From: Propionivibrio limicola
GTDB lineage: Bacteria; Pseudomonadota; Gammaproteobacteria; Burkholderiales; Rhodocyclaceae
Direction of reading: 5' to 3'
Assembly: GCF_009469695.1 (NCBI RefSeq)
Contig: NZ_SSSR01000005.1
Coordinates: forward strand, 62,001 to 126,000
Length of the DNA stretch: 64,000 nucleotides
The translations under genes and the position numbers were made by a program. Positions 1 through 64,000 of this stretch are shown one piece after another. The notes under the pieces were generated by a model. It ran no database searches and had not been told where the DNA came from. It saw only the letters and a list, made by a program, of their open reading frames with translations. Numbering within the stretch: position 1 is the first letter of the stretch; every line of letters begins with the position of its first letter.

Positions 1-1379
1 CCGTGGTCTTCGATGATCGCGTTGGCGATGGCCAGCCCGAGGCCGCTGCCGCCACTCGCGCGATCGCGCGCTTCATCGACCCGGTAAAGGCGTTCGGTCA
101 GGCTGGCCAGATGCTGCGGATCGACGCCGGGCGCCGAATCCTGCCATCGCAGGCACGCCTCACCGTGTTGCCGCGTCAGTTCGATGCGCAGACGGCGTGG
201 CGGATCGGTATAGCGCAAGGTGTTCTGCAGCAGGTTGCCGAGAACTTGCTGCAGGCGGATCTCGTCGCCGTGGATCAGCACGTCGGAGGCAAGTGACAAT
301 TCGACAGCCAGCCCACCTTCGGCAATCGTTTGCTGGCTTGCTTCCAGGCAATCGCGGACGACCTCCCCCAGATCGAGTTCGGCAAAGTGATAGCGCAACG
401 CCCCCAGGTCCGACAACGACAGCAGATGCAGATCCTCGACCAGCCGCGTCAGCCGGTTGCTCTCCTGCGCCAGAGAGTTCAGCCCGGCCCGTGTCAGCGG
501 TCGAACGCCGTCCTGCAAGGCTTCGATTTCCGCACGCAAGGTGGTCAATGGCGTGCGCAATTCATGCGCGATGTCGGCGATCCACTGCCGGCGGGAACGC
601 TGGACGCTCTCCAGAGCACTGGCCAGATTGTTGAAATCGGTCGACAGCTGGGCGAATTCGTCGTGGCCGACCACCGCGATGCGCGTGCCGTAATCGCCCT
701 CCGCCAACCGGTTGGCTCCGTTGCGCAGGGCGTTGAGGCGACGCGCCAGCCAGTGCGCGATCAAGGCCGCATTGATCAGCACCGCCGCCAGCATGCCGAT
801 GGCGATGGCGAGAAAGCGGTGCGCCTGCTGTCGCTGGAATACCTGCTCCAGCGACTCGACCATCGCCAGCCGCGGAATGTACGCCAGATAGCCGACGACC
901 TCGCCATCGACTTCGATCGTCTTGCGCAACGCCTGCTCGACGCGGTCCGCCGGACCGATCAGAACCTCGCCGTCGCGGTCGAGCAACAGCATGCGCGGGT
1001 CGATGGTCAGCGCCGGTGGCGGCGCGCTCCTTTCCTCTCCCGCCATCGGACGCTCTCCATGCGGATGGCGCAAATAGCGGCTGTTTCCTAACACCTCCTC
1101 GCGCAGCATGCTCTGCCAACGCGGCTTATCGTCGGCGATCCACGTCCAGTCGGCCGCGTGCTCGCGATAGCCGTCGGCAAGTCGCTGAATCAACGGCGTC
1201 AGGCGCGCTTCATCGGCCTTGTTCAGGTATTCGAGCAGCCCGCGATCGAAGCTGTGGCTGTAGATCTGGTAGGCCGCAACGACGAGTACGATATTCGCCC
1301 CGGCGATCGCCAGAAAGAGTTTGACGCCCAGCGTATACAGGTGACGGCGCCAGCCTTTTGGGTGACGGGGTGGGTTCAT
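1..1379 (-). CDS. Sensor histidine kinase, BaeS-like (C-terminal end cut by window edge)
   Basis: An inner-membrane sensor kinase that would autophosphorylate and pass phosphate to a partner regulator outside the window. I read it directly from the minus strand: start ATG at 1379, 459 codons visible, no stop before base 1. There is an N-terminal membrane segment (about residues 13-32), a periplasmic stretch, a second membrane segment (about 165-185), a HAMP-like linker, an H-box HELRTP with His272, an N-box (NLLQNTLRY), a variant G1 box (DSAPG) and a G2 box (SGLGLAI). It stops within the ATPase domain. It is divergent from the macAB-tolC-type operon across 116 bp, which suggests it controls that pump. 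This is inferred from position and from BaeS practice in efflux control. Confidence 0.88.
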   Translation of the reverse strand, partial: MNPPRHPKGWRRHLYTLGVKLFLAIAGANIVLVVAAYQIYSHSFDRGLLEYLNKADEARLTPLIQRLADGYREHAADWTWIADDKPRWQSMLREEVLGNSRYLRHPHGERPMAGEERSAPPPALTIDPRMLLLDRDGEVLIGPADRVEQALRKTIEVDGEVVGYLAYIPRLAMVESLEQVFQRQQAHRFLAIAIGMLAAVLINAALIAHWLARRLNALRNGANRLAEGDYGTRIAVVGHDEFAQLSTDFNNLASALESVQRSRRQWIADIAHELRTPLTTLRAEIEALQDGVRPLTRAGLNSLAQESNRLTRLVEDLHLLSLSDLGALRYHFAELDLGEVVRDCLEASQQTIAEGGLAVELSLASDVLIHGDEIRLQQVLGNLLQNTLRYTDPPRRLRIELTRQHGEACLRWQDSAPGVDPQHLASLTERLYRVDEARDRASGGSGLGLAIANAIIEDH

Positions 1380-1495
1380 ATGCGGAGTGAAGACCAGAGA
1401 CGCAACAAAGCGTAAATGATAATCCATCCCAATTGCTTCCTTAATTTCTTGTTAACTTCCGGCTCGTTTATCGAAATTTATTCGAGCGGAGCGAT

Positions 1496-2905
1496 ATGGA
1501 TAGAAAAGAGGGTCAGAGCAAGCTACGCGGGCTTGCCGGTCGGGTTCTCGCCCGCGTTTCTCCCCCGGCACTCGGTCTTTTGATCGTTTTTGCCGGCGGC
1601 GGGCTTTTGCTGGGCACGTGGTCATGGAGCAGGAACGGCCAGGCATCGGAAGAGTTCATCAGCGTCGAGGTACGCCGAGGCGATATCAAGGATCTCGTTG
1701 CGGCCACCGGCGCGCTGCAACCCCGGGATTACGTCGATGTCGGGGCGCAGGTATCGGGGCAGTTGAAGAAAATCCATGTCGAGGTCGGGCAAACGGTCAA
1801 GGAAGGCGAACTGCTGGCCGAGATCGATGCCGAGCAGTCGGCCGCCAAGGTCGAAGCCGCCCTCGCCCAGTTGCGTTCGCTGGATGCCCAGTTGGAGCAA
1901 AAGAGGCTGAGTCTGGTCAAGACCGAACGCGATCTTGCGCGCTTCCGCAACCTGGTCGCCGAGGAAGCCGCCACGGTCGAAAGCCTACAAAACGCGGAAA
2001 CCGAGGTCGCCAACATGAAGGCGCAGATGGCCCAGTTGCGCGCCCAGATCGATCAGCTCCGGGCGACGACGCGCGTCGAGCAAGCCAACCTCAAATACAC
2101 CAAGATCTACGCGCCGATGTCCGGCACGGTGGTCAGCATCGCCGCGAAAAAAGGCCAGACTCTGAACACCAACCAGTCGGCGCCCACGCTGATGCGCATC
2201 GCCGACCTGGCGGTGATGAACGTGCAGACGCAGGTTTCCGAAGCCGACGTGAGCAAATTGGAGATGGGCATGGAAGCTTACTTCACGACACTGGGCGGTC
2301 AGGGGCGGCGCTGGTACGGCAAGCTGATGAAGATCGAGCCGACGCCGACCGTCACCAACAACGTCGTTCTCTACAACGCCCTGTTCGAGGTGCCCAACGA
2401 CACCGGGATGCTGATGACCCAGATGACCGCGCAGGTGTTTTTCGTCGTAGCGCAGGTTCACAAGGTGCTGGTCATCCCGATGTCGGCTCTGAGCCAGCTC
2501 GGGCCAGCCGATGAAACGAAATCCCCACGCAGCAAAGCAGAAGGTGAAGCACGAGTGGGGCGTCGCGATGGCGCTAGCGAACAACGCCAACGCCGCACAC
2601 CGGATTCTTCGGCCCCCAAGGGGCAACACGAGGCGCGGGTTCGGGTGCTCCTGTCCGATGGCTCGATCGAGGAACGCAAGGTGAAGATCGGCGTCAGCAA
2701 CCGCATTCACGCCGAGGTCATCTCCGGCCTGAAGGAAGGAGACAAGGTCGTGGCCGGCGTGCGTACACAGGAAAAATCGTCGGAAAAAGCCCAGGACAAG
2801 GCACGCGGCCAGGATTCATCGAATCGCCAGTCGGCCATGCAGCAGCCGATGCCCGGCGTGCCGGGTATGCCGGGTGGCGCAGGTGGCATGAGTCGGGGTC
2901 GATAA
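1496..2905 (+). CDS. macA: Periplasmic adaptor subunit of MacAB-type efflux pump
   Basis: Membrane-fusion (HlyD-family) protein that would link the MacB-type ABC transporter to the outer-membrane channel. 469 aa. A hydrophobic anchor lies at about residues 23-42. A biotinyl-lipoyl-like half-motif follows ([18 protein letters not shown]), then a long charged coiled-coil hairpin (about 110-200) and the second lipoyl half ([11 protein letters not shown]). Two oddities lie late in the protein: a hydrophilic insert rich in Arg, Glu and Ser at about 340-380 inside the beta-barrel region, and a Met/Gly/Pro-rich tail. The stop at 2905 is one base before the macB start, so the two are co-translated. 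Substrate cannot be read from sequence; macrolides, lipopeptides and siderophores are known for the family. Confidence 0.9.
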
Positions 2906-2906
2906 G

Positions 2907-4883
<1,977 letters not shown>

Positions 4884-4891
4884 AAAATCCA

Positions 4892-6304
4892 ATGATCGTC
4901 AAAGACTCACCGCGTTTCAGCCGTTCCCTGACGGCGATGGCGACGGCGCTCGCGCTCCAGCTCGGTGCGTGCACCATCCACGAACCCACTTCGTTGCCAC
5001 GGATGCAACTGCCGGAAAAATGGAGCGAATCGGTCCCGACCGGGGCGGCGCTCACCGGCGTCGAGGCCGATTGGTGGAAGGGCTTTGCCTCCACCGAACT
5101 CAATCGCCTCGTCGACATCGCGCTCAAGGACAATCCCGATCTGCTGATTTCAGCCGAACGTATCCGGCAAGCCGAGATTGCTCTGGGCATCACGCAGGCT
5201 TCCCGCCTGCCGAATGTCGGCCTGAGCGCCGGCAGTTCGCAAAGCCGCCGCACGCCGGACGGCGAGTCGACTACGCGCACCGAGGCCAGCAGCCTCGGCG
5301 TGTCGGTCAGTTACGAAGTCGATCTGTGGGGAAAGATCGCGGCGAACGTCGCGGCCGGCGAAGCAAGCCTGAAGTCGACGCGTTTCGATTACGAGGCGTC
5401 CCGGCTGTCGCTGATCGCCAGCGTCGCCAGCGTCCACTTCCAGTCGCTGACGGCGAGTGAGCGGCTGCGCATTGCGCAGGAAAACCTCTCGCTCGCGCAA
5501 CGCATTCTCGCCATTGTCGAAGCGCGCCACCGGAATGGCATCGCCACCCGCCTCGATGTCTCGCAGCAACGCACTACCGTCCTGTCGGCACAAGCGGCCC
5601 TGATTCCGCTCGCCGTGCAGGTGCGCCAACTGCATTCGGCGCTCGCCCTGCTGCTCGGTCAAATACCGCAGCAAGCCGCCTTCGCCGACGAGGAATTGTC
5701 GCGGCTGAGCATTCCGGTAATCGCCCCGGAAATGCCGCCGGCGCTGCTGACGCGCCGCCCGGACATCGCGGCGGCCGAAGCAACGCTGGCCGCCAACGAC
5801 GCCAACGTCGCCGCCGCGCGTGCCGCCCTCCTGCCGAGCGCTTCGCTGTCGCTCTCCGGCAGCCTGAGCAGCGCCGTGCTGCTCGATCTGGCCAGCCCGA
5901 CGCGCAGTGTCTCCACCGCCTTGTCGCTGGCGCAGAACATTTTCGACGGCGGCAAGCTGCGTCTGCAAACCGAAAGCGCACGTTCGCAACGCGCCGTGCA
6001 GATCATCACCTACTCGAAAACGGTACGAACCGCGCTCAAGGAAGTCGACGACGGACTCGGCAACATCGAAAAATCCGAACGTCAGGAAGCGGCCCAGCAA
6101 GCCGTGCTGGAGCAATCTTCACGCTCGCTACGCCTCGCCGGGTTGCAATACCGCGAAGGCACCGGCCAATTGCTCTCGGTGCTGGAGGCCCAGAAAACCG
6201 TTTTCTCCGCCCGCGACCAGCTGGCCACCCTGCGGCTGGCCCGGTTGCAGGCGGTGATCGATTTGAGCAAGGCGCTGGGCGGCGGTTGGCGGAATGAACT
6301 TTGA
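4892..6304 (+). CDS. TolC/NodT-type outer-membrane efflux lipoprotein
   Basis: Outer-membrane channel of the MacAB-type pump, NodT family. The open frame runs far upstream through macB in another frame, but the real start is ATG 4892: it gives a lipoprotein signal with lipobox L-G-A-C (Cys27) and a normal length of 470 aa. Family hallmarks are WWKGFASTELNRLV near the N-terminus, repeated helical coiled-coil halves, and the SYEVDLWGKIAANV and LAQNIFDGGKL blocks found in both structural repeats. It is the last gene of the operon. The fit to the family is strong; only the exported compound is unknown. Confidence 0.92.
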   Translation: MIVKDSPRFSRSLTAMATALALQLGACTIHEPTSLPRMQLPEKWSESVPTGAALTGVEADWWKGFASTELNRLVDIALKDNPDLLISAERIRQAEIALGITQASRLPNVGLSAGSSQSRRTPDGESTTRTEASSLGVSVSYEVDLWGKIAANVAAGEASLKSTRFDYEASRLSLIASVASVHFQSLTASERLRIAQENLSLAQRILAIVEARHRNGIATRLDVSQQRTTVLSAQAALIPLAVQVRQLHSALALLLGQIPQQAAFADEELSRLSIPVIAPEMPPALLTRRPDIAAAEATLAANDANVAAARAALLPSASLSLSGSLSSAVLLDLASPTRSVSTALSLAQNIFDGGKLRLQTESARSQRAVQIITYSKTVRTALKEVDDGLGNIEKSERQEAAQQAVLEQSSRSLRLAGLQYREGTGQLLSVLEAQKTVFSARDQLATLRLARLQAVIDLSKALGGGWRNEL

Positions 6305-6386
6305 CGCCTCGCGTTACGAGCGGCGCCAGATCGCCGTCGACGGCCAGCCCCTCCCCGCATCACTCGCAGTAATGGCTATTCAGACA

Positions 6387-6770
6387 TTACATCCAGCTGG
6401 GCGTGCCTTCGGCCGGCACGCCATCGGTTTCAGTGAACTGGTTCAGGCTGTTGGCTTTGCTCTGGATACAAACGAAGCGCAGCGAGCTGCCGGCATCCGC
6501 CTTGATGCAGCGTTTGGCGACCGGATCGACACGCAAGACATCGCCTTCGCACAGAGCCAGCTCTTCGCCATCGAGATAGAACAGCCCTTTGCCGGAGAGG
6601 ATCAGATACACCTCTTCGTTTTGCTGATGCGCGTGCACAAACGGAACCGCCACGCCTGCCGGCAGCTCGTTGATGGAAACTTCCGAGCCGGTCAGGGCAA
6701 GGTCGTTGTGCAGGGTGATACGGCCGAGTGTTTTGATATCGCCGAGTGTGATGCGTTTGTAGTTAGCCAT
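6387..6770 (-). CDS. Cupin-domain protein
   Basis: Small single-domain beta-barrel protein, 127 aa. The first cupin motif is visible as VHAHQQNEEVYLILSGKG, giving two His and a Glu as likely metal ligands, and the second as GDVLRVDPVAKRCIKA. In the second motif the usual His is not obvious, so metal binding may be partial. It is the last gene in a minus-strand group with a tautomerase and an exported hydrolase. Function cannot be fixed; the setting suggests detoxification or catabolism of a small molecule. Confidence 0.8.
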   Translation of the reverse strand: MANYKRITLGDIKTLGRITLHNDLALTGSEVSINELPAGVAVPFVHAHQQNEEVYLILSGKGLFYLDGEELALCEGDVLRVDPVAKRCIKADAGSSLRFVCIQSKANSLNQFTETDGVPAEGTPSWM

Positions 6771-6859
6771 GTTTTCTACTTTCCGTTGAGAGGTTGGATC
6801 GATTATTTCGCCACGGGTGCGGTCGAAAAACTGTAGTGCGAGAACTTCCGGATTGGCGA

Positions 6860-7042
6860 TCAGCCGCCGAACAATTGGCCTGCCCCGGCCCAGTCTGAAG
6901 GCGCCAAGTCTTCGAAAATGACGTAGATGTACTTCGGATCAGTCCCGGTATTGCGGACGATGCTTTCCGTAATTTCGGCAGCGACCGCTTGTTTTGTGGG
7001 GGTGTCTTTCCCTTCGAACCAGCTGACACGTACGACGGGCAT
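6860..7042 (-). CDS. 4-oxalocrotonate tautomerase-family protein
   Basis: 60 aa, the usual size of the 4-oxalocrotonate tautomerase superfamily. Pro2 directly after the initiator Met is the catalytic base once Met is removed. The rest (PVVRVSWFEGKD, then AAEITESIVRNTG and YIYVIFEDL) matches the beta-alpha-beta fold. A strong ribosome site, AGGAG, lies about 7 nt before the start. It sits between the alpha/beta hydrolase and the cupin gene on the same strand. Substrate unknown; members isomerise enol acids or dehalogenate acrylates. Confidence 0.85.
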   Translation of the reverse strand: MPVVRVSWFEGKDTPTKQAVAAEITESIVRNTGTDPKYIYVIFEDLAPSDWAGAGQLFGG

Positions 7043-7090
7043 GAATATCTCCTTGCGTGGAAAAATGGTGGGAAATGAGCGTCAGATTGA

Positions 7091-8158
7091 TCAACGCTCA
7101 AGAAAATCGCGAAGGTCTTCCGTGAACTTGAACGGGTTCTTGAACATGAGGAAGTGGTCGCCCTGTTCTTCTTTGCGATAGACATGGAGCGAGGCATTCG
7201 GGATGACCGAGGCCATCCAGCGCTGGCTGGGTACGTTGGCGCTGTACTCCCCGGTAAAAATGGCCACGGGCAGATCAATCTTGTGCCGAATGACATCGCG
7301 CCAGTCGTTCGTGACATGGTCGAACAGGATCAGCGACAGGTACTTCGGATCGTTCTTGATGAATTCCGCCACGAATTTCTCCGAGTTCTCGTAATACGGA
7401 GAATCCATGGCCACGTAGCGCTCAAACAACTTCGTGTCGGCAATCAGGCTATTCACTGGGATACCGGCCGTGAAAGCGGCGATCATGCGCTCCGGCGAGG
7501 TCGTCATTCCACCGGCTTCCAGTCTTTCCTGTTCCGACCAATCGGCATGGGAATAAATGGAGATAGGCTCATCGACAAAGATGGCCTTGCGCATGGCTTG
7601 ACTGCCGAACAGGTCGATGTAATTCCACAGGACGGAGGCACCCATCGACCAGCCCAGATAATCTGCCGATTTCAAACCGAGGTGATCGCCGAACTCCTTT
7701 ACGTCCATCGCGTAACGCGAGATGCGCAGGCCGTAGTCGCCCCGCTCGGAGAGTCCCTGATTGCGCGGGTCCAGCACATAGACGCGGTAATGCTTGCTGA
7801 GCAGGTACATCACGTTGATGAACTCGGCGCCGCCCGCCGACCAGCCGGGGATGATCACCAGTGGCTTGCCTTCGCCTGCTTCCCAGTAGGCGAGCTTCAC
7901 GCCATCGCTGGTCTTGAAGCTGTTGATTTGCAAGGCCGTGAAGTCCGACAACCTGGCCGGCAAGCCTGCCAGCGTGTTGGGAAAGGTAAAGTCGCGCCCC
8001 AACACGTCGATGGCCGGCGCCGCCAGCGCAAGGCTGGACGAAACGATCAGGGAAAGCGCATACAGCGCTGTACGGATACCGCATCCGACGGCTCCGTGAC
8101 CGATTTTGTCCGCCAGGACTGCACCCATATTGCCCGTTCTGCTGATGGCAATTTTCAT
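7091..8158 (-). CDS. Exported alpha/beta hydrolase
   Basis: 355 aa. The N-terminus carries basic residues followed by a hydrophobic run ending in LALAAP, a likely Sec signal peptide or membrane anchor (about residues 28-48). The mature part has the oxyanion motif IPGWSAGG, the nucleophile elbow G-W-S-M-G with Ser171, and a C-terminal QGDHFLMF whose His should complete the triad. It therefore hydrolyses an ester or similar bond in the periplasm. It is divergent from a LysR regulator across 101 bp that contains a dyad, so it is probably the main target of that regulator. An internal Met at residue 11 is an alternative start. Confidence 0.84.
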   Translation of the reverse strand: MKIAISRTGNMGAVLADKIGHGAVGCGIRTALYALSLIVSSSLALAAPAIDVLGRDFTFPNTLAGLPARLSDFTALQINSFKTSDGVKLAYWEAGEGKPLVIIPGWSAGGAEFINVMYLLSKHYRVYVLDPRNQGLSERGDYGLRISRYAMDVKEFGDHLGLKSADYLGWSMGASVLWNYIDLFGSQAMRKAIFVDEPISIYSHADWSEQERLEAGGMTTSPERMIAAFTAGIPVNSLIADTKLFERYVAMDSPYYENSEKFVAEFIKNDPKYLSLILFDHVTNDWRDVIRHKIDLPVAIFTGEYSANVPSQRWMASVIPNASLHVYRKEEQGDHFLMFKNPFKFTEDLRDFLER

Positions 8159-8220
8159 CGTTTTCTCTCGCTAAAAGACCCAGTGCCCGCACTTTAAGAC
8201 TTGAAACCCCTATGGATAAA

Positions 8221-8236
8221 TGGTCAAAATTGACCA
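8221..8236. promoter_or_regulatory. Dyad between hydrolase and LysR gene, candidate LysR operator
   Basis: TGGTCAA and TTGACCA are exact reverse complements separated by AA. The dyad lies in the 101-bp divergent intergenic region, 24 bp upstream of the LysR start and 62 bp upstream of the hydrolase start. The position suits a LysR-type recognition site. Inference from symmetry and position only. Confidence 0.5.
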
Positions 8237-8259
8237 TCACTTGAAATGGAGTGTTTCAA

Positions 8260-9192
8260 ATGGACAGACTGCTCAGCATGAGCGTATTTGCCAAAGCGGT
8301 GGAACTTGGGTCTTTTTCTGCGGCGGGAGAGATCTTGAGGATGTCCTCCCAGTTGGTTGGCAAGCATGTGCAGACGCTGGAGCAGCATCTGGGCATCCGT
8401 CTGATCAATCGCACGACACGACGGCACCACCTCACGGAGGCAGGCCTGGCCTTCTACGAACGGGTGAAAATCATTCTCGCGGAAGTCGAAGCCGCCGAGG
8501 GAATGGCCGCCATGAGCATCGGAACCCCTCGGGGACGATTGCGTATCAATGCCCCAGTCTCGTTCGGCATCCACGCCTTGTCCAAACGTTTGCCTGAATA
8601 CATGGCCGCGTATCCCGAAGTATCGGTCGACATATCGCTGTCAAACCGATTCATCGACCTCATCGACGAAGGTTTCGATGTGGCATTTAGAGTCGGAGAA
8701 CTGTCGGATAGCGGCCTTATCGCCCGAGCCCTTGCGCCTTATCGCCTGCGGCTGTGTGCAGCGCCATCCTATCTGGCGAATCATCCGCCGATTACGCATC
8801 CGAACGACCTGGCACGGCACGAATGTTTAGGATTTTCGTACACCGAGTTGCGCACGCGCTGGACGTTCGAGGGGCCGGACGGCGAAATGACCGTACCTGT
8901 TTCCGGAAAGTTGATGGTCGATAGTGGGGAAGCTTTGCTGACGGTGGCACGGGCCGGCATGGGCCTGCTGCTTCAACCTTGTGAATTGGTCAGAGAGGAT
9001 CTGGCGGCCGGCAGACTCGTCGAGGTACTTCCCGACTACCCCATCCCCACGCGCCCCTTTCACATTCTCTACACCCCCGACCGGCGAATGACGCCGAAGT
9101 TGCGGAGTTTTATCGACTTTGCCGTCGCAGCGTTCGGGATAAATGTTCAAGCGAACGTCGATTCAACAGGCATTCAGATAGCCCGAAGGTGA
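8260..9192 (+). CDS. LysR-family transcriptional regulator
   Basis: DNA-binding regulator of 310 aa. The winged helix-turn-helix is in the first 60 residues (FAKAVELGSFSAAGEIL, then LGIRLINRTTRR). A periplasmic-binding-like effector domain follows. I chose ATG 8260 over the in-frame GTG at 8251 because GGAG at 8248-8251 is ideally placed for it. It is divergent from the exported hydrolase, the classic arrangement of a LysR protein and its target. A hydrolase substrate or product would be the natural inducer, which is inference. Confidence 0.92.
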   Translation: MDRLLSMSVFAKAVELGSFSAAGEILRMSSQLVGKHVQTLEQHLGIRLINRTTRRHHLTEAGLAFYERVKIILAEVEAAEGMAAMSIGTPRGRLRINAPVSFGIHALSKRLPEYMAAYPEVSVDISLSNRFIDLIDEGFDVAFRVGELSDSGLIARALAPYRLRLCAAPSYLANHPPITHPNDLARHECLGFSYTELRTRWTFEGPDGEMTVPVSGKLMVDSGEALLTVARAGMGLLLQPCELVREDLAAGRLVEVLPDYPIPTRPFHILYTPDRRMTPKLRSFIDFAVAAFGINVQANVDSTGIQIARR

Positions 9193-9267
9193 CATTCAAG
9201 GACGGGTAGCAGAATGGCCGCTTTAGCGTAACGGCAAGCAGCATCAATTTTTTTGCACATTTCTAGT

Positions 9268-9282
9268 TAATAATAACTCTCG
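9268..9282 (+). promoter_or_regulatory. Weak Fur-like box before the DUF3649-PepSY-DUF3325 operon
   Basis: TAATAATAACTCTCG matches about 10 of 14 positions of the 7-1-7 Fur pattern TGATAAT-N-ATTATCA. It lies 30 bp before the first gene of an operon whose families are linked to iron uptake. Weak by itself; context raises it. Confidence 0.35.
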
Positions 9283-9311
9283 TTACGTTATTTGAGGTTT
9301 AGGATCGTCCC

Positions 9312-9626
9312 ATGGCTTCAACACTCAACTTTGTCTCGTTCGCCGATCGGCGGCCCAGACTGAACACCGCCTTGCGTTCCCTGCTGGCGATCTTCGGCGG
9401 CTACGGACTGGCGGCGCTGACCTCCGCGACGCTGGCGCTCGCGTTGCCGCTGGCGCGTGTCGATGCGGTGATGGCGGCAACGATGATCGCTTTCTTCGTC
9501 TACCTGCTGGCAGTTATCTGGGCTTTCGCCACGGCGACGCTGGCCCGGGCGTTTGGCGGTCTGCTGCTGCCGGCCGGCATTCTGGCGATCTGCTTCGCCG
9601 CCTTGCCCAAAGGAGTTCCGGCATGA
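9312..9626 (+). CDS. DUF3649 small membrane protein
   Basis: 104 aa with three predicted membrane helices (about residues 24-45, 52-72 and 80-98). Composition and layout match the DUF3649 family, usually found just before PepSY and DUF3325 membrane proteins next to TonB-dependent siderophore receptors. Its stop overlaps the start of the PepSY gene by 4 bp, so translation is coupled. Biochemical role unknown; family context suggests iron acquisition. Confidence 0.8.
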   Translation: MASTLNFVSFADRRPRLNTALRSLLAIFGGYGLAALTSATLALALPLARVDAVMAATMIAFFVYLLAVIWAFATATLARAFGGLLLPAGILAICFAALPKGVPA

Positions 9627-11404
9627 GATTCGACCAGCCGCGCTATTTTCGCCAGTCGATGTCCTGGGTGCACACCTGGACCGGCCTGCTGATGGGATGG
9701 CTGTTGTTCGCCGTCTATGTCACCGGCAGCCTGTCCTACTTCCGCAACGAGATCACGCTCTGGATGCAGCCCGAGCTGCATGCGGCCACACCCGACGCCA
9801 ACTGGCTGCCGAGGGCCATCAACTTGCTGAACGAGCAGGGAAGCAAGGCGCAGCAATGGACGATCAACCCGCCCGGGCCGCGCAGTTCGGTCGTCGGCCT
9901 GTCGTACCGGGAAGGTACGCCGGGCGGCCGACAGCAAGAAATGGGCGGCGCCGCCAATGGCCCGCAAGGCCAACAGGGGCAACAAAACCAGCAAGGTCAG
10001 CCGCCCGAGCGGGATCGCGGCGTCAAACGCCTGACGATGGACCCGGCGACCGGCGAGGTCCTTGAGGCGCGCACCACGGCCGGCGGCAATTTCCTTTACC
10101 GCTTCCACTACCAGCTGCACGGCATGGACCGGATGTGGGGTCGCTGGATCGTCGGCATTGCGACGATGCTGATGTTCATCGCGATCATCACCGGCGTCAT
10201 CGTGCACCGGAACATCTTCAAGGATTTCTTCACTTTCCGGCCGGCCAAGGGCAAGCGTTCCTGGCTCGACGGACATAACGCCACCGGCGTCCTCGCCCTA
10301 CCCTTCCACATCCTCATCACGTTTTCCGGTCTGTTGCTGCTCGCCGCGCAACTGATGCCCTGGGCGGCCGATGCACTGTACGCTGGCGATCGGCGCGCCT
10401 ACATGCAGGACGTACGCGGTGGCGGCGCGGGACGCGAAACGCCGGCCGTCGCCGGTCAGACCGCTCAGGCGGGCGGGCGTGGCGAGGAACGTGAAAGGGG
10501 AAGCGAAGATGGCCGTCGCGGTGATCGTGCTAATCGTGGCGGAGGCAAAGAACCGGCTGCGCTGACCGACCTTCGTCCCTTATACGCGCAAGCGCTGCAC
10601 CAGTGGCCGAAACAGGGTGTCGGCGCCATCGTCGTGACCAATCCGGGCAAGTCGAATGCCACCGTTGAAATACGTCAGGCCTTCGGCGAACAACTGACGG
10701 CGCGCGGCGGCGCCGAACGCCTGCTGTTCAACGGACTGACCGGCGAGTCGCTGGAAACGCTCGAAACTCCGACCACGCAGGCGCCCTCCTTCACCCGCTC
10801 GATCTGGAACGTATTAACGACGGTGCATGAAGGCCGCTTCGCCACGGCGATGGTGCGCTGGCTGCTCTTCCTCTGCGGCGTACTCGGCTCGGCGATGGTC
10901 GCCAGCGGCCTCGTACTCTGGGTGGTGTCGAGACAAAAGGAACGCCAGGCGCTCGGTCGTGCGCCGCTTGGACATCGCTTTGTGGAAATCATGAACGTCG
11001 GCGCGGTCAGCGGGCTGCTTCTCGCCATTGCCGCTTTCTTCTGGGCCAACCGCCTCATCCCCGCCGCGCTCGAGAACCGCAGCGCTCTGGAAATCCAGAC
11101 TTTCTTCGTCATCTGGGGACTCGCCTTCGTGCACGCCTTGCTGCGTCGCCACAAACAGGCCTGGGTCGAGCAGCTTTCGGCAGGCGCGGCCATGTTCGTG
11201 CTCATACCGATGCTCAACGGACTGACCGGCGGCGCGCATTTGGGACGCAGCTTGCTGCAAGGGCACTGGCAAGTGGCCAGCTTTGACATCGCCGTATTCG
11301 TGACAGGAATCCTGATGCTGTTCATCGCCTACCGCTTGCACCTCTACGTCCCCAAACCGTCTAAAAAAGGTTCGAACGGTTTGGCGATCGCCGAATCCAC
11401 CTAA
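9623..11404 (+). CDS. PepSY-associated transmembrane protein (iron-uptake associated)
   Basis: 593-aa inner-membrane protein of the PepSY_TM family. The N-terminal helix block contains SWVHTWTGLLMGWLLFAVYVTGSLSYF, followed by a periplasmic PepSY part, and later helices with the HDG/HN motif around the second membrane segment. Many family members are thought to reduce or release iron from siderophores at the inner membrane. Two unusual hydrophilic inserts occur: a Gln/Gly repeat near residues 113-128 and an Arg/Glu/Gly-rich stretch near 280-312. Middle gene of a three-gene operon. Confidence 0.85.
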   Translation: MRFDQPRYFRQSMSWVHTWTGLLMGWLLFAVYVTGSLSYFRNEITLWMQPELHAATPDANWLPRAINLLNEQGSKAQQWTINPPGPRSSVVGLSYREGTPGGRQQEMGGAANGPQGQQGQQNQQGQPPERDRGVKRLTMDPATGEVLEARTTAGGNFLYRFHYQLHGMDRMWGRWIVGIATMLMFIAIITGVIVHRNIFKDFFTFRPAKGKRSWLDGHNATGVLALPFHILITFSGLLLLAAQLMPWAADALYAGDRRAYMQDVRGGGAGRETPAVAGQTAQAGGRGEERERGSEDGRRGDRANRGGGKEPAALTDLRPLYAQALHQWPKQGVGAIVVTNPGKSNATVEIRQAFGEQLTARGGAERLLFNGLTGESLETLETPTTQAPSFTRSIWNVLTTVHEGRFATAMVRWLLFLCGVLGSAMVASGLVLWVVSRQKERQALGRAPLGHRFVEIMNVGAVSGLLLAIAAFFWANRLIPAALENRSALEIQTFFVIWGLAFVHALLRRHKQAWVEQLSAGAAMFVLIPMLNGLTGGAHLGRSLLQGHWQVASFDIAVFVTGILMLFIAYRLHLYVPKPSKKGSNGLAIAEST

Positions 11405-11420
11405 ATTCCAAGGAGTTAAT

Positions 11421-11747
11421 GTGAGCTTCCTGATTCTCGCCTCTTCCTTTGCCGGCTTCGGCGCGCTGTGCCTGAGCATGGAGCGCCACGGCAAACAGGT
11501 CATCGGGTCGGTACCGCCGCTTGCTTTCCAGTTGCTGGCATCGATTCTCGGCTGGGGCCTGCTGGCCCTGGCGCTGACCCTGTCGGTGCGCAACTACGGC
11601 GCATCGGTCGGCATCACGGCCTGGTTCGGCTATTTGACCCTGGCGGCCGTTGCCGTCGGCCTGTCGCTGACTTATGCGCCGCGAACGCTTCGCCATGTTG
11701 CCCCAGCCTTATTGGTGCTGGCCGGCGTGTTGGCGGTGCTGGTTTAA
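11421..11747 (+). CDS. DUF3325 small membrane protein
   Basis: 108 aa with four short hydrophobic segments and no polar catalytic motif. The GTG start at 11421 is supported by AGGAG at 11411-11415; the ATG overlapping it is followed at once by a stop. It is the third gene after DUF3649 and PepSY genes, the family's usual partners. Function unknown; likely part of the same iron-related membrane assembly. Confidence 0.78.
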   Translation: MSFLILASSFAGFGALCLSMERHGKQVIGSVPPLAFQLLASILGWGLLALALTLSVRNYGASVGITAWFGYLTLAAVAVGLSLTYAPRTLRHVAPALLVLAGVLAVLV

Positions 11748-11792
11748 CCCTTACGATCGACCTTTTCCGCGACCAAACCGCAATCATCCTGG

Positions 11793-13148
11793 TCATTCTG
11801 ATCGCCAGGATGATTCGCTTGGCGCTTGGCGGGGCAAACGGATCGTCACCTGCAGTCCGCCCGCTTTCATGTTCTCCAGACAGACGCTGCCGCCGTGCCG
11901 CTGCACACACGAGCGGACGATACTCAGCCCCAGCCCCACGTTTTCATGCTCACCGGTCGTACTCGCCGGCAAACGGAAGAATGGCTCGAAGACGCGCTTG
12001 TGAAATTCTTGAGGAATTCCCGGGCCGTCATCCGTGACCCGGATTTCGACACGCCGGGGCGATTCGCTCAAGCTAATCGCCGCTTGCGACCCATGCCGCA
12101 AGGCGTTGTCCAGCAGGTTGCCCAAGGCTCTCGACAGTGCCAGCGGGTAACCGGCGAATGGCAGCGTCGGCGGCCCGGAACAACTAACGCGCTGCGCCGG
12201 CCCGGTTCGCTGGGCTACGAGCTCCTCCAACAACACGGACAGGTCGAATTCTTCACGCTTTTCCTGACAGGCCTCACCGCGCAGGAAAGACAAGGCTTCG
12301 TCGACCATCCGCTGCAGTTGCGTAATGGTCTTGAGCATGGCGTTCTTGTTCGCTCCATCCTCGACCAGCTCGGCCCGAATACGCAACGACGTGATCGGCG
12401 TTCTCAAATCATGGCTGACCGAGGCGAGCAGGCAGGTCCGGTCACGAACGTGCCGGGCCAGGTTTTCGTGCATGGAGTTGAATGCGCCGATCAACTGTTG
12501 CAATTCGCGCGGTCCTCGCTTGAGCAACGGCCCCGCCGAAACACCGTGGCTCATTTTCATCGCCGCACGCTCCAGATCGCGCAACGGACGAAGCAACCAG
12601 CGCGTGAAAAGAACGACGAGCAACAGAACGGGCAGCACGCGGTCGGCCAGTGAAAAAACAAGCGAGCGCCACCATCGATTCTGAACCGTGACGTGCTGAA
12701 CCGAGACCAGCCACTGTTCGCCAAAACGAAGCGCCGTCACGAGTTCGCCACGGCCGCGGGAAAATGCTGAATCGTCGGCAAAGCCCCGTTCATTCAGCGA
12801 AACAACGATCGACTGAGGCGGCCAATCGCCAGCCTGCACAAATTGATCGGCCAGCTTCGCCTCCCGTTCATCCATCGCTCGATCGGCGAGCGGATTCCGG
12901 CGCTGCATGGAAAAGCGGACGCGCTCGGTACTGAGAGAGCGCAGCATCAACTCGCGATCACACGTCCCGCAGGTGGCCAGCAGACGAGTGGCGACCACAA
13001 CGCGTTCGATCGCCTGGTTCCGGGCGATTGGATGCAGTTCATCGCCCACCCTCACATTGATCAAAACGCCGATCAGGTGGGCCGCCGCAATTCCGGCGAC
13101 AAGCAGGAGGCTCAATTGGGCCGTCAACGAAGCGGGGCGAAAAATCAT
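11793..13148 (-). CDS. Sensor histidine kinase of iron-linked two-component system
   Basis: 451 aa. The start ATG 13148 overlaps the regulator's stop (ATGA), which fixes it over longer in-frame alternatives. It has a first membrane helix (about residues 8-30), a periplasmic sensor domain of about 110 residues, a second helix (about 150-170), HAMP, H-box VSHDLRTPIT, N-box NLLDNALRHG, G1 DDGPGIP and G2 GLGLSIV. All catalytic elements are present. With the regulator it stands divergent from a FepA-like receptor, the same layout as PfeR-PfeS with PfeA in Pseudomonas, where the pair induces the receptor in response to ferric enterobactin. Confidence 0.9.
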   Translation of the reverse strand: MIFRPASLTAQLSLLLVAGIAAAHLIGVLINVRVGDELHPIARNQAIERVVVATRLLATCGTCDRELMLRSLSTERVRFSMQRRNPLADRAMDEREAKLADQFVQAGDWPPQSIVVSLNERGFADDSAFSRGRGELVTALRFGEQWLVSVQHVTVQNRWWRSLVFSLADRVLPVLLLVVLFTRWLLRPLRDLERAAMKMSHGVSAGPLLKRGPRELQQLIGAFNSMHENLARHVRDRTCLLASVSHDLRTPITSLRIRAELVEDGANKNAMLKTITQLQRMVDEALSFLRGEACQEKREEFDLSVLLEELVAQRTGPAQRVSCSGPPTLPFAGYPLALSRALGNLLDNALRHGSQAAISLSESPRRVEIRVTDDGPGIPQEFHKRVFEPFFRLPASTTGEHENVGLGLSIVRSCVQRHGGSVCLENMKAGGLQVTIRLPRQAPSESSWRSE

Positions 13149-13885
13149 GCCGATGAGCGAACGACATCGGCGGTCAGAATGTAACCATCGCCCCAAACCG
13201 TGCGCAGAAGTCGCGGGTTGCGGGCATCATCGCCAAGCTTGCGACGCAACCGGCTGATCTGGCTATCGATACTCCGGTCAAACACATTCGCCTCCAGCCG
13301 GCAGGTCAGGTCCAGCAAGCGATCGCGGCTGAGGACGGTCTGCGGATTCTCGAGCAAAACCCGTAGCAGACGAAACTCCGCATCTCCGATATCCAGCGGC
13401 GTTCCGTCCTGCACATTTGAAAGCTCGCGCTTTTCGACATCCATCACCCAACTGGCAAACCGGTAGCGCGTTCGCGGCGCGCCGGAAAGAGGACTATCGG
13501 CGTGGCGTGTGCGTCGAATGACACGCCGGATCCGCGCGACCAGTCCCCGTGGATCAAACGGCTTGACGAGATAGTCGTCCGCGCCGATTTCCAAACCGGC
13601 GATGCGATCGGAGGTTTCTCCCAGAGCGCTGAGCAGAATCACCGGAATCGCCAGATGTTCATGGACATACCGGCAAAGCGACAGGCCATCCTCGCCTGGC
13701 AACATCACATCGAGCACGATCAAATCGAAGCGACTTTCGTGCAGCGCGGCACGCATCTGCTCCCCGTCTTCAGCGGCCGAAACCTCAAAACCATAGCGGC
13801 GAAGGTAAGCCGCGAGCGGCTCATGAATCTCGGGATGGTCGTCGACGATCAGAAGCCGGAGCGCGATTTGGGTAGTTTTTTGCAT
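13145..13885 (-). CDS. OmpR-family response regulator
   Basis: 246 aa. The receiver domain has the acidic pair DD15-16, phospho-acceptor Asp59 (LIVLDVMLPGEDG) and a conserved Lys (LVKPFDPRGL). The C-terminal winged helix (about 150-240) ends in the usual WGDGYIL block. I start it at ATG 13885, which begins directly before the receiver fold; the longer reading adds 31 residues of unlike composition. It is coupled to the kinase gene by a 4-bp overlap and divergent from the siderophore-receptor gene, its likely target. Confidence 0.92.
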   Translation of the reverse strand: MQKTTQIALRLLIVDDHPEIHEPLAAYLRRYGFEVSAAEDGEQMRAALHESRFDLIVLDVMLPGEDGLSLCRYVHEHLAIPVILLSALGETSDRIAGLEIGADDYLVKPFDPRGLVARIRRVIRRTRHADSPLSGAPRTRYRFASWVMDVEKRELSNVQDGTPLDIGDAEFRLLRVLLENPQTVLSRDRLLDLTCRLEANVFDRSIDSQISRLRRKLGDDARNPRLLRTVWGDGYILTADVVRSSA

Positions 13886-13940
13886 GGCGCGTATTTGTGT
13901 CAATTTGTGTAATCCAGAAACAAAATTATACAACTGTTGT

Positions 13941-13955
13941 TGCTTATCATTCTCA
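13941..13955 (+). promoter_or_regulatory. Fur-like box before siderophore receptor
   Basis: TGCTTATCATTCTCA matches 12 of 14 positions of the 7-1-7 Fur pattern TGATAAT-N-ATTATCA. It lies 38 bp before the receptor start and 56 bp before the response-regulator start, so it could repress both directions under iron sufficiency. Confidence 0.65.
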
Positions 13956-13992
13956 ACGAGATTTATCGCTCGTGACATTGGAGAATGGAAAA

Positions 13993-16212
13993 ATGCAAAG
14001 AAGCACCGAGTTGAAACTGCGCCCGCTGGTTGTCGCGGTGGGGATGGCCTGCACGTTGCCGCACTTCGCGCTGGCCCAGCAGGTCGAGAGTACGTTGCAA
14101 GAAGTCGAGGTCATCGGCACCGCCGAGGAAATGCTCAAGCAGGCTCCCGGGGTATCCATCATTTCCAAGGAAGATCTGGAAAAACGCCCGCCGGCCAACG
14201 ACCTCTCCGAAATCATCCGGACCATGCCCGGCGTCAACCTGACCGGCAACTCCGCCTCCGGCCAATACGGCAACAATCGCCAGATCGACCTGCGCGGCAT
14301 GGGGCCAGAAAACACACTGATCCTCATCGACGGCACTCCCGTGTCGTCGCGCAATTCGACCCGGATGGGGCGCAGCGGTGAGCGCAATACACGCGGTGAC
14401 AGCAACTGGGTGCCGGTCGAAGCCGTCGAGAGCATCGAAGTCCTGCGCGGCCCGGCCGCGGCCCGCTACGGCTCTGGAGCGGCCGGCGGCGTGGTCAACA
14501 TCATCACCAAGAAGCCAACGGACAAGCTGACCGGGTCGGTCACCTATTACACCAATCAACCGGAAGACAGCGACGAACAGGACACCAACCGGATCGGTTT
14601 CAATCTGGCCGGGCCGTTGAGTGAAAAAGTGTCGTTCCGCTTCTACGGCAACGCCAACAAGACCGATGCCGATGCACTCAGCCTCAACCAGGACTACGCG
14701 ACTGGCACGACCCCGCCCGCCGGACGTGAGGGCGTGCGCAACCGCGACGCCAACCTGCTGCTGCGCTGGGATCTGACCGACAATCAGGTGCTGGAATTCA
14801 ACACCGGTTTCAGCCGCCAGGGCAACATTTACGCGGGGGACCGTGCGGTATCGACTGCGGGCTCTGCAACTCTCAACGAGTTGGCTAACGACGGCGCCGA
14901 AACCAACACCCTCTATCGTCGAACATCATCGCTGGTTCATCGCGGAAACTGGGGTGAAGGGCGCAAGTCCAAACTGACGTTGGCCTATGAGGGCACCGAC
15001 AATCGTCGCCTCAACGAGGGGCTGGTCGGTGGGAGCGAAGGCTCGATCAATACGACAGTAGCCACCTCAACGTCGGAATTGAGAAACTGGATGTTCAACG
15101 GCGAGTACAACGCCCCGCTTCAACTCGGTGGCCTGAAGCAGATGATGACGTTCGGCTTTGATGTCAAACAGGAAACCCTCGATGATCCGTGGGCGATGAG
15201 CAACACAGTCGCGGCGCTTGGCCTCAACTCGGGCCGCGACACCGATTCGGAAGCCAAAAGCTGGGCCTTGCTCGTCGAAGACAACATTGAGCTGACCGAC
15301 AAGCTGATCCTTACCCCGGGCCTGCGTTTCGACCAGCATGACCAGTTCGGCAGCAACTGGAGCCCGAGCCTGAACGCCTCCTATCAGTTGCGTCCGGCAA
15401 TCACGCTGAAAGGCGGCATCGCCCGCGCCTTCAAGGCCCCCAACCTGTATCAGACGAACCCGAATTACATCTACCGGTCGTCCGGCAACGGTTGTCCGCT
15501 CGGCTATCTGAACTCCCAGACGCCCGGCTACAGCGGCTGCAATATTCTGGGCAACGCCGATCTGGAAGCGGAAACCAGCGTCAACAAGGAAGTCGGCATT
15601 GACTACAACCGCGACGGTTGGGGCGCCGGCTTGACCTATTTCCGCAACGACTACAAGAACAAGGTCGTCGCCGACATGCCTGACCAGACGCCGACGCTCG
15701 TTAACGGCACCAAGCTGTTCCAGTGGATGAATGCCAAAGAGGCCGTCGTGCGCGGCTTTGAGGGGCATTTCACGATGCCGATTCTCGGCAAATACGGTAG
15801 CCGCCTGAAGTGGATCAACAACTTCACCTACATGATCGAGAACAAGGACCGCACAACTCGCCAGCCGCTGGCGACGGTGCCGGAATACACGGTCAACTCC
15901 AGTCTCGACTGGCAAGCCACGGACAAACTGTCGGTCATGGTGACTGCCACCTTCTACGGCGACCAGGAGCCGCGCACCCGGAACGCCAACGGCAGCACGA
16001 CGAGCGGTACCGAAACACAGGTCCGCGACGCCTATCACCTGGTCGGCATCAGCGCCGGCTACACCTTCGACCGGAACCTGAAGGGGCGCGTTGGTATTTC
16101 CAACCTGTTCGACAAGCGTCTGTACCGCGAAGCGAACAGCAGCGGCGCCGGAGCGGCGACCTACAACGAAGCCGGTCGTGCCTTCTATGCGACGGTGACG
16201 GCGTCGTTCTAA
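13993..16212 (+). CDS. TonB-dependent siderophore receptor, FepA/PfeA-like
   Basis: Outer-membrane ferric-siderophore transporter, 739 aa. ATG 13993 opens a typical signal peptide ending ALAQQ; the in-frame ORF upstream is not needed. A TonB-box-like segment (LQEVEVIG) is followed by the plug domain (SEIIRTMPGVNLTG, RQIDLRGMGPENTLILIDG, ESIEVLRGPAAARYGSGAAGGVVNI). The 22-strand barrel ends in Phe (ATVTASF). The plug wording is closest to FepA/PfeA ferric-enterobactin receptors, so a catecholate ligand is likely but not proven. It is preceded by a Fur-like box and divergent from a two-component system. TonB, ExbB and ExbD are encoded 2-3 kb away. Confidence 0.93.
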   Translation: MQRSTELKLRPLVVAVGMACTLPHFALAQQVESTLQEVEVIGTAEEMLKQAPGVSIISKEDLEKRPPANDLSEIIRTMPGVNLTGNSASGQYGNNRQIDLRGMGPENTLILIDGTPVSSRNSTRMGRSGERNTRGDSNWVPVEAVESIEVLRGPAAARYGSGAAGGVVNIITKKPTDKLTGSVTYYTNQPEDSDEQDTNRIGFNLAGPLSEKVSFRFYGNANKTDADALSLNQDYATGTTPPAGREGVRNRDANLLLRWDLTDNQVLEFNTGFSRQGNIYAGDRAVSTAGSATLNELANDGAETNTLYRRTSSLVHRGNWGEGRKSKLTLAYEGTDNRRLNEGLVGGSEGSINTTVATSTSELRNWMFNGEYNAPLQLGGLKQMMTFGFDVKQETLDDPWAMSNTVAALGLNSGRDTDSEAKSWALLVEDNIELTDKLILTPGLRFDQHDQFGSNWSPSLNASYQLRPAITLKGGIARAFKAPNLYQTNPNYIYRSSGNGCPLGYLNSQTPGYSGCNILGNADLEAETSVNKEVGIDYNRDGWGAGLTYFRNDYKNKVVADMPDQTPTLVNGTKLFQWMNAKEAVVRGFEGHFTMPILGKYGSRLKWINNFTYMIENKDRTTRQPLATVPEYTVNSSLDWQATDKLSVMVTATFYGDQEPRTRNANGSTTSGTETQVRDAYHLVGISAGYTFDRNLKGRVGISNLFDKRLYREANSSGAGAATYNEAGRAFYATVTASF

Positions 16213-16295
16213 GTCCCAGGCCCCGTCCAAGTCCCGTCTGATAATGCGGCGGGGAATCGATGAGACGAGTCGCGAAGCCCCCCGGACAAAAAAAG

Positions 16296-16323
16296 ACCGG
16301 CGGAGCTATTTTTCTCCGCCGGT
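16296..16323. terminator. Hairpin downstream of siderophore receptor
   Basis: ACCGGCGGAG and CTCCGCCGGT form a perfect 10-bp stem with an 8-nt loop. The run of seven A before it gives a T tract for minus-strand transcripts; the plus-strand side is only mildly T-rich. It probably ends receptor transcription. The rest of the 353-bp gap up to the LysR gene shows only AT-rich promoter-like sequence (about 16430-16500). Confidence 0.7.
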
Positions 16324-16565
16324 TGAAGGCTTCAGTCTTATTTCACGTGCCTCAAGAGGCCCAGCCCGCTTGCAGTCAGGCAAAACTTCTCTCAGCGGGA
16401 TGAAATATAGGCGCGCTCCGCCATTCCGTAAATCGCAAAATATGCATACAAACCATACACAAAATGGAATAATAACGGCATTTCAATTACAAACACACAG
16501 CGTTCGACCGGCCAGGACTTGCAGTAGCCACCCCGGAACAGGCCGGGTCGAACCTGATACAGGCT

Positions 16566-17537
16566 ATGAACGAAGGCTTCGAAAACGAGCAATATCTTGA
16601 TCCAAAGGATTTACGGCTACTCGACGTGCTCTACACCACGCGGAGCGTGACCCGAACCGCCGAACTGATGGGGCAAACCCAGCCCCGCATCAGCATCTGG
16701 CTGAAAAGAATCCGTGACCAACTGCAGGACCCGCTGTTTGTGCGGACGTCGCAAGGCATGGCGCCGACGGCACGGGCGGAAGTCGTGGTCGGCAAGGCTC
16801 GGGAGATTCTCGATGCCATGCATCAGATTACCGACACGCCGGTTTTCGATCCGCTTACCTCGTCGCGTATCTTCCGGATGTGCATCCCCGACGGCGCACA
16901 GACGACGCTCCTGCCGAGCATGCTGCATCACATCTACAGCGTCGCGCCGAATGTGCGTTTCGAAGCCCTGCCGCTCGACAAGAACACGCCGCGCCTGCTC
17001 GAAACCGGCGAGGCCGATCTGGCCTTTGGCGGATTCGTCCCCGAAATGGTCGCCGGTTTCTACGAACAAACGCTGTTCGACCAGGCTTATATCTGCCTCG
17101 TCAACGTCAATCATCCCCGCATCAAGACTGAGCTGACGATCGACGACTTTCAGCGCGAAGCACACGTCGCCTTCGGCTACGGCCGCTCCTACGAGATCAT
17201 CGAATCGGAGATGAAGCAGCGCAACATTACGCGGCGGGTATTGGTCTATCTGCCGGGTGTACTGGGCGTTGCGAAAATCATCGCCTCCACCGAGATGATC
17301 ACCACCCTCCCCGGCCAGATCGGCACCATTCTCGGCAACAGCAGCGACGCCGTCCGCGTATTTCCCTGCCCGGTGCCGCTGCCGAACATCGTTGTCAAAC
17401 AGTTCTGGCACGCCCGCGTCCACCGCGATCCCGCCCACCAATGGCTGCGCGGCATCTGCGCGGACGAAGCACGCGCCGGCATGGCGCAGCTTCTGGAGCA
17501 CGACATCGCCGAACATATGGCCGTCGCTATCGAATGA
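16566..17537 (+). CDS. LysR-family transcriptional regulator
   Basis: 323 aa. The N-terminal helix-turn-helix lies at about residues 14-75 (LDVLYTTRSVTRTAELMGQTQ, then LQDPLFVRTSQGM). The effector domain follows, from about 100. The wording DPLFVRTSQGMAPTARA is typical of the NodD/SyrM/LinR-like branch of LysR proteins, which often sense aromatic compounds. It lies alone between the siderophore receptor and the convergent exbD gene, with terminators on both sides, so its targets may be elsewhere. Confidence 0.9.
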   Translation: MNEGFENEQYLDPKDLRLLDVLYTTRSVTRTAELMGQTQPRISIWLKRIRDQLQDPLFVRTSQGMAPTARAEVVVGKAREILDAMHQITDTPVFDPLTSSRIFRMCIPDGAQTTLLPSMLHHIYSVAPNVRFEALPLDKNTPRLLETGEADLAFGGFVPEMVAGFYEQTLFDQAYICLVNVNHPRIKTELTIDDFQREAHVAFGYGRSYEIIESEMKQRNITRRVLVYLPGVLGVAKIIASTEMITTLPGQIGTILGNSSDAVRVFPCPVPLPNIVVKQFWHARVHRDPAHQWLRGICADEARAGMAQLLEHDIAEHMAVAIE

Positions 17538-17546
17538 CAGGCCACA

Positions 17547-17585
17547 AAACAACAAAGGGCCGTATTTCGCGGCCCTTTGTTGTTT
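17547..17585. terminator. Bidirectional terminator between convergent genes
   Basis: A perfect 16-bp stem (17547-17562 with 17570-17585) and a 7-nt loop, with A-rich left and T-rich right flanks within the arms. It sits between the convergent LysR gene and exbD and serves both. Confidence 0.9.
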
Positions 17586-17611
17586 GAGGAACGGCTTTCA
17601 GTTGCAGGTTT

Positions 17612-18037
17612 TCAGTTGCCACCGGCCGGCGGCTGCGTCACAAAGCCAATCTTGTTCACGCCGGCGCGCCGTGCGGCGCTCATGACCTCGGCGACCGTCT
17701 CATAGCGCGTCGCCCGATCGGCCATCAGATGCACTTCCACCGCCTCATCCCGCTGCACGGCTTCGCGGAAGCGCCGTTCAATCTCTTCGCCGGCGACGGC
17801 CACGCCACCGAACTGCACCTGATTCGCCGCATCGATGCTGACCTGCAGCGCCGTAAGCGTCTGCGGAGCCGGCGCGCTCGCCGTTTTGGGCAATTCGACA
17901 TTAACCGAATGCGTCAGCAGCGGAGCGGTGATGATGAAAATGATCAACAGCACCAGCATCACATCGACCAGCGGCGTCATGTTGATTTCGGCCATCGGCA
18001 TCTGGCCGCCGCCCGAATTGAAGCTGCCCATCGCCAT
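17612..18037 (-). CDS. exbD: ExbD, TonB energy-coupling subunit
   Basis: 141 aa. The single N-terminal helix contains the ion-conducting Asp (NMTPLVDVMLVLLIIFIIT) and is followed by a periplasmic domain. ATG 18037 lies one base after the exbB stop; the longer reading frame upstream is exbB in another frame. It would work with ExbB to use the proton gradient to energise TonB and so the siderophore receptor of this island. Confidence 0.93.
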   Translation of the reverse strand: MAMGSFNSGGGQMPMAEINMTPLVDVMLVLLIIFIITAPLLTHSVNVELPKTASAPAPQTLTALQVSIDAANQVQFGGVAVAGEEIERRFREAVQRDEAVEVHLMADRATRYETVAEVMSAARRAGVNKIGFVTQPPAGGN

Positions 18038-18038
18038 G

Positions 18039-18773
18039 TCAGGCCGCCTCCGACGCCAGACGCGCACGCATCGGATGAATTTGCGCGCTATTGGCGACAA
18101 ACGGCTTGCCGACGGTGAAGAAGGCGTGCAGATCGTGTGCGAACGCGTCCAAGTCGGCGAGGATGACGCGATTGGCGCGTGAGAAGGCGTTGTAGGCAAG
18201 CACCGCCGGCAAGGCGACGGCCAGGCCGGCGGCGGTCATGATCAGCGCCTCGCCGACCGGGCCGGCGACCTTTTCCAGCGACGCCTGCCCGGACAGGCCG
18301 ATCGCCACCAGCGCGTGGTAAATCCCCCACACCGTCCCGAACAGCCCGACGAACGGCGCCGTCGCCCCGGTCGTTGCCAGCAGCGTCAAACCGTTCTCCA
18401 TGCTCGCCTGCGTCGTCGACAACTGCTGGCGCAGCGCCCGCTCCATCTGCTCGGCCGGATCGAAACGCGACGCCAGCCGACCGCTGAGCGCTTCGCAATC
18501 GCTGTTGCACAGGCTCGCCTGCGTCGCCAACTGTGCATACGGGCTGCCGGCCCCGGCTTCGAGCAAGCGATCGAGGCCGCTCGCCACGCTGGAGGCCGCC
18601 CAGAATCCGGCCACGCCGCGCGCTGCCCGACGCAGGCGCCACCAATCCCACGCCTTGGCCAGAATCAGATACCAGCTGGCCACCGACATGATGCCGAGGG
18701 CAATCGCCACCGTATGCGATATCGCGTCGCCACTGGCCCAAAGATGGGCGAAACCGAAAGCGTTTTCCTGCAT
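18039..18773 (-). CDS. exbB: ExbB/TolQ-family proton channel subunit
   Basis: 244 aa with the MotA/TolQ/ExbB three-helix layout: helix 1 near residues 15-35 and helices 2-3 after about 130, with the family block TGATAPFVGLFGTVWGIYHAL and AEALIMTAAGLAVALPAVLAYN-like helix 3. It lies between tonB (1-bp gap) and exbD (1-bp gap), so the three make one translational unit. Partnered with TonB rather than TolA, judging from the neighbours. Confidence 0.92.
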   Translation of the reverse strand: MQENAFGFAHLWASGDAISHTVAIALGIMSVASWYLILAKAWDWWRLRRAARGVAGFWAASSVASGLDRLLEAGAGSPYAQLATQASLCNSDCEALSGRLASRFDPAEQMERALRQQLSTTQASMENGLTLLATTGATAPFVGLFGTVWGIYHALVAIGLSGQASLEKVAGPVGEALIMTAAGLAVALPAVLAYNAFSRANRVILADLDAFAHDLHAFFTVGKPFVANSAQIHPMRARLASEAA

Positions 18774-18774
18774 G

Positions 18775-19554
18775 TTATTGCTCCAACTTGAAAATAATGG
18801 GAACGACTACCGAGCTTTGCACCGGCGTATCACCGCGCTTGGCAGGGATGAACCTCCATTTGCGAACAGTACGCAGCGCCGAATCATCCAGCCGCGAGCT
18901 ACCCGACGACGTTTTCAACTCGACGTTCGCCGCGCTGCCGTCGGCATTGACCAGCACGCGCAGCAAGACCTTGCCTGTTTCGCCCATGCGCCGCGACATC
19001 GGCGGATATGGGGGCGGCGGATTGCGCAGATAGTCGGCATCGAAGCGTGCCGAACTCGCCGAATCGCCTTCGCCCCCCGCCGCGCCATGCGCGTTGCCGC
19101 CCGTACCTTTTCCTGATGACGAACCGCCGGACGATGCACCCGCCCCGCTTTCGCCCCCCAAAGCCGCCGCGACAGGGGCCGGGCTTGCCGGAGTCGATTC
19201 AACAGCCGACTCCGCCTTGGCGGGGACTGGAATGACCGACTCCGGTTTGCTCACCCGTTCCGCTTTTTCAATCTTGACCGGCACACTCGGCGATTTTTTC
19301 TGCACACTTGGCGCTTTCCTGGCAGACGAAGAACTGGAAGCGGAGGCGGAGGCCGCTTTCGCGGCTGGCGTTCCAAGCGCCGCCGGCAACATCTCAACAA
19401 ACATGGGAGCCGGAGGCGTTATCGGAGCCGACGAATTGGCAAAGAGCAACGCAAGAAGGAAGGCCAAATGCACACCAATCACGAGGCCGAAAAGACTGCC
19501 TCGCTGCGCCGTCGTCGCCGCCGGAAACGTATCAGGCATCAGGGCATAGCTCAT
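18775..19554 (-). CDS. tonB: TonB energy transducer
   Basis: 259 aa. ATG 19554 was chosen for its GGGGGAAA ribosome site and because the anchor helix (about residues 18-36) then falls at the N-terminus. A Pro/Ala/Lys/Ser-rich periplasmic spacer follows (about 45-170), with Ser runs and a Gly/Ser block in place of a strict Pro-Lys repeat. The C-terminal TonB domain (about 178-259) shows NPPPPYPPMSRRMGETGKV and VRKWRFIPAKRG. Last-but-two gene of the iron run, directly before exbB. Confidence 0.92.
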   Translation of the reverse strand: MSYALMPDTFPAATTAQRGSLFGLVIGVHLAFLLALLFANSSAPITPPAPMFVEMLPAALGTPAAKAASASASSSSSARKAPSVQKKSPSVPVKIEKAERVSKPESVIPVPAKAESAVESTPASPAPVAAALGGESGAGASSGGSSSGKGTGGNAHGAAGGEGDSASSARFDADYLRNPPPPYPPMSRRMGETGKVLLRVLVNADGSAANVELKTSSGSSRLDDSALRTVRKWRFIPAKRGDTPVQSSVVVPIIFKLEQ

Positions 19555-19672
19555 CGAAGTTTCCCCCTGTGCGCTCTCGCGCCACACGACATGCAACGAT
19601 TAGCGATGAACGACATTGCACACATCCCTTTTTGCGTATTTCATGCGTCGCTGGGTTATGCCTGTCCGAACC

Positions 19673-21559
19673 TCAACCCAAGCCAAACCAGAGCGCAGTC
19701 CGGTAGGTCAGGAATGCCGCCAGATAAGCCAGCCCAAAGAGATAAACCGCCGTGATGATCGGCATCCTCCAGCCACCGGTTTCGCGTTTGATGGCGGCCA
19801 GCGTTGCAAGGCAATGCGGGGCAAAAACAAACCAGGCGAGCATGGACAGCGCCGTCGCCAGACTCCATGTCTCGGAGATCAGCGAGCCAAGCGCCTGTTC
19901 AGTTTCCTCCTCGCCTTCGGCTGACAGCGAATACACCGTACCGAGGGCACTGACAACCACTTCGCGGGCAGCCATCGCCGGGATCAACGCGACGCTGATC
20001 TGCCAGTTGAAGCCGACCGGCTCAAACGCCACCGACATCGCCTTGCCGATCTGCCCCGCATAGCTGTACTCAATCTGTGACTTGTCGCCATCTTCAGGCG
20101 CCGCCGGGAAGCTCGCCAGGAACCACAGGAGGACGCTGGAAACGAGGATGATGCCGCCAACGCGCCGGATAAAAATCGACGCGCGCTGCCACAGGCCGAT
20201 GCCTACGTTGCGCACCGTCGGCAGGTGATAGCTCGGCAACTCCATCATCAAGGGACGGACCTGACGGCCGGCTGCGGTAAACTGCTTGAGCACCCACGCC
20301 ACGCCCATCGCCCCGATGATTCCGGCCAGGTAGAGCGCGAACAGCACCACGCCTTGCAGCTCGAAGAATCCGCCCACCTCGCGCTGCGGAATGAATGCAC
20401 CGATCAGCAACGCATAGACCGGCAGACGGGCCGAACACGTCATCAGCGGCGCGATCAGGATCGTCACCAATCGGTCGCGTGGATTGCCGATGGTGCGCGC
20501 CGCCATGATGCCGGGAATGGCGCAGGCAAAGCTCGACAGCATCGGGATGAACGAACGGCCGGAGAGGCCAACCCAGCCCATAAACCGGTCGAGCAGGAAT
20601 GCCGCCCGTGGCAGATAGCCGGACTCCTCAAGCACGAGGATGAAGAAGAACAAGATCAGAATCTGCGGCAAGAACACCAGCACGCCACCGGCACCGGCGA
20701 TAACGCCGTCGACGATCAAGCTCTTCAGCCAGCCGTCGGCCAGATAAGCACCGGCCAACTCGCCAACGGTGGTCGTGGCATCCTCGATCCAGCCCATCGG
20801 CGCTTCCGCCCATGAGAAAACTGCTTGGAAGACCATGAACAGAACCGCCGTCAACAATAACGGCCCGAGCACCGGATTCAGAACAAAACGATCGATGCGA
20901 TCGCTCGTCGTATGCGGAACGATCTCGTCGAGGCCGAGCTTCTGCAGAATATGACGTACCGCGATGTGGTCGCCATGCTCCGTCGCTTCGACGTTCGCCG
21001 CGACCGGAGGCAGCGTACGCCATGTCGCCTGTTCATCGATCAGTTTCAGCAGCGATTCGACGCCGTTATTCTTTACCGCCACGGTACTAACGACCGGCAT
21101 CCCGAGTTCCGCCGCCAAAGTTTCGGGGACGACCTTGATGCCACGCTTTTCCGCGATGTCGGTCATATTGAGTGCCACGAGGCATGGCAGCCCGAGGCGC
21201 TTGACGGCCAGCGCCAGCCGGAGATTGCGTCGCAGGTTGGTCGCATCGACGACGCAAACGACCAGATCCGGGCGTTTTTCACCGGTTGCCCGGCCATAAA
21301 GCACATCGCACGTCACCCGCTCGTCCGGCGAGCGCGGATAGAGGCTGTAAGCACCCGGCAAATCGAGGACGCGCACCGTCTTGCCGGCCGGCGTCGTAAA
21401 ACGCCCTTCCTTGCGCTCGACCGTCACGCCGGCGTAATTGGCGACTTTCTGGCGGCTGCCGGTCAGCAGGTTGAACAGCGCCGTCTTGCCGCAGTTGGGG
21501 TTGCCAACCAGCGCCATGAGCAGGCCGGCCGGATGAACGTGAATGACCGCCTGTTTCAT
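19673..21559 (-). CDS. feoB: FeoB ferrous-iron transporter
   Basis: Inner-membrane Fe(II) transporter, 628 aa from ATG 21559, which overlaps the feoA stop (TGATG). The N-terminal G domain has G1 GNPNCGKT, a G3-like DLPGAYSL and G4 NMTD, followed by the helical insertion domain. The membrane part contains two Gate domains (around GVLVFLPQILILFFFILVLEESGYLPRAAF) and a FeoB-C segment. It is shorter than the 773-aa E. coli protein but within the family range. Under low oxygen, when iron is ferrous, it would be the main iron route here. Confidence 0.95.
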   Translation of the reverse strand: MKQAVIHVHPAGLLMALVGNPNCGKTALFNLLTGSRQKVANYAGVTVERKEGRFTTPAGKTVRVLDLPGAYSLYPRSPDERVTCDVLYGRATGEKRPDLVVCVVDATNLRRNLRLALAVKRLGLPCLVALNMTDIAEKRGIKVVPETLAAELGMPVVSTVAVKNNGVESLLKLIDEQATWRTLPPVAANVEATEHGDHIAVRHILQKLGLDEIVPHTTSDRIDRFVLNPVLGPLLLTAVLFMVFQAVFSWAEAPMGWIEDATTTVGELAGAYLADGWLKSLIVDGVIAGAGGVLVFLPQILILFFFILVLEESGYLPRAAFLLDRFMGWVGLSGRSFIPMLSSFACAIPGIMAARTIGNPRDRLVTILIAPLMTCSARLPVYALLIGAFIPQREVGGFFELQGVVLFALYLAGIIGAMGVAWVLKQFTAAGRQVRPLMMELPSYHLPTVRNVGIGLWQRASIFIRRVGGIILVSSVLLWFLASFPAAPEDGDKSQIEYSYAGQIGKAMSVAFEPVGFNWQISVALIPAMAAREVVVSALGTVYSLSAEGEEETEQALGSLISETWSLATALSMLAWFVFAPHCLATLAAIKRETGGWRMPIITAVYLFGLAYLAAFLTYRTALWFGLG

Positions 21560-21879
21560 GCCTGCGCGCCTCCCAGCGCCAGCCTCTCGAGAGAAGACGA
21601 CGAAGCAAATGCCTCTACGGGAACCACGCTGACACACGCAGCTTCGGCGCGCCGCAGGGCAAACGTCGATTGCCCCACCCGAACGACCAACGGATCGCCC
21701 CCGGGAATGGCACGCGCCATCAGGCTCACCTGTTCGCCGGCAATGAAGCCGATCTCCTCGAGCCAGCGCGCCCATTCAGGCGCCGCAACCGGTGCATGAA
21801 CTTTCAGCACCGCCAGTGTTTCGCCGATCCCGGCTGTTTCCAGGGTTGCAGTTGAAGTGCTGCAGTCAAACTTATTCAC
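21556..21879 (-). CDS. feoA: FeoA, SH3-like partner of FeoB
   Basis: 107-aa cytoplasmic protein with an SH3-like beta-barrel (EEIGFIAGEQVSLMARAIPGGDPLVVRVGQSTFALRRAEA). The GTG start at 21879 is set by a perfect AGGAGG at 21885-21890; the longer open frame upstream has no comparable site. FeoA binds and regulates FeoB, with which it overlaps. Confidence 0.93.
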   Translation of the reverse strand: MNKFDCSTSTATLETAGIGETLAVLKVHAPVAAPEWARWLEEIGFIAGEQVSLMARAIPGGDPLVVRVGQSTFALRRAEAACVSVVPVEAFASSSSLERLALGGAQA

Positions 21880-21971
21880 GATAACCTCCTGCGCCGGAGC
21901 GGGTAATGAAGAATGATTAAATTTGGTACCGACGGCCCGAAACTCACTCCGGCCACCGACTCGAACTGACC

Positions 21972-22787
21972 TTAAAACCGCCACGTAACGCCAAGCGTGG
22001 CCGAATCCGTTTTGGTTTTCGGACTTTCATCGTCCCGCGCATGGATAAAGCCAAGCGCCAGATCGACATCCTTGCTGGGGGAATAGATCGCACCGATTTC
22101 GACGAACTTTGTACGCACGGTTTCGTTATCCGCTTTCGCCGATTCGACGCCCAAATCGAGCGCCAACTTCCACTGTTCTGAGACATCCCAGACCGGAGCG
22201 ACCGACAGGCGCTTGGTGGTCGTATTCGGGTTGTCTTCGGTATTGCGGAAGCGGTCGCGACCGACGCCGGCATTGAAGTGGATGGCGCCGAACGGAACGT
22301 CTTGTGACAGGATGAAGGTCAGCGCCCCCGAGGTCTCACCCGAGCCCAATCCCTCCGCCTCGCGGCTCGAACTCACCGGGATGGCGATTTCAGGCTTGAT
22401 CGCCAAGCTCGTTCCGGAAGCCTCACTCTCGAAGAAACGCCATTTCGCGCCGAACACCGTATTGGCGAAACCGTTCGCATCTCCGCCGGAAACGCTCGAA
22501 TTGATGCGCGTATATTCAACCCCGATGCCCAGATCGAGCGAATCGGTGACGCCATACGTATAAACGACTGGCACGGCATGCACGCGCTCCGTCTCGCCAT
22601 AAACGCGAGAGCGGTCTTGATTGTAGGAAAACTCGACCTGGTTGCCGCCCGTACCCTGCGTGCCGGTATCGTCGGTAATCAATGGCTGAAGCGCGGCGGC
22701 CGGCGCAGAAAGTCCGGCCAGAACGACGAGAGCGGGCAGACCGAGCGAAACCTTACTGCTTGATTTATTACTTGTTCTAATTGGCAT
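21972..22787 (-). CDS. Outer-membrane beta-barrel protein, phenol MetA-pathway-like family
   Basis: 271 aa. Signal peptide at residues 1-33 (GLPALVVLAGLSAPAAA). The mature protein starts with LITDDTGTQGTGGNQVEFSY, a signature of the outer-membrane family annotated as putative MetA-pathway of phenol degradation. It has alternating beta strands and a C-terminal aromatic residue (GVTWRF) as in assembled barrels. It is the first gene of the feoA-feoB run, 92 bp upstream of feoA, behind a promoter overlapped by two Fur-like boxes. That argues for a role in iron entry rather than phenol breakdown, which is inference. Confidence 0.78.
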   Translation of the reverse strand: MPIRTSNKSSSKVSLGLPALVVLAGLSAPAAALQPLITDDTGTQGTGGNQVEFSYNQDRSRVYGETERVHAVPVVYTYGVTDSLDLGIGVEYTRINSSVSGGDANGFANTVFGAKWRFFESEASGTSLAIKPEIAIPVSSSREAEGLGSGETSGALTFILSQDVPFGAIHFNAGVGRDRFRNTEDNPNTTTKRLSVAPVWDVSEQWKLALDLGVESAKADNETVRTKFVEIGAIYSPSKDVDLALGFIHARDDESPKTKTDSATLGVTWRF

Positions 22788-22818
22788 CAGAAGACCTCTA
22801 TAGACCTAAAAAGTTCAA

Positions 22819-22833
22819 TGATAACGATTTACA
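22819..22833 (-). promoter_or_regulatory. Fur-like box 1 before outer-membrane barrel-feoAB
   Basis: TGATAACGATTTACA matches about 11 of 14 positions of the 7-1-7 Fur pattern. It lies just downstream of the predicted -10, where bound Fur would block RNA polymerase. Confidence 0.6.
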
Positions 22834-22862
22834 TATTACATGAGAATTATTAACATTTGCAA
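22833..22862 (-). promoter_or_regulatory. Sigma-70-type promoter for barrel-feoAB run
   Basis: On the minus strand TTGCAA (22857-22862) and TAATAT (22833-22838) are separated by 18 bp, a good -35/-10 pair 46 bp from the coding start. One Fur-like box fills the spacer and another follows the -10. Confidence 0.65.
22841..22855 (-). promoter_or_regulatory. Fur-like box 2 before outer-membrane barrel-feoAB
   Basis: TGAGAATTATTAACA matches 12 of 14 positions of the 7-1-7 Fur pattern and lies inside the promoter spacer. Two Fur-like boxes 22 bp apart support real iron control. Confidence 0.68.
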
Positions 22863-23056
22863 CGACCATTTCCCCAAAGAAGCAGACAACCGCGACTACA
22901 CGGCCCGCAAGAACTGTTCCGGTTCAAAACACACCGGCAAAAAGAACCTGCCGACCCAAAAAAAGGAACCGCCACTGGCGCATCCAGCGTTGCATTGTTT
23001 GCTTCGACGGAGAACAGACAAGCAACTGTCGCCCCAACAATACGGATGAAGATCCT

Positions 23057-23088
23057 GTTTCGTTTGTCGCACGTGCGACAAACGAAAC
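23057..23088. repeat. Perfect 32-bp palindrome
   Basis: 16-base arms (23057-23072 and 23073-23088) are exact reverse complements with no spacer and a CACGTG centre. It lies 15 bp past the stop of the minus-strand ThrE-like gene and about 270 bp before the iron run. No T tract follows on either strand, so it is not an ordinary intrinsic terminator; it may still fold as one or bind a dimeric protein. The rest of the 315-bp gap holds the Fur-controlled promoter. Confidence 0.85.
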
Positions 23089-23102
23089 GAACGCGCATAG
23101 TC

Positions 23103-23576
23103 TCAGATCAACGAACGCCGCCGATAGAACAACATCCCCGGCAAGGCAAGCCCAACGGCCAATGCGGCAACGATGAAGCACGCGCTAAGACCAGAGTTGA
23201 TGGCGGCAGCCAAAAGTTCCGGCGTGACACCCGAGCGCTGCATTCTTGCCAACGAGAGCAACGCTGTAAAAATCGGCACGCCCGGAATCATGGGGATCAT
23301 GGCGGCGACCGTGAAGGCTTTCGGGTGCATCCGGAGTTTCCTCCCCACGAAAACACCCAGCGTGCTCACCGTCGCCGCCGCGATGAAGGTTGCCCATTCA
23401 ATCGGAGCAACCTCCCAGACATCGGCGATCAGGAAACGCAAACCACGCGCGACGGCCCCGCCTGCCGCGCACACCCCGAGCAATCTGACCGGCACGTTGA
23501 ACGACACGCCGAAGCCGGTTGCCGCAAGAGCCGCCAACAACGTGTTTTCAATGAAACCAACGATAAACACGTTCAT
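23103..23576 (-). CDS. ThrE-type exporter, small C-terminal-type subunit (YjjB-like)
   Basis: 157 aa, the same length as E. coli YjjB. Four to five membrane helices; the conserved stretch AMIPMIPGVPIFTALLSLA matches the second half of threonine/serine exporter ThrE. ATG 23576 overlaps the stop of the larger subunit gene (ATGA). The two halves, fused in ThrE of Corynebacterium, are separate here. Known YjjP-YjjB pairs export succinate and ThrE exports threonine; the substrate here is open. Confidence 0.85.
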   Translation of the reverse strand: MNVFIVGFIENTLLAALAATGFGVSFNVPVRLLGVCAAGGAVARGLRFLIADVWEVAPIEWATFIAAATVSTLGVFVGRKLRMHPKAFTVAAMIPMIPGVPIFTALLSLARMQRSGVTPELLAAAINSGLSACFIVAALAVGLALPGMLFYRRRSLI

Positions 23577-24388
23577 AGCCACCCCCACACATCCCATACG
23601 GAAGTCGCCAGGATGACGCCGGTGCACGTCGCCGCCGACAACATCGTCGCGACCGCCCAGCGCGTGATCCCGGTATTCATGTAGCCCTTCACCATATCGG
23701 CAACGGCGTTGATCAGCGGAAAACCGGGCACCAGCATCAGGACACTCGCCGCCATGGCGACCTTGGGGGTGCTACCAATTCCCCAGACGAGTCCCTGGGC
23801 GGCGATCGACGTTGCGACAAAAGCGGTCGCGAAGAAATTGATGAGGGGGCTGAAATGCAAGGCCGCCAGATGCTGACGCACGAACATCGCCGAACCGCTC
23901 GCCACGAACGCCACCAGACAACCGGCCAGATCGGCATGCGCCAGCCGGGCAAAACATGCGCACGCGAGACCGACGACCAGCGCCACCAGCCAGCGCGGAT
24001 AACGCAATGGACGGATGACCTCAAGCCGCTCACGGTAGCCGTGGCGATCGAGCTTGCCGGTTTCGGCGTCGAGCATGGCCTGCTGCACTTCGATAAGCAC
24101 ATGGACATTGATCCCGCGATCCTCATTTCGCCGAACCGTCGTGATGCAATGCCGCTCGCTCAACGTCGTAACCACCACGGCGCTCGACATCAGCGCGATT
24201 TCCACCCCTTCGGCACCCAACGCAACGCCCACGCGACGCGCCGTGTTTTCCACCAGCGCACTTTCCGCGCCGTGCTGCAAGAGCATCAATGCCGTGCGCG
24301 CACACAAACGCGTCACCTCACGCTGCTCCGATTCGCTCAGGATTCTTGATTGAGGGCAAGCGGAAGATCCGGCCTGTTGTAGCCCCAT
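23573..24388 (-). CDS. ThrE-type exporter, large N-terminal-type subunit (YjjP-like)
   Basis: 271 aa. A soluble N-terminal domain (about residues 20-125, with CARTALMLLQHGAESALVENTARRVG) precedes five helices with MLVPGFPLINAVADMVKGY, the hallmark of the DUF1212/ThrE family. ATG 24388 is supported by GGAGG about 10 nt before it. It is co-translated with the small subunit by a 4-bp overlap. Confidence 0.85.
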   Translation of the reverse strand: MGLQQAGSSACPQSRILSESEQREVTRLCARTALMLLQHGAESALVENTARRVGVALGAEGVEIALMSSAVVVTTLSERHCITTVRRNEDRGINVHVLIEVQQAMLDAETGKLDRHGYRERLEVIRPLRYPRWLVALVVGLACACFARLAHADLAGCLVAFVASGSAMFVRQHLAALHFSPLINFFATAFVATSIAAQGLVWGIGSTPKVAMAASVLMLVPGFPLINAVADMVKGYMNTGITRWAVATMLSAATCTGVILATSVWDVWGWL

Positions 24389-24471
24389 CGGAAAAACCTC
24401 CAAATTTGAACAACCGTCGAAAGGCCCTTGAAACAAACATACCTACCAGAAACAGGATAGCGCTGCCAACG

Positions 24472-25143
24472 CTAGCGCAACTCGACGCGCCCGATTTCTG
24501 CAGCCATCGCCTCAATGAAAGACGCACTGATCGGCAGCGTCACTCCATTGACCATTCGTTTGGCCTGCAGAACGATATGATCAACGCCCAATTTCACGAG
24601 CTGCCCGGCCATGCGTCCGGCGTCCGCCGGGCTGAGCAGCGTCTCGTCCGCCGTACATCGTATCTCGTACGGTTTCCCTGAAGCCAGAACGTACGAGAGC
24701 GCGCGTTGCGCCGCGTTGCCGCTCTTCGCGCCCGTCACTCTCGGGTAATCGCAGAACGGCGCTTTGACGTCAAACCCGACCCAGTCGACCAGCGGAAACA
24801 AACCAGCCAGACGGTCCGGATAGACGCCGGCCGTGTGCAGACCGACACCGAATCCCCGTTCGCGCACCTGCCACATCGCGCCGGCCAATCCTCTTTGCAA
24901 CAACGGCTCGCCGCCGCTGAACACAACGCTATCGAGCATGCCGCGCCGCGTTTGCAGCCAGTCAAGAACTTCGGTCCAGAGTGGGCCGTTGCGAACGCCC
25001 GCCGGTTGCAGGTGCGGGTTATGGCAATACGGACAACGCCACGGACAGCCCTGGCAAAACACCACGGCAGACAGACGGCCGGGGTAATCAACGGTCGAAA
25101 ACCGCGTCAGCCCCCCGACCGTGATCGGGTGTAACGCGACCAT
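24472..25143 (-). CDS. nrdG: Anaerobic RNR-activating radical SAM protein
   Basis: 223 aa. The radical SAM cluster motif C-x3-C-x2-C is Cys33, Cys37 and Cys40 (CPWRCPYC). GGEPLLQ follows, as in SAM-binding strands. It would generate the glycyl radical on the NrdD system under anoxia. ATG 25143 shares its A with the stop of the small glycyl-domain gene (TGATG); a TTG one codon upstream is less likely. It belongs to the longer NrdG branch, resembling pyruvate-formate-lyase activases, not the 154-aa E. coli form. Confidence 0.9.
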   Translation of the reverse strand: MVALHPITVGGLTRFSTVDYPGRLSAVVFCQGCPWRCPYCHNPHLQPAGVRNGPLWTEVLDWLQTRRGMLDSVVFSGGEPLLQRGLAGAMWQVRERGFGVGLHTAGVYPDRLAGLFPLVDWVGFDVKAPFCDYPRVTGAKSGNAAQRALSYVLASGKPYEIRCTADETLLSPADAGRMAGQLVKLGVDHIVLQAKRMVNGVTLPISASFIEAMAAEIGRVELR

Positions 25144-25325
25144 CAATCGCCCCGCGCGAAACAGTCGGGCTCGGAAAAATGCTGCCGCTCACGGTGTTCG
25201 CACTGCTTGCCGAGGTTGAATTCGGTCACCGGGCGGTGATAGCCCATGACGCGCGTCCACACTTCGCAACGCTGACGCTCGTGTTCAGGCAACAGACTGG
25301 CCAAATTTTCGTTCATGGCATTCAT
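25143..25325 (-). CDS. Glycyl-radical domain of class III RNR as a separate small protein
   Basis: 60 aa from ATG 25325, which has AAGGA six bases before it. An in-frame ATG at 25343 overlaps the nrdD stop (ATGA) but lacks a ribosome site. The sequence CEVWTRVMGYHRPVTEFNLGKQ is what ends a normal NrdD: the Gly in R-V-M-G-Y is the radical site. The long NrdD upstream lacks this tail, so the active enzyme would be made of two polypeptides. The overlap arrangement argues against a simple sequencing frameshift. Confidence 0.82.
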   Translation of the reverse strand: MNAMNENLASLLPEHERQRCEVWTRVMGYHRPVTEFNLGKQCEHRERQHFSEPDCFARGD

Positions 25326-25339
25326 GGTCATTCCTTCAT

Positions 25340-27415
25340 TCAAAAAGGGGAAACAAGTGCATCGTCGGACGTAGCGCCCGACTGTTGGTCAGCTTTCTTG
25401 CGCCGCGCCAGAATTTCCTCGTCGCAGCGCGGGCAGAACTCGTGCTCGCCGGCCAGATAACCGTGCTTCGGGCAGATCGAGAAAGTCGGCGTCACGGTGA
25501 TGTACGGCAGGCGAAACTTCGACAAGGAGGTCTGTACCAGCTTGCGGCAGGCTTCCGGCGAGGAAATGCGTTCGCGCATGTACAGGTGCAGTACGGTGCC
25601 GCCGGTGTAGCGTGTCTGCAGCTCATCCTGCCGTTGCAGGGCTTCGAACGGGTCGTCGGTGAAGCCGACCGGCAGTTGCGTCGAATTGGTGTAGTACGGC
25701 GCTTCCGGTGTGCCGGCCTGCAGGATGTCGGGATAACGCTTTTTGTCCTCGCGCGCGAAGCGGTAGGTCGTGCCTTCGGCCGGGGTCGCTTCGAGGTTGT
25801 AGAGGTTGCCGGTCTGTTCCTGGTAGCCGCGCATGCGTTCGCGCAGGAAGTCGAGCAGGCGGATCGCCAGTGCGTGGCCGTCTGGCTGGCTGATGTCAGA
25901 GGCACCGTGCGTGAAGTTGCGCACCAGCTCGTTGACGCCGTTGATGCCGATCGTCGAGAAGTGGTTGCGCAGCGTGCCCAGGTAGCGCCTGGTGTAGGGG
26001 AAGAGGCCGTCGTCCATCAGGCGCTGCACGACCTTGCGCTTGATCTCCAGGCTGTCGCGCGCCATGTCGGCGAGGTGGCCGAGGCGCGACAGCAGGCCGG
26101 CTTCGTCGCCGGCAAAACGGTAGCCCAGCCGTGCGCAGTTGATCGTGACGACGCCGAGCGAGCCGGTCTGCTCGGCCGAGCCGAACAGGCCGTTGCCGCG
26201 CTTCAGCAACTCGCGCAGATCGAGCTGCAGGCGGCAGCACATCGAGCGCACGTGGTTCGGCTGCATGTCCGAATTCAGGAAATTCTGGAAGTACGGCAGG
26301 CCGTACTTGGCGGTCATGGCGAACAGCCGCTCGGCGTTTTCCGATTCCCACGGGAAGTCGGGCGTGATGTTGTAGGTCGGGATCGGGAAGGTGAACACCC
26401 GGCCGCGCCGGTCGCCGGCGCTCATCACCTCGATGAAGGCACGGTTGATCAGGTCCATCTCGGCCTGCAGCTCGCCATAGGCGAAGGGCATCTCGACGCC
26501 ACCAATGACCGGCACCTGTTCGCGCAGGTCGGCCGGGCAGACCCAGTCGAAGGTGAGGTTGGTGAACGGCGTTTGCGTGCCCCAGCGCGACGGCACGTTG
26601 AGGTTGTAGATGAACTCCTGCATCCCTTGGCGCACGGCATCGTAGTTGAGCCCGTCGTTGCGCACGTAGGCGGCCAGGTAGGTGTCGAAGGAACTGAATG
26701 CCTGCGCGCCTGCCCATTCGTTCTGCAGCGTGCCGAGAAAATTGACCATCTGCCCGAGCGCGCTGGAAAAGTGCTTCGGCGGATCGGCCTCCGGCTTGCC
26801 GGCGACACCGTTGAAACCCTCGAACAGCAGGGTGCGCAGCGACCAGCCGGCGCAGTAGCCGGAGAGCATGTCGAGGTCGTGGATATGGAAATCGGCTTCG
26901 CGGTGCGCCTGCCCGATTTCCGGCGGATAAACGTGCGACAACCAGTAGTTGGCGATGACCTTGCCGGAGACGTTGAGAATCAGCCCGCCCAGCGAATAGC
27001 CCTGGTTGGCGTTGGCCTTGACGCGCCAGTCGGCACGGTCGACGTATTCGTTGATCGAGATTTCGACGTCGATCAGCGTCTTGCGCGTTTCACGCAGCCG
27101 GCGGTGCTGGTCGCGGTAGGTGACGTAGGCGCGGAAGGTGCGCAGGTGGTTGGCTTCGACCAGTACCTGCTCGACGACGTCCTGCACCTGTTCGACGGTC
27201 GGGTCGGACGATGCGAAGCGGTGGTGCAGGACTTTGAGCACGCGCTGCGTCAACAGGGCGGCTTCGTCCTCGTCAAACTCGCCGGAAGCCTGTCCGGCGC
27301 GGGTCAGCGCATCGGCAATACGGCGCGGCGCAAAGCTGGCGCGCTCGCCGTTGCGCTTGACGATGCCGCCGGGAAAGCGCGTTTTGGGTATGGCCGCAGC
27401 CTCAGGTAAGTGCAT
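25340..27415 (-). CDS. nrdD: Anaerobic ribonucleoside-triphosphate reductase, catalytic part without glycyl tail
   Basis: 691 aa. An N-terminal ATP-cone (about residues 12-100, with VVKRNGERASFAPRRIADAL-like sequence) gives allosteric control. The ten-stranded barrel carries FPIPTYNITPDFPWES and MCCRLQLDLREL (active-site cysteines). A C-terminal zinc site has CPKHG and CPRC (about 645-665). The protein then ends without the R-V-x-G-Y radical loop, which is on the next gene. It makes deoxynucleotides without oxygen and without B12. The start overlaps the upstream 91-aa gene (TGATG). The run lies behind a cobalamin riboswitch. Confidence 0.92.
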   Translation of the reverse strand: MHLPEAAAIPKTRFPGGIVKRNGERASFAPRRIADALTRAGQASGEFDEDEAALLTQRVLKVLHHRFASSDPTVEQVQDVVEQVLVEANHLRTFRAYVTYRDQHRRLRETRKTLIDVEISINEYVDRADWRVKANANQGYSLGGLILNVSGKVIANYWLSHVYPPEIGQAHREADFHIHDLDMLSGYCAGWSLRTLLFEGFNGVAGKPEADPPKHFSSALGQMVNFLGTLQNEWAGAQAFSSFDTYLAAYVRNDGLNYDAVRQGMQEFIYNLNVPSRWGTQTPFTNLTFDWVCPADLREQVPVIGGVEMPFAYGELQAEMDLINRAFIEVMSAGDRRGRVFTFPIPTYNITPDFPWESENAERLFAMTAKYGLPYFQNFLNSDMQPNHVRSMCCRLQLDLRELLKRGNGLFGSAEQTGSLGVVTINCARLGYRFAGDEAGLLSRLGHLADMARDSLEIKRKVVQRLMDDGLFPYTRRYLGTLRNHFSTIGINGVNELVRNFTHGASDISQPDGHALAIRLLDFLRERMRGYQEQTGNLYNLEATPAEGTTYRFAREDKKRYPDILQAGTPEAPYYTNSTQLPVGFTDDPFEALQRQDELQTRYTGGTVLHLYMRERISSPEACRKLVQTSLSKFRLPYITVTPTFSICPKHGYLAGEHEFCPRCDEEILARRKKADQQSGATSDDALVSPF

Positions 27416-27690
27416 CAGAGTTGTCCTTCAATGGTTGGAGGCAGCGCAATCCAGAGGCTGGCCGCGATGACGCCGACGATGCCGGCCCAGATCAGCCAGC
27501 CTTGACAGGTGCGGGGATGGCCGATCAGTAGGGATTGACCGAACAGGCCGCGCCGGTTCAGGAAATTGCGCGAAAGCTCGCGCTGGCGAAACCAGCGTTC
27601 TTTTCGCTCCGGACCGATCAGTCTGACGATGACCTGCACGACTGCGATCCAGAGAAAAAACACGAGCAGTAGCCGGGAAATTGCTGTCAC
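27415..27690 (-). CDS. Small membrane protein in nrdD operon
   Basis: 91 aa from GTG 27690. Two membrane helices (about residues 5-26 and 66-85) flank a basic loop rich in Arg and Glu (GPERKERWFRQRELSRNFLNRRG). The start overlaps the stop of the IS630-like gene (GTGA) and its stop overlaps the nrdD start, so it is locked into the operon on both sides. I do not recognise the family. A longer reading upstream overlaps the IS630-like frame and looks unreal. Confidence 0.65.
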   Translation of the reverse strand: MTAISRLLLVFFLWIAVVQVIVRLIGPERKERWFRQRELSRNFLNRRGLFGQSLLIGHPRTCQGWLIWAGIVGVIAASLWIALPPTIEGQL

Positions 27691-28628
27691 AGCCCTGTTC
27701 CTTCCCGATGTCGGCGAACAGTTCGTACGTGTGCCGGTCCACTTGCCGCGCTGGCCAGGGTGGTCGTCGAACACGGGTTGGCACGCGCGGTAGCGTAGGC
27801 GCCAAAAAGCGCTGTGGATCGTTCCTCCGGAAAAAACACAAGTTCGAGGCGACCGGCATGTTCGTGCAGCCATGACTGCACGCCTTGGTGCTGAAAAGCA
27901 TCGAATCTATCGACGATCAGGACGATTTTTCGGGTGGCGTCATTGATCAGCGCGGTCATGAACTCGATCAGCCGATCTTCGCTAACCAGGCCCGGAAAGA
28001 GCATCCAGCGGCTTTTTCGCCGATTGCTTGTGGCCGACAACATGGTCAGTCGCGGTTGGTCTTCCGGACGCCCAGGGGCAGGATCGAGATGTGTCGAACG
28101 TCGGGCCCACAGGATTTGCGCCCCCTCTCCAACGGCCCTGAGCCGGACCGACGGGTACGACACTTCCAGCCAGCGTTGCAGCCAGCCGGGACGGGAATCC
28201 GTATCGTTGCTTTGAGCTTGAGGCGGGAGCAGTCCCCATCGCGCCAGATATTTCCCGGTGGAGCGCAGGATCGGCTGTCTGCCGCTTTCGCGGCGAATGA
28301 GTTGCGCCACAGCCTGCCTATCCCACAACGCTCCATCCAACCCAACTTGTTCGGGGCGTTGGCGACAAAGAAGGTGCTGGATGCGGGCCTCCTGCGCCTC
28401 GCTCAGGCGCCGTCCGCTTCCCGGTTTTCTGCCGCGCTCAGTCGGCTTCAGTGCGGCCATTCCGCCTTCCGCGAATAGTGTGAGGGCCGCTCGGACGCCG
28501 GGCCTGCTAAGCCCGGTCGCCGCAACGATCCGCATCATCGGCACGTCCTGAAGATGCAGCCGCACGGCCACCTTGCGTCGGGCGTGCAATTCCGCCAGCG
28601 TGGGTACCTCTCGCTTTCTGCTTGGCAT
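27687..28628 (-). CDS. IS630-transposase-like protein with degenerate catalytic site
   Basis: 313 aa. The N-terminal helix-turn-helix (about residues 28-60), winged-helix block (about 100-135, QAVAQLIRRESGRQPILRST) and DDE-like domain follow IS630/Tc1-mariner order. At the first catalytic position, where IS630 proteins have a G-D-E, this one reads LWARRST (173-179). The middle Asp is kept (LIVD, Asp240). The final S-P-E-L-N-P-[DE] block is replaced by FPEERSTALFGAY. Two of three acidic sites thus look lost. It fits tightly between the permease gene (12-bp gap) and the 91-aa gene (4-bp overlap), and I saw no terminal repeats. It may be a domesticated DNA-binding protein. Confidence 0.72.
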   Translation of the reverse strand: MPSRKREVPTLAELHARRKVAVRLHLQDVPMMRIVAATGLSRPGVRAALTLFAEGGMAALKPTERGRKPGSGRRLSEAQEARIQHLLCRQRPEQVGLDGALWDRQAVAQLIRRESGRQPILRSTGKYLARWGLLPPQAQSNDTDSRPGWLQRWLEVSYPSVRLRAVGEGAQILWARRSTHLDPAPGRPEDQPRLTMLSATSNRRKSRWMLFPGLVSEDRLIEFMTALINDATRKIVLIVDRFDAFQHQGVQSWLHEHAGRLELVFFPEERSTALFGAYATARANPCSTTTLASAASGPAHVRTVRRHREGTGL

Positions 28629-28640
28629 GGCGTCGTCCTT

Positions 28641-29246
28641 TTATGGCTTGGGCAGGGAAAACGGCCAGACCAGCGGAATGACCGCGACCGAGACCAGCAG
28701 GCAGACGATGACCAGACCGCTGCCGACTTTCACGTAATCCATGAACTTGTAGCCGCCCGGGCCAAGCACAAGCGTGTTGGGCGGCGTGCCGACCAGTGTG
28801 ATGATGCCGCCGAGCCCGGCGGCGAAGGCCATCGGCATCATCTGGCGTTTGGCGGAAATGCCGGATACGCCGCAAATGCCTGCAACCACAGGGATCAGGC
28901 AGGCGGTAGTCGCCGTGTTCGAAGTGACCGAGGAAAGCGCCGCCGCCGTTACCATGGTGCCGATCATCAGCGAGTTTTCGCCGGTGCCGGTGACCTTGAC
29001 GACCGAGGCACCGATCTTTTGCGCCAGCCCGGTGTGAAACATGGCGGCGCCGATCACGAACATCGAGGCGAACAACACCACTGTGGAGTTCGAGAGTCCC
29101 GAGAAAATGTCATGTATCGGGATGATGCCGAGCACGCCGACGGCGATGGCGCCGGCCATGGCCGTCACCGCCAGAGGTACCAGTTCCGTGATGAAGAAGA
29201 AGGCCACGACGGCCAGCACGACGAGTGTCAGGAGGTCATGGCTCAT
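28641..29246 (-). CDS. Half-size SLC13/CitT-type permease
   Basis: 201 aa, about half the usual 430-480. The first part (residues 1-155: FITELVPLAVTAMAGAIAVG, HTGLAQKIG, SNTATTACLIPVVAGI) matches the first structural repeat of SLC13-type anion transporters. From about 155 on (TPPNTLVLGPGGYKFMDYVKVG) it matches the end of the second repeat. It therefore looks like an in-frame deletion joining the two repeats. AGGAGG lies 8 nt before ATG 29246. It is the first long gene after the cobalamin riboswitch. It may work as a dimer of halves or be a decaying gene. Confidence 0.72.
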   Translation of the reverse strand: MSHDLLTLVVLAVVAFFFITELVPLAVTAMAGAIAVGVLGIIPIHDIFSGLSNSTVVLFASMFVIGAAMFHTGLAQKIGASVVKVTGTGENSLMIGTMVTAAALSSVTSNTATTACLIPVVAGICGVSGISAKRQMMPMAFAAGLGGIITLVGTPPNTLVLGPGGYKFMDYVKVGSGLVIVCLLVSVAVIPLVWPFSLPKP

Positions 29247-29295
29247 TGCATTGCCCTCCTTGTGGCGTTGGCCGTCGGGAGGAGGCTGCAAAGGG

Positions 29296-29445
29296 TTAAT
29301 TCGGGAAAATCATGGTTGTGCATCGGGTCGCTCCGTCGGAACGGGGAGCCGAATGGGCCGATGCCACGATGCGCGCGTCTGTGTCAGCCCGCAGGGCGAG
29401 CGTTGGCCCGAACCTGAAATGGGGTGCAGCAAGATGAATACGCAT
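29296..29445 (-). CDS. Possible 49-aa leader ORF after cobalamin riboswitch
   Basis: ATG 29445 is preceded by GAGAGG at a good distance and follows the riboswitch by about 50 bases, the position where the first regulated gene usually starts. The product is basic and His/Arg-rich, begins MRIHLAAPHFRF, and resembles no family I know. A 26-codon ORF overlapping the permease start also lies in this leader. Coding status is uncertain. Confidence 0.3.
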   Translation of the reverse strand: MRIHLAAPHFRFGPTLALRADTDARIVASAHSAPRSDGATRCTTMIFPN

Positions 29446-29496
29446 GATGAACCTCTCGTCCGGGACGCCCCGCCCCTGTTACGTGAAAAGAATGCT

Positions 29497-29688
29497 GAGG
29501 CAGGTCTCCTGGCTCTCGGGTCATCACGCTTTGCCCGCCTTCCCGGTGTTTTACCAGTGGCAAGATGGGGCAAAGATTCGCCGATTACAGTTGCGGGGGC
29601 AGCCCCGGATTTCGGGTCGAAGCAATCACAAAACGCGCTCGACCCGGCACCGGATTCCCTATTAATCCCTTTTGGGGAACCTTCAACG
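29497..29688 (-). ncRNA. Cobalamin riboswitch
   Basis: Read on the minus strand, the conserved parts occur in order: GGGAATCCGGTGC near the 5' end, then AAATCCGGGGCTGCCCCCGC followed by AACTGTAA (the B12 box core), GCCACTGG, CCGGGAAGGCG, and AGCCAGGAGACCTGCC (29499-29514) closing the fold. This is a full AdoCbl-class element. A promoter lies directly before it. Downstream on the same strand is the run permease, IS630-like, 91-aa protein, nrdD, glycyl domain, nrdG, which it should repress when cobalamin is plentiful. Confidence 0.95.
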
Positions 29689-29694
29689 GCGCAA

Positions 29695-29724
29695 AGTATA
29701 GGAACGCACCGATGGCATTGTCAA
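29695..29724 (-). promoter_or_regulatory. Promoter of cobalamin-riboswitch transcript
   Basis: Minus-strand TTGACA (29719-29724) and TATACT (29695-29700) are separated by 18 bp. Transcription would start near 29687, exactly at the 5' end of the riboswitch. Confidence 0.85.
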
Positions 29725-29932
29725 ACCTGAGCCGCAGCGCCGGAACATAACGCCTGGCGATTGCCGGGGCTTTGTCATCGCTTCGGCGACTGGCTCGTTA
29801 AGCGAGCACAAAAGCCAGGGACGCAAACCCTGCCATCGACGAAAAGCGGCGCGAAATCGAACCACGCAGAAGGGTATACTCGGCGCCCTCGCTGCACACT
29901 GCCGAAAACCGCCGCGTTATTACGGAAGCTCC

Positions 29933-32254
29933 ATGACATCTCGAACCTCTACGCGAATTGCTGCCAGTTCCCATCCCGCAACGGCCGAAATCAAAGAGTC
30001 CCCCCTCCCCCTTCCCGAGATGTGGAAATCGCAGGTCGAAACACAGATGGATGACAACGAGAAAATCCTCGCTTGGCTGGAAATCGACCTCGATACCCAA
30101 CTGCGCTTCACCAAAGGCGTTGTCGTACTGACCAGCAGGCACTTGCTCGCCAGGAGCGAAGAATCAGCAGACTGGCAAAGCCTCGAACTTCGTCCCGGCC
30201 TGAAGCTGACCCGCCGCGACCATGCCGGCGTCGGCAGCCTGGAGCTTTTCGATCAGGAGGGACGTCGAGCGCTGTGGCGCTATACGTTGCAGCTGGACGT
30301 TGCCGCCGGACGGCTGATCGATCGTTTCACACGTCAGCTCGAATTTCTCGCAACAGGTGCCCTGACACCACCGCCCGCACATGCCCTGTGCCCAAAGTGC
30401 GAAACCCCGCTGCTCGCCGGCCAGGATGAATGCCCGGTGTGCAGCAAGGAAGAACTGACGCCGCCTTCGACGTGGACGCTGTTCCGCCTGTGGCGCTTCG
30501 CCCGCCCGTACCGCTGGCAACTGCTGGCCGGCTTCCTGCTCTCGCTCGCCACCACGGCAGCGACGCTGGTAGCGCCCTACCTGACCATGCCGCTGATGGA
30601 CAAGGTGCTGATCCCGTACCAGAACGGCAAGCCGATCGACACCGGCCTCGTCACGCTCTACCTCTCCGGCCTGCTTGGCGCGGCGCTGCTCGCCTGGGTG
30701 CTCGGCTGGGCGCGTACCTACATTCTGGCGCTGGTTTCCGAACGCATCGGCCGCGACCTGCGCACGACGACGTATGAGCACCTGCTCAAGCTTTCGCAGG
30801 AATACTTCGGCGGCAAGCGCACCGGCGACCTGATGGCACGGATCGGCTCGGAAACCGACCGCATCAACCTGTTCATTTCGCTGCACTTCCTCGACTTCGC
30901 CACCGACGTCCTGATGATCACGATGACGACGCTGATCCTCGTCTCGATCAACCCGTGGCTGGCGCTCGTCACGCTTTTACCGCTGCCGGTCATCGCTTTC
31001 CTGATCCACACCGTGCGCGAGAAGCTGCGCACCGGCTTCGAGCGCGTCGACCGTATCTGGGCCGAAGTCACCAACGTGCTCGCCGACACCATTCCCGGCA
31101 TCCGCGTCGTTAAGGCCTTCGCGCAGGAAAGCCGCGAGGCCGCGCGCTTCCGCGCCGCCAACCAGCACAATCTGGAAGTCAACGACAAGGTCAACCGAGT
31201 GTGGTCGCTGTTCGGCCCGACCGTCACCCTGCTCACCGAGATCGGCCTGCTGATCATCTGGGCCTTCGGCATCTGGCAGATTTCTCGCAACGACATCTCG
31301 GTCGGTGTGCTGACCGCCTTCCTCGCCTACATCGGCCGTTTCTACACCCGCCTCGACTCGATGAGCCGCATCGTTTCGGTGACGCAAAAGGCCGCCGCCG
31401 GCGCCAAGCGCATCTTCGACATCCTCGACCATGTATCGAGCGTGCCGGAACCCGCCAATCCGGTGCATCTGCCGGCCGTCACCGGGCGCATCGAGCTGCG
31501 CAACGTTGGCTTCCGCTACGGCACGCGCAGCGTCACGCGCGACATCAGCCTGACCATCGAACCGGGCGAAATGGTCGGTCTCGTCGGCCACAGCGGTTCG
31601 GGCAAGAGCACGATGGTCAACCTGATCTGCCGCTTCTACGACGTTTCCGAAGGCGCGATCCTGATCGACGGCGTCGACATCCGTTCGGTGCCAGTCGCCG
31701 AATACCGCAAGCACATCGGCCTCGTGCTGCAGGAGCCGTTCCTGTTCTTCGGCACCATCGCCGAGAACATCGCCTACGGCAAGCCCGACGCGACGCGCGA
31801 GGAAATCGTCGCCGCCGCCCGCGCCGCGCACGCCCACGAGTTCATCCTGCGCCTGCCGCACGGCTACGATTCGCTGGTCGGCGAACGTGGCCAGGCGCTC
31901 TCCGGCGGCGAGCGCCAGCGCATCTCGATTGCCCGCGCCTTGCTGATCGACCCGAAGATCCTGATCCTCGACGAAGCCACCTCGTCGGTCGACACGACGA
32001 CCGAGAAGGAAATCCAGAAGGCGCTCGACAACCTCGTGCGCGGGCGGACCACGATCGCCATCGCCCACCGCCTGTCGACGCTGCGCGAAGCCAACCGGCT
32101 GGTCGTGCTCGATCGCGGCAGCGTCGTCGAGGTCGGCAGCCACGATGAGCTGATGGCCAGGGAAGGTCATTACTACGAGCTTTATCAGGCACAGGCACGC
32201 AACGTCGACACCGAGAACGGCAGCGAAGGCAACGAGGAAGGAGAAGAAGAATGA
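29933..32254 (+). CDS. ABC exporter of cyanophycin locus with N-terminal domain and zinc ribbon
   Basis: 773 aa, about 170 longer than a plain fused ABC exporter. Residues 38-140 form a soluble beta-rich domain (FTKGVVVLTSRHLLA, SLELFDQEGRRALWRYTLQL). A zinc ribbon follows with Cys153, 156, 167 and 170. The six-helix membrane domain is about 180-470. The ATPase has Walker A GHSGSGKST, signature LSGGERQR and Walker B ILILDEATSSVD. The type is annotated in related genomes as a cyanophycin metabolism-associated ABC transporter. It overlaps the DUF1854 gene by 4 bp and lies upstream of both synthetases. The exported substrate is unknown. Confidence 0.88.
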   Translation: MTSRTSTRIAASSHPATAEIKESPLPLPEMWKSQVETQMDDNEKILAWLEIDLDTQLRFTKGVVVLTSRHLLARSEESADWQSLELRPGLKLTRRDHAGVGSLELFDQEGRRALWRYTLQLDVAAGRLIDRFTRQLEFLATGALTPPPAHALCPKCETPLLAGQDECPVCSKEELTPPSTWTLFRLWRFARPYRWQLLAGFLLSLATTAATLVAPYLTMPLMDKVLIPYQNGKPIDTGLVTLYLSGLLGAALLAWVLGWARTYILALVSERIGRDLRTTTYEHLLKLSQEYFGGKRTGDLMARIGSETDRINLFISLHFLDFATDVLMITMTTLILVSINPWLALVTLLPLPVIAFLIHTVREKLRTGFERVDRIWAEVTNVLADTIPGIRVVKAFAQESREAARFRAANQHNLEVNDKVNRVWSLFGPTVTLLTEIGLLIIWAFGIWQISRNDISVGVLTAFLAYIGRFYTRLDSMSRIVSVTQKAAAGAKRIFDILDHVSSVPEPANPVHLPAVTGRIELRNVGFRYGTRSVTRDISLTIEPGEMVGLVGHSGSGKSTMVNLICRFYDVSEGAILIDGVDIRSVPVAEYRKHIGLVLQEPFLFFGTIAENIAYGKPDATREEIVAAARAAHAHEFILRLPHGYDSLVGERGQALSGGERQRISIARALLIDPKILILDEATSSVDTTTEKEIQKALDNLVRGRTTIAIAHRLSTLREANRLVVLDRGSVVEVGSHDELMAREGHYYELYQAQARNVDTENGSEGNEEGEEE

Positions 32255-32721
32255 GTCTGACGCCCGATTACCAACTGCAGCGCAATCCCTTCGGCAAACT
32301 GATCTTCACCGGCAGCGACGGCGAAGCGAAGGAGGCCGTCCCCGTGCGCGCCTTTCCGATCGGAGCACCGGATGAAGGCATCGCGCTCGTCGACCCGCAT
32401 GGCCATGAACTGGCTTGGGTCGAACGGCTTTCCGAACTTCCCGCTCCTTTGCGCGAACTGATCGAAAGCGAACTGGCCAGCCGCGAGTTCATGCCCGCCA
32501 TCGAACGGATCGTCGATGTGTCGAGCTTTGCCACGCCGAGCACGTGGACGGTCGCCACCAACCGCGGCGAGACGAAACTGATCCTAAAAGGCGAGGAGGA
32601 CATCCGCCGCCTGCCCGGACCGGCCTTGCTGATCGCCGACAACAACGGCATCCAGTACCTGATCCGCGACCGTTACGGACTGGATACGCACAGCCGCAAG
32701 ATTCTCGACCGTTTCCTCTAA
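32251..32721 (+). CDS. DUF1854 protein of cyanophycin locus
   Basis: 156 aa soluble protein. The N-terminal part (YQLQRNPFGKLIFTGSDG) and LVDPHGHELAWVERLSELP are typical of DUF1854, seen beside cyanophycin synthetases in betaproteobacteria. ATG overlaps the ABC gene's stop. It has no enzyme motif. Translational coupling suggests it acts with the exporter, perhaps on its N-terminal domain. Confidence 0.85.
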   Translation: MSLTPDYQLQRNPFGKLIFTGSDGEAKEAVPVRAFPIGAPDEGIALVDPHGHELAWVERLSELPAPLRELIESELASREFMPAIERIVDVSSFATPSTWTVATNRGETKLILKGEEDIRRLPGPALLIADNNGIQYLIRDRYGLDTHSRKILDRFL

Positions 32722-32844
32722 TAACCCCTGCGTGTCCGTGTCAGCCGAATGCCACGAACCGCGTTACTTGCAAACTTAGTCGCCGCATAATAACGAACCG
32801 TTTTTCCGATCATCCATCGACCGCTTCAGGCAACCATTGATCAC

Positions 32845-35010
32845 ATGAAAACAAAAGACATCAAGTTCCTCGACATCCGCCACCTGCGCGGCCCCAACAT
32901 GTGGACCTACCGTCCCGTTCTCGAAGCGATCGTCGATATCGGTGATCTCGAAGACTGCCCGTCGAACACCATCCCCGGCTACTACGAGCGTCTGAAGGAC
33001 ATGCTGCCCTCGCTCTACGAACACCGCTGCAGCTATGAAGAGCCGGGCGGCTTTCTGCGTCGGGTGCAGGAAGGCACCTGGCCGGCGCACATCCTCGAAC
33101 ATGTGACGCTGGAACTGCAGAACCTGGCCGGGCTGCCGGGCGGATTCGGCAAGGCACGCGGCACCTCCGAGCGCGGCGTCTACAAGGTTGTCGTCCGCGC
33201 CTGGCAAGAACAGGTGACCCACGCCGCGCTGCACGAAGCCCGCGAGCTCATCATGGCGGCGATGGAAGACCGTCCGTTCGACGTCAAAGCCTCGGTCGAA
33301 AAACTCGCCGACATGGTCGACTCGCTCTGCCTTGGCCCCTCCACGGCCAGCATCGTGGACGCGGCCGATGACCGCAACATCCCGTGCATCCGGCTGCTGG
33401 AAACCGGCAATCTCGTCCAGCTCGCCTACGGCGCCGCCATGCGCCGCATCTGGACGGCGGAAACCGACCAGACCAGCGCCATCGCCGAGGGCATCTCGCG
33501 CGACAAGGACCTCACCAAAACGCTGCTGCAGAACTGCGGCGTGCCGGTGCCGGAAGGGCGTGAAGTCGACAGCCCGGAAGACGCCTGGGAAGCCGCCGAG
33601 GACATCGGCTTGCCGGTCTGCGTCAAACCGGTTGACGGCAACCACGGACGCGGGGTGTTCATCGACCTCAACACCCGTGAAGAAATCGAGATGGCGTACA
33701 AGATCGCCGTCGATGAAGGCAGCGGCGTGCTCGTCGAGCGTTCCATCCCGGGTTCCGAACACCGTCTGCTGATCATCGGCGGCAAGATGGTCGCCGCCAA
33801 CCGTGGCGACGTCGTCAAGGTCACTGGCGACGGCAAGCATACGATCCGCGAACTCATCGACATCCAGATCAACTCCGACCCGCGCCGCGGCCCGAGCGAG
33901 AGCCATCCGCTTTCCAATATCCGCATCGACTCCGCCGCACGCATCGAACTGTCGCGCCAGAAACTCGACGCCGAATCGATCCCGGCCGAAGGCCGCGAGG
34001 TGCTGATCCAGCGCAATGCAAATCACGAATTCGACGTCACCGACGAGGTTCATCCGGAAACGGCCGCCCTCGCCTCGCTGGCGGCGCGCATCGTCGGCCT
34101 CGACATCGCCGGCATCGATCTCGTCGTCGAAGACATTTCGAAACCGCTCGCCGAGCAAGGCGGCGCCATCGTCGAAGTCAATGCCGGGCCGGGCCTGTTG
34201 ATGCACCTGAAACCCGGCGTCGGCAAGCCACGCCCGGTCGGCAAGGCGATTGTCGAACACCTGTTCCCGAACAACGGCACCGGCCGCATTCCGCTGGTCG
34301 GCATCACCGGCAGCTACGGCAAGACCACCGTCGCACAAATCATCGCCCGCCTGCTCACCCTGTCCGGCAAACACACCGGCCTCGTGTGCAGCAAAGGCGT
34401 CTTTTTCGACCGCCGCCAGTCGGAAACCGGCGACTGCGCGCGCTGGGAACACATGAACCGCCTGTTGATGAACCGCGCCATCGAAGCGGCGGTTTTCGAG
34501 AACGGCAGCGACACCATCGTTGGCGAAGGGCTGGCTTACGACCGCTGCCAGATCGGCGTCGTCACCAATCTCGACGTGGCCCGCCATACGGGACGGCATT
34601 ACATCGAAACGCCGGAACAGGTCTTCAACGCCCTGCGCACTCAGGTCGATCTGGTGCTCGACGACGGCGCCGCCATCCTGAATGCCAAGGAGCCGATGCT
34701 GGTCGACATGGCGCCGCTGTGCGACGGCGAAGTCATTTTCTTCGCCTACGATCCTGCGCTGCCGGTCATTACCGAACACCTCGAACAGGGCAAGCGCGCC
34801 GTCATCGTCCGCTACGGCCAGATCATGCTGGCCAGCCGTGAGGGCGAAGTCTCGCTCGCCAAGCTCAAGGACATTCCGCTCACCGAGGGCGGCAAGAACG
34901 TGGAGCAGACCGAAAACGTGCTGGCCGCCGTCGGCGCGACATGGGCGCTCGGCGTCTCGCCCGACGTCATGCGCACCGGCATCGAGACATTCTTCGTCGA
35001 TCAGGAATAA
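32845..35010 (+). CDS. Cyanophycin synthetase-like protein, short form
   Basis: 721 aa, about 150 shorter than the second synthetase. The N-terminal domain (about residues 1-160), ATP-grasp domain (about 215-480, with VKPVDGNHGRGVFIDL) and the first part of the Mur-ligase domain with P-loop GSYGKTT are present. The sequence ends after the Mur central domain, so the C-terminal lobe that helps bind the growing chain is missing. This resembles the paralogous CphA-prime or CphA2 type. CphA2 proteins are known to join beta-Asp-Arg dipeptides rather than free amino acids, but I cannot show that here. Confidence 0.87.
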   Translation: MKTKDIKFLDIRHLRGPNMWTYRPVLEAIVDIGDLEDCPSNTIPGYYERLKDMLPSLYEHRCSYEEPGGFLRRVQEGTWPAHILEHVTLELQNLAGLPGGFGKARGTSERGVYKVVVRAWQEQVTHAALHEARELIMAAMEDRPFDVKASVEKLADMVDSLCLGPSTASIVDAADDRNIPCIRLLETGNLVQLAYGAAMRRIWTAETDQTSAIAEGISRDKDLTKTLLQNCGVPVPEGREVDSPEDAWEAAEDIGLPVCVKPVDGNHGRGVFIDLNTREEIEMAYKIAVDEGSGVLVERSIPGSEHRLLIIGGKMVAANRGDVVKVTGDGKHTIRELIDIQINSDPRRGPSESHPLSNIRIDSAARIELSRQKLDAESIPAEGREVLIQRNANHEFDVTDEVHPETAALASLAARIVGLDIAGIDLVVEDISKPLAEQGGAIVEVNAGPGLLMHLKPGVGKPRPVGKAIVEHLFPNNGTGRIPLVGITGSYGKTTVAQIIARLLTLSGKHTGLVCSKGVFFDRRQSETGDCARWEHMNRLLMNRAIEAAVFENGSDTIVGEGLAYDRCQIGVVTNLDVARHTGRHYIETPEQVFNALRTQVDLVLDDGAAILNAKEPMLVDMAPLCDGEVIFFAYDPALPVITEHLEQGKRAVIVRYGQIMLASREGEVSLAKLKDIPLTEGGKNVEQTENVLAAVGATWALGVSPDVMRTGIETFFVDQE

Positions 35011-35029
35011 GCGACAACAGGAAAAGCCC

Positions 35030-35050
35030 CCCGGAAGCCTCGCTTCCGGG
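35030..35050 (+). other. Intercistronic hairpin between the two cyanophycin synthetase genes
   Basis: CCCGGAAG and CTTCCGGG form an 8-bp stem around CCTCG. No T tract follows, so it may be a processing or stability element rather than a terminator. It lies 20-40 bases after the first stop and before the second gene. Confidence 0.55.
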
Positions 35051-35086
35051 CCAAAGACAACACACGAGAAACAAAGGACACCGTTC

Positions 35087-37693
35087 ATGGACGTATCACG
35101 CATCCGGGCATTGCGCGGCCCCAACCTGTGGAGCCGCCACACGGCCATCGAGGCCATCGTTTCCTGCAGCGACGCCGAGCGCAACATCGACAACATCCCC
35201 GGTTTCGAAATGCGTCTGCGCGAACGTTTCCCGGAAATTGCGCTGCTGCAACCGGTTGGCCGCGACAAAATCGTCACCATGGCGCACGCACTCGAATTCG
35301 CCGCGCTCGGGCTGCAAGCCCAGGCCGGCTGCCCGGTCACGTTCAGCCGCACGACGCAAACGCTTGAAACCGGCGTTTATCAGGTTGTCGTCGAATACAG
35401 CGAGGAAGAAGTCGGCCGCCTGGCCTTTGAATTGGCCCAGGAACTCTGCATCGCCGCCGTCAATGACCAGCCGTTCGACCTCGCCGATGTGCTGCATCGC
35501 CTACGCGAACTTGATGAGGACGTCCGCCTCGGCCCGAGCACCGGGTCGATCGTCTACGCGGCCGTCGCCCGCAACATTCCCTACCGGCGCCTGACGCAAG
35601 GCAGCCTCGTCCAGTTCGGCTGGGGCAGCAAGCAGCGGCGCATCCAGGCCGCCGAAACGGACCGGACGAGCGCCGTCGCCGAATCGATCGCCCAGGACAA
35701 GGAACTCACCAAGCGTCTGTTGCAATCGGCCGGCGTGCCGGTGCCAAGCGGCCGGCCAGTCAAGGATGCCGAAGACGCCTGGGCCGCCGCCTGCGAAATC
35801 GGCATCGAGAAAGGTGTCGCCGTCGTCATCAAGCCGCAGGACGGCAACCAGGGCAAAGGCGTGGCCGTCAACCTGACGACCAGGGAGCAGGTGCTCGCCG
35901 CCTACGCCGTAGCCTACAAGATCAGCGACGATGTGCTGGTCGAGCGTTACATTTCCGGCCAGGATCACCGTTTCCTGATCGTCGGAGACAAACTGGTCGC
36001 CGCCGCCCGCCGCGAACCGCCGATGGTGCTCGGTGATGGCGTGCATACCGTCCGCGAACTGGTTGATCAGGTCAATGCCGACCCGCGCCGCGGCACCGGC
36101 CATGCGACCTCGCTGACCAAAATCCGCTTTGACGACATCGCCCTCGCCCGCCTGGCCGAGGATGGCCTGACCGCCGAATCGATTCCGGCCAAGGGTCAGC
36201 GCGTCATCCTGCGCAACAACGCCAACCTATCCACCGGCGGCACCGCCACCGACGTCACCGACGACGTTCACCCCGACTTTGCCGCCCGCGCCATCGCTGC
36301 GGCGCAGATGGTCGGCCTCGACATCGCCGGCGTCGATATTGTCTGCCAGAACGTGCTGCGCCCGCTCGAAGAACAGGGCGGCGGCATTGTCGAACTCAAC
36401 GCCGCACCGGGCCTGCGCATGCATCTTCAGCCCTCGTTCGGCAAGGGCCGCGCCGTCGGCGAGGCAATCATCGGCAGCATGTTCGCCGATGGCAGCGATG
36501 CGCGCATCCCGCTCGTTGCCGTCGCCGGCACCAACGGCAAGACGACCACCGTGCGCCTGATCGCCAGCATCCTCTCTAGCCACGGTCTGCGCGTCGGCAT
36601 GACCAGCACCGACGGCGTGTATATCGAGGGCAAGCGCATCGACACCGGCGACTGCAGCGGCCCGAAGAGCGCGCGCAATGTGCTGATGCATCCTGACGTC
36701 GACGCCGCCGTGCTCGAAACCGCCCGCGGCGGCGTGTTGCGCGAGGGACTGGGCTTCGACCGCTGCGATGTCGCCGTGGTCACCAACATCGGCAAGGGCG
36801 ACCACCTCGGTCTGTCCTACATCAGCACCGTCGAAGACCTCTCGGTGGTCAAGCGCGTCATCGTGCAGAACGTCAAGTCTGATACCGGCGTCGCCGTGCT
36901 CAACGCCGCCGACCCGATGGTCGCCCGCATGGCCGACGCCTGCCCCGGCAAGGTCACCTTCTTCGCCCTCGACCGCAACCATCCGGTGATGGCCATGCAT
37001 CGCGCCCAAGGCAAGCGCATCATTTATCTCGACGGCGACAGCATCGTCGCCTCGGAAGGCGGCTTCGAGCACCGCATCAAGCTCGCCGGCATTCCGGTGA
37101 CGGCCAACGGCGCGGTCAGCTTCCAGATCGAGAACGCCATGGCCGCGACGGGCGCCGGCTGGGCGCTCGGTCTCGACTGGAAGATCGTCGAAGCCGGCCT
37201 CGGCAATTTCGTCAATGACGCCCAATCGGCCCCGGGGCGCTTCAACCTCTTCGACTACAAGGGCGCGACGCTGATCGCCGACTACGGCCACAACCCGGAC
37301 GCGATTCAGGCGCTCGTCAGCGCCATCGACAACATGCCGGGCAAATCGGGCGCACGCCGCTCCGTGGTCATCAGCGGCGCCGGCGACCGGCGCGATCAGG
37401 ACATCCGCGAGCAGACGCAGATTCTCGGCGATGCCTTCGATTCGGTCGTGCTGTATCAGGATCAGTGCCAACGCGGCCGCGCCGACGGCGAAGTACTGGC
37501 GCTCCTGCGCGAAGGTCTGCAGGACGCCAAGCGCACGGCCGACATCAAGGAAATCCGCGGCGAATTCCTGGCCATCGACACGGCCTTGGCCGAACTCAAG
37601 GCCGGCGACGTGTGCCTGATCCTCGTCGATCAGGTGGAGGAAGCGCTCGATCACATTGCCAAGCGCATTGCCGAGGTTGAAAAAGCGTCCTAG
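35087..37693 (+). CDS. cphA: Cyanophycin synthetase
   Basis: 868 aa, normal CphA size. It makes the storage polymer of Asp with Arg side groups from the two amino acids and ATP. ATG 35087 matches the start of the paralogue (IRALRGPNLWSRHTAIEA); the open frame extends upstream only through the other gene. It has the N-terminal domain, ATP-grasp domain with VIKPQDGNQGKGVAVNL, Mur-type domain with P-loop GTNGKTTT, and an intact C-terminal Mur lobe (ISGAGDRRDQDI). It follows the short synthetase in the same direction, 76 bp away. Confidence 0.95.
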   Translation: MDVSRIRALRGPNLWSRHTAIEAIVSCSDAERNIDNIPGFEMRLRERFPEIALLQPVGRDKIVTMAHALEFAALGLQAQAGCPVTFSRTTQTLETGVYQVVVEYSEEEVGRLAFELAQELCIAAVNDQPFDLADVLHRLRELDEDVRLGPSTGSIVYAAVARNIPYRRLTQGSLVQFGWGSKQRRIQAAETDRTSAVAESIAQDKELTKRLLQSAGVPVPSGRPVKDAEDAWAAACEIGIEKGVAVVIKPQDGNQGKGVAVNLTTREQVLAAYAVAYKISDDVLVERYISGQDHRFLIVGDKLVAAARREPPMVLGDGVHTVRELVDQVNADPRRGTGHATSLTKIRFDDIALARLAEDGLTAESIPAKGQRVILRNNANLSTGGTATDVTDDVHPDFAARAIAAAQMVGLDIAGVDIVCQNVLRPLEEQGGGIVELNAAPGLRMHLQPSFGKGRAVGEAIIGSMFADGSDARIPLVAVAGTNGKTTTVRLIASILSSHGLRVGMTSTDGVYIEGKRIDTGDCSGPKSARNVLMHPDVDAAVLETARGGVLREGLGFDRCDVAVVTNIGKGDHLGLSYISTVEDLSVVKRVIVQNVKSDTGVAVLNAADPMVARMADACPGKVTFFALDRNHPVMAMHRAQGKRIIYLDGDSIVASEGGFEHRIKLAGIPVTANGAVSFQIENAMAATGAGWALGLDWKIVEAGLGNFVNDAQSAPGRFNLFDYKGATLIADYGHNPDAIQALVSAIDNMPGKSGARRSVVISGAGDRRDQDIREQTQILGDAFDSVVLYQDQCQRGRADGEVLALLREGLQDAKRTADIKEIRGEFLAIDTALAELKAGDVCLILVDQVEEALDHIAKRIAEVEKAS

Positions 37694-37705
37694 GAAAAGC
37701 AAGAA

Positions 37706-37776
37706 TCGTCATTCCGGCGAACGCCGGAATCCAGAAAAATCAACGAGCTGGACACCGGCTTTCGCCGGTGTGACGA
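37706..37776. repeat. REP-like paired hairpin element
   Basis: Two hairpins stand side by side: ATTCCGGCG/CGCCGGAAT (37711-37730) and ACACCGGC/GCCGGTGT (37752-37771). They are flanked by complementary TCGTC and GACGA and inner CCAG/CTGG, giving a Y-shaped fold. This is the layout of dispersed extragenic palindromes. It lies between convergent cphA and hydrolase genes and may also end transcription. A related palindrome occurs inside the gene at 46.1 kb. Confidence 0.8.
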
Positions 37777-37801
37777 ATAAATCAGCGCAACGCGATTTTC
37801 T

Positions 37802-38650
37802 TTACAGCCGGGAAAGCCAAGCCAGGGTCGCGTCTTCGACTGCCGTCCGCCACGCGGCCGACGAGAAAGTATGGTCAGCTCCAGCGATATCGATACGACT
37901 GACCTTCGACGCCGACAGGTTGCCCTCCCATTCGCGGCTCGTGGCGACGAATTCGAGAAATTCCCGCGCCGTGTAATCCTCGCCGCTCAGGACGAGCAGA
38001 ATTTTTCCCGGAAAATCGCGCCATCCCAGCCCCATCCGCTCCCGGAACGACTGCATCCCGGCGCCGCGTTGCCGATGCGCCAGCCGGGCGTTCCCGAGGA
38101 ACTCGCGCAATGATTCCAGCAACTGCAGCCTCCCGCGAAGCAGCTTGAGCCAGAACTCGCGCTGCAACAAACGGCGGCCGTAGTAGTGCTTGATATGCGT
38201 CTGGGCCAAGCCCACCTCGGAACGCACCCACGGATTCAGCAACACGACCCCGGCCACGCGCGGATCGGGGCGCTCATGGACGTACAACAAGGTGGCCGAC
38301 GCCGCATCGCACAGCCCCCACAAGACGACGCGCCGGAGTTCGGGGCACGCCCCCAGCAGGGCATCGATGGCCGCCCCCACGTCATCGCCCACAGTCTCGA
38401 AACTGCGAGTCTCGCCTGAACTATCGCCCATGCCCCGATAATCGAAGCGCAGCGACGCATAACCCGCGTCGGCCAGCCGGCGCGCCAACAGCACGAACTG
38501 CCGATGGCTCCCGGCGCGATACTGCGGACCGCCGACGACGATAACCACGCCGCAATCGGCCATTTGCTCGGGCTTGGCGACGATGCCCAGCAGCGACTCG
38601 TCGGCAACCTGAAAAACGAGCGGAATTTCGTCGTAAGTCTTGGCGCTCAT
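37802..38650 (-). CDS. Exosortase A-associated hydrolase 1 (alpha/beta fold)
   Basis: 282 aa. ATG 38650 overlaps the stop of hydrolase 2 (ATGA), which fixes the start. The fold shows VVGGPQYRAGSHRQFVLLARRLA, LRFDYRGMGDSSGE and, at the nucleophile elbow, GLCDAASA with Cys where most hydrolases have Ser; His is in GADHTFSS. This wording is typical of hydrolase 1 of exosortase A (PEP-CTERM) loci. Its substrate is not known; it may act on acyl-linked intermediates with the neighbouring carrier protein. Confidence 0.88.
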   Translation of the reverse strand: MSAKTYDEIPLVFQVADESLLGIVAKPEQMADCGVVIVVGGPQYRAGSHRQFVLLARRLADAGYASLRFDYRGMGDSSGETRSFETVGDDVGAAIDALLGACPELRRVVLWGLCDAASATLLYVHERPDPRVAGVVLLNPWVRSEVGLAQTHIKHYYGRRLLQREFWLKLLRGRLQLLESLREFLGNARLAHRQRGAGMQSFRERMGLGWRDFPGKILLVLSGEDYTAREFLEFVATSREWEGNLSASKVSRIDIAGADHTFSSAAWRTAVEDATLAWLSRL

Positions 38651-39486
38651 GGCTGCTTCGCCGATTTCATGGCACGCAAACTGGCGTCGATCAGCGCTGG
38701 ACATTCGGCAATCTCGACGGTTTGCCAGAAGGCCGGGCCGGCAACCGCGCTACCACGCACACAGCTTCCCGCCGCCCGCCATTGATCGATTTTCGCCTTC
38801 GCCACCGGCGACAAGATGCCGTCCATACGGCCCGACAGTTCGAGCCATTCGACCCGCCCCGCCGCAGGCGGAGCCGCCAATTCAGCCATCTCCAGCCCTT
38901 CGGCGAGCGCCGGCGACAGCAGATACCCGCCGATTTCCACCGGACAACCTTGCGCCAACTGCTCACGCAAGCGGGCCATCGCCCCCTTGCTTTCCCCAGC
39001 GAGCGCCTCCCCTGCCACTTTCAGACGCAGGAACTGCTGCAGGAACTGCTTGCCGGAAACCACCGGTTGCCAGAGCAGCAAATTGCACGGACGACTTCGC
39101 CGCGCCGCCGCCTGCGCCGCCAGCAGGCAACCGGTGCGCAGGCCCCACAACCAGAAGTCGACGCTCTCATCTTTCCGGCGTGCCTGCAGCCAGTCACAGG
39201 CCAACTCGACATCGGCCAGCCAATGCGTCCACGTCGCTTCGCCAAAGTCGCCGGCGCTGTCTCCGCAGCCGAACAGGTCGATCTGCAACACCGCATAGCC
39301 GGACTTCGCCATCGCCCGCGCCTGCAAGGCCGCCATGCGCCGCGCCTTGTTCATCTCTTCAGCGAAAGGATGAATGTAGACGACGGCGCCGCGTGGGCTC
39401 ATGCCTGCGGCCGGCGGGTAATACAGGCAGAAACGCCGGCCCGAGGGCCCCGCGCCGGGTGTCAGATAGAAAGCCTCAACCGTCAT
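38647..39486 (-). CDS. Exosortase A-associated hydrolase 2 (alpha/beta fold)
   Basis: 279 aa. It begins MTVEAFYLTPGAGPSGRRFCLYYPP and carries YIHPFAEEMNKARRM and QIDLFGCGDSAGDF, the usual signature of hydrolase 2 in exosortase A loci. At the elbow it reads LWGLRTGCLL, without a clear Ser nucleophile, so it may be a non-classical or inactive hydrolase. It is translationally coupled to hydrolase 1 and downstream of the acyl carrier protein gene. Confidence 0.88.
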   Translation of the reverse strand: MTVEAFYLTPGAGPSGRRFCLYYPPAAGMSPRGAVVYIHPFAEEMNKARRMAALQARAMAKSGYAVLQIDLFGCGDSAGDFGEATWTHWLADVELACDWLQARRKDESVDFWLWGLRTGCLLAAQAAARRSRPCNLLLWQPVVSGKQFLQQFLRLKVAGEALAGESKGAMARLREQLAQGCPVEIGGYLLSPALAEGLEMAELAAPPAAGRVEWLELSGRMDGILSPVAKAKIDQWRAAGSCVRGSAVAGPAFWQTVEIAECPALIDASLRAMKSAKQP

Positions 39487-39521
39487 GAGCGGTCCCCCAA
39501 TGCCGCACCGATGGCGTTCCG

Positions 39522-39773
39522 CTAACCCGCCATTTTCTGCTGCACGAAACCGACCAGCGTCCCCACCGAGGCGAACACGCTGCCGTCGATTTCGTCATCT
39601 TCAACGGCGAATCCGAAGCGATCCTCCAGCGTCGTGATCAGCGACACCACGGCCATCGAATCGAGTTCCGGTATCGCTCCGAGCAACGGCGTTTCCAGCG
39701 AAAAACCGGCGGACCGCCCTTTCAGGCTCAACACTTCGTCGAGAATCGACAACACCTCGCGCATGCAATCCAT
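39522..39773 (-). CDS. Acyl carrier protein of exosortase A locus
   Basis: 83 aa. Ser39 in PELDSMAVVSLI is the phosphopantetheine attachment site, followed by LEDRFGFAVEDDEIDGSVFASVGTL as in acyl carrier proteins. First gene of a minus-strand run with hydrolases 2 and 1, and divergent from the AMP-forming ligase that would load it. The 193-bp gap between them is AT-rich near 39824-39840 and probably holds both promoters. Confidence 0.9.
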   Translation of the reverse strand: MDCMREVLSILDEVLSLKGRSAGFSLETPLLGAIPELDSMAVVSLITTLEDRFGFAVEDDEIDGSVFASVGTLVGFVQQKMAG

Positions 39774-39966
39774 ATGCCCTCCCTATTCGTCTCTCCAAAC
39801 TGCAAAACAGAAAGCCTCCCTTTGACTATATATACTGAAAAACAGGCACCTGCCGTGGAATCGCGCACAGACGCTCCCCGCAAGCATTGGCGGGAACATT
39901 TTCACGGCAACGCGAGGTCTATTGTCTAGAATGACCATTAAAGACTGTGGCTTGCGAGGTTCGGAC

Positions 39967-41562
39967 ATGAACGATTCCTATCTGCTCCCCGATCTGGTCT
40001 CCCGCTCGGCTCTGAGCAGTCCCACCGCCACGGCCCTGACCTACGGCCCGGAATCCCTCACCTACGCCAGTCTGCAGCAATCCGTTGCCGGATTTGTCGG
40101 CGGCGTGCTTGACCTCGGCCTGCAACGCGGGGAGCGCGTCGCCATCTATCTGGAAAAACGCTTCGAAACGGTCATCGCCAGCTTCGGCGCGACGGCAGCC
40201 GGTTGCGTCTTCGTGCCGCTCAATCCGCTGCTGAAAGCCGAACAGGTCACCTACATCCTGCGTGACTGCAATGTGCGCGTGCTGATTACCTCGAACGAGC
40301 GTCTGCCACCGCTGACGGAGTCGCTGGCAAGCTGCCACGACTTGCGCCACATCGTCCTGACCAACGCCGAACAGCTACCGCCCTGCGGCGGCCCGGTCGC
40401 CTACCTGCGCTGGGATGAACTGCTACAGACGCCGCCCCGCGCCGGGCACCGCGTCATCGACACCGACATGGCGGCGATCCTCTACACCTCGGGCAGCACC
40501 GGCAAGCCGAAAGGCGTCGTCCTCTCGCACCGCAACATGGTCGCCGGCGCCAAGAGCGTGGCGAGCTACCTCGAAAACACGCCCGACGACACTCTGCTCG
40601 CCGCCCTGCCGCTCTCGTTTGATGCCGGCTTCAGCCAGCTCACGACGGCATTTCACGTCGGCGCCCGCGTCGTCCTGCTCAACTACCTGCTGCCGCGCGA
40701 CGTGTTGAAGGCGCTGGAGAGAGAAAAAGTGACCGGCCTTACCGCCGTGCCGCCGCTCTACATTCAGCTGGCGCAGCTCGACTGGCCGGCCAGCATCACC
40801 GAACATCTGCGCTACTTCGCCAACACCGGCGGCCGCATGCCGCGCGAGACGCTTGAGGCATTGCGGCGGCGTCTGCCGAAAACGAAACCGTTCCTGATGT
40901 ACGGCCTGACCGAAGCGTTCCGCTCGACTTTCCTGCCGCCGGGCGAAGTCGACAAGCGGCCCGATTCGATCGGCAAGGCAATCCCCAACGCCGAAATACT
41001 CGTCCTGCGCGAGGACGGCTCGCCCTGCGCGCCGAACGAACCCGGCGAACTCGTGCATCGCGGCGCGCTGGTCGGCCTGGGCTACTGGAACGATCCGGAG
41101 AAAACGGCCGAGCGCTACAAGCCGCTGCCGGCCAATACACCGGGCCGCGAGCCCGGGCTGGTCATTCCCGAACTCGCGGTCTTCTCGGGCGACACCGTGC
41201 GCATGGACGAGGAAGGCTTCATCTACTTCATCGGCCGGCGCGACGAGATGATCAAGACCTCCGGCTACCGCGTCAGCCCGACCGAAGTCGAGGAGATTCT
41301 CTACGCCACCAAGATGGTCGGCGAATGCGTCGCCTTCGGCGTCGATCATCCCGCGCTCGGGCAAGCGATCCAGGTCATCGCCACGCCACCCGCCGGCGGC
41401 ATGCTCGACCCGGTCGCGCTGCTCGCCGAATGCCGCCAGCGCATGCCGGCCTACATGGTGCCGGCCGGCATCGACGCGCAGAACGGACCGTTGCCACGCA
41501 ATCCGAACGGCAAGATCGACCGGAAAACGCTCTCCACCGAGTGGGTCGAGAAAAACATGTGA
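39967..41562 (+). CDS. AMP-forming acyl-CoA/acyl-carrier ligase, exosortase A-associated
   Basis: 531 aa. ANL-superfamily motifs appear in order: ILYTSGSTGKPKG (ATP binding), MYGLTEAF (adenylate binding), TSGYRVSPTEVEE (hinge) and the catalytic Lys region NPNGKIDRKTL at the C-terminus. It activates an acid, probably loading the divergent acyl carrier protein. ATG 39967 gives a normal N-terminus; earlier in-frame codons code an unlikely leader. Its stop overlaps a possible GTG start of the decarboxylase gene. Confidence 0.92.
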   Translation: MNDSYLLPDLVSRSALSSPTATALTYGPESLTYASLQQSVAGFVGGVLDLGLQRGERVAIYLEKRFETVIASFGATAAGCVFVPLNPLLKAEQVTYILRDCNVRVLITSNERLPPLTESLASCHDLRHIVLTNAEQLPPCGGPVAYLRWDELLQTPPRAGHRVIDTDMAAILYTSGSTGKPKGVVLSHRNMVAGAKSVASYLENTPDDTLLAALPLSFDAGFSQLTTAFHVGARVVLLNYLLPRDVLKALEREKVTGLTAVPPLYIQLAQLDWPASITEHLRYFANTGGRMPRETLEALRRRLPKTKPFLMYGLTEAFRSTFLPPGEVDKRPDSIGKAIPNAEILVLREDGSPCAPNEPGELVHRGALVGLGYWNDPEKTAERYKPLPANTPGREPGLVIPELAVFSGDTVRMDEEGFIYFIGRRDEMIKTSGYRVSPTEVEEILYATKMVGECVAFGVDHPALGQAIQVIATPPAGGMLDPVALLAECRQRMPAYMVPAGIDAQNGPLPRNPNGKIDRKTLSTEWVEKNM

Positions 41563-41579
41563 GCGCCGTGGATACGACC

Positions 41580-42824
41580 ATGAATGCCAATCCAAACCCC
41601 CGCCCCACGCACGCGCCGATGGAATACTTCCCGGTTCGCCACGGCGAATTGACCGTTGGCGGCCTGCCGCTCTCCCGGCTTGCCGCGCGCGTCGGACAAA
41701 CGCCGTTTTACGCCTACGACCGGCATCTGATCGCCCAGCGTGTCGCCGAACTGCGCGCCGCGCTGCCCGCCTCGATCAAGCTGCACTATGCGATGAAGGC
41801 CAACCCGATGCCGGCGCTGGTCTGTCACCTGGCCGGACGGGTCGACGGACTCGACGTCGCCTCGGCCGGCGAATTGAAGGTCGCCCTCGATGCTGGCGCC
41901 AAAGCGCACGAAATCAGCTTCGCCGGCCCGGGCAAAAGGCGCGCCGAGCTTGAGTGTGCCGTCGCGGCGGGAATCCTGATCAACGTCGAATCGTTCCGCG
42001 AAGTATCCGAACTCGCCGACATCGGCGAACGAACCGACGACCGGGCGCGCGTCGCCGTGCGCGTCAATCCCGATTTCGAGCTGAAAGGTTCGGGCATGAA
42101 AATGGGCGGCGGTCCGAAACAGTTCGGCGTCGATGCCGAGCAGGTGCCGGCACTGCTGGCTGCCATCGGCAAAGCCAATCTCGACTTTGAAGGCTTCCAC
42201 CTGTTCGCCGGCGCGCAGAATCTGAAAGCCGAAGCCATCATCGAGGCCCAGTGCAAAAGCTACGAACTGGCGCGGCAGATTGCCGAATCGGCACCCGCGC
42301 CGGTGCGAACCCTCAACCTCGGTGGTGGCTTCGGCATCCCCTACTTTCCCGGCGAACAACGGCTCGACCTGGCACCGATCGGCGCCAACCTCGCCGAGTT
42401 GGCAGAACGCGCTACCGCCGATTTCCCGGGCGCCCAACTCGTCATCGAACTGGGCCGCTACCTCGTCGGCGAGGCCGGCCTCTACGTCACGCGCGTCATC
42501 GACAAGAAAGTATCGCGCGGCCAGATTTTCCTCGTTGTTGACGGCGGACTGCATCACCATCTGGCGGCTTCCGGCAATTTCGGACAGGTTATCCGCAAGA
42601 ATTACCCGGTTGCGATCGGGAACCGGATGGATCGTGTAACGCACGAGACGGTATCGATCGTCGGCCCGCTCTGCACGCCGCTCGACCTGCTGGCCGAAAA
42701 GATGGAACTCCCCGCTGCCGACGTCGGCGACATCGTGGTCATCTACCAATCGGGCGCTTATGGTTTTACCGCGAGCCCACAAGCGTTTTTGGGGCATCCG
42801 CCGTGCGTCGAGGTGCTGGCATGA
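41580..42824 (+). CDS. PLP-dependent decarboxylase, exosortase A-associated
   Basis: 414 aa, alanine-racemase-fold III decarboxylase. PLP Lys73 is in HYAMKANP, the phosphate-binding glycines are in LGGGFGIPYF, and the dimer-partner Cys is in GPLCTPLDLL. It would decarboxylate an amino-diacid such as a diaminopimelate or ornithine-like compound. An in-frame GTG at 41559 overlaps the ligase stop and is an alternative start. This ligase-decarboxylase pair is a standard part of exosortase A loci. Confidence 0.92.
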   Translation: MNANPNPRPTHAPMEYFPVRHGELTVGGLPLSRLAARVGQTPFYAYDRHLIAQRVAELRAALPASIKLHYAMKANPMPALVCHLAGRVDGLDVASAGELKVALDAGAKAHEISFAGPGKRRAELECAVAAGILINVESFREVSELADIGERTDDRARVAVRVNPDFELKGSGMKMGGGPKQFGVDAEQVPALLAAIGKANLDFEGFHLFAGAQNLKAEAIIEAQCKSYELARQIAESAPAPVRTLNLGGGFGIPYFPGEQRLDLAPIGANLAELAERATADFPGAQLVIELGRYLVGEAGLYVTRVIDKKVSRGQIFLVVDGGLHHHLAASGNFGQVIRKNYPVAIGNRMDRVTHETVSIVGPLCTPLDLLAEKMELPAADVGDIVVIYQSGAYGFTASPQAFLGHPPCVEVLA

Positions 42825-42848
42825 AGCAATCCATCCGAGTGAAGCGCT

Positions 42849-44075
42849 GTGGAACTTGCTCGTTTTGATCCGGCGCCTTGTGGTTTTCCCCGCCCCGGAA
42901 TTCCGCCCCTGCCGCATCGGCTGGAATGGACAACAGCATGGGATGGTCTTGCAAGAATTTTTCACGCTTTTCAACAAACGAAATCGCCCCACTTTCGGCA
43001 TTTTTCACGCGGACGATACGCGTTGGGCGAGGCGTACCGACTGGCCGGGCTGAGTCCGGGCAGCACGCTGCTCGCTCCCGCCTACCACTGCATGACGATG
43101 CTCGATTCGGCGCTGCATCTTGGTGCCGACATCAGCTTTTATCCATTAACAACGGATCTTTCGCCCGATATCGGCCGACTGGAAGCAGTTTTCCAGGCTT
43201 CACAAAAACCGGTAAGAGCCTTGCTGGCTACCCATTTTTTTGGTTTCGCCAAAGACTTATCGAACCTGCAAACGTGGTGCGACGAGAACGATATCGTCCT
43301 GATCGAAGACTGTTCGCACGTTTTATTCACCCCGTTCTTTCAGGCGCCCGGTACCGGTGTTTATGGAAAATTCGTCGTCGCCAGCCCCTACAAATTTTTC
43401 CCCTGCGAGGATGGGGGGCTCTTATACGCGCCCGAAAGTCGCGATCTCGACGGGGTGGAGACAACACCCACAGGGGTCGGGGATGAACTGCGAGGCGTCA
43501 AGCACGCTATCGAACATAGCTGGACAAGCCAAAGAATTCCCGGCGGCAATCGGGACAGACCCAAGCGAATCGACGAGAAACTCGCCGCCCTCGCCACAGC
43601 GCCGATGATTACGGGGCACGAAACCATCAATCGCTACGCGCAAACGTCACCGTATTTCTCCGCCTCTGCCTGCCGGACCGCTTCGTTGAAAGTCTCGCAG
43701 CTGATCGTCAAGCTCACGCCCGTTGCCGCGCTTACAGCGGCTCGTCAAGCGAATTACCGTCGATGGTCGATGGCCGTCGGGGATCTGCCGCATTGCCGGG
43801 CGCTCTTTTCCGTACTCCCGGAAAACACGACCCCTTACATGTTCCCGCTCCTGATCGCGCATCCGGAGCCGCATTTTTACTGGCTGAAGCAGCTCGGATT
43901 CCCAGTATGGCGCTGGGATGAAATGGCCGTTTCCAGTTGTGCCGTCGCTGCAAAATATCGCGCCCGGCTTCTTCACCTCCCGTGTCATCAATCCTTGAGC
44001 GATGCGCAGATGGACTGGATGGTCGCTGTCCTGAGTAGGACATTGCGCCAATCCCCCGCAGGTAGCCATCCATGA
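42849..44075 (+). CDS. DegT/DnrJ/EryC1/StrS-type aminotransferase
   Basis: 408 aa, PLP enzyme that aminates nucleotide-sugar ketones or forms a related product. The PLP Lys is likely Lys182 in SPYKFFPCEDGG; LLATHFFGFAKDL and VLIEDCSHVLF are family blocks. The start is uncertain: GTG 42849 is the first usable codon after a stop, with only a weak GAGTGAAG site. A 15-codon ORF with ATG 42821 overlaps the decarboxylase stop and runs just over it, which could provide coupling. First gene of the variable glycan cassette. Confidence 0.8.
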   Translation: MELARFDPAPCGFPRPGIPPLPHRLEWTTAWDGLARIFHAFQQTKSPHFRHFSRGRYALGEAYRLAGLSPGSTLLAPAYHCMTMLDSALHLGADISFYPLTTDLSPDIGRLEAVFQASQKPVRALLATHFFGFAKDLSNLQTWCDENDIVLIEDCSHVLFTPFFQAPGTGVYGKFVVASPYKFFPCEDGGLLYAPESRDLDGVETTPTGVGDELRGVKHAIEHSWTSQRIPGGNRDRPKRIDEKLAALATAPMITGHETINRYAQTSPYFSASACRTASLKVSQLIVKLTPVAALTAARQANYRRWSMAVGDLPHCRALFSVLPENTTPYMFPLLIAHPEPHFYWLKQLGFPVWRWDEMAVSSCAVAAKYRARLLHLPCHQSLSDAQMDWMVAVLSRTLRQSPAGSHP

Positions 44076-45187
44076 AGCCCTCCATCGACATGTCGGCCGA
44101 AAAAATCCTGACTTATCCGGATGTCGATTCGATCATCGGGGCTGGATACGATCTGCGCGCATTTACCCCGCGAGAGAGCATCGAGACCTCGCTCGACTGG
44201 TTCGATCTGCTGCAAAAAAACGTTTTCCCGGCCGATGCCGGCGTGCGTTATTACTTGGCGATCCGCAATGGCGAAGTGAAGGCTCTTTTACCGGTAAAGC
44301 ACGCGCAGAACGGCTTCATCGCCTCGGTCGACGCACTGGCCAATTACTACACGTCGCTTTACACCCCACTCGTGGCCCAAACCATCGACGCGGCCTCAAA
44401 TCAGTCAATCCATGCCCTGATCGAAGCCGCCGCCAACGATAGAGAAATCCGGACGGCCCCATCGGTCATGCGTTTTGCGCCGATGGATATCGATTCACCG
44501 GCCTATGCTGCACTCTTTGAAGCATTGCAGGCGATTGGCTGGAAACCGTTCAGATTTCTCTGTTTCGGCAACTGGTTTCTTGAAGTGGATAGCGACTGGG
44601 AGGGCTATCTAAAAAAACGGAGCGCCCACCTGCGCAGCACTATCAAACGCATGAACAAAAAGTTCTTTGCTGATGGAGGGAACTTCGAAATCGCCAGCGA
44701 CATGACGGACATTGAAAACAAAATCCGTGCCTTTCAGCAGGTGTACTCGGCCAGCTGGAAAATCCCCGAGCCCTATCCCGAATTCATTCCGGCGCTGATT
44801 CGCCGTCTCGCGGGACTCGGCATGCTCCGCCTGGGAATTGCCAGCATCAAGGGGGTAGCGATCGCCGCTCAACTCTGGATCGCAGGCGATGGCAAGGCAT
44901 CCATCTACAAAGTTGCCTATCATGAAAACTACGCGCCGTACTCTCCTGGAACGATTTTGACCAGCCACGTTTTGCAACACGTAATCGAACAGGACGGGGT
45001 CAGGGAAGTCGATTTTTTGATGGGTGACGACAAATACAAACAAATATGGATGAGCCACCGCCGTGAACGCTGGGGAATCGTCGCTTACAACCCTCGCACT
45101 TTTGTCGGTCTGGCGCTGTTCCTGAAAGAAAGCGCATGGCGTGAAATCAAGGAGGCCAAAAACACAATCGCTAAACTCATCGGATAG
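44072..45187 (+). CDS. BioF2-like (FemAB-type) acyltransferase
   Basis: 371 aa. The C-terminal half has the GNAT-like acyltransferase pattern of the CelD/BcsL-BioF2 family: YLKKRSAHLRSTIKRMNKK, then GVAIAAQLWIAGDGKASIYKVAYHENYAPYSPGTIL and EVDFLMGDDKYKQIW. It would acylate a sugar or amino-sugar of the exported polymer. The 4-bp overlap with the aminotransferase suggests it acts on the amine that enzyme makes. Confidence 0.85.
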   Translation: MKPSIDMSAEKILTYPDVDSIIGAGYDLRAFTPRESIETSLDWFDLLQKNVFPADAGVRYYLAIRNGEVKALLPVKHAQNGFIASVDALANYYTSLYTPLVAQTIDAASNQSIHALIEAAANDREIRTAPSVMRFAPMDIDSPAYAALFEALQAIGWKPFRFLCFGNWFLEVDSDWEGYLKKRSAHLRSTIKRMNKKFFADGGNFEIASDMTDIENKIRAFQQVYSASWKIPEPYPEFIPALIRRLAGLGMLRLGIASIKGVAIAAQLWIAGDGKASIYKVAYHENYAPYSPGTILTSHVLQHVIEQDGVREVDFLMGDDKYKQIWMSHRRERWGIVAYNPRTFVGLALFLKESAWREIKEAKNTIAKLIG

Positions 45188-45244
45188 ACCATTTGGGGCA
45201 TTCGATCTACGCGACCAATGCGTTCTTTGCTGGAAAGGGAAATC

Positions 45245-45337
45245 ATGACTTTCATCGCGGAGTTAATGGGAAAAATCAGCAAAGCAGAGACAAGACGCTC
45301 TGATAATCGGCCTTTGCTGAATGGATGTCTGCGCTAG
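45245..45337 (+). CDS. Possible 30-aa ORF
   Basis: ATG 45245 has GGAAAGGGA before it and opens MTFIAELMGKISKAE. The start is similar to very short DUF5989-type proteins of sugar cassettes, but the hydrophobic helix they have is missing. It could be a remnant or chance. It ends one base before the VanZ-ligase ribosome site. Confidence 0.25.
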   Translation: MTFIAELMGKISKAETRRSDNRPLLNGCLR

Positions 45338-45346
45338 GTGGCGACC

Positions 45347-48300
45347 ATGCCGTTCATCCCATCTTCCCGTTCCGCGCTCCTTGCCTTCTGGCTCGGCTAC
45401 GTCGCCTTCATTATCTACGGGAGCTTCATTCCCTTCAATTTCCGGCCGCTACCGCTTGATGGCGCGTGGGCAATGTTCGAGCAGACGCCGATGCTCAAGC
45501 TCGGTATCGAGTCCCGCGCGGACTGGATCGCCAATGGCGTGTTGTATGCACCCGTCGGGTTTCTTACGGCCTGGCTATTCGCCTCGCCATTGGAAAATGG
45601 ACGCGAAGGTTTTGTCGTGGCGTTCCATCCTGGCCGCGTGTTGCTTGCGGGCCTCTTCTGCATCGGTTTGGCGTTGGGCGTCGAATTCACGCAACTGTTC
45701 TTCCCGCCGCGCACGGTCTCGCTCAACGATCTTCTCGCCGAAGCCATCGGCAGCGGCATCGGGCTGATCGCGGCGTCGCTGAGTCCCGCGTGGATTGGAA
45801 AGTTTCTTCATGCGCACCGTTTCGACCCCGAGCGAATTTTCTGGCATCTGGTCGAGGCATTCCTCGTCGCCTATGTCGCCTTCAGCCTCTTTCCTTACGA
45901 CGTTCTCGTTTCGCTAGACGAACTGACCCAAAAGGCAAAAGGAACCACTTGGGGAGTGTGGCTGGCCGGAGAAGCGCCGCTCGACCTCCAAAGCTACTTC
46001 AAACTTTGTGCCGAGGTGGTGCTAACCCTGCCCTTCGGGATTTACATTGGCCATCGGTTGGCAAGGGGCCATGAGGAATCAAAACAACCTGACGGAATCC
46101 GTCATTCCGGCTTCCGGCGGAATGACGTGGCTTCGCTGGCGCAGGCAGCCGTTTGGGGCGCACTGCTAGGCATCGCGCTTGAACTAACTCAGTTCTTTAT
46201 TGCCACAGGCGTCACCCAGGGAATGTCGGTCCTCACACGGATGATTGGAACCGCCGCAGGACTCGCCCTGTGGCAACGACGTAGCGTCTTTACCCCTGAC
46301 CGGCTGGCGCTCACACTTCGGCGCCATGCACTTCCGCTGACGGTCCTCTACATTGCCGCGCTGCTCCTGGCCAACGGCTGGTTCTCCTACCGCTGGCGCG
46401 GGATCGAATTTGCCGCCGCGCAACTGACTGATTTGAGGTTCCTGCCGTTCTACTACCACTACTACACCACCGAGGCCCGCGCTCTTTTCAGTCTCGCCAG
46501 CGTGATCCTCATGTATTTGCCGGTCGGAATCCTGACGTGGGCCAATCGCCGCACGCCGGTTTTCGCGCTTTGGCTGTCCGTCTTGCTGGCCGGCATCGTC
46601 GAGACGGGAAAGCTTTTTCTGCAAGGAACCCACCCAGACCCAACCAACATTCCGGTCGCAGGGGTTTTCGCCTGGCTTGCTGTACTCGGTGCTGACAAGC
46701 TATCCAATGCCGCCAATCCCCCACCAACGCCCAACGTCGTTAGCGAAAACTCAGCTCCACCATCAGGGCACCAACCGGGCGGCAAAGCCTCTGGAAACAA
46801 ATTGGCGTATTTTGGCATGCTGGCGATCCTGACGTTTTGCGCCTATCGCGCCGCGACTTTTCCAGTGGCGCCAGTCATCATTTCGCTGATCTTGGCGGCC
46901 AGCGCGTTTACCGTCTGGCATCGTCCGGCCATCGCATTCTTGCTTATTCCCCTAGCGCTGCCGGTTTTCGATCTCGCCCCGTGGAGCGGGCGATTCTATT
47001 TCGACGAGTTCGACTTCCTCGTCCTGACTTGTCTGGCCGTCGGCTATGCCCGCGTAGCGCCCCCGCCAAAAAACACCCGGCGCGACCCCATGCTGGTCGT
47101 TTGCCTGACGCTCGGCGGCCTCAGCTTGATCCTCTCGACCGCCATCGCGCTTTTCCCCTGGCCAGCTTCCAACGAGAACGCGTTCGTCAGCTACTTCAGT
47201 CCATTCAATGCCTTGCGTATCGTCAAGGGGGCGTTGTGGGCTTTTCTCGGCTTTGGACTGATACGGCGTCTGCAGGCCGATGGGCAGGATGTCATGCGCC
47301 CGTGGGCGTTAGGGATGACCGGAGGACTGGCGCTGACCGTCGCGGTCGTCATCTGGGAACGCCTGACCTTTGCCGGACTGTTCGATTTTGCCTCCGACTA
47401 TCGCGTGACCGGCCCGTTCTCGGCGATGCACGTCGGCGGGGCCTACGTCGAGGGATTCATTGTCGTCGCCACGCCGTTCCTGTTGCTGTTGATCATGCAA
47501 ACGACGAGCCGCATCAACCGCCTTCTTGGGTTCTTCCTCCTTCTCGCCACCGCTTACGCCTTGATGGTCACCTACTCGCGAGGCGGTTATGCCGCCTTCG
47601 CCGTCGCGCTGGCCGTTTTCCTGTGTTTCGCCACGATTCGCTCCGGACAACCGCGGCGCGGAATACTGGCCGTCGCGGTGAGCACGATCGTACTGACCGT
47701 TGCCATTCCGGTCTTGAACGGTGAATTTGCCCGGCAGCGTCTGGCCAGCGTAGGCCACGACTTCGGGATACGCAAAGCGCACTGGGTAGACGCTCTGGCC
47801 ATTCGCTCGTCCGACTGGCGCACGACCTTGTTCGGCATGGGGATCGGACGTTTTCCGGGAAACCACTATCTATTCAGCCGTGAGCAAAACCGGACCGGCA
47901 CCTACCGTCTGCAAACAGAAAACGGCAACACTTTCCTGCGCCTCGCTGGCGGCTCGGCGCTCTACGTCGAACAGGTCGTTGCCGTCGATCCGCAGCAGAG
48001 CTATCGATTGAAAATGGACGTGCGCGGGGAGCCACCGCCGGAGAAAATAACCGTTTCGTTGTGCGAAAAATGGATGCTCACTTCGTTCCGCTGCGTCTGG
48101 AAAACGCTTGCCATTCCTCAGAACGGAAATGACTGGAACGACCTGCAGACAAACATCGCGACCGGTATCCTCGGCACCGCCCCGTGGTACGCCGCAAGGC
48201 CGGTCAAGCTCACCCTGCACACGCCGCCCAGTCCTGCCAGCCATTACGACATCGACAACATCCGGCTGGAGACGAATCAGGGCGAGAATCTGCTACGCAA

Positions 48301-48649
48301 CGGCAACTTCGCGACAACTCTCGACCGCTGGTTCTTCACCGTAGACGACCACCTGCCCTGGCACACAAAAAACCTGCCCCTCGCGATATTTTTCGACCTC
48401 GGCTGGTTCGGACTGGCGGCGCTGGGCGGCTTTGCGTTGCTCGCCATTGCGCGTGCGGCCAACCGCGCCTGGCAAGGTGATTTGCCAGCGACAGCAGCCT
48501 TGTCTGCTTTTACCGCCTTCCTCGTCGTCGGCCTATTCGACACGCTGGTCGATGCACCGCGCTTTCTCTTCCTGTTCATCCTGCTCGGCATGCTTTGCGG
48601 AAAATCAACGCATAGCGCCGGAGGCAATATTCATGGCATCGTGACGTAA
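45347..48649 (+). CDS. Large VanZ/O-antigen-ligase fusion membrane protein
   Basis: 1100 aa from ATG 45347, with AGGTGG at a good distance (a GTG lies 3 codons earlier). Residues about 10-445 hold three VanZ-like four-helix units (NGVLYAPVGFL, VEFTQLFFPPRTVSLNDLLAEAIGSGIG; then ELTQFFIATGVTQGMSVL; then IVETGKLFLQGTHPDPTNI). A linker follows, then a Wzy/WaaL-type ligase domain with SYFSPFNALRIVKG and TYSRGGYAAF. Before the last helices sits a periplasmic jelly-roll-like segment (about 850-990: GNHYLFSREQN to NLLRNGNFATTLDRW). It should polymerise or attach glycan at the inner membrane. A REP-like palindrome is translated within it at residues 252-260. Confidence 0.8.
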   Translation: MPFIPSSRSALLAFWLGYVAFIIYGSFIPFNFRPLPLDGAWAMFEQTPMLKLGIESRADWIANGVLYAPVGFLTAWLFASPLENGREGFVVAFHPGRVLLAGLFCIGLALGVEFTQLFFPPRTVSLNDLLAEAIGSGIGLIAASLSPAWIGKFLHAHRFDPERIFWHLVEAFLVAYVAFSLFPYDVLVSLDELTQKAKGTTWGVWLAGEAPLDLQSYFKLCAEVVLTLPFGIYIGHRLARGHEESKQPDGIRHSGFRRNDVASLAQAAVWGALLGIALELTQFFIATGVTQGMSVLTRMIGTAAGLALWQRRSVFTPDRLALTLRRHALPLTVLYIAALLLANGWFSYRWRGIEFAAAQLTDLRFLPFYYHYYTTEARALFSLASVILMYLPVGILTWANRRTPVFALWLSVLLAGIVETGKLFLQGTHPDPTNIPVAGVFAWLAVLGADKLSNAANPPPTPNVVSENSAPPSGHQPGGKASGNKLAYFGMLAILTFCAYRAATFPVAPVIISLILAASAFTVWHRPAIAFLLIPLALPVFDLAPWSGRFYFDEFDFLVLTCLAVGYARVAPPPKNTRRDPMLVVCLTLGGLSLILSTAIALFPWPASNENAFVSYFSPFNALRIVKGALWAFLGFGLIRRLQADGQDVMRPWALGMTGGLALTVAVVIWERLTFAGLFDFASDYRVTGPFSAMHVGGAYVEGFIVVATPFLLLLIMQTTSRINRLLGFFLLLATAYALMVTYSRGGYAAFAVALAVFLCFATIRSGQPRRGILAVAVSTIVLTVAIPVLNGEFARQRLASVGHDFGIRKAHWVDALAIRSSDWRTTLFGMGIGRFPGNHYLFSREQNRTGTYRLQTENGNTFLRLAGGSALYVEQVVAVDPQQSYRLKMDVRGEPPPEKITVSLCEKWMLTSFRCVWKTLAIPQNGNDWNDLQTNIATGILGTAPWYAARPVKLTLHTPPSPASHYDIDNIRLETNQGENLLRNGNFATTLDRWFFTVDDHLPWHTKNLPLAIFFDLGWFGLAALGGFALLAIARAANRAWQGDLPATAALSAFTAFLVVGLFDTLVDAPRFLFLFILLGMLCGKSTHSAGGNIHGIVT
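46101..46126. repeat. REP-like palindrome inside coding sequence
   Basis: GTCATTCCG and CGGAATGAC form a 9-bp stem around an 8-nt loop and share the CGTCATTCCGGC core with the element at 37.7 kb. It is read in frame as RHSGFRRND in a hydrophilic loop of the VanZ-ligase protein. Confidence 0.75.
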
Positions 48650-48662
48650 AGGAGCCCAAACC

Positions 48663-49361
48663 ATGTGCACCCGCAAACCGGAAAACCGTTCATCCCCCCG
48701 CTTGGCGCTTCCTTTCCTACTGACCTTCATGCTTGCGACGATAACGCCAATCGCGATGGCAAAGCCCCAAAACGTAACTGAAGCCGAATTGCAGCTGCTA
48801 CCGCGTTATTGCCGCGACACGCAGTGGTTCCCCGAACGTTACGCACAGCAGCGCAATTACTGGGTCAGTCGAATGGGGCCCACGTTCTCCCATATGCACC
48901 ACTATTGCTGGGGCCTCACCAACCTGAACCGCGCACGCAGGGCAGACGTGCGGCTGGGAAAACGCATGGGCAGCCTGAATGACATATTGAACGACTTCCA
49001 CTACGTCACGAACCAGGCGCCGCCCGACTTCGTCCTTCTGCCCGAAATCTACACAAGGATAGGAGAAGTCCAGCTCTTGCTCCGTGCTCCGAACAGGGCA
49101 AACGAAGCCTTTGCCCGGGCCCGCAATCTCAAGCCGGACTACTGGCCGGCGTATTCGCAATGGGCCGAGTATCTGATGCAAATAGGCAAGCGTCCTGAAG
49201 CGCTGAAAATCGTCACATCCGGTCTGAAGCATTCCCCGGAATCCAAGGTGCTACGCGAGCAATACAGGATTCTTGGCGGCAAGCCTGGATCATCGACGGT
49301 CTCCGAAAACCCCGCCGAGAACGCCGACGCAGATTCCAGTCCGAAGGCGCCCCCCGACTGA
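48663..49361 (+). CDS. Exported TPR-like protein
   Basis: 232 aa. Signal peptide at about residues 13-33 (ALPFLLTFMLATITPIAMA). The mature part starts with a Cys/Trp/Tyr-rich region (RYCRDTQWF, HMHHYCWGL). At least two TPR-like repeats follow (about 120-200: LPEIYTRIGEVQLLL, AFARARNLKPDYWPAYSQWAEYLMQIGKRPEAL). The tail is acidic and Pro/Ser-rich. It is probably a periplasmic scaffold for polymer assembly with the large fusion protein just before it (13-bp gap). Confidence 0.8.
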   Translation: MCTRKPENRSSPRLALPFLLTFMLATITPIAMAKPQNVTEAELQLLPRYCRDTQWFPERYAQQRNYWVSRMGPTFSHMHHYCWGLTNLNRARRADVRLGKRMGSLNDILNDFHYVTNQAPPDFVLLPEIYTRIGEVQLLLRAPNRANEAFARARNLKPDYWPAYSQWAEYLMQIGKRPEALKIVTSGLKHSPESKVLREQYRILGGKPGSSTVSENPAENADADSSPKAPPD

Positions 49362-49410
49362 TTTTCTCCGGTGCCCGGTTCACGACAAAACGCAGGACAG
49401 GAATCCGAAA

Positions 49411-50394
49411 ATGCCGAAAGTATCCGTCATCATCCCAAGTTATAACAGCGAGAAATACATCGAAACCACGCTCGGTAGCGTCCTCGGCCAGACCTTCAAG
49501 GACATCGAGGTTCTGGTCGTTGATGACGGATCGGACGATCGTTCGCCAGAAATCGTGCGAAATCACGGTGCTCCGGTGAGACTAATCCACCAGAGCAATT
49601 CCGGCGTAAGCACCGCCCGCAATAGGGGAATCAGCGAGGCCATTGGTCAGTTTATCTGTTTCATAGACAGCGACGATTACTGGTTTCCAGACAAGTTGGC
49701 CCGCCAACTGCAAATCTTCGACACCTATCCGGATACAGGCGCCGTTTACTCGAGCTTCATCCGATGGGAATCTAACGAAGCGGGTTGCTTTCCCCCTCCC
49801 GATAGCTTCGACCTAGCGTCTTTTGCCGACGGCATCGATACTGAATATTCTGGATGGATTTACCACTTGCTTCTGCTCGATTGCTGGATGCTCACCAGCG
49901 CGACCATGATCAGAAGGGATGTCTTCAACAAATGTGGCACGTTCGACGTCACACTTCCGTGCGGGGAAGATTGGGATCTTTGGCTGCGCATCGCTAGGGA
50001 TTACCCGATCATCAAACTGCGCAAACCAACCACGCTTTATCGACAGCATACGCAGCAAACCACACGCAGCCCCCAAACCGTGGATTTCCGCACTAGGCTG
50101 TTGACCCAAGCGGTCAACAAATGGGGGCTGTGCAGCGGCGATGGACGCTGCATCAGCCGACGTCGCTTTCTCGACCAATTGGCCGTCTACCACGCCATTT
50201 TTGCCAAAAGTCAATTGCGTAACAATGGCAAAGTACGCATCGCAATCGATTCCTTCGTCAAGGCATGGCGATGCGCTCCTCTCAACATGAAATACCTGTC
50301 TTACATTCCACTCGCCCTGCTCGAATGGAGGAAAAACGTTAAGAACGAACCATCATCTAGGCGATCAATGCAAGAATCAGGGGAAGCGCAATGA
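49411..50394 (+). CDS. Glycosyltransferase family 2
   Basis: 327 aa from ATG 49411, chosen because the GT-A fold begins at once (KVSVIIPSYNSEKYIETTLGSVLGQT). The nucleotide-sugar site is VVDDGSDDRSPEI, the metal-binding DxD is in CFIDSDDYWF, and CGEDWDLWLRI is the usual ED acceptor-side motif. It has no membrane helix. It would add one sugar to the lipid-linked repeat unit. Overlaps the next gene by 4 bp. Confidence 0.92.
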   Translation: MPKVSVIIPSYNSEKYIETTLGSVLGQTFKDIEVLVVDDGSDDRSPEIVRNHGAPVRLIHQSNSGVSTARNRGISEAIGQFICFIDSDDYWFPDKLARQLQIFDTYPDTGAVYSSFIRWESNEAGCFPPPDSFDLASFADGIDTEYSGWIYHLLLLDCWMLTSATMIRRDVFNKCGTFDVTLPCGEDWDLWLRIARDYPIIKLRKPTTLYRQHTQQTTRSPQTVDFRTRLLTQAVNKWGLCSGDGRCISRRRFLDQLAVYHAIFAKSQLRNNGKVRIAIDSFVKAWRCAPLNMKYLSYIPLALLEWRKNVKNEPSSRRSMQESGEAQ

Positions 50395-51302
50395 GGCTCT
50401 ATTACTACAAAGATCCCGATGGAAACTTCGGAGACGATCTAAATCCATGGCTGTGGCCGAAACTGATCGGCAACATCTTAGACGACAATAACGAGGAGAT
50501 CTTCGTCGGCATCGGCACGCTGCTCAATCAACGCCTGCCGGCCTCCCCTATAAAACATATCTTCGGTAGCGGCCTAGGCTACGGAACCCGGCCGACGATG
50601 GACAGCCACTTCATCGTCCATGCTGTTCGCGGTTATGAAACTGCGAAGGCGCTCGACCTTGACCCCGGCCTTGTGATCACCGATGCGGCGGTATTGATTC
50701 GAGCGATAAGCCACCCAAAAGCCGACCGCAAGAATTTTCGCCATGGCCTCATGCCGCATAGCGACAGCCTGCGTAACTTCGATTGGGAAGATATCTGCAA
50801 AGACACAGGCATTCGCTACATCAGCTGCCGCTGGGGAGTCGAAAGAGTGATCCAGGAAATCAGCCAATGCGACGTGTTGTTGGCAGAAGCAATGCATGGC
50901 GCAATTATCGCGGACGCAATCAGGGTTCCGTGGATACCGATTAGTTGCTATGGGAGTGTTCTGGATTTCAAGTGGAGGGACTGGCTTTCCACGTTGGATA
51001 TCGAATATTTCCCGCGCCGTCTGCCGTCCATTTATGCACAGGATAGAAACATCGACGCTTACGATCGGTTCAAGATCCATATCAAGCGAGGTCTCAAGTA
51101 CTGCGGCATCTGGTCAGATCGTTGGACACCGCCACCCCCCAAACACTCCAGCGTAGCCGAAATAGATCGAGCAAAGGAGGCTTTGCTTTCCATCGCTGAC
51201 GGACAAACGTTTCTCAGCGACGAAAGAGTCCTAAACTCGCACACGTGCCGATATCTCGATCTGTTGGAAAACTTCAAGAAATCACGGGAACGGCACGGAT
51301 GA
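50391..51302 (+). CDS. Polysaccharide pyruvyl transferase family protein
   Basis: 303 aa. It opens MRLYYYKDPDGNFGDDLNPWLWPKL, with the N-F-G-D-D motif of this family, then FVGIGTLLN and FGSGLGYG, and later AEAMHGAIIADAIRVPW, where H-G-A is typical of the acceptor site. It would transfer pyruvate from PEP to a sugar, giving the polymer negative charge. It is coupled by 4-bp overlaps to the GT2 and flippase genes. Confidence 0.87.
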   Translation: MRLYYYKDPDGNFGDDLNPWLWPKLIGNILDDNNEEIFVGIGTLLNQRLPASPIKHIFGSGLGYGTRPTMDSHFIVHAVRGYETAKALDLDPGLVITDAAVLIRAISHPKADRKNFRHGLMPHSDSLRNFDWEDICKDTGIRYISCRWGVERVIQEISQCDVLLAEAMHGAIIADAIRVPWIPISCYGSVLDFKWRDWLSTLDIEYFPRRLPSIYAQDRNIDAYDRFKIHIKRGLKYCGIWSDRWTPPPPKHSSVAEIDRAKEALLSIADGQTFLSDERVLNSHTCRYLDLLENFKKSRERHG

Positions 51303-52789
51303 ATAACGAACAGGAGCGGCAACAAGACAACAGCATCGTAATCGACCGAATTCTTTCGGGTGCACGCTGGGCAACGCTTTTCCGGATCGTCACCCAGATC
51401 GTGAGCTGGGGCTGCACGATCATCGTCGTCCGCTTCATCAGCACAGGCGACTATGGCCTCTACGCGATGCTTGAATCGCCGATGGAACTCCTCTTCCTCG
51501 CCAGCATATTCGGCCTCGACAGTGCGCTTGTCCGCGCAAAGGCAATCTCGCAAGAAGCACTCCGAAGTTCATTTGGCTGGCTGTTGCTCATCAATGGACT
51601 CCTCTTTCTCGGTTATTTTTTCAGCGCCCCGCTGATCGCCGCCTATTTCAACGCGCCGAGGCTCGAACGCCTCGCCCAGACCCTCACCTTCGTTTTCCTT
51701 CTGATACCGTTCCGCGCCATTCCCGACGCGCTGCTCGACCGCGATCTCAAATTCAAACTCAAGGCATTCGCCGGTCTGATAGCGAGCCTGACCGGTGCGA
51801 TCACGACACTCATCCTCGCCGTTCTCGACGCCGGTGTATGGGCGCTGATCATCGGACTTCTGACGAATCGCATCCTGCTCGCAATCATTCTGATGATTTT
51901 CCAGCCGTGGTTCATCCTTCCATCGCTCGCATTCCGCCCAGTCAGAGAAATCCTCGTATTCGGCGGAATAATGGCGCTCGCAAGCGCCGTCGCGATCACC
52001 GGCAACATGCTGCCAGCGATCATTGCCGGCCCGGTTCTCGGGCCACAGGCACTCGGCATTTTTTCCGTATCGCTGCAATTTGCGCTCCTTCCGCTCGCCA
52101 AAGCGATGCCTGTCATCAATCCGATCATCTTTCCGGCGTTCTCGAAATTCCAGGGGCAACCTGTGGCAATCGCCCGTTATCTGGAAAAGACTGCCGGATT
52201 TGCCGCACTCGTTCTTCTGCCTGGGATAATCGGACTTGCGTGCGTGGCGAAAGATTTTGTCGAAGTCGTTCTGGGTTACGGATGGGCACCGGCGACCGTG
52301 CCGCTCACACTTCTCGCTCTCGCCGTTCCTTTCCGCGGGCTAACCTCGTTTATCCGTCAGGTTCTTGGCGGCATCGGACACCCCAGGCTCGCGCTGCAAT
52401 CGACCATTTTTACCTTCGCTCTCTTTCTTTCACTGATCGTTGCCGGGATCGGCCATGGTGTCACCGGGCTCGTCATAGCCGTTCTCGTCACCGAACCGAC
52501 GGCTACAGTCGTAACAATCCTTCTGGCACGGCGAGTGATCAACACCTCGTTCGCTGGAATCGCCAAGTCCTTGACACCCGCCGTTGGCAGCTCGGCCATC
52601 ATGGCCGCCGCCGTAACTGGGATCCGCCTCCTGCTCGACTCAGAACCCGGAATCGTACTGCTCACTGCCGAAATCGCTGCCGGCGCCATTACCTACCTCT
52701 TCGCCCTGCAGACCATCTTCGGAGAAAAGGCTAGGGAGGCTATAGCACTCATCAGACGCCAGTCTTCAACTTCGGGATGCGAGAAATGA
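51299..52789 (+). CDS. Wzx-type oligosaccharide flippase
   Basis: 496 aa with about 12-14 membrane helices across its length. It starts at ATG 51299 (overlap ATGA with the previous stop). SGARWATLFRIVTQIVSWG and YGLYAMLESPMELLFLASIFGLDSALVRAK are typical of the polysaccharide-transport (PST/MATE-like) family. It would flip the lipid-linked repeat unit to the periplasmic side for the O-ligases encoded here. Confidence 0.9.
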   Translation: MNNEQERQQDNSIVIDRILSGARWATLFRIVTQIVSWGCTIIVVRFISTGDYGLYAMLESPMELLFLASIFGLDSALVRAKAISQEALRSSFGWLLLINGLLFLGYFFSAPLIAAYFNAPRLERLAQTLTFVFLLIPFRAIPDALLDRDLKFKLKAFAGLIASLTGAITTLILAVLDAGVWALIIGLLTNRILLAIILMIFQPWFILPSLAFRPVREILVFGGIMALASAVAITGNMLPAIIAGPVLGPQALGIFSVSLQFALLPLAKAMPVINPIIFPAFSKFQGQPVAIARYLEKTAGFAALVLLPGIIGLACVAKDFVEVVLGYGWAPATVPLTLLALAVPFRGLTSFIRQVLGGIGHPRLALQSTIFTFALFLSLIVAGIGHGVTGLVIAVLVTEPTATVVTILLARRVINTSFAGIAKSLTPAVGSSAIMAAAVTGIRLLLDSEPGIVLLTAEIAAGAITYLFALQTIFGEKAREAIALIRRQSSTSGCEK

Positions 52790-53130
52790 GATCCGGCACC
52801 TATCGAAACAAAACAGCCGTACTACTCGGTGCGTTCAACTGTTTCAACTACAACGACTTACGGTTCAAGCTCATCGCCCGAGGCGAATTCACTCGCCACA
52901 ATCCCGACGTCGAAACGCCGATTCATGCGCTAGTAAGAAGCGATCTATCGCGCTACGGCGCGCTCCCGACGCGCTCTATCAGAGACCTTTTCTGCCCAGA
53001 AAGGCCCTCCCCCCCCAACGCTGTGATCTTCGCTGCAGGAGTATTCAAATTCGCGAGACTCGTACCACAAGTGCTTCGAGCTATCCGCGAGAAGCTGCAA
53101 AAACCAACCTCAGTCTCCTACGACAGGTGA
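52786..53130 (+). pseudogene. Truncated pyruvyl transferase-like gene
   Basis: 114 aa. The beginning (KTAVLLGAFNCFNYNDLRFKLIARGEF, later ERPSPPNAVIFAAG) looks like the first third of a second, different pyruvyl transferase. The homology then stops where a run of eight C occurs (53008-53015), and the remaining 35 codons look unrelated; the next gene begins 13 bp after the stop. The missing two thirds are not in another frame, so it is a fragment even if the C run also hides a frameshift. The start overlaps the flippase stop. Confidence 0.55.
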
Positions 53131-53143
53131 TCGGATAATTTGT

Positions 53144-54169
53144 ATGAGTACGCTCATTTCAGACCATGCCGAGGTAGTCCGAAGCGAGAAGGTGCCGATA
53201 GAGAAGGTGTTATCTGGATATTTTGGCGGCGTTGACGTTAGCCTCGGCGAGCCCATCAACATTCAGGACAATTCGGAAGTCTTCCGCGCAACGATTGCCA
53301 CGCAACCGCCGCGCCAGGCCGCCGTGAAACGCTGCTTCGCTCCACGAACCCGAACGCCCGATGTATCCACCGCCGCAAAGCAGTTCGAGGCACTAGCTCG
53401 CGTCGAAAAGGCGTTGAGCGCGGTGAAAACCGAGACAGGCACGAACCAGATCCACCGCGTCCCTGAACCAATTTGCCTGATTCCTGAACTCGCAATATTC
53501 GCAATGGGATGGAGCAACGGTGAATCGCTGACGCGAAAGCTATCCCGACCGGCGATTCTAACTAAAAGGTCTCACTGGCTGCATCAGGCCGGCGAATGGC
53601 TCGGATACTTTCATACGGCCGGCCCGCTTCGTCCGGGCAGGATCAATCTCGACCACCGGCTCGAAGTCATCGCAGAGCTGGAGCATCTCCATTCGGGAAA
53701 CGACGTTTTCGCGAAAGCGACCCATCGTCTACGCGAGACTGCACCACGGCTCGCCAATGGCGACGCGTGGACAAGTTGGCTCCACGGAGACTGCAAGACC
53801 GATAATTTTCTCATCGACGGTAACGCGGTGATCGGCATCGACATCAGCCTCGCGTACGAAAACACGATCGAATACGACCTCGCCCAGTTTCTTAACAATC
53901 TCGAACTTACGCTCAACTCGCCCCGTCACCTCGTGTTCCGGGGATTACGGAGGGGACTCGTCAAAGCGTTCCTTTCCGGTTATCGGCAAACTGGACCATC
54001 GATCTCGGACGCCTACCTCGACTGGATACGGCTCGATTTCGCGCTCTCGCTATGGGACAGCCACATCGCCGGTCGACGGCCTAATATGAAGACGTGGGTA
54101 CTCGAAAGGGTTTTTTCGGCGCTCGTTCGACGACTCACTACGGGGCTCGATTCCCTGGAACGGGCATGA
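53144..54169 (+). CDS. Aminoglycoside-phosphotransferase-like kinase
   Basis: 341 aa, soluble. The catalytic loop reads WLHGDCKTDNFLID (H-G-D then N) and the metal-binding loop IGIDISLAYEN, as in APH/choline-kinase-fold enzymes. The N-lobe Lys is probably in QAAVKRCF. In a glycan cassette it is more likely to phosphorylate a sugar or lipid precursor than to give drug resistance. The ribosome site is weak. Confidence 0.82.
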   Translation: MSTLISDHAEVVRSEKVPIEKVLSGYFGGVDVSLGEPINIQDNSEVFRATIATQPPRQAAVKRCFAPRTRTPDVSTAAKQFEALARVEKALSAVKTETGTNQIHRVPEPICLIPELAIFAMGWSNGESLTRKLSRPAILTKRSHWLHQAGEWLGYFHTAGPLRPGRINLDHRLEVIAELEHLHSGNDVFAKATHRLRETAPRLANGDAWTSWLHGDCKTDNFLIDGNAVIGIDISLAYENTIEYDLAQFLNNLELTLNSPRHLVFRGLRRGLVKAFLSGYRQTGPSISDAYLDWIRLDFALSLWDSHIAGRRPNMKTWVLERVFSALVRRLTTGLDSLERA

Positions 54170-54209
54170 ACAACAATCGCAGGATGGAAAAGGGGCTATC
54201 GGGGGAACC

Positions 54210-55034
54210 ATGACCCACACGATCATCCGCATTCAGGGGGGCACGTCTGACGGTATCAAGAGGAATCACAGAGCCGCCGGCCTGCTCATGAGCGCAACGC
54301 TCACTCCTCCCGTTGGCGCCGTTGCGCGCGCCAACCCAACCGAACGCATCGGCGACTACCTCAACGCCCTCAAACATTATGCCTCGCTGCCCGACACGAC
54401 GATCGATCGCATCCTTTTCATCGACAATTCGTATAGCGATCTCACGCCGCTTGCGAATGCGCTACGAGACATCACGCACACCAAGACAATCGAACTGATC
54501 AGTTTTTCCGGGAACGACCATCCGGTTCGGCTAGGCAAGGCTCACGGCGAGTTCCGCCTGATGGACTTCGGCCTTGCGCACACGACGCTGTTCGAGCCCG
54601 ACGACATCATCTGGAAGACAAGCGGGCGCCTCAGGATCCTGAACCTCACTGAGATGATCGAAAGCTGCCGAACGCTCGATTTCGACGTTCTCTGCGATCT
54701 GCGTAACGTTCCGCTGCTCGGATCAGGGAAATGGCAAGGCAGTGAAAACATGGATCTTCGCCTGTTCGCTTTCCGCCGGAGCGCATACGACACAGTATTC
54801 GCCGGACTCTGGAAAACGCACGAAGGCCACCTCGACGCGGGATTCCTGTATCGCCACCTTATTCATCTGCGCAGTGAAGCGAAGGAACTCCGCGTGATTC
54901 CGCGCTTTCCTCGCCAACCGAGACTACAAGGCATCAGCGGACGGCATCAGCGCGACTACCAGTCGCCCCCGCAGCGCGCAAAAGATGCGCTCCGTGCCGT
55001 CATAAGAAGAATCGCTCCCTCGCTATGGATATAA
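54210..55034 (+). CDS. Putative glycosyltransferase-like protein of glycan cassette
   Basis: 274 aa from the first ATG; an internal Met (54288) directly before SATLTPPVGAVARANPTERIGDYLNALKHY is an equally good start. The pattern IDRILFIDNSYSDLTPLANAL and WKTSGRLRILNLTEMI resembles sugar-transfer proteins with a GT-A-like fold. No clear DxD is visible. The gene lies between the kinase and AsnB-like genes. Family assignment is tentative. Confidence 0.5.
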   Translation: MTHTIIRIQGGTSDGIKRNHRAAGLLMSATLTPPVGAVARANPTERIGDYLNALKHYASLPDTTIDRILFIDNSYSDLTPLANALRDITHTKTIELISFSGNDHPVRLGKAHGEFRLMDFGLAHTTLFEPDDIIWKTSGRLRILNLTEMIESCRTLDFDVLCDLRNVPLLGSGKWQGSENMDLRLFAFRRSAYDTVFAGLWKTHEGHLDAGFLYRHLIHLRSEAKELRVIPRFPRQPRLQGISGRHQRDYQSPPQRAKDALRAVIRRIAPSLWI

Positions 55035-55044
55035 GGCCTCGATC

Positions 55045-56814
55045 ATGAATGCAATACTTCTCGGCCAACTGGATCTTGACCGCTTTTTCGACGACCTGAC
55101 GCCGATCGAGGGCATCGGACTAACGGGCGCCTCGACGGCCAGCGACGAAACAACTGTCTGCGCGACGATTGGAACGCCACATTTCTACGACGACGAAGCC
55201 GAAGTGATCTCCCGCCGATCTGGTCCTGCGGCTGGCTTCCTCCACATTTGGCACCGCTACGGTGAGAACTGCGCGGCGCAAGCCAGAGGTGCCTTCGCCG
55301 TCGTGATCGCCGACACCGGAAAGAAGTCGGTGTTTCTCGCCATTGACCGTTTCGCGATCGAAACGCTGTGCTACCGCCTTGACGGCAACCAGTTGCTCTT
55401 CTCCGACCGGGCCGACTGCGTCACAGAGAGTAGCGACGACCTTGATCCACAGGCGCTCTTCGATTTTCTCTACTTCCACATGATCCCGGCGCCACGGACG
55501 ATATTCAGGAACGTTTACCGGATTCCCGCTGCACACGCCCTGCTCGTCGATGTAAAGGGAGCGCGGCAATTCCGGTACTGGCCGGCCGAGTTCGATGAAA
55601 AGCACCGAGAGCCTTTCGACGATGCGAAGACGCGCTTCCGGCAAATCATTCGCGAATCGGTCGCCGAAGCGATCGCGGGAGAGGCGGAAATCGCCACCTT
55701 CCTCTCGGGTGGCACCGACAGTTCGACGGTAGCGGGAACCCTCTGCGAACTCACCGGCGAACCGGCACATGCCTATTCGATCGGTTTTGCAGCCGAGGGG
55801 TACGACGAGATGGAATACGCCCGCATCGCCGCCCGCCATTTTGGCTGCGACCACCACGAGTACTACGTAACACCCTCCGACATCCTCTCCGCATTGCCGG
55901 AAATCGCCCGCCACTACGACCAGCCGTTCGGGAACTCTTCGGCACTGCCGGCCTATTACTGCGCAAAAATGGCCAAGGCCGACGGCTGCACGAAGATGCT
56001 TGCCGGAGACGGCGGCGACGAACTCTTCGGCGGCAACGCCCGCTATGCGACGCAGAAGTTCTTTGATTTCTACCACCGCCTGCCCGCCGGTTTGCGCCGG
56101 ACGATTGAGCCCTTCTGCGGCGAGGATAGTCCGCTTCGCAAAATCCCCGGCCTGCGACAGGCCACCGGCTACGTGCGCCACTCGCGGATACCGATGCCCG
56201 ACCGGATGGAGAGCTTCAACCTCGTCATGCACCTCGAACCGGCGAATGTGCTCACGCCCAGTCTACTTGCGCAAATCGACACCGGCGAGCCGCAGGCGCA
56301 CATGCGAGCCACCTGGGAGGAATGCCACGCCGGCAGCCTCGTCAACCGGATGCTCGCCTATGACTGGCGCTACACGCTGGCCGACTGCGATTTGCCGAAG
56401 GTCCAGGGCGCGACATCGCTCGCCGGCATCCCGGCCGCCTACCCGCTGCTCGCCGACGCGCTGGTTGACTTCTCGCTGCAACTTTCGCCCGACTGGAAAG
56501 TGCGCGGCTTCCGGCTGCGCTGGTTCTTCAAGGAGGCACTGCGCGACTTTCTCCCAGAAGCGATCATAACGAAGAAGAAAAAAGGCTTCGGGTTGCCGTT
56601 CGGCGTCTGGACCGCTCGCGATCCGGCGCTCAAACGTCTCGCCGCCGAATCGCTCGGCAACCTCGCCGAACGAGGCATTCTCCGCGAGGATTTTGCGAAA
56701 AAGCTCATCGCCGACTACCTGCCCGAGCATCCCGGCTACTACGGCGAAATGATCTGGATTCTGACCATCCTCGAACAATGGCTGCAGAAACAGGCACCGA
56801 AGTTCAGGCTATGA
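55045..56814 (+). CDS. Asparagine-synthase-like amidotransferase lacking the Cys2 nucleophile
   Basis: 589 aa. The C-terminal synthetase domain is complete: P-loop FLSGGTDSST (about residues 217-226), AYSIGFAAEGYDEMEYARIAA and LAGDGGDELFGGN. The N-terminal glutaminase-like domain (about 1-190) is present, but the protein begins M-N-A instead of M-C-G, so the catalytic Cys is absent. It should then use free ammonia or another amine, or form an ester/lactam rather than Asn. It sits in the variable cassette; a normal-type amidotransferase lies at the right edge. Confidence 0.87.
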   Translation: MNAILLGQLDLDRFFDDLTPIEGIGLTGASTASDETTVCATIGTPHFYDDEAEVISRRSGPAAGFLHIWHRYGENCAAQARGAFAVVIADTGKKSVFLAIDRFAIETLCYRLDGNQLLFSDRADCVTESSDDLDPQALFDFLYFHMIPAPRTIFRNVYRIPAAHALLVDVKGARQFRYWPAEFDEKHREPFDDAKTRFRQIIRESVAEAIAGEAEIATFLSGGTDSSTVAGTLCELTGEPAHAYSIGFAAEGYDEMEYARIAARHFGCDHHEYYVTPSDILSALPEIARHYDQPFGNSSALPAYYCAKMAKADGCTKMLAGDGGDELFGGNARYATQKFFDFYHRLPAGLRRTIEPFCGEDSPLRKIPGLRQATGYVRHSRIPMPDRMESFNLVMHLEPANVLTPSLLAQIDTGEPQAHMRATWEECHAGSLVNRMLAYDWRYTLADCDLPKVQGATSLAGIPAAYPLLADALVDFSLQLSPDWKVRGFRLRWFFKEALRDFLPEAIITKKKKGFGLPFGVWTARDPALKRLAAESLGNLAERGILREDFAKKLIADYLPEHPGYYGEMIWILTILEQWLQKQAPKFRL

Positions 56815-56838
56815 CCACGTGACCGAAAGGACATTGCG

Positions 56839-57663
56839 ATGACAGACGACTCGAGCAAATCAACAACGTGGGATCACTCGTCCGACCAGAACTTTGTCGA
56901 TTACTACGCGCAACAGTCTCTCGCCCCACAGACCATTCAACGCTTCACGCTCGTCCGGGACAAATCGCTTCGGCTGCTGGCGAAACTCAACGGCGGCGTT
57001 GCCAGCCAGCTAAACGTGGCCGACATCGGGTGCGGCACGGGCATGCAGGCTCAACTCTGGGCGCAACGCGGTCACAAGGTCTTCGGACTGGACGTCAACG
57101 CGCCGCTCATCGAGATTGCCCGCCACCGGGCGGAGGACGCCAGCCTGGCCATCCAGTTCGACGTTGGATCGGCGACCGAACTCCCCTACCCCGACACCTC
57201 GATGGATGTCGCGCTGCTCCCGGAACTGCTCGAACACGTCGCCGATTGGCAAGGCTGCCTCAATGAAGCGACCCGCATCCTCAAGCCGGGCGGGCTGCTC
57301 TACCTGAGCACGACGAACTGGCTGTGTCCGATTCAGCAGGAATACAGCCTGCCGCTCTACAGTTGGTACCCGGGATTTCTGAAACGTCGCTACGAACGCT
57401 TGGCCGTCACAACGCGTCCGGAGATCGCCAACTACTGCAAGTATCCGGCGGTCAACTGGTTCTCCTTTTATTCGCTCTCCGCGTACCTGCGCGAGCGTGG
57501 TTTCCACTCGCTGGATCGCTTCGACATGATTGAGACAGAAGGGAGAGGAATCCCCGTCCGCGTCGCCCTGTCGCTCTTCAAAGCCATCCCGCCGCTGCGT
57601 TTTATCGGTCAGGTATTGACGTCGGGTTCAATCGTTTTTGCGATCAAATACCGCGTTGGATGA
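56839..57663 (+). CDS. Class I SAM-dependent methyltransferase
   Basis: 274 aa. SAM-binding motif I is VADIGCGTGMQAQLWAQRG, motif II is LDVNAPLIEIAR and post-I is LPYPDTSMDVALLPELLEHVADW. AAGGAC lies just before ATG 56839. It would methylate a sugar or lipid of the polymer. It is the last plus-strand gene of the cassette and converges on the deacetylase gene across 8 bp. Confidence 0.9.
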   Translation: MTDDSSKSTTWDHSSDQNFVDYYAQQSLAPQTIQRFTLVRDKSLRLLAKLNGGVASQLNVADIGCGTGMQAQLWAQRGHKVFGLDVNAPLIEIARHRAEDASLAIQFDVGSATELPYPDTSMDVALLPELLEHVADWQGCLNEATRILKPGGLLYLSTTNWLCPIQQEYSLPLYSWYPGFLKRRYERLAVTTRPEIANYCKYPAVNWFSFYSLSAYLRERGFHSLDRFDMIETEGRGIPVRVALSLFKAIPPLRFIGQVLTSGSIVFAIKYRVG

Positions 57664-57671
57664 AGGAATTG

Positions 57672-58676
57672 TCACTTCGCTCCCAGCCAAGCACGGGAAA
57701 AAGACGTATTCCACTGATTCATGAGCAGCCGCGCAGCCCACACCGGCAATGACTTCCCCCATGGTGTGAAGCGTGGCAACTGGAATGGATCGTCGCCGGC
57801 CTGTGCGGCACCGGGGGCCGTGCTGACAGCGCCGCGAAAACCGAGCCGCTCTACCAGCGCAACGTGGCTTTCGTCATAATCGACTCCCGGTTTTCCGTTC
57901 GGGTAGGCGAACACATCGACCGGCGCGTCGATGATCGATTGCAGCTGTTCGCGTCCGCCATCGATTTCGGTTTCCGCTTCTTCCTGCATCAGCGTCGTCA
58001 GAATCGGATGGTGAACCGTATGCGCGCCGATTTCCATGCCGGATCGATGCAGCATGGCCACCTGTTCTGAACGCATCATGAGATCGTGCGGCAGAAGTTC
58101 GACACCGCACAGTTGCCGCAGGAGTCCGACGGCTGCCTCCCGTTCGGGCAGTCTCCGATATTTGAGGCACGACAACAGCCGGACGATTACCTGCCGGCGT
58201 TGCGACAAGTCAGCCAGCTCACATCGGCCAAGGCCGAACTCCTCCAGATCGACCGTCGTCAGACGACAGGCGCGCAGGCATTCGATCACCGAATCGTTCC
58301 ACATCCGCCCACCGTCCAAAAAGCCGGTCGAGATGAAGAAGGTCGCCCGCAATCCGAGCCGTTGCAGGATGGGAAGCGCCACCTCGGCGTTATCCGCATA
58401 GCCGTCGTCAAAAGTGATCACGAGGGAACGCGGAGGCAAAGTGCCCCGCGCCAGATGGTCGATGGCTTCGCCGAGCGTCATGACCCGAAACGTCGCAGCG
58501 ACAAAACGCATCAGAGATTCGAATCGTCGCGCGTCCGGTTCACAAGGAAACAACGGATCGGGAACGGCCCGCACGCGATGAAAAATCAGGATCGACAAAC
58601 GCGACGAAATTGCCGTGCCGAACAGCCCGAGCGCATTGCGCAGCAGCAGCGCGGTCAGTTTCTCGGCTGTCGTCAT
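57672..58676 (-). CDS. Polysaccharide deacetylase
   Basis: 334 aa NodB-fold enzyme. The metal and catalytic site shows VITFDDGYADNAE (D-D) and GAHTVHHPIL (H-x3-H), followed later by FAYPNGKPGVDYDE. ATG 58676 overlaps the O-ligase stop (TAATG), so the longer frame upstream is not used. It would remove acetyl groups from amino sugars of the exported glycan. First gene read leftward of the conserved right part of the locus. Confidence 0.92.
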   Translation of the reverse strand: MTTAEKLTALLLRNALGLFGTAISSRLSILIFHRVRAVPDPLFPCEPDARRFESLMRFVAATFRVMTLGEAIDHLARGTLPPRSLVITFDDGYADNAEVALPILQRLGLRATFFISTGFLDGGRMWNDSVIECLRACRLTTVDLEEFGLGRCELADLSQRRQVIVRLLSCLKYRRLPEREAAVGLLRQLCGVELLPHDLMMRSEQVAMLHRSGMEIGAHTVHHPILTTLMQEEAETEIDGGREQLQSIIDAPVDVFAYPNGKPGVDYDESHVALVERLGFRGAVSTAPGAAQAGDDPFQLPRFTPWGKSLPVWAARLLMNQWNTSFSRAWLGAK

Positions 58677-59953
58677 TACCCCTCCCGTTTCACGGGTACG
58701 CCCGTCATCCGTTCTCGCACAGTAGCATCGACAAGGATGACGAATGCCAGGATGTAGTACGGCAGATCGAAATGCACCAACGACAGGAATGCACCGCCGA
58801 CGGCGAAGCCGGTCAGGCTGACCTGCACCATGCGCATCAGGAACGGTACCCAAGGGCTGAATTCGGGGTCGTCGCGCGTCAGGCGCGCCAGTTTTCCGGC
58901 ACGCATCCACGACAAGAAAAACAAGCCGAGATAAAGGAAAAACCCCGGAAAGCCATGTTCACCCAGCGCCTCGAAATAGATGCTGTGCGCTACCAGCACT
59001 TTGCCTTCCCATCCTTCTGGCGCGTACAACGCAAAGACCAGCGGATTGTCGGTACGGAATCCGGCTCCGAGAATCGGCCTGTCCATCACGAGATTCCAGA
59101 GTGTTGTCCAGGTCGTGATGCGCGACATGGCGGAGGCATCCTGCTCGTAGTTGAGTATTGATTCCATGCGGGATGCCCAAATTTCCGGCATTGACAGAAT
59201 CGCGGTCGTCAGCACCGCAACAATGAGAAAACTCATCAAAAACGGACGTTTCCCCTTGAGCGCCAGCATGAAGGCCATGGCGATCAGCGCCAACAAAGCC
59301 CCCCGTGAGTGGCTACCCAGAATGGAAAAACAAATTGCCACACCCGAAAAAACCAGCCCCCAGCGCAACCATCGACGCGAACTCACTTGGTACAGGTAAT
59401 ACACGAACGGCAACAGAACGACCAGCGCCAACGCCAGTCCGTTATTGTCGCTGATCATGCTGTCGGGCGGCCCCCAGACCCGGCCGCTCCCCCCGCCGGT
59501 GAGGACGGTCCATATGCCGCCCTTGACGCCATAGAAGCCGATCGATGCGGTAACGACCCAGACCAGCCCCTCGATCTGTTCGCGCCCGCGGATAAGCATC
59601 AACGTCACCAGCAGCATCAGGTGGATCTTGCTCACGAATATCCAGCGCTCCAGAACGATCTCCGGCGTGTTCATGGCAAACAGGCAGGTGAACGACATCC
59701 AGAACCAGAAGGACAAGTAGACAACGGTGATGGGCGTCACCGGGAACGGTTTCTTTTCCCTGGAAAACAGAAAGCCGATCAGCGTCGACAGCGCCACCAG
59801 GTAGGCGAAGGGAAAACTGCGGGCGAATCCCCAAGCGGCGCGGTGCGGGTTCATCATTGACAGCCACGCCCAGACGTAAGCGCCAAACCTCGGCGTGCGT
59901 AGAATCAACGGAATCAGGGCAATGACGACGGCGGTAATCAAGAGGTCACGCAT
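58676..59953 (-). CDS. O-antigen-ligase-like protein, exosortase A-associated
   Basis: 425 aa with about 10-12 helices. MRDLLITAVVIALIPLILR and PRFGAYVWAWLSMMNPHR at the start, then GPPDSMISDNNGLALALVVLLPF and LGSHSRGALLALIAMAF, match the probable O-glycosylation ligase of exosortase A loci. It would transfer lipid-linked glycan to an acceptor in the periplasm. ATG 59953 overlaps the stop of the glycosyltransferase gene before it. A second ligase domain is in the large fusion protein of the cassette. Confidence 0.9.
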   Translation of the reverse strand: MRDLLITAVVIALIPLILRTPRFGAYVWAWLSMMNPHRAAWGFARSFPFAYLVALSTLIGFLFSREKKPFPVTPITVVYLSFWFWMSFTCLFAMNTPEIVLERWIFVSKIHLMLLVTLMLIRGREQIEGLVWVVTASIGFYGVKGGIWTVLTGGGSGRVWGPPDSMISDNNGLALALVVLLPFVYYLYQVSSRRWLRWGLVFSGVAICFSILGSHSRGALLALIAMAFMLALKGKRPFLMSFLIVAVLTTAILSMPEIWASRMESILNYEQDASAMSRITTWTTLWNLVMDRPILGAGFRTDNPLVFALYAPEGWEGKVLVAHSIYFEALGEHGFPGFFLYLGLFFLSWMRAGKLARLTRDDPEFSPWVPFLMRMVQVSLTGFAVGGAFLSLVHFDLPYYILAFVILVDATVRERMTGVPVKREG

Positions 59954-61127
59954 GGACAATCTCCTTGAACAGCGCGATCTGGGCTTCTGTCGTCGCCTGC
60001 CAGCCAAACTGCTCGGCGTATTCGCGCACGGCCGATGCCACCGGATAATCGCGGAACAGCTCGTTGAACGCAGCGACCAGCGCGCCCGGCGTCCGGTCGG
60101 CCATCAGGCGGCCGGCAACCGGATTGGTCACCACTTCCGGTGTACCCCAGATCGGTGTAGCAATGACCGGCGTGCCGCACGCCATCGCTTCGAGCAGCAC
60201 GTTCGCCCAGCCTTCGCGACTGGAGCAAAGCACAAGCGCGTCGGCCGCGCTGTACCAACCACGCAATTCCTCGTTCGGCACCTGTCCGGCAAAGCGCACG
60301 CGTCCGGCCACGCCACACCGGGCCGCCAGCTGTTCCAATGAAGCGCGCTCCGGCCCATCGCCGGCGATGATCAGCCCGACATCGGGCGGCAACCCCGCCA
60401 ACGCTTCGATAGCCAGATGATGCCCCTTGCGTTCGATCAGCAAACCGACCGACAGCAAGCAACACCCCTCACCCGCAAGACCGAGCTGCCGGCGCGCTTC
60501 CTGGCGGTCGACCGGGCGAAAACGCTCCAGGTCGACGCCATTGCGCATCACGCGCAGCTTCGCGCGATTGGCACCGAGGCTGGCCAGTTGATCCATCAGC
60601 GCTTGGCAGACGCCGATCGACGCCGCCGCACGATTCGCCGTTTCGATAATCAGCCGACGCGGCCGCGCGTAGTGCGGAATCAGCGACAGATCGGTCCCAC
60701 GCGCCGTCACCACAAACGGCTTGCCGAGCCATTTGGCCAGCAGACCCGCCGCCACGCCGTCCGGATAGTAGTAGTGCGCATCGATCAGATCGAAATCGAA
60801 GCCGTCGCGCATCAGTCGCTTAACCGTCGGCAAGGCACCAATCGCCAGCGTGAAGGGCGAAATGTTCATACCGATCTTGGGCGGCAGGAGATAGCGCGGA
60901 TGATGCACCTCCACGCCGTTGCGCTTTTCAACGCGCGGCGTTGCGGCAAACAACCCGTACTCGCCGAAACCATGCCCCTCGAACGGAAACCACGGCACCG
61001 GAGCAACGACCCGCGTTTCCACCTCCCCGCTCTTCAACAGCTCACGCAGCCGCGTCTCGACGAAAATGCCGTGCACCGGGCGCACGGCGCTCGGATAAAG
61101 CGTTGAAAAGAGGATGGTTTTGATCAT
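59946..61127 (-). CDS. Glycosyltransferase family 4, exosortase A-associated
   Basis: 393 aa GT-B enzyme. The N-terminal half begins TILFSTLYPSAVRPVHGIFVETRL, with LIDAHYYYPDGVAAGLLA and VVTARGTDL. The C-terminal half has VGLLIERKGHHLAIEAL and the nucleotide-binding SSREGWANVLLEAMACGTPVIA (E-x7-E). It would add a sugar on the cytoplasmic side. Overlaps the O-ligase gene by 8 bp and lies 12 bp after ugd. Confidence 0.92.
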   Translation of the reverse strand: MIKTILFSTLYPSAVRPVHGIFVETRLRELLKSGEVETRVVAPVPWFPFEGHGFGEYGLFAATPRVEKRNGVEVHHPRYLLPPKIGMNISPFTLAIGALPTVKRLMRDGFDFDLIDAHYYYPDGVAAGLLAKWLGKPFVVTARGTDLSLIPHYARPRRLIIETANRAAASIGVCQALMDQLASLGANRAKLRVMRNGVDLERFRPVDRQEARRQLGLAGEGCCLLSVGLLIERKGHHLAIEALAGLPPDVGLIIAGDGPERASLEQLAARCGVAGRVRFAGQVPNEELRGWYSAADALVLCSSREGWANVLLEAMACGTPVIATPIWGTPEVVTNPVAGRLMADRTPGALVAAFNELFRDYPVASAVREYAEQFGWQATTEAQIALFKEIVHA

Positions 61128-61139
61128 TTTTGGCTCAGC

Positions 61140-62462
61140 TCATCGCCCGATGGCGAAGTACTCGATGCCCATGCCGCGCACGAACGGAGGATCGTAAAGA
61201 TTGCGGCCATCGAAAATCAGCGGGGTTTTCAGGCGGCGCTTGATGCTGTCGAAGTCCGGACTGCGAAACTCCTTCCATTCGGTCACGATCACCAGCGCAT
61301 CGGCATTGGCGAGTGCGCCCATCGGGTTGTCGGCGTAGTCGAGGCACGGTTCGCTGCCGAAAATGCGCCGCGCCTCGTCCATCGCGACCGGATCGTAGGC
61401 CGTGACGCTCGCCCCGGCCGCAAACAGGTCGGCGAGCAGCACCCGGCTCGGCGCCTCGCGCATGTCGTCGGTGTTCGGCTTGAACGCCAAGCCCCACAGA
61501 GCGAAGCGCTTGCCGCTCAGATCGTCGCCCAACCGCGCCTTGATCTTGTTGGCCAGCACGTGCTTCTGCGCCTCGTTCGCTTCCTCGACGGCCTTCAGCA
61601 CGCGCAGATCAAGGTCCGCCTCGACCTTGGCCGTTCGGATCAGCGCTTTCACGTCCTTGGGGAAACAGGAACCACCGTAGCCGCAACCTGGATAGAGGAA
61701 GTCGTAGCCGATGCGCGGGTCGGCGCCGATGCCCTGCCGCACCATCTCAATGTCGGCGCCGAGCGTTTCGGCCAGATTGGCGAGTTCGTTCATGAAGCTG
61801 ATGCGCGTCGCCAGCATGGCGTTGGCCGCATACTTGATCAGTTCGGCGCTCTTCAGATCGGTGACGATCAGCCGCTCGCGGTTGCGCTGGAACGGGGCGT
61901 AGAGTGCGCGCATCATGAACACCGCCTGCTCGTCGTCGGCGCCGACGATGATGCGATCCGGGCGCATGAAATCCTCGACCGCCGCCCCTTCCTTCAGGAA
62001 TTCCGGATTCGACACGACGCTGAACGGCGTATCCGCGCCGCGTTTTTCCAGTTCCTCGGTGATCGCCGCCTCAACCTTGGCGCCGGTGCCGACGGGCACG
62101 GTGCTCTTGTCGACGATCACCTTGTAGTCGGTCATCAGACGACCGATGTTGCGCGCCGCTTCAAGCACGTAATGCAGGTCGGCCGAGCCATCCTCGTCGG
62201 GCGGCGTACCGACGGCGATGAACATGATCGTGCCGTGGTTGACCGCCCGCTCAAGGTCGGTCGTGAAATGCAGCCGGCCGGCGGCGACGCTGTGCCGGAC
62301 CTTTTCCTGCAATCCCGGCTCGTAGATCGGAAGGTCGCCTTCTTCGAGGATGCGGATCTTCTCGGGATCGACGTCGAGGCAGAGCACATCGTTGCCGACC
62401 TCGGCCAGACAGGCGCCGCTCACGAGGCCGACGTAACCGGTTCCTACGACTGTGACTTTCAT
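61140..62462 (-). CDS. ugd: UDP-glucose 6-dehydrogenase
   Basis: 440 aa. NAD-binding [21 protein letters not shown], then [19 protein letters not shown] and catalytic Cys266 in [10 protein letters not shown]. It oxidises UDP-glucose to UDP-glucuronate, giving uronic acids to the glycan. Its start overlaps the stop of the next glycosyltransferase gene (ATGA), part of one minus-strand operon. Confidence 0.95.
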
Positions 62463-63649
62463 GGTGTAGAGACCCTCTCACTCTCAGGATTGGAAATCAG
62501 CATGGCTGCCAGCGAAGCTACGCGCCGCGCATTACCGCGCCATGTCAGATCAAGCCGGTCGATGGTTTCCCGTGCGTTGGCCGACAGGTGCAAACACAGG
62601 GCCGCATCGCAGCAGACCGTCGTCAGCGCACGTTCCAGACTGCCCGGCACGTTTTCGTCGAAGAGCGCCGCGTTTTCACCATCGCTTAGAATTTCGCAGA
62701 TGTTCGGCGTGCGCGGGGCGACGATCGCCTTGCCGAGCACGAGGTACTCCATCATCTTGAGCGGCGACGCGTAGGCCGTCACCGCCGGTTGCAACGCCAC
62801 GTCGAACGCCGCCACATAAGACGGCACGGCGTCGCGGTCGACGACGCCGGTGAAGGTTACCGCCCTGGCCAGTCCAAGCGCCCTCGCCTGCGCCTCCAGC
62901 GCTTCGCGCGCCGGGCCGTCGCCGACGATCAAAAGATGGACGTTGTCGGGAGCTTCTTCCGAGGCCATCCAGTCGATGACACGATCGACGCCGTGCCAGT
63001 CGCGCACGAAGCCGGTAAAGCCGAGCACCAGCCGCCCCTGCAAACCGAGCTTCGCCTTGGCCAGCTCGGGTTCTGGCGCCGTCGCAAAATGCGCCTTGTT
63101 GATGCCGTTGGGGATGACGGCAATGCGCTCGTCGGGCACGCCGTACTCCCGGACGTAACCGGCCAGCACCTTCGTCACCGGCAGCACGCGGTCGGCCGCC
63201 CGCCAGGCCGTACCTTCGGCCCAGCGCGCCAGCCGCGGCAACGCCAGCCCGCCGCTGTGGCGCGAGCGCTCGAACACCAATGGCGAATTGACTTCGAGCA
63301 GCAGCGGGATGCCCAGCCGCTTCTTCAGCAGCGCGCCGGCCAGCAGGTAGAGGTTGTAGCGTTCGTAGATCACGTCCGGCCGGAAATCCCGCGCCGCCGC
63401 TTTTAGCTTGCGGTAGGCGTGCAGCGAATAGGCGAGTTCGAGGAGTTCGTAGAGCACCATCGGCAGCGATTTCTTCAGGCGATTCACCCAGCCAATATCG
63501 CGGCCCATCTTGCCTTTTTCCCCCTCTCCAACCGCTGGCGCCACCACGCGTACCTCGTGCCCCTCGGCGCGCAAGGCATCGATCATCTCGGCGATGTGCA
63601 CGGCCTGACCGTCCTTGGACGCGGTGCGATGGTGATAGAGGATGCGCAT
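62459..63649 (-). CDS. Glycosyltransferase family 4, exosortase A-associated
   Basis: 396 aa GT-B enzyme. It starts [26 protein letters not shown], a wording specific to one glycosyltransferase group of exosortase A loci. [20 protein letters not shown] opens the donor domain. The usual E-x7-E region reads [18 protein letters not shown] (E only at the first position). It lies 8 bp after the amidotransferase gene. Confidence 0.92.
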
Positions 63650-63657
63650 GTTCTTTC

Positions 63658-64000
63658 TCAGTGGTTTGTCGCGCCGCCATCCATGACATTGCGCAGGAAG
63701 GCGTCGTACATCAGCAGCGTCCAGAGCGGCGTGCTATGGTCGCGCACGCCCGATTCGTGCTGCTCGACGATCTGCGCGATCGTTTCCTGATTGAACCAGC
63801 CCGACTCCGCCAGCCGGCCGCCGAGCAGCGAGTCGCGCACGCGCTGACGCAACGGGCCGCGGAACCAGCGCGCCAGCGGCACGGAAAAACCCATTTTCGG
63901 GCGATACATGATGTCGTGCGGCAGGTAAGGCTCCATCGTTTTCTTGAGCAGATACTTGCCTTCGCCGTGTCGCATTTTCAGCGCGGACGGCAGGCTGGCC
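63658..64000 (-). CDS. Asparagine-synthase-type amidotransferase, exosortase A-associated (only C-terminal end in window)
   Basis: 114 codons visible, running off the right edge. LPSALKMRHGEGKYLLKKT, PHDIMYRPKMGFSVPLARWFRG and LWTLLMYDAFLR are the C-terminal part of the AsnB-like amidotransferase standard in exosortase A loci. Whether it keeps Cys2 cannot be seen. It heads the minus-strand operon with the glycosyltransferases and ugd. Confidence 0.9.
   Translation of the reverse strand, partial: ASLPSALKMRHGEGKYLLKKTMEPYLPHDIMYRPKMGFSVPLARWFRGPLRQRVRDSLLGGRLAESGWFNQETIAQIVEQHESGVRDHSTPLWTLLMYDAFLRNVMDGGATNH

Follow-up and report, generated by a model that had tools for sequence, protein, structure and literature searches.

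Does a cobalamin riboswitch that stands ahead of a run of genes ending in nrdD and nrdG control a B12-independent ribonucleotide reductase (RNR), and what kind of enzyme do these genes encode? In the window, by which we mean the whole 64,000-nucleotide stretch that was analysed, the six genes on one strand and their tight junctions were found as originally described: the transporter and IS630-like genes are 12 nt apart, the latter overlaps the membrane ORF by GTGA, TGATG overlaps join the membrane ORF stop to the nrdD start and the glycyl-domain ORF to nrdG, and 14 nt separate nrdD from the glycyl-domain ORF (Table 1). Even so, the run does not amount to a native operon, since about 1.9 kb between switch and nrdD, past the old nrdD start, was inserted.

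Table 1. Features of the riboswitch-nrdDG locus, in window coordinates and in order of reading on the minus strand
Feature	Position	Strand	Support
Promoter-like site TTGACA-18-TATACT	29695..29724	-	11/12 matches
Cobalamin riboswitch aptamer (RF00174)	29482..29700	-	Rfam 123.3 bits vs cut-off 31.5; model 1-189 complete
Leader and putative expression platform; a predicted hairpin holds the ancestral nrdD Shine-Dalgarno	29324..29481	-	aligned with two sister leaders
Remnant ORF, 26 codons, from the ancestral nrdD start codon	29243..29323	-	stop overlaps next start (ATGA)
Half-size DASS/CitMHS-type anion transporter, first insert gene	28641..29246	-	
IS630-like transposase homologue	27687..28628	-	single copy; below NCBIfam cut-off, above Pfam DDE_3 cut-off
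Small membrane-protein-like ORF, 91 aa, GTG start	27415..27690	-	no NCBIfam family
nrdD body, 691 aa: ATP-cone, NRDD barrel, zinc site	25340..27415	-	PF13597 2-531 of 562; PRK08270 5-662 of 684
Separate glycyl radical domain ORF, contains CEVWTRVMGYHRPV	25143..25325	-	PF13597 531-562 of 562; PRK08270 649-682 of 684
nrdG, NrdG2-type radical SAM activase	24472..25143	-	TIGR02495 175.9 bits vs 131.15

The original prediction overlooked that NrdD is split, with the glycyl radical motif on a separate ORF. The fifth gene of the run, which encodes 60 aa from an ATG or 66 aa from an upstream TTG, is the C-terminus missing from the NrdD body. In other respects the locus has what a class III RNR has, namely an NRDD catalytic domain with an ATP-cone (PF13597, 575.7 bits; PF03477, 69.4 bits), a radical-SAM activase NrdG, and the zinc-site residues C648, H651, C661 and C664, which are invariant in 33 bodies and are predicted to bind zinc. 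The glycyl radical motif, however, is not on the same chain, the body ending at position 531 of the 562 in PF13597. An AlphaFold2 model of the body is of fair quality (mean pLDDT 74.5, with low confidence at residues including 127-150, 183-186 and 394-418); its fold agrees with that of solved NrdDs, and the best 36 Foldseek matches are all NrdDs. Comparison with one sister gave dN/dS values of 0.113 for the body, 0.093 for the small gene and 0.182 for nrdG, and the body and the small gene are shown, as judged from substitution rates, to be under purifying selection. The two frames are also shown to be conserved and, in family searches, to match adjoining parts of a single model.

That the split is a sequencing error or a pseudogene, as the origin of the window in a 56-contig draft genome might suggest, deserves practically no credence. 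The same split was found in 105 of the 114 loci with an NrdD body (102 distinct), a set biased towards the split because 80 of the 114 were fetched by a split-domain query; these loci include named isolates and complete plasmids, and dN/dS is about 0.1. The small gene lies at most 450 nt past the body in 104 of the 105 split loci, and nrdG comes next after it in 101; in L137, the small gene stands beside nrdG but 9.5 kb from the nrdD body. A phylum sample of 397 genomes held 65 with an NrdD body (leaving out a partial match below the cut-off in G594), and 17 of these 65 look split, 15 of them confirmed on DNA, a figure that excludes L140 (G494) and G556. The glycyl-domain alignment (A1) comprises 24 of 28 matches. 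A phage search returned one weak match only. On a body tree, the fused or split label changes four times, although these changes are unsure on a quickly built tree of 65 bodies with long branches; perhaps the split is more than a simple trait gained once, and the tree indicates that it is old and has probably reverted.

Two further readings concern the relation between the two ORFs. In the first, ribosomes would shift by -1 in a programmed way at C-CCT-TTT-TGA, where nrdD ends, and would so join the body and the glycyl domain in one chain; indeed a slippery-looking heptamer precedes the stop in the window, and from its TTG onwards the small ORF can be read in the -1 frame. The relatives speak against it: among 99 loci, the small gene is found in each of the three frames relative to the body (37/34/28), and in 96 of them it has a Shine-Dalgarno-like stretch and a start of its own (scored on 99 of 102 loci, without L140, L161 and the fused L139). 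Over 80 loci, between 28 and 391 nt separate the body stop from the glycyl motif, and the two genes of L137 are 9.5 kb apart. Because of this spread of frames and these separate starts, body and small ORF are regarded as independent genes; frames, starts and gaps in relatives exclude programmed frameshifting as a general mechanism, and we hold the frameshift reading to be extremely improbable.

In the second, the body would be active alone and the small protein would serve as a spare for a damaged NrdD or for another glycyl radical enzyme. A glycyl radical domain that stands free has a precedent in GrcA/YfiD, the autonomous glycyl radical cofactor of pyruvate formate-lyase (PMC8683613). The likeness extends to the free-standing domain, but GrcA/YfiD is a spare for an enzyme with a domain of its own, whereas the body here has no glycyl radical motif and the small protein is NRDD-like and encoded beside nrdD and nrdG, with nrdG next in 101 of the 105 loci. 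Similarity to the glycyl domain of pyruvate formate-lyase was not found, the small protein matching only NRDD in Pfam (E up to 0.01) and only NrdD-type families in NCBIfam. We therefore consider a spare-part role very unlikely.

Upstream of the run, the complete AdoCbl riboswitch and the strong promoter of the original prediction were both borne out. The aptamer is matched in sequence and predicted structure over the full RF00174 model, the sole Rfam match above the gathering threshold in the whole window, and the promoter-like site is near consensus. Sigma-70-like sites with at least 9/12 matches number 3 in 23000-31500, against 1.3 (sd 1.1) in shuffles, and in two sister genomes (L120 and L121) the equivalent place has TTGACA together with a second hexamer, TAGACT or TATACT. 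Alignment with the sisters shows that the ancestral nrdD Shine-Dalgarno and start codon are still recognisable in the window leader, and the leader hairpin is predicted in all three. Whole-leader folding of the single sequence gave no interpretable switch. A scan that allowed up to 2 mismatches found no FNR-like site at the promoter, and one lies inside the aptamer (29550-29563); the scan is noisy (84 sites in the window vs 54 by chance); NrdR-like sites are fewer than chance (11 vs 14).

In both sister genomes the riboswitch is directly upstream of nrdD, with 160-170 nt from its end to the gene, whereas in the window about 1.9 kb of extra DNA lies shortly past the ancestral nrdD start codon and separates the two. 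The transporter, the IS630-like gene and the membrane ORF make up this insert and are missing from both sister loci, and nrdD has its own Shine-Dalgarno at 27415, now 2 kb from the switch. The insert is single copy in the genome. When 99 relatives were searched with it, matches of hundreds of bases were found only to the transporter part, together with short matches; for the transporter, six relatives have frames of 435-512 aa. Comparison of the ends of the insert revealed no terminal inverted repeats. A 7-base direct repeat at 29324 and 27416 was rejected as a target-site duplication, since a shared 7-mer turns up in 42% of random pairs of 81-nt sequences. The locus is a natural case in which an insertion has parted a riboswitch from its gene.

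Because the insert separates the switch from nrdD, the hold of the riboswitch over nrdD in the window is uncertain, and this regulation may be lost. One possibility, which we rate as the less likely outcome though a serious one, is that the insert uncoupled the riboswitch, so that B12 would control the half-size transporter and the remnant ORF, while nrdD would depend on a cryptic promoter within the insert or be hardly expressed. The position of the insert right behind the ancestral start codon is in keeping with this, as are the predicted hairpin, which now guards a 26-codon remnant, and the new Shine-Dalgarno and start of nrdD. Yet no sigma-70-like site of at least 9/12 was found on the minus strand between the riboswitch (29482) and nrdD (27415), terminator-like sites exceed chance only modestly (13 vs 9.2, sd 3.2, on both strands of 23000-31500), and every junction is an overlap or a gap of at most 14 nt. 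The low dN/dS of nrdD and the small gene also speaks against uncoupling, though it does not separate the time before the insertion from the time after. The chained, overlapping stops and starts suggest that the riboswitch promoter may still drive nrdD along with the other genes.

The known logic of such control has a B12-dependent RNR in the same genome, and the class II NrdJ predicted here was found: a single PF02867 match, scoring 599.5 bits against a cut-off of 400 with TIGR02504, is the only class I or II RNR match in the genome. Of the 28 genomes of the genus, 26 have NrdJ, among them all 17 good ones; G303, one of four genus genomes bearing nrdD, has no NrdJ match, is 70% complete and has a contig that ends at nrdD. 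Among 28 split-nrdD genomes tested, NrdJ was above the cut-off in 7 of 7 with an upstream cobalamin riboswitch vs 11 of 20 without, a small comparison that ignores relatedness. The seven riboswitches are six detected by a short motif and that of L107, which lies ahead of nrdD and was missed by the motif but detected by Rfam; L061, which has NrdJ, stands outside the comparison, its contig ending just before nrdD. In the ancestral arrangement, intact in the two sisters, a cobalamin riboswitch just upstream of nrdD would exert the control: when AdoCbl is scarce, the AdoCbl-dependent NrdJ would idle and the B12-free RNR would be made.

We favour, as the likely explanation, a class III RNR in which two genes share the catalytic chain, one for the body and one for a glycyl radical protein of about 60 residues, with the activase NrdG next and with ancestral cobalamin-riboswitch control. 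NrdG would place the radical on the small protein's glycine; the small protein would dock on the body and pass the radical to the active-site cysteine. A bolder proposal, which we put forward tentatively and with more doubt than conviction, is that the detached protein is an obligate but exchangeable subunit, such that an oxygen cut at the radical glycine would cost a swap of 60 residues rather than a whole NrdD, with the B12 riboswitch timing the building in some lineages. If this is true, a class III RNR could be kept ready in denitrifiers and other bacteria that often meet oxygen. If the small protein works as a subunit, a glycyl radical can form and act on a detachable subunit, a simple system for studying the repair of oxygen damage to glycyl radical enzymes is at hand, two-chain class III RNRs occur across a broad set of proteobacteria, the bearers of the split including named Pseudomonas, Stutzerimonas, Billgrantia/Halomonas, Thiobacillus and Cupriavidus species, and clones or deletions of nrdD that ignore the small gene could mislead in such species. 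A two-chain class III RNR is absent from the available parts of the family reviews, and no account of a split one was found in the open-licence literature searched.

Compared with class III NrdD/NrdG systems (Pfam NRDD and PRK08270; structures 8p23, 9d3x, 4coi and 1h78), the locus shares the ATP-cone, the barrel, the zinc-site residues, NrdG and a glycyl motif within the gene set. It differs in that the radical glycine belongs to a small protein of its own. A glycyl radical domain that could become detached is absent from class I and II RNRs. An RNR catalytic chain on two genes is also seen in the split class II NrdJab of Pseudomonas and the split class I alpha of phage Aeh1 (PMC3267527), but those belong to other RNR classes. 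The nrdDG locus on pHG1 of Cupriavidus necator H16 has the same order of body, small ORF and activase, and its record labels the small protein nrdD; it differs in being plasmid-borne. In PMC2864759, which cites earlier work, nrdDG of this strain is reported as essential for complete denitrification, and cobalamin counters the defect of a pHG1-free strain.

As for control, the logic of a B12 riboswitch acting on a B12-independent RNR is already published, with B12 elements described upstream of nrdDG in Desulfovibrio vulgaris and Desulfuromonas (PMC545781) and upstream of nrdAB and nrdDG in Propionibacterium acnes (PMC3848588), and the switch described here adds one further genome to this known pattern. 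The locus resembles those systems in having a riboswitch before a B12-independent RNR, NrdJ in the genome and the same proposed logic; it differs from them in the insert, in that no class I RNR was found in the genome, and in its split NrdD.

The unexpected part of this locus is a two-gene class III ribonucleotide reductase (RNR) with a detached radical domain, an arrangement that recurs in many genomes. The 691-aa NrdD body matches PF13597 over positions 2-531 of 562 and PRK08270 over 5-662 of 684, and the ORF that follows it (60 aa from its ATG) matches PF13597 at 531-562 and PRK08270 at 649-682. This small ORF contains CEVWTRVMGYHRPV, in which the radical glycine was assigned by homology. 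Glycyl domains of one bacterial family, 24 of which were aligned out of 28 matches from 27 of 297 genomes, share 24 invariant positions. The dN/dS values against a sister locus are 0.113 for the body, 0.093 for the small gene and 0.182 for nrdG. The predicted structure of the body is of fair quality (pLDDT 74.5; low confidence at 127-150, 183-186 and 394-418, among others); in a structural comparison all of its top 36 matches are solved NrdDs.

A species-genome scan returned at least 580 confirmed relatives, the best 80 of which were all split on DNA (80/80), a set biased towards split loci because it was fetched with a split-domain query. In a less biased phylum sample of 397 genomes, the NrdD body occurs in 65 (66 rows), and 17 look split; in the remaining rows the match reaches the model end, in G553 and G621 as two matches within one open frame. 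DNA confirmed 15 of the 17 split-looking genomes; G556 was left out, and G494, whose two parts are separated by two stops, gave no clear motif call. Of the 114 loci with a body, 105 are split (102 distinct) and 6 fused; no motif was recognised in the other 3. In 104 of the 105 split loci the small gene lies at most 450 nt 3′ of the body, and nrdG comes next in 101 of the 105. In L137 (G570:C4:21500-34500), the small gene and nrdG stand together ~9.5 kb from the body, a natural arrangement that points to the small protein acting in trans and keeping with its activase. A frameshift as the general source of the glycyl domain is ruled out by the spread of small-gene frames relative to the body (37/34/28 across 99 loci) and by the small gene's own start with a Shine-Dalgarno-like stretch in 96 of these 99, both of which argue for separate genes. 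A quick tree built from 65 bodies shows four switches between the fused and split labels, and the fused NrdDs of Acidiphilium and Acidithiobacillus plasmids are nested within the split group, so that refusion appears likely, with the long branches urging caution. On a Bradyrhizobium japonicum plasmid (L160), the nrdD body is not among the listed genes and its open frame has a different end; the locus suggests a broken body beside an intact small gene and nrdG. Some plasmid records list no gene at the small-gene position, in an incomplete gene table.

In the window, the complete riboswitch, promoter and same-strand six-gene run of the original prediction were borne out. The cobalamin riboswitch is the sole Rfam match within the window, and the genes 3′ of it follow in the order half-size DASS transporter, IS630-like gene, small membrane ORF, nrdD, small ORF and nrdG, every junction being an overlap or a gap of at most 14 nt. 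Since the -10 hexamer of the promoter-like site overlaps the initial bases of the Rfam match, a transcript would start near the first riboswitch helix.

Features at the head of the nrdDG run
Feature	Position	Strand	Evidence
Promoter-like TTGACA-18-TATACT	29724-29695	minus (riboswitch strand)	
Cobalamin riboswitch, complete	29700-29482	minus	Rfam, 123.3 bits
Half-size DASS-type transporter, 201 aa	28641-29246	minus	aligns to both repeats of six relatives' frames
IS630-like protein, single copy	27687-28628	minus	41% identity to a relative's multi-copy element

The six relatives have two-repeat frames of 435-512 aa, to each repeat of which the window protein aligns. Catalytic residues of the IS630-like protein were not apparent on inspection by eye, and its gene may therefore be degenerate or domesticated. 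Divergent from the run, a gene at 29933-32254 matches a cyanophycin metabolism-associated ABC transporter model (NF052233, 1428 bits).

Two sister loci, L120 and L121, carry the riboswitch directly before nrdD, with 159 nt and ~170 nt from aptamer to start codon in the two; the distance from the aptamer to the old nrdD start in the window is 158 nt. Alignment with L120 spans the aptamer, leader, nrdD Shine-Dalgarno and start codon, ends at 29313 and resumes at 27375 inside nrdD, with 35 nt between these points in L120 versus ~1.9 kb in the window. With L121, the first aligned stretch ends sooner, at 29442, and is followed by 180 nt versus ~2.1 kb in the window; a three-way alignment extends it as far as the start codon. 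From the old start codon a remnant ORF of 26 codons reads on to its stop, which overlaps the start of the transporter gene. The riboswitch placed before class III RNR genes is real and of an already known type; in the window an insert between switch and nrdD complicates the arrangement. Folding predictions for the window and both sisters place the old Shine-Dalgarno in the paired part of a hairpin, and a GGGCGGGG-N-GTCCC stretch directly 3′ of the aptamer was found in five leaders; hairpin and stretch would fit translational control, which is common among cobalamin riboswitches of Gram-negatives. No promoter site with at least 9/12 matches was found on the riboswitch strand between aptamer and nrdD, and it is plausible that the riboswitch still controls nrdD in this genome via coupling.

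Of the 80 named split loci, 28 were scanned with Rfam, and seven of these have a cobalamin riboswitch upstream of nrdD (L036, L038, L039, L040, L044, L059 and L107); the other 52 showed none there by a short motif alone, which had missed L107. Upstream sequence was too short in 4 of the 80 (L061, L091, L102 and L105). NrdJ scored above cut-off in 7/7 genomes with the riboswitch versus 11/20 without, a small sample from the same 28, uncorrected for kinship; L061, which cannot be placed in either group, also has NrdJ. In L039 (799-6829) and L059 (836-6544), a single cobalamin riboswitch precedes a run of class I nrdA, split nrdD and nrdG, which puts two classes of B12-independent RNR under it. 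The L059 contig is labelled Thermoflexus (Chloroflexota) and its nrdD groups with Rhodocyclaceae-like rows; the label is probably a binning error. The L107 riboswitch (3513-3745, 77.1 bits) precedes split nrdD in the more distant bin BMS3Bbin13, a locus that the tree places apart from the Rhodocyclaceae-like group.

The class II NrdJ guessed to lie elsewhere in the genome was found. In this 98% complete assembly (3.1 Mb in 56 contigs), the class I/II RNR domain PF02867 has one match; the protein, of 966 aa and encoded ~31 kb ahead of the window on the same contig, scores as NrdJ (TIGR02504, 599.5 bits; cut-off 400). This domain occurs in 26 of 28 genomes of the genus and in 17/17 of the good ones, and all 25 relatives with a match have proteins or fragments 85-95% identical to this NrdJ. 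Of the 28, 4 have nrdD, namely the window's genome, G301 and G290, all with NrdJ, and G303 (70% complete), in which the domain search gave no NrdJ match. On these gene counts, NrdJ is the standing enzyme of the genus and nrdDG is accessory. The genome has six riboswitches, the nrdD-side one included; others sit before a cbiM-like cobalt transporter gene, a btuB-like TonB receptor and a cobT-like gene (one each, the proteins recognised by eye), and a further one, assigned by family model, sits before a CbpA/CbpB peptide system. In L006 (1-1468), a cobalamin riboswitch precedes a CbpA peptide and a CbpB radical SAM enzyme (family models TIGR04164 and TIGR04163), two families known to occur as a pair.

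An isozyme switch with B12 elements before nrdDG and NrdJ present was proposed in 2004 (passages of PMC545781), and riboswitches before nrdAB and nrdDG of Propionibacterium acnes are discussed in sections of PMC3848588. Public annotation already calls the small protein 'anaerobic ribonucleoside-triphosphate reductase'. Excerpts of PMC3267527 mention split class I and class II RNRs and those of PMC9669993 a split class II RNR, with no mention of a split class III RNR in either; a full-text search of open-licence literature, as far as its text passages extend, found no description of one, and the two-gene class III RNR is, as far as searched, undescribed there. We infer a role in trans for the small protein. 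According to passages of a 2021 study of the spare-part protein YfiD (PMC8683613), the only validated spare parts are those for pyruvate formate-lyase, and there may be others.
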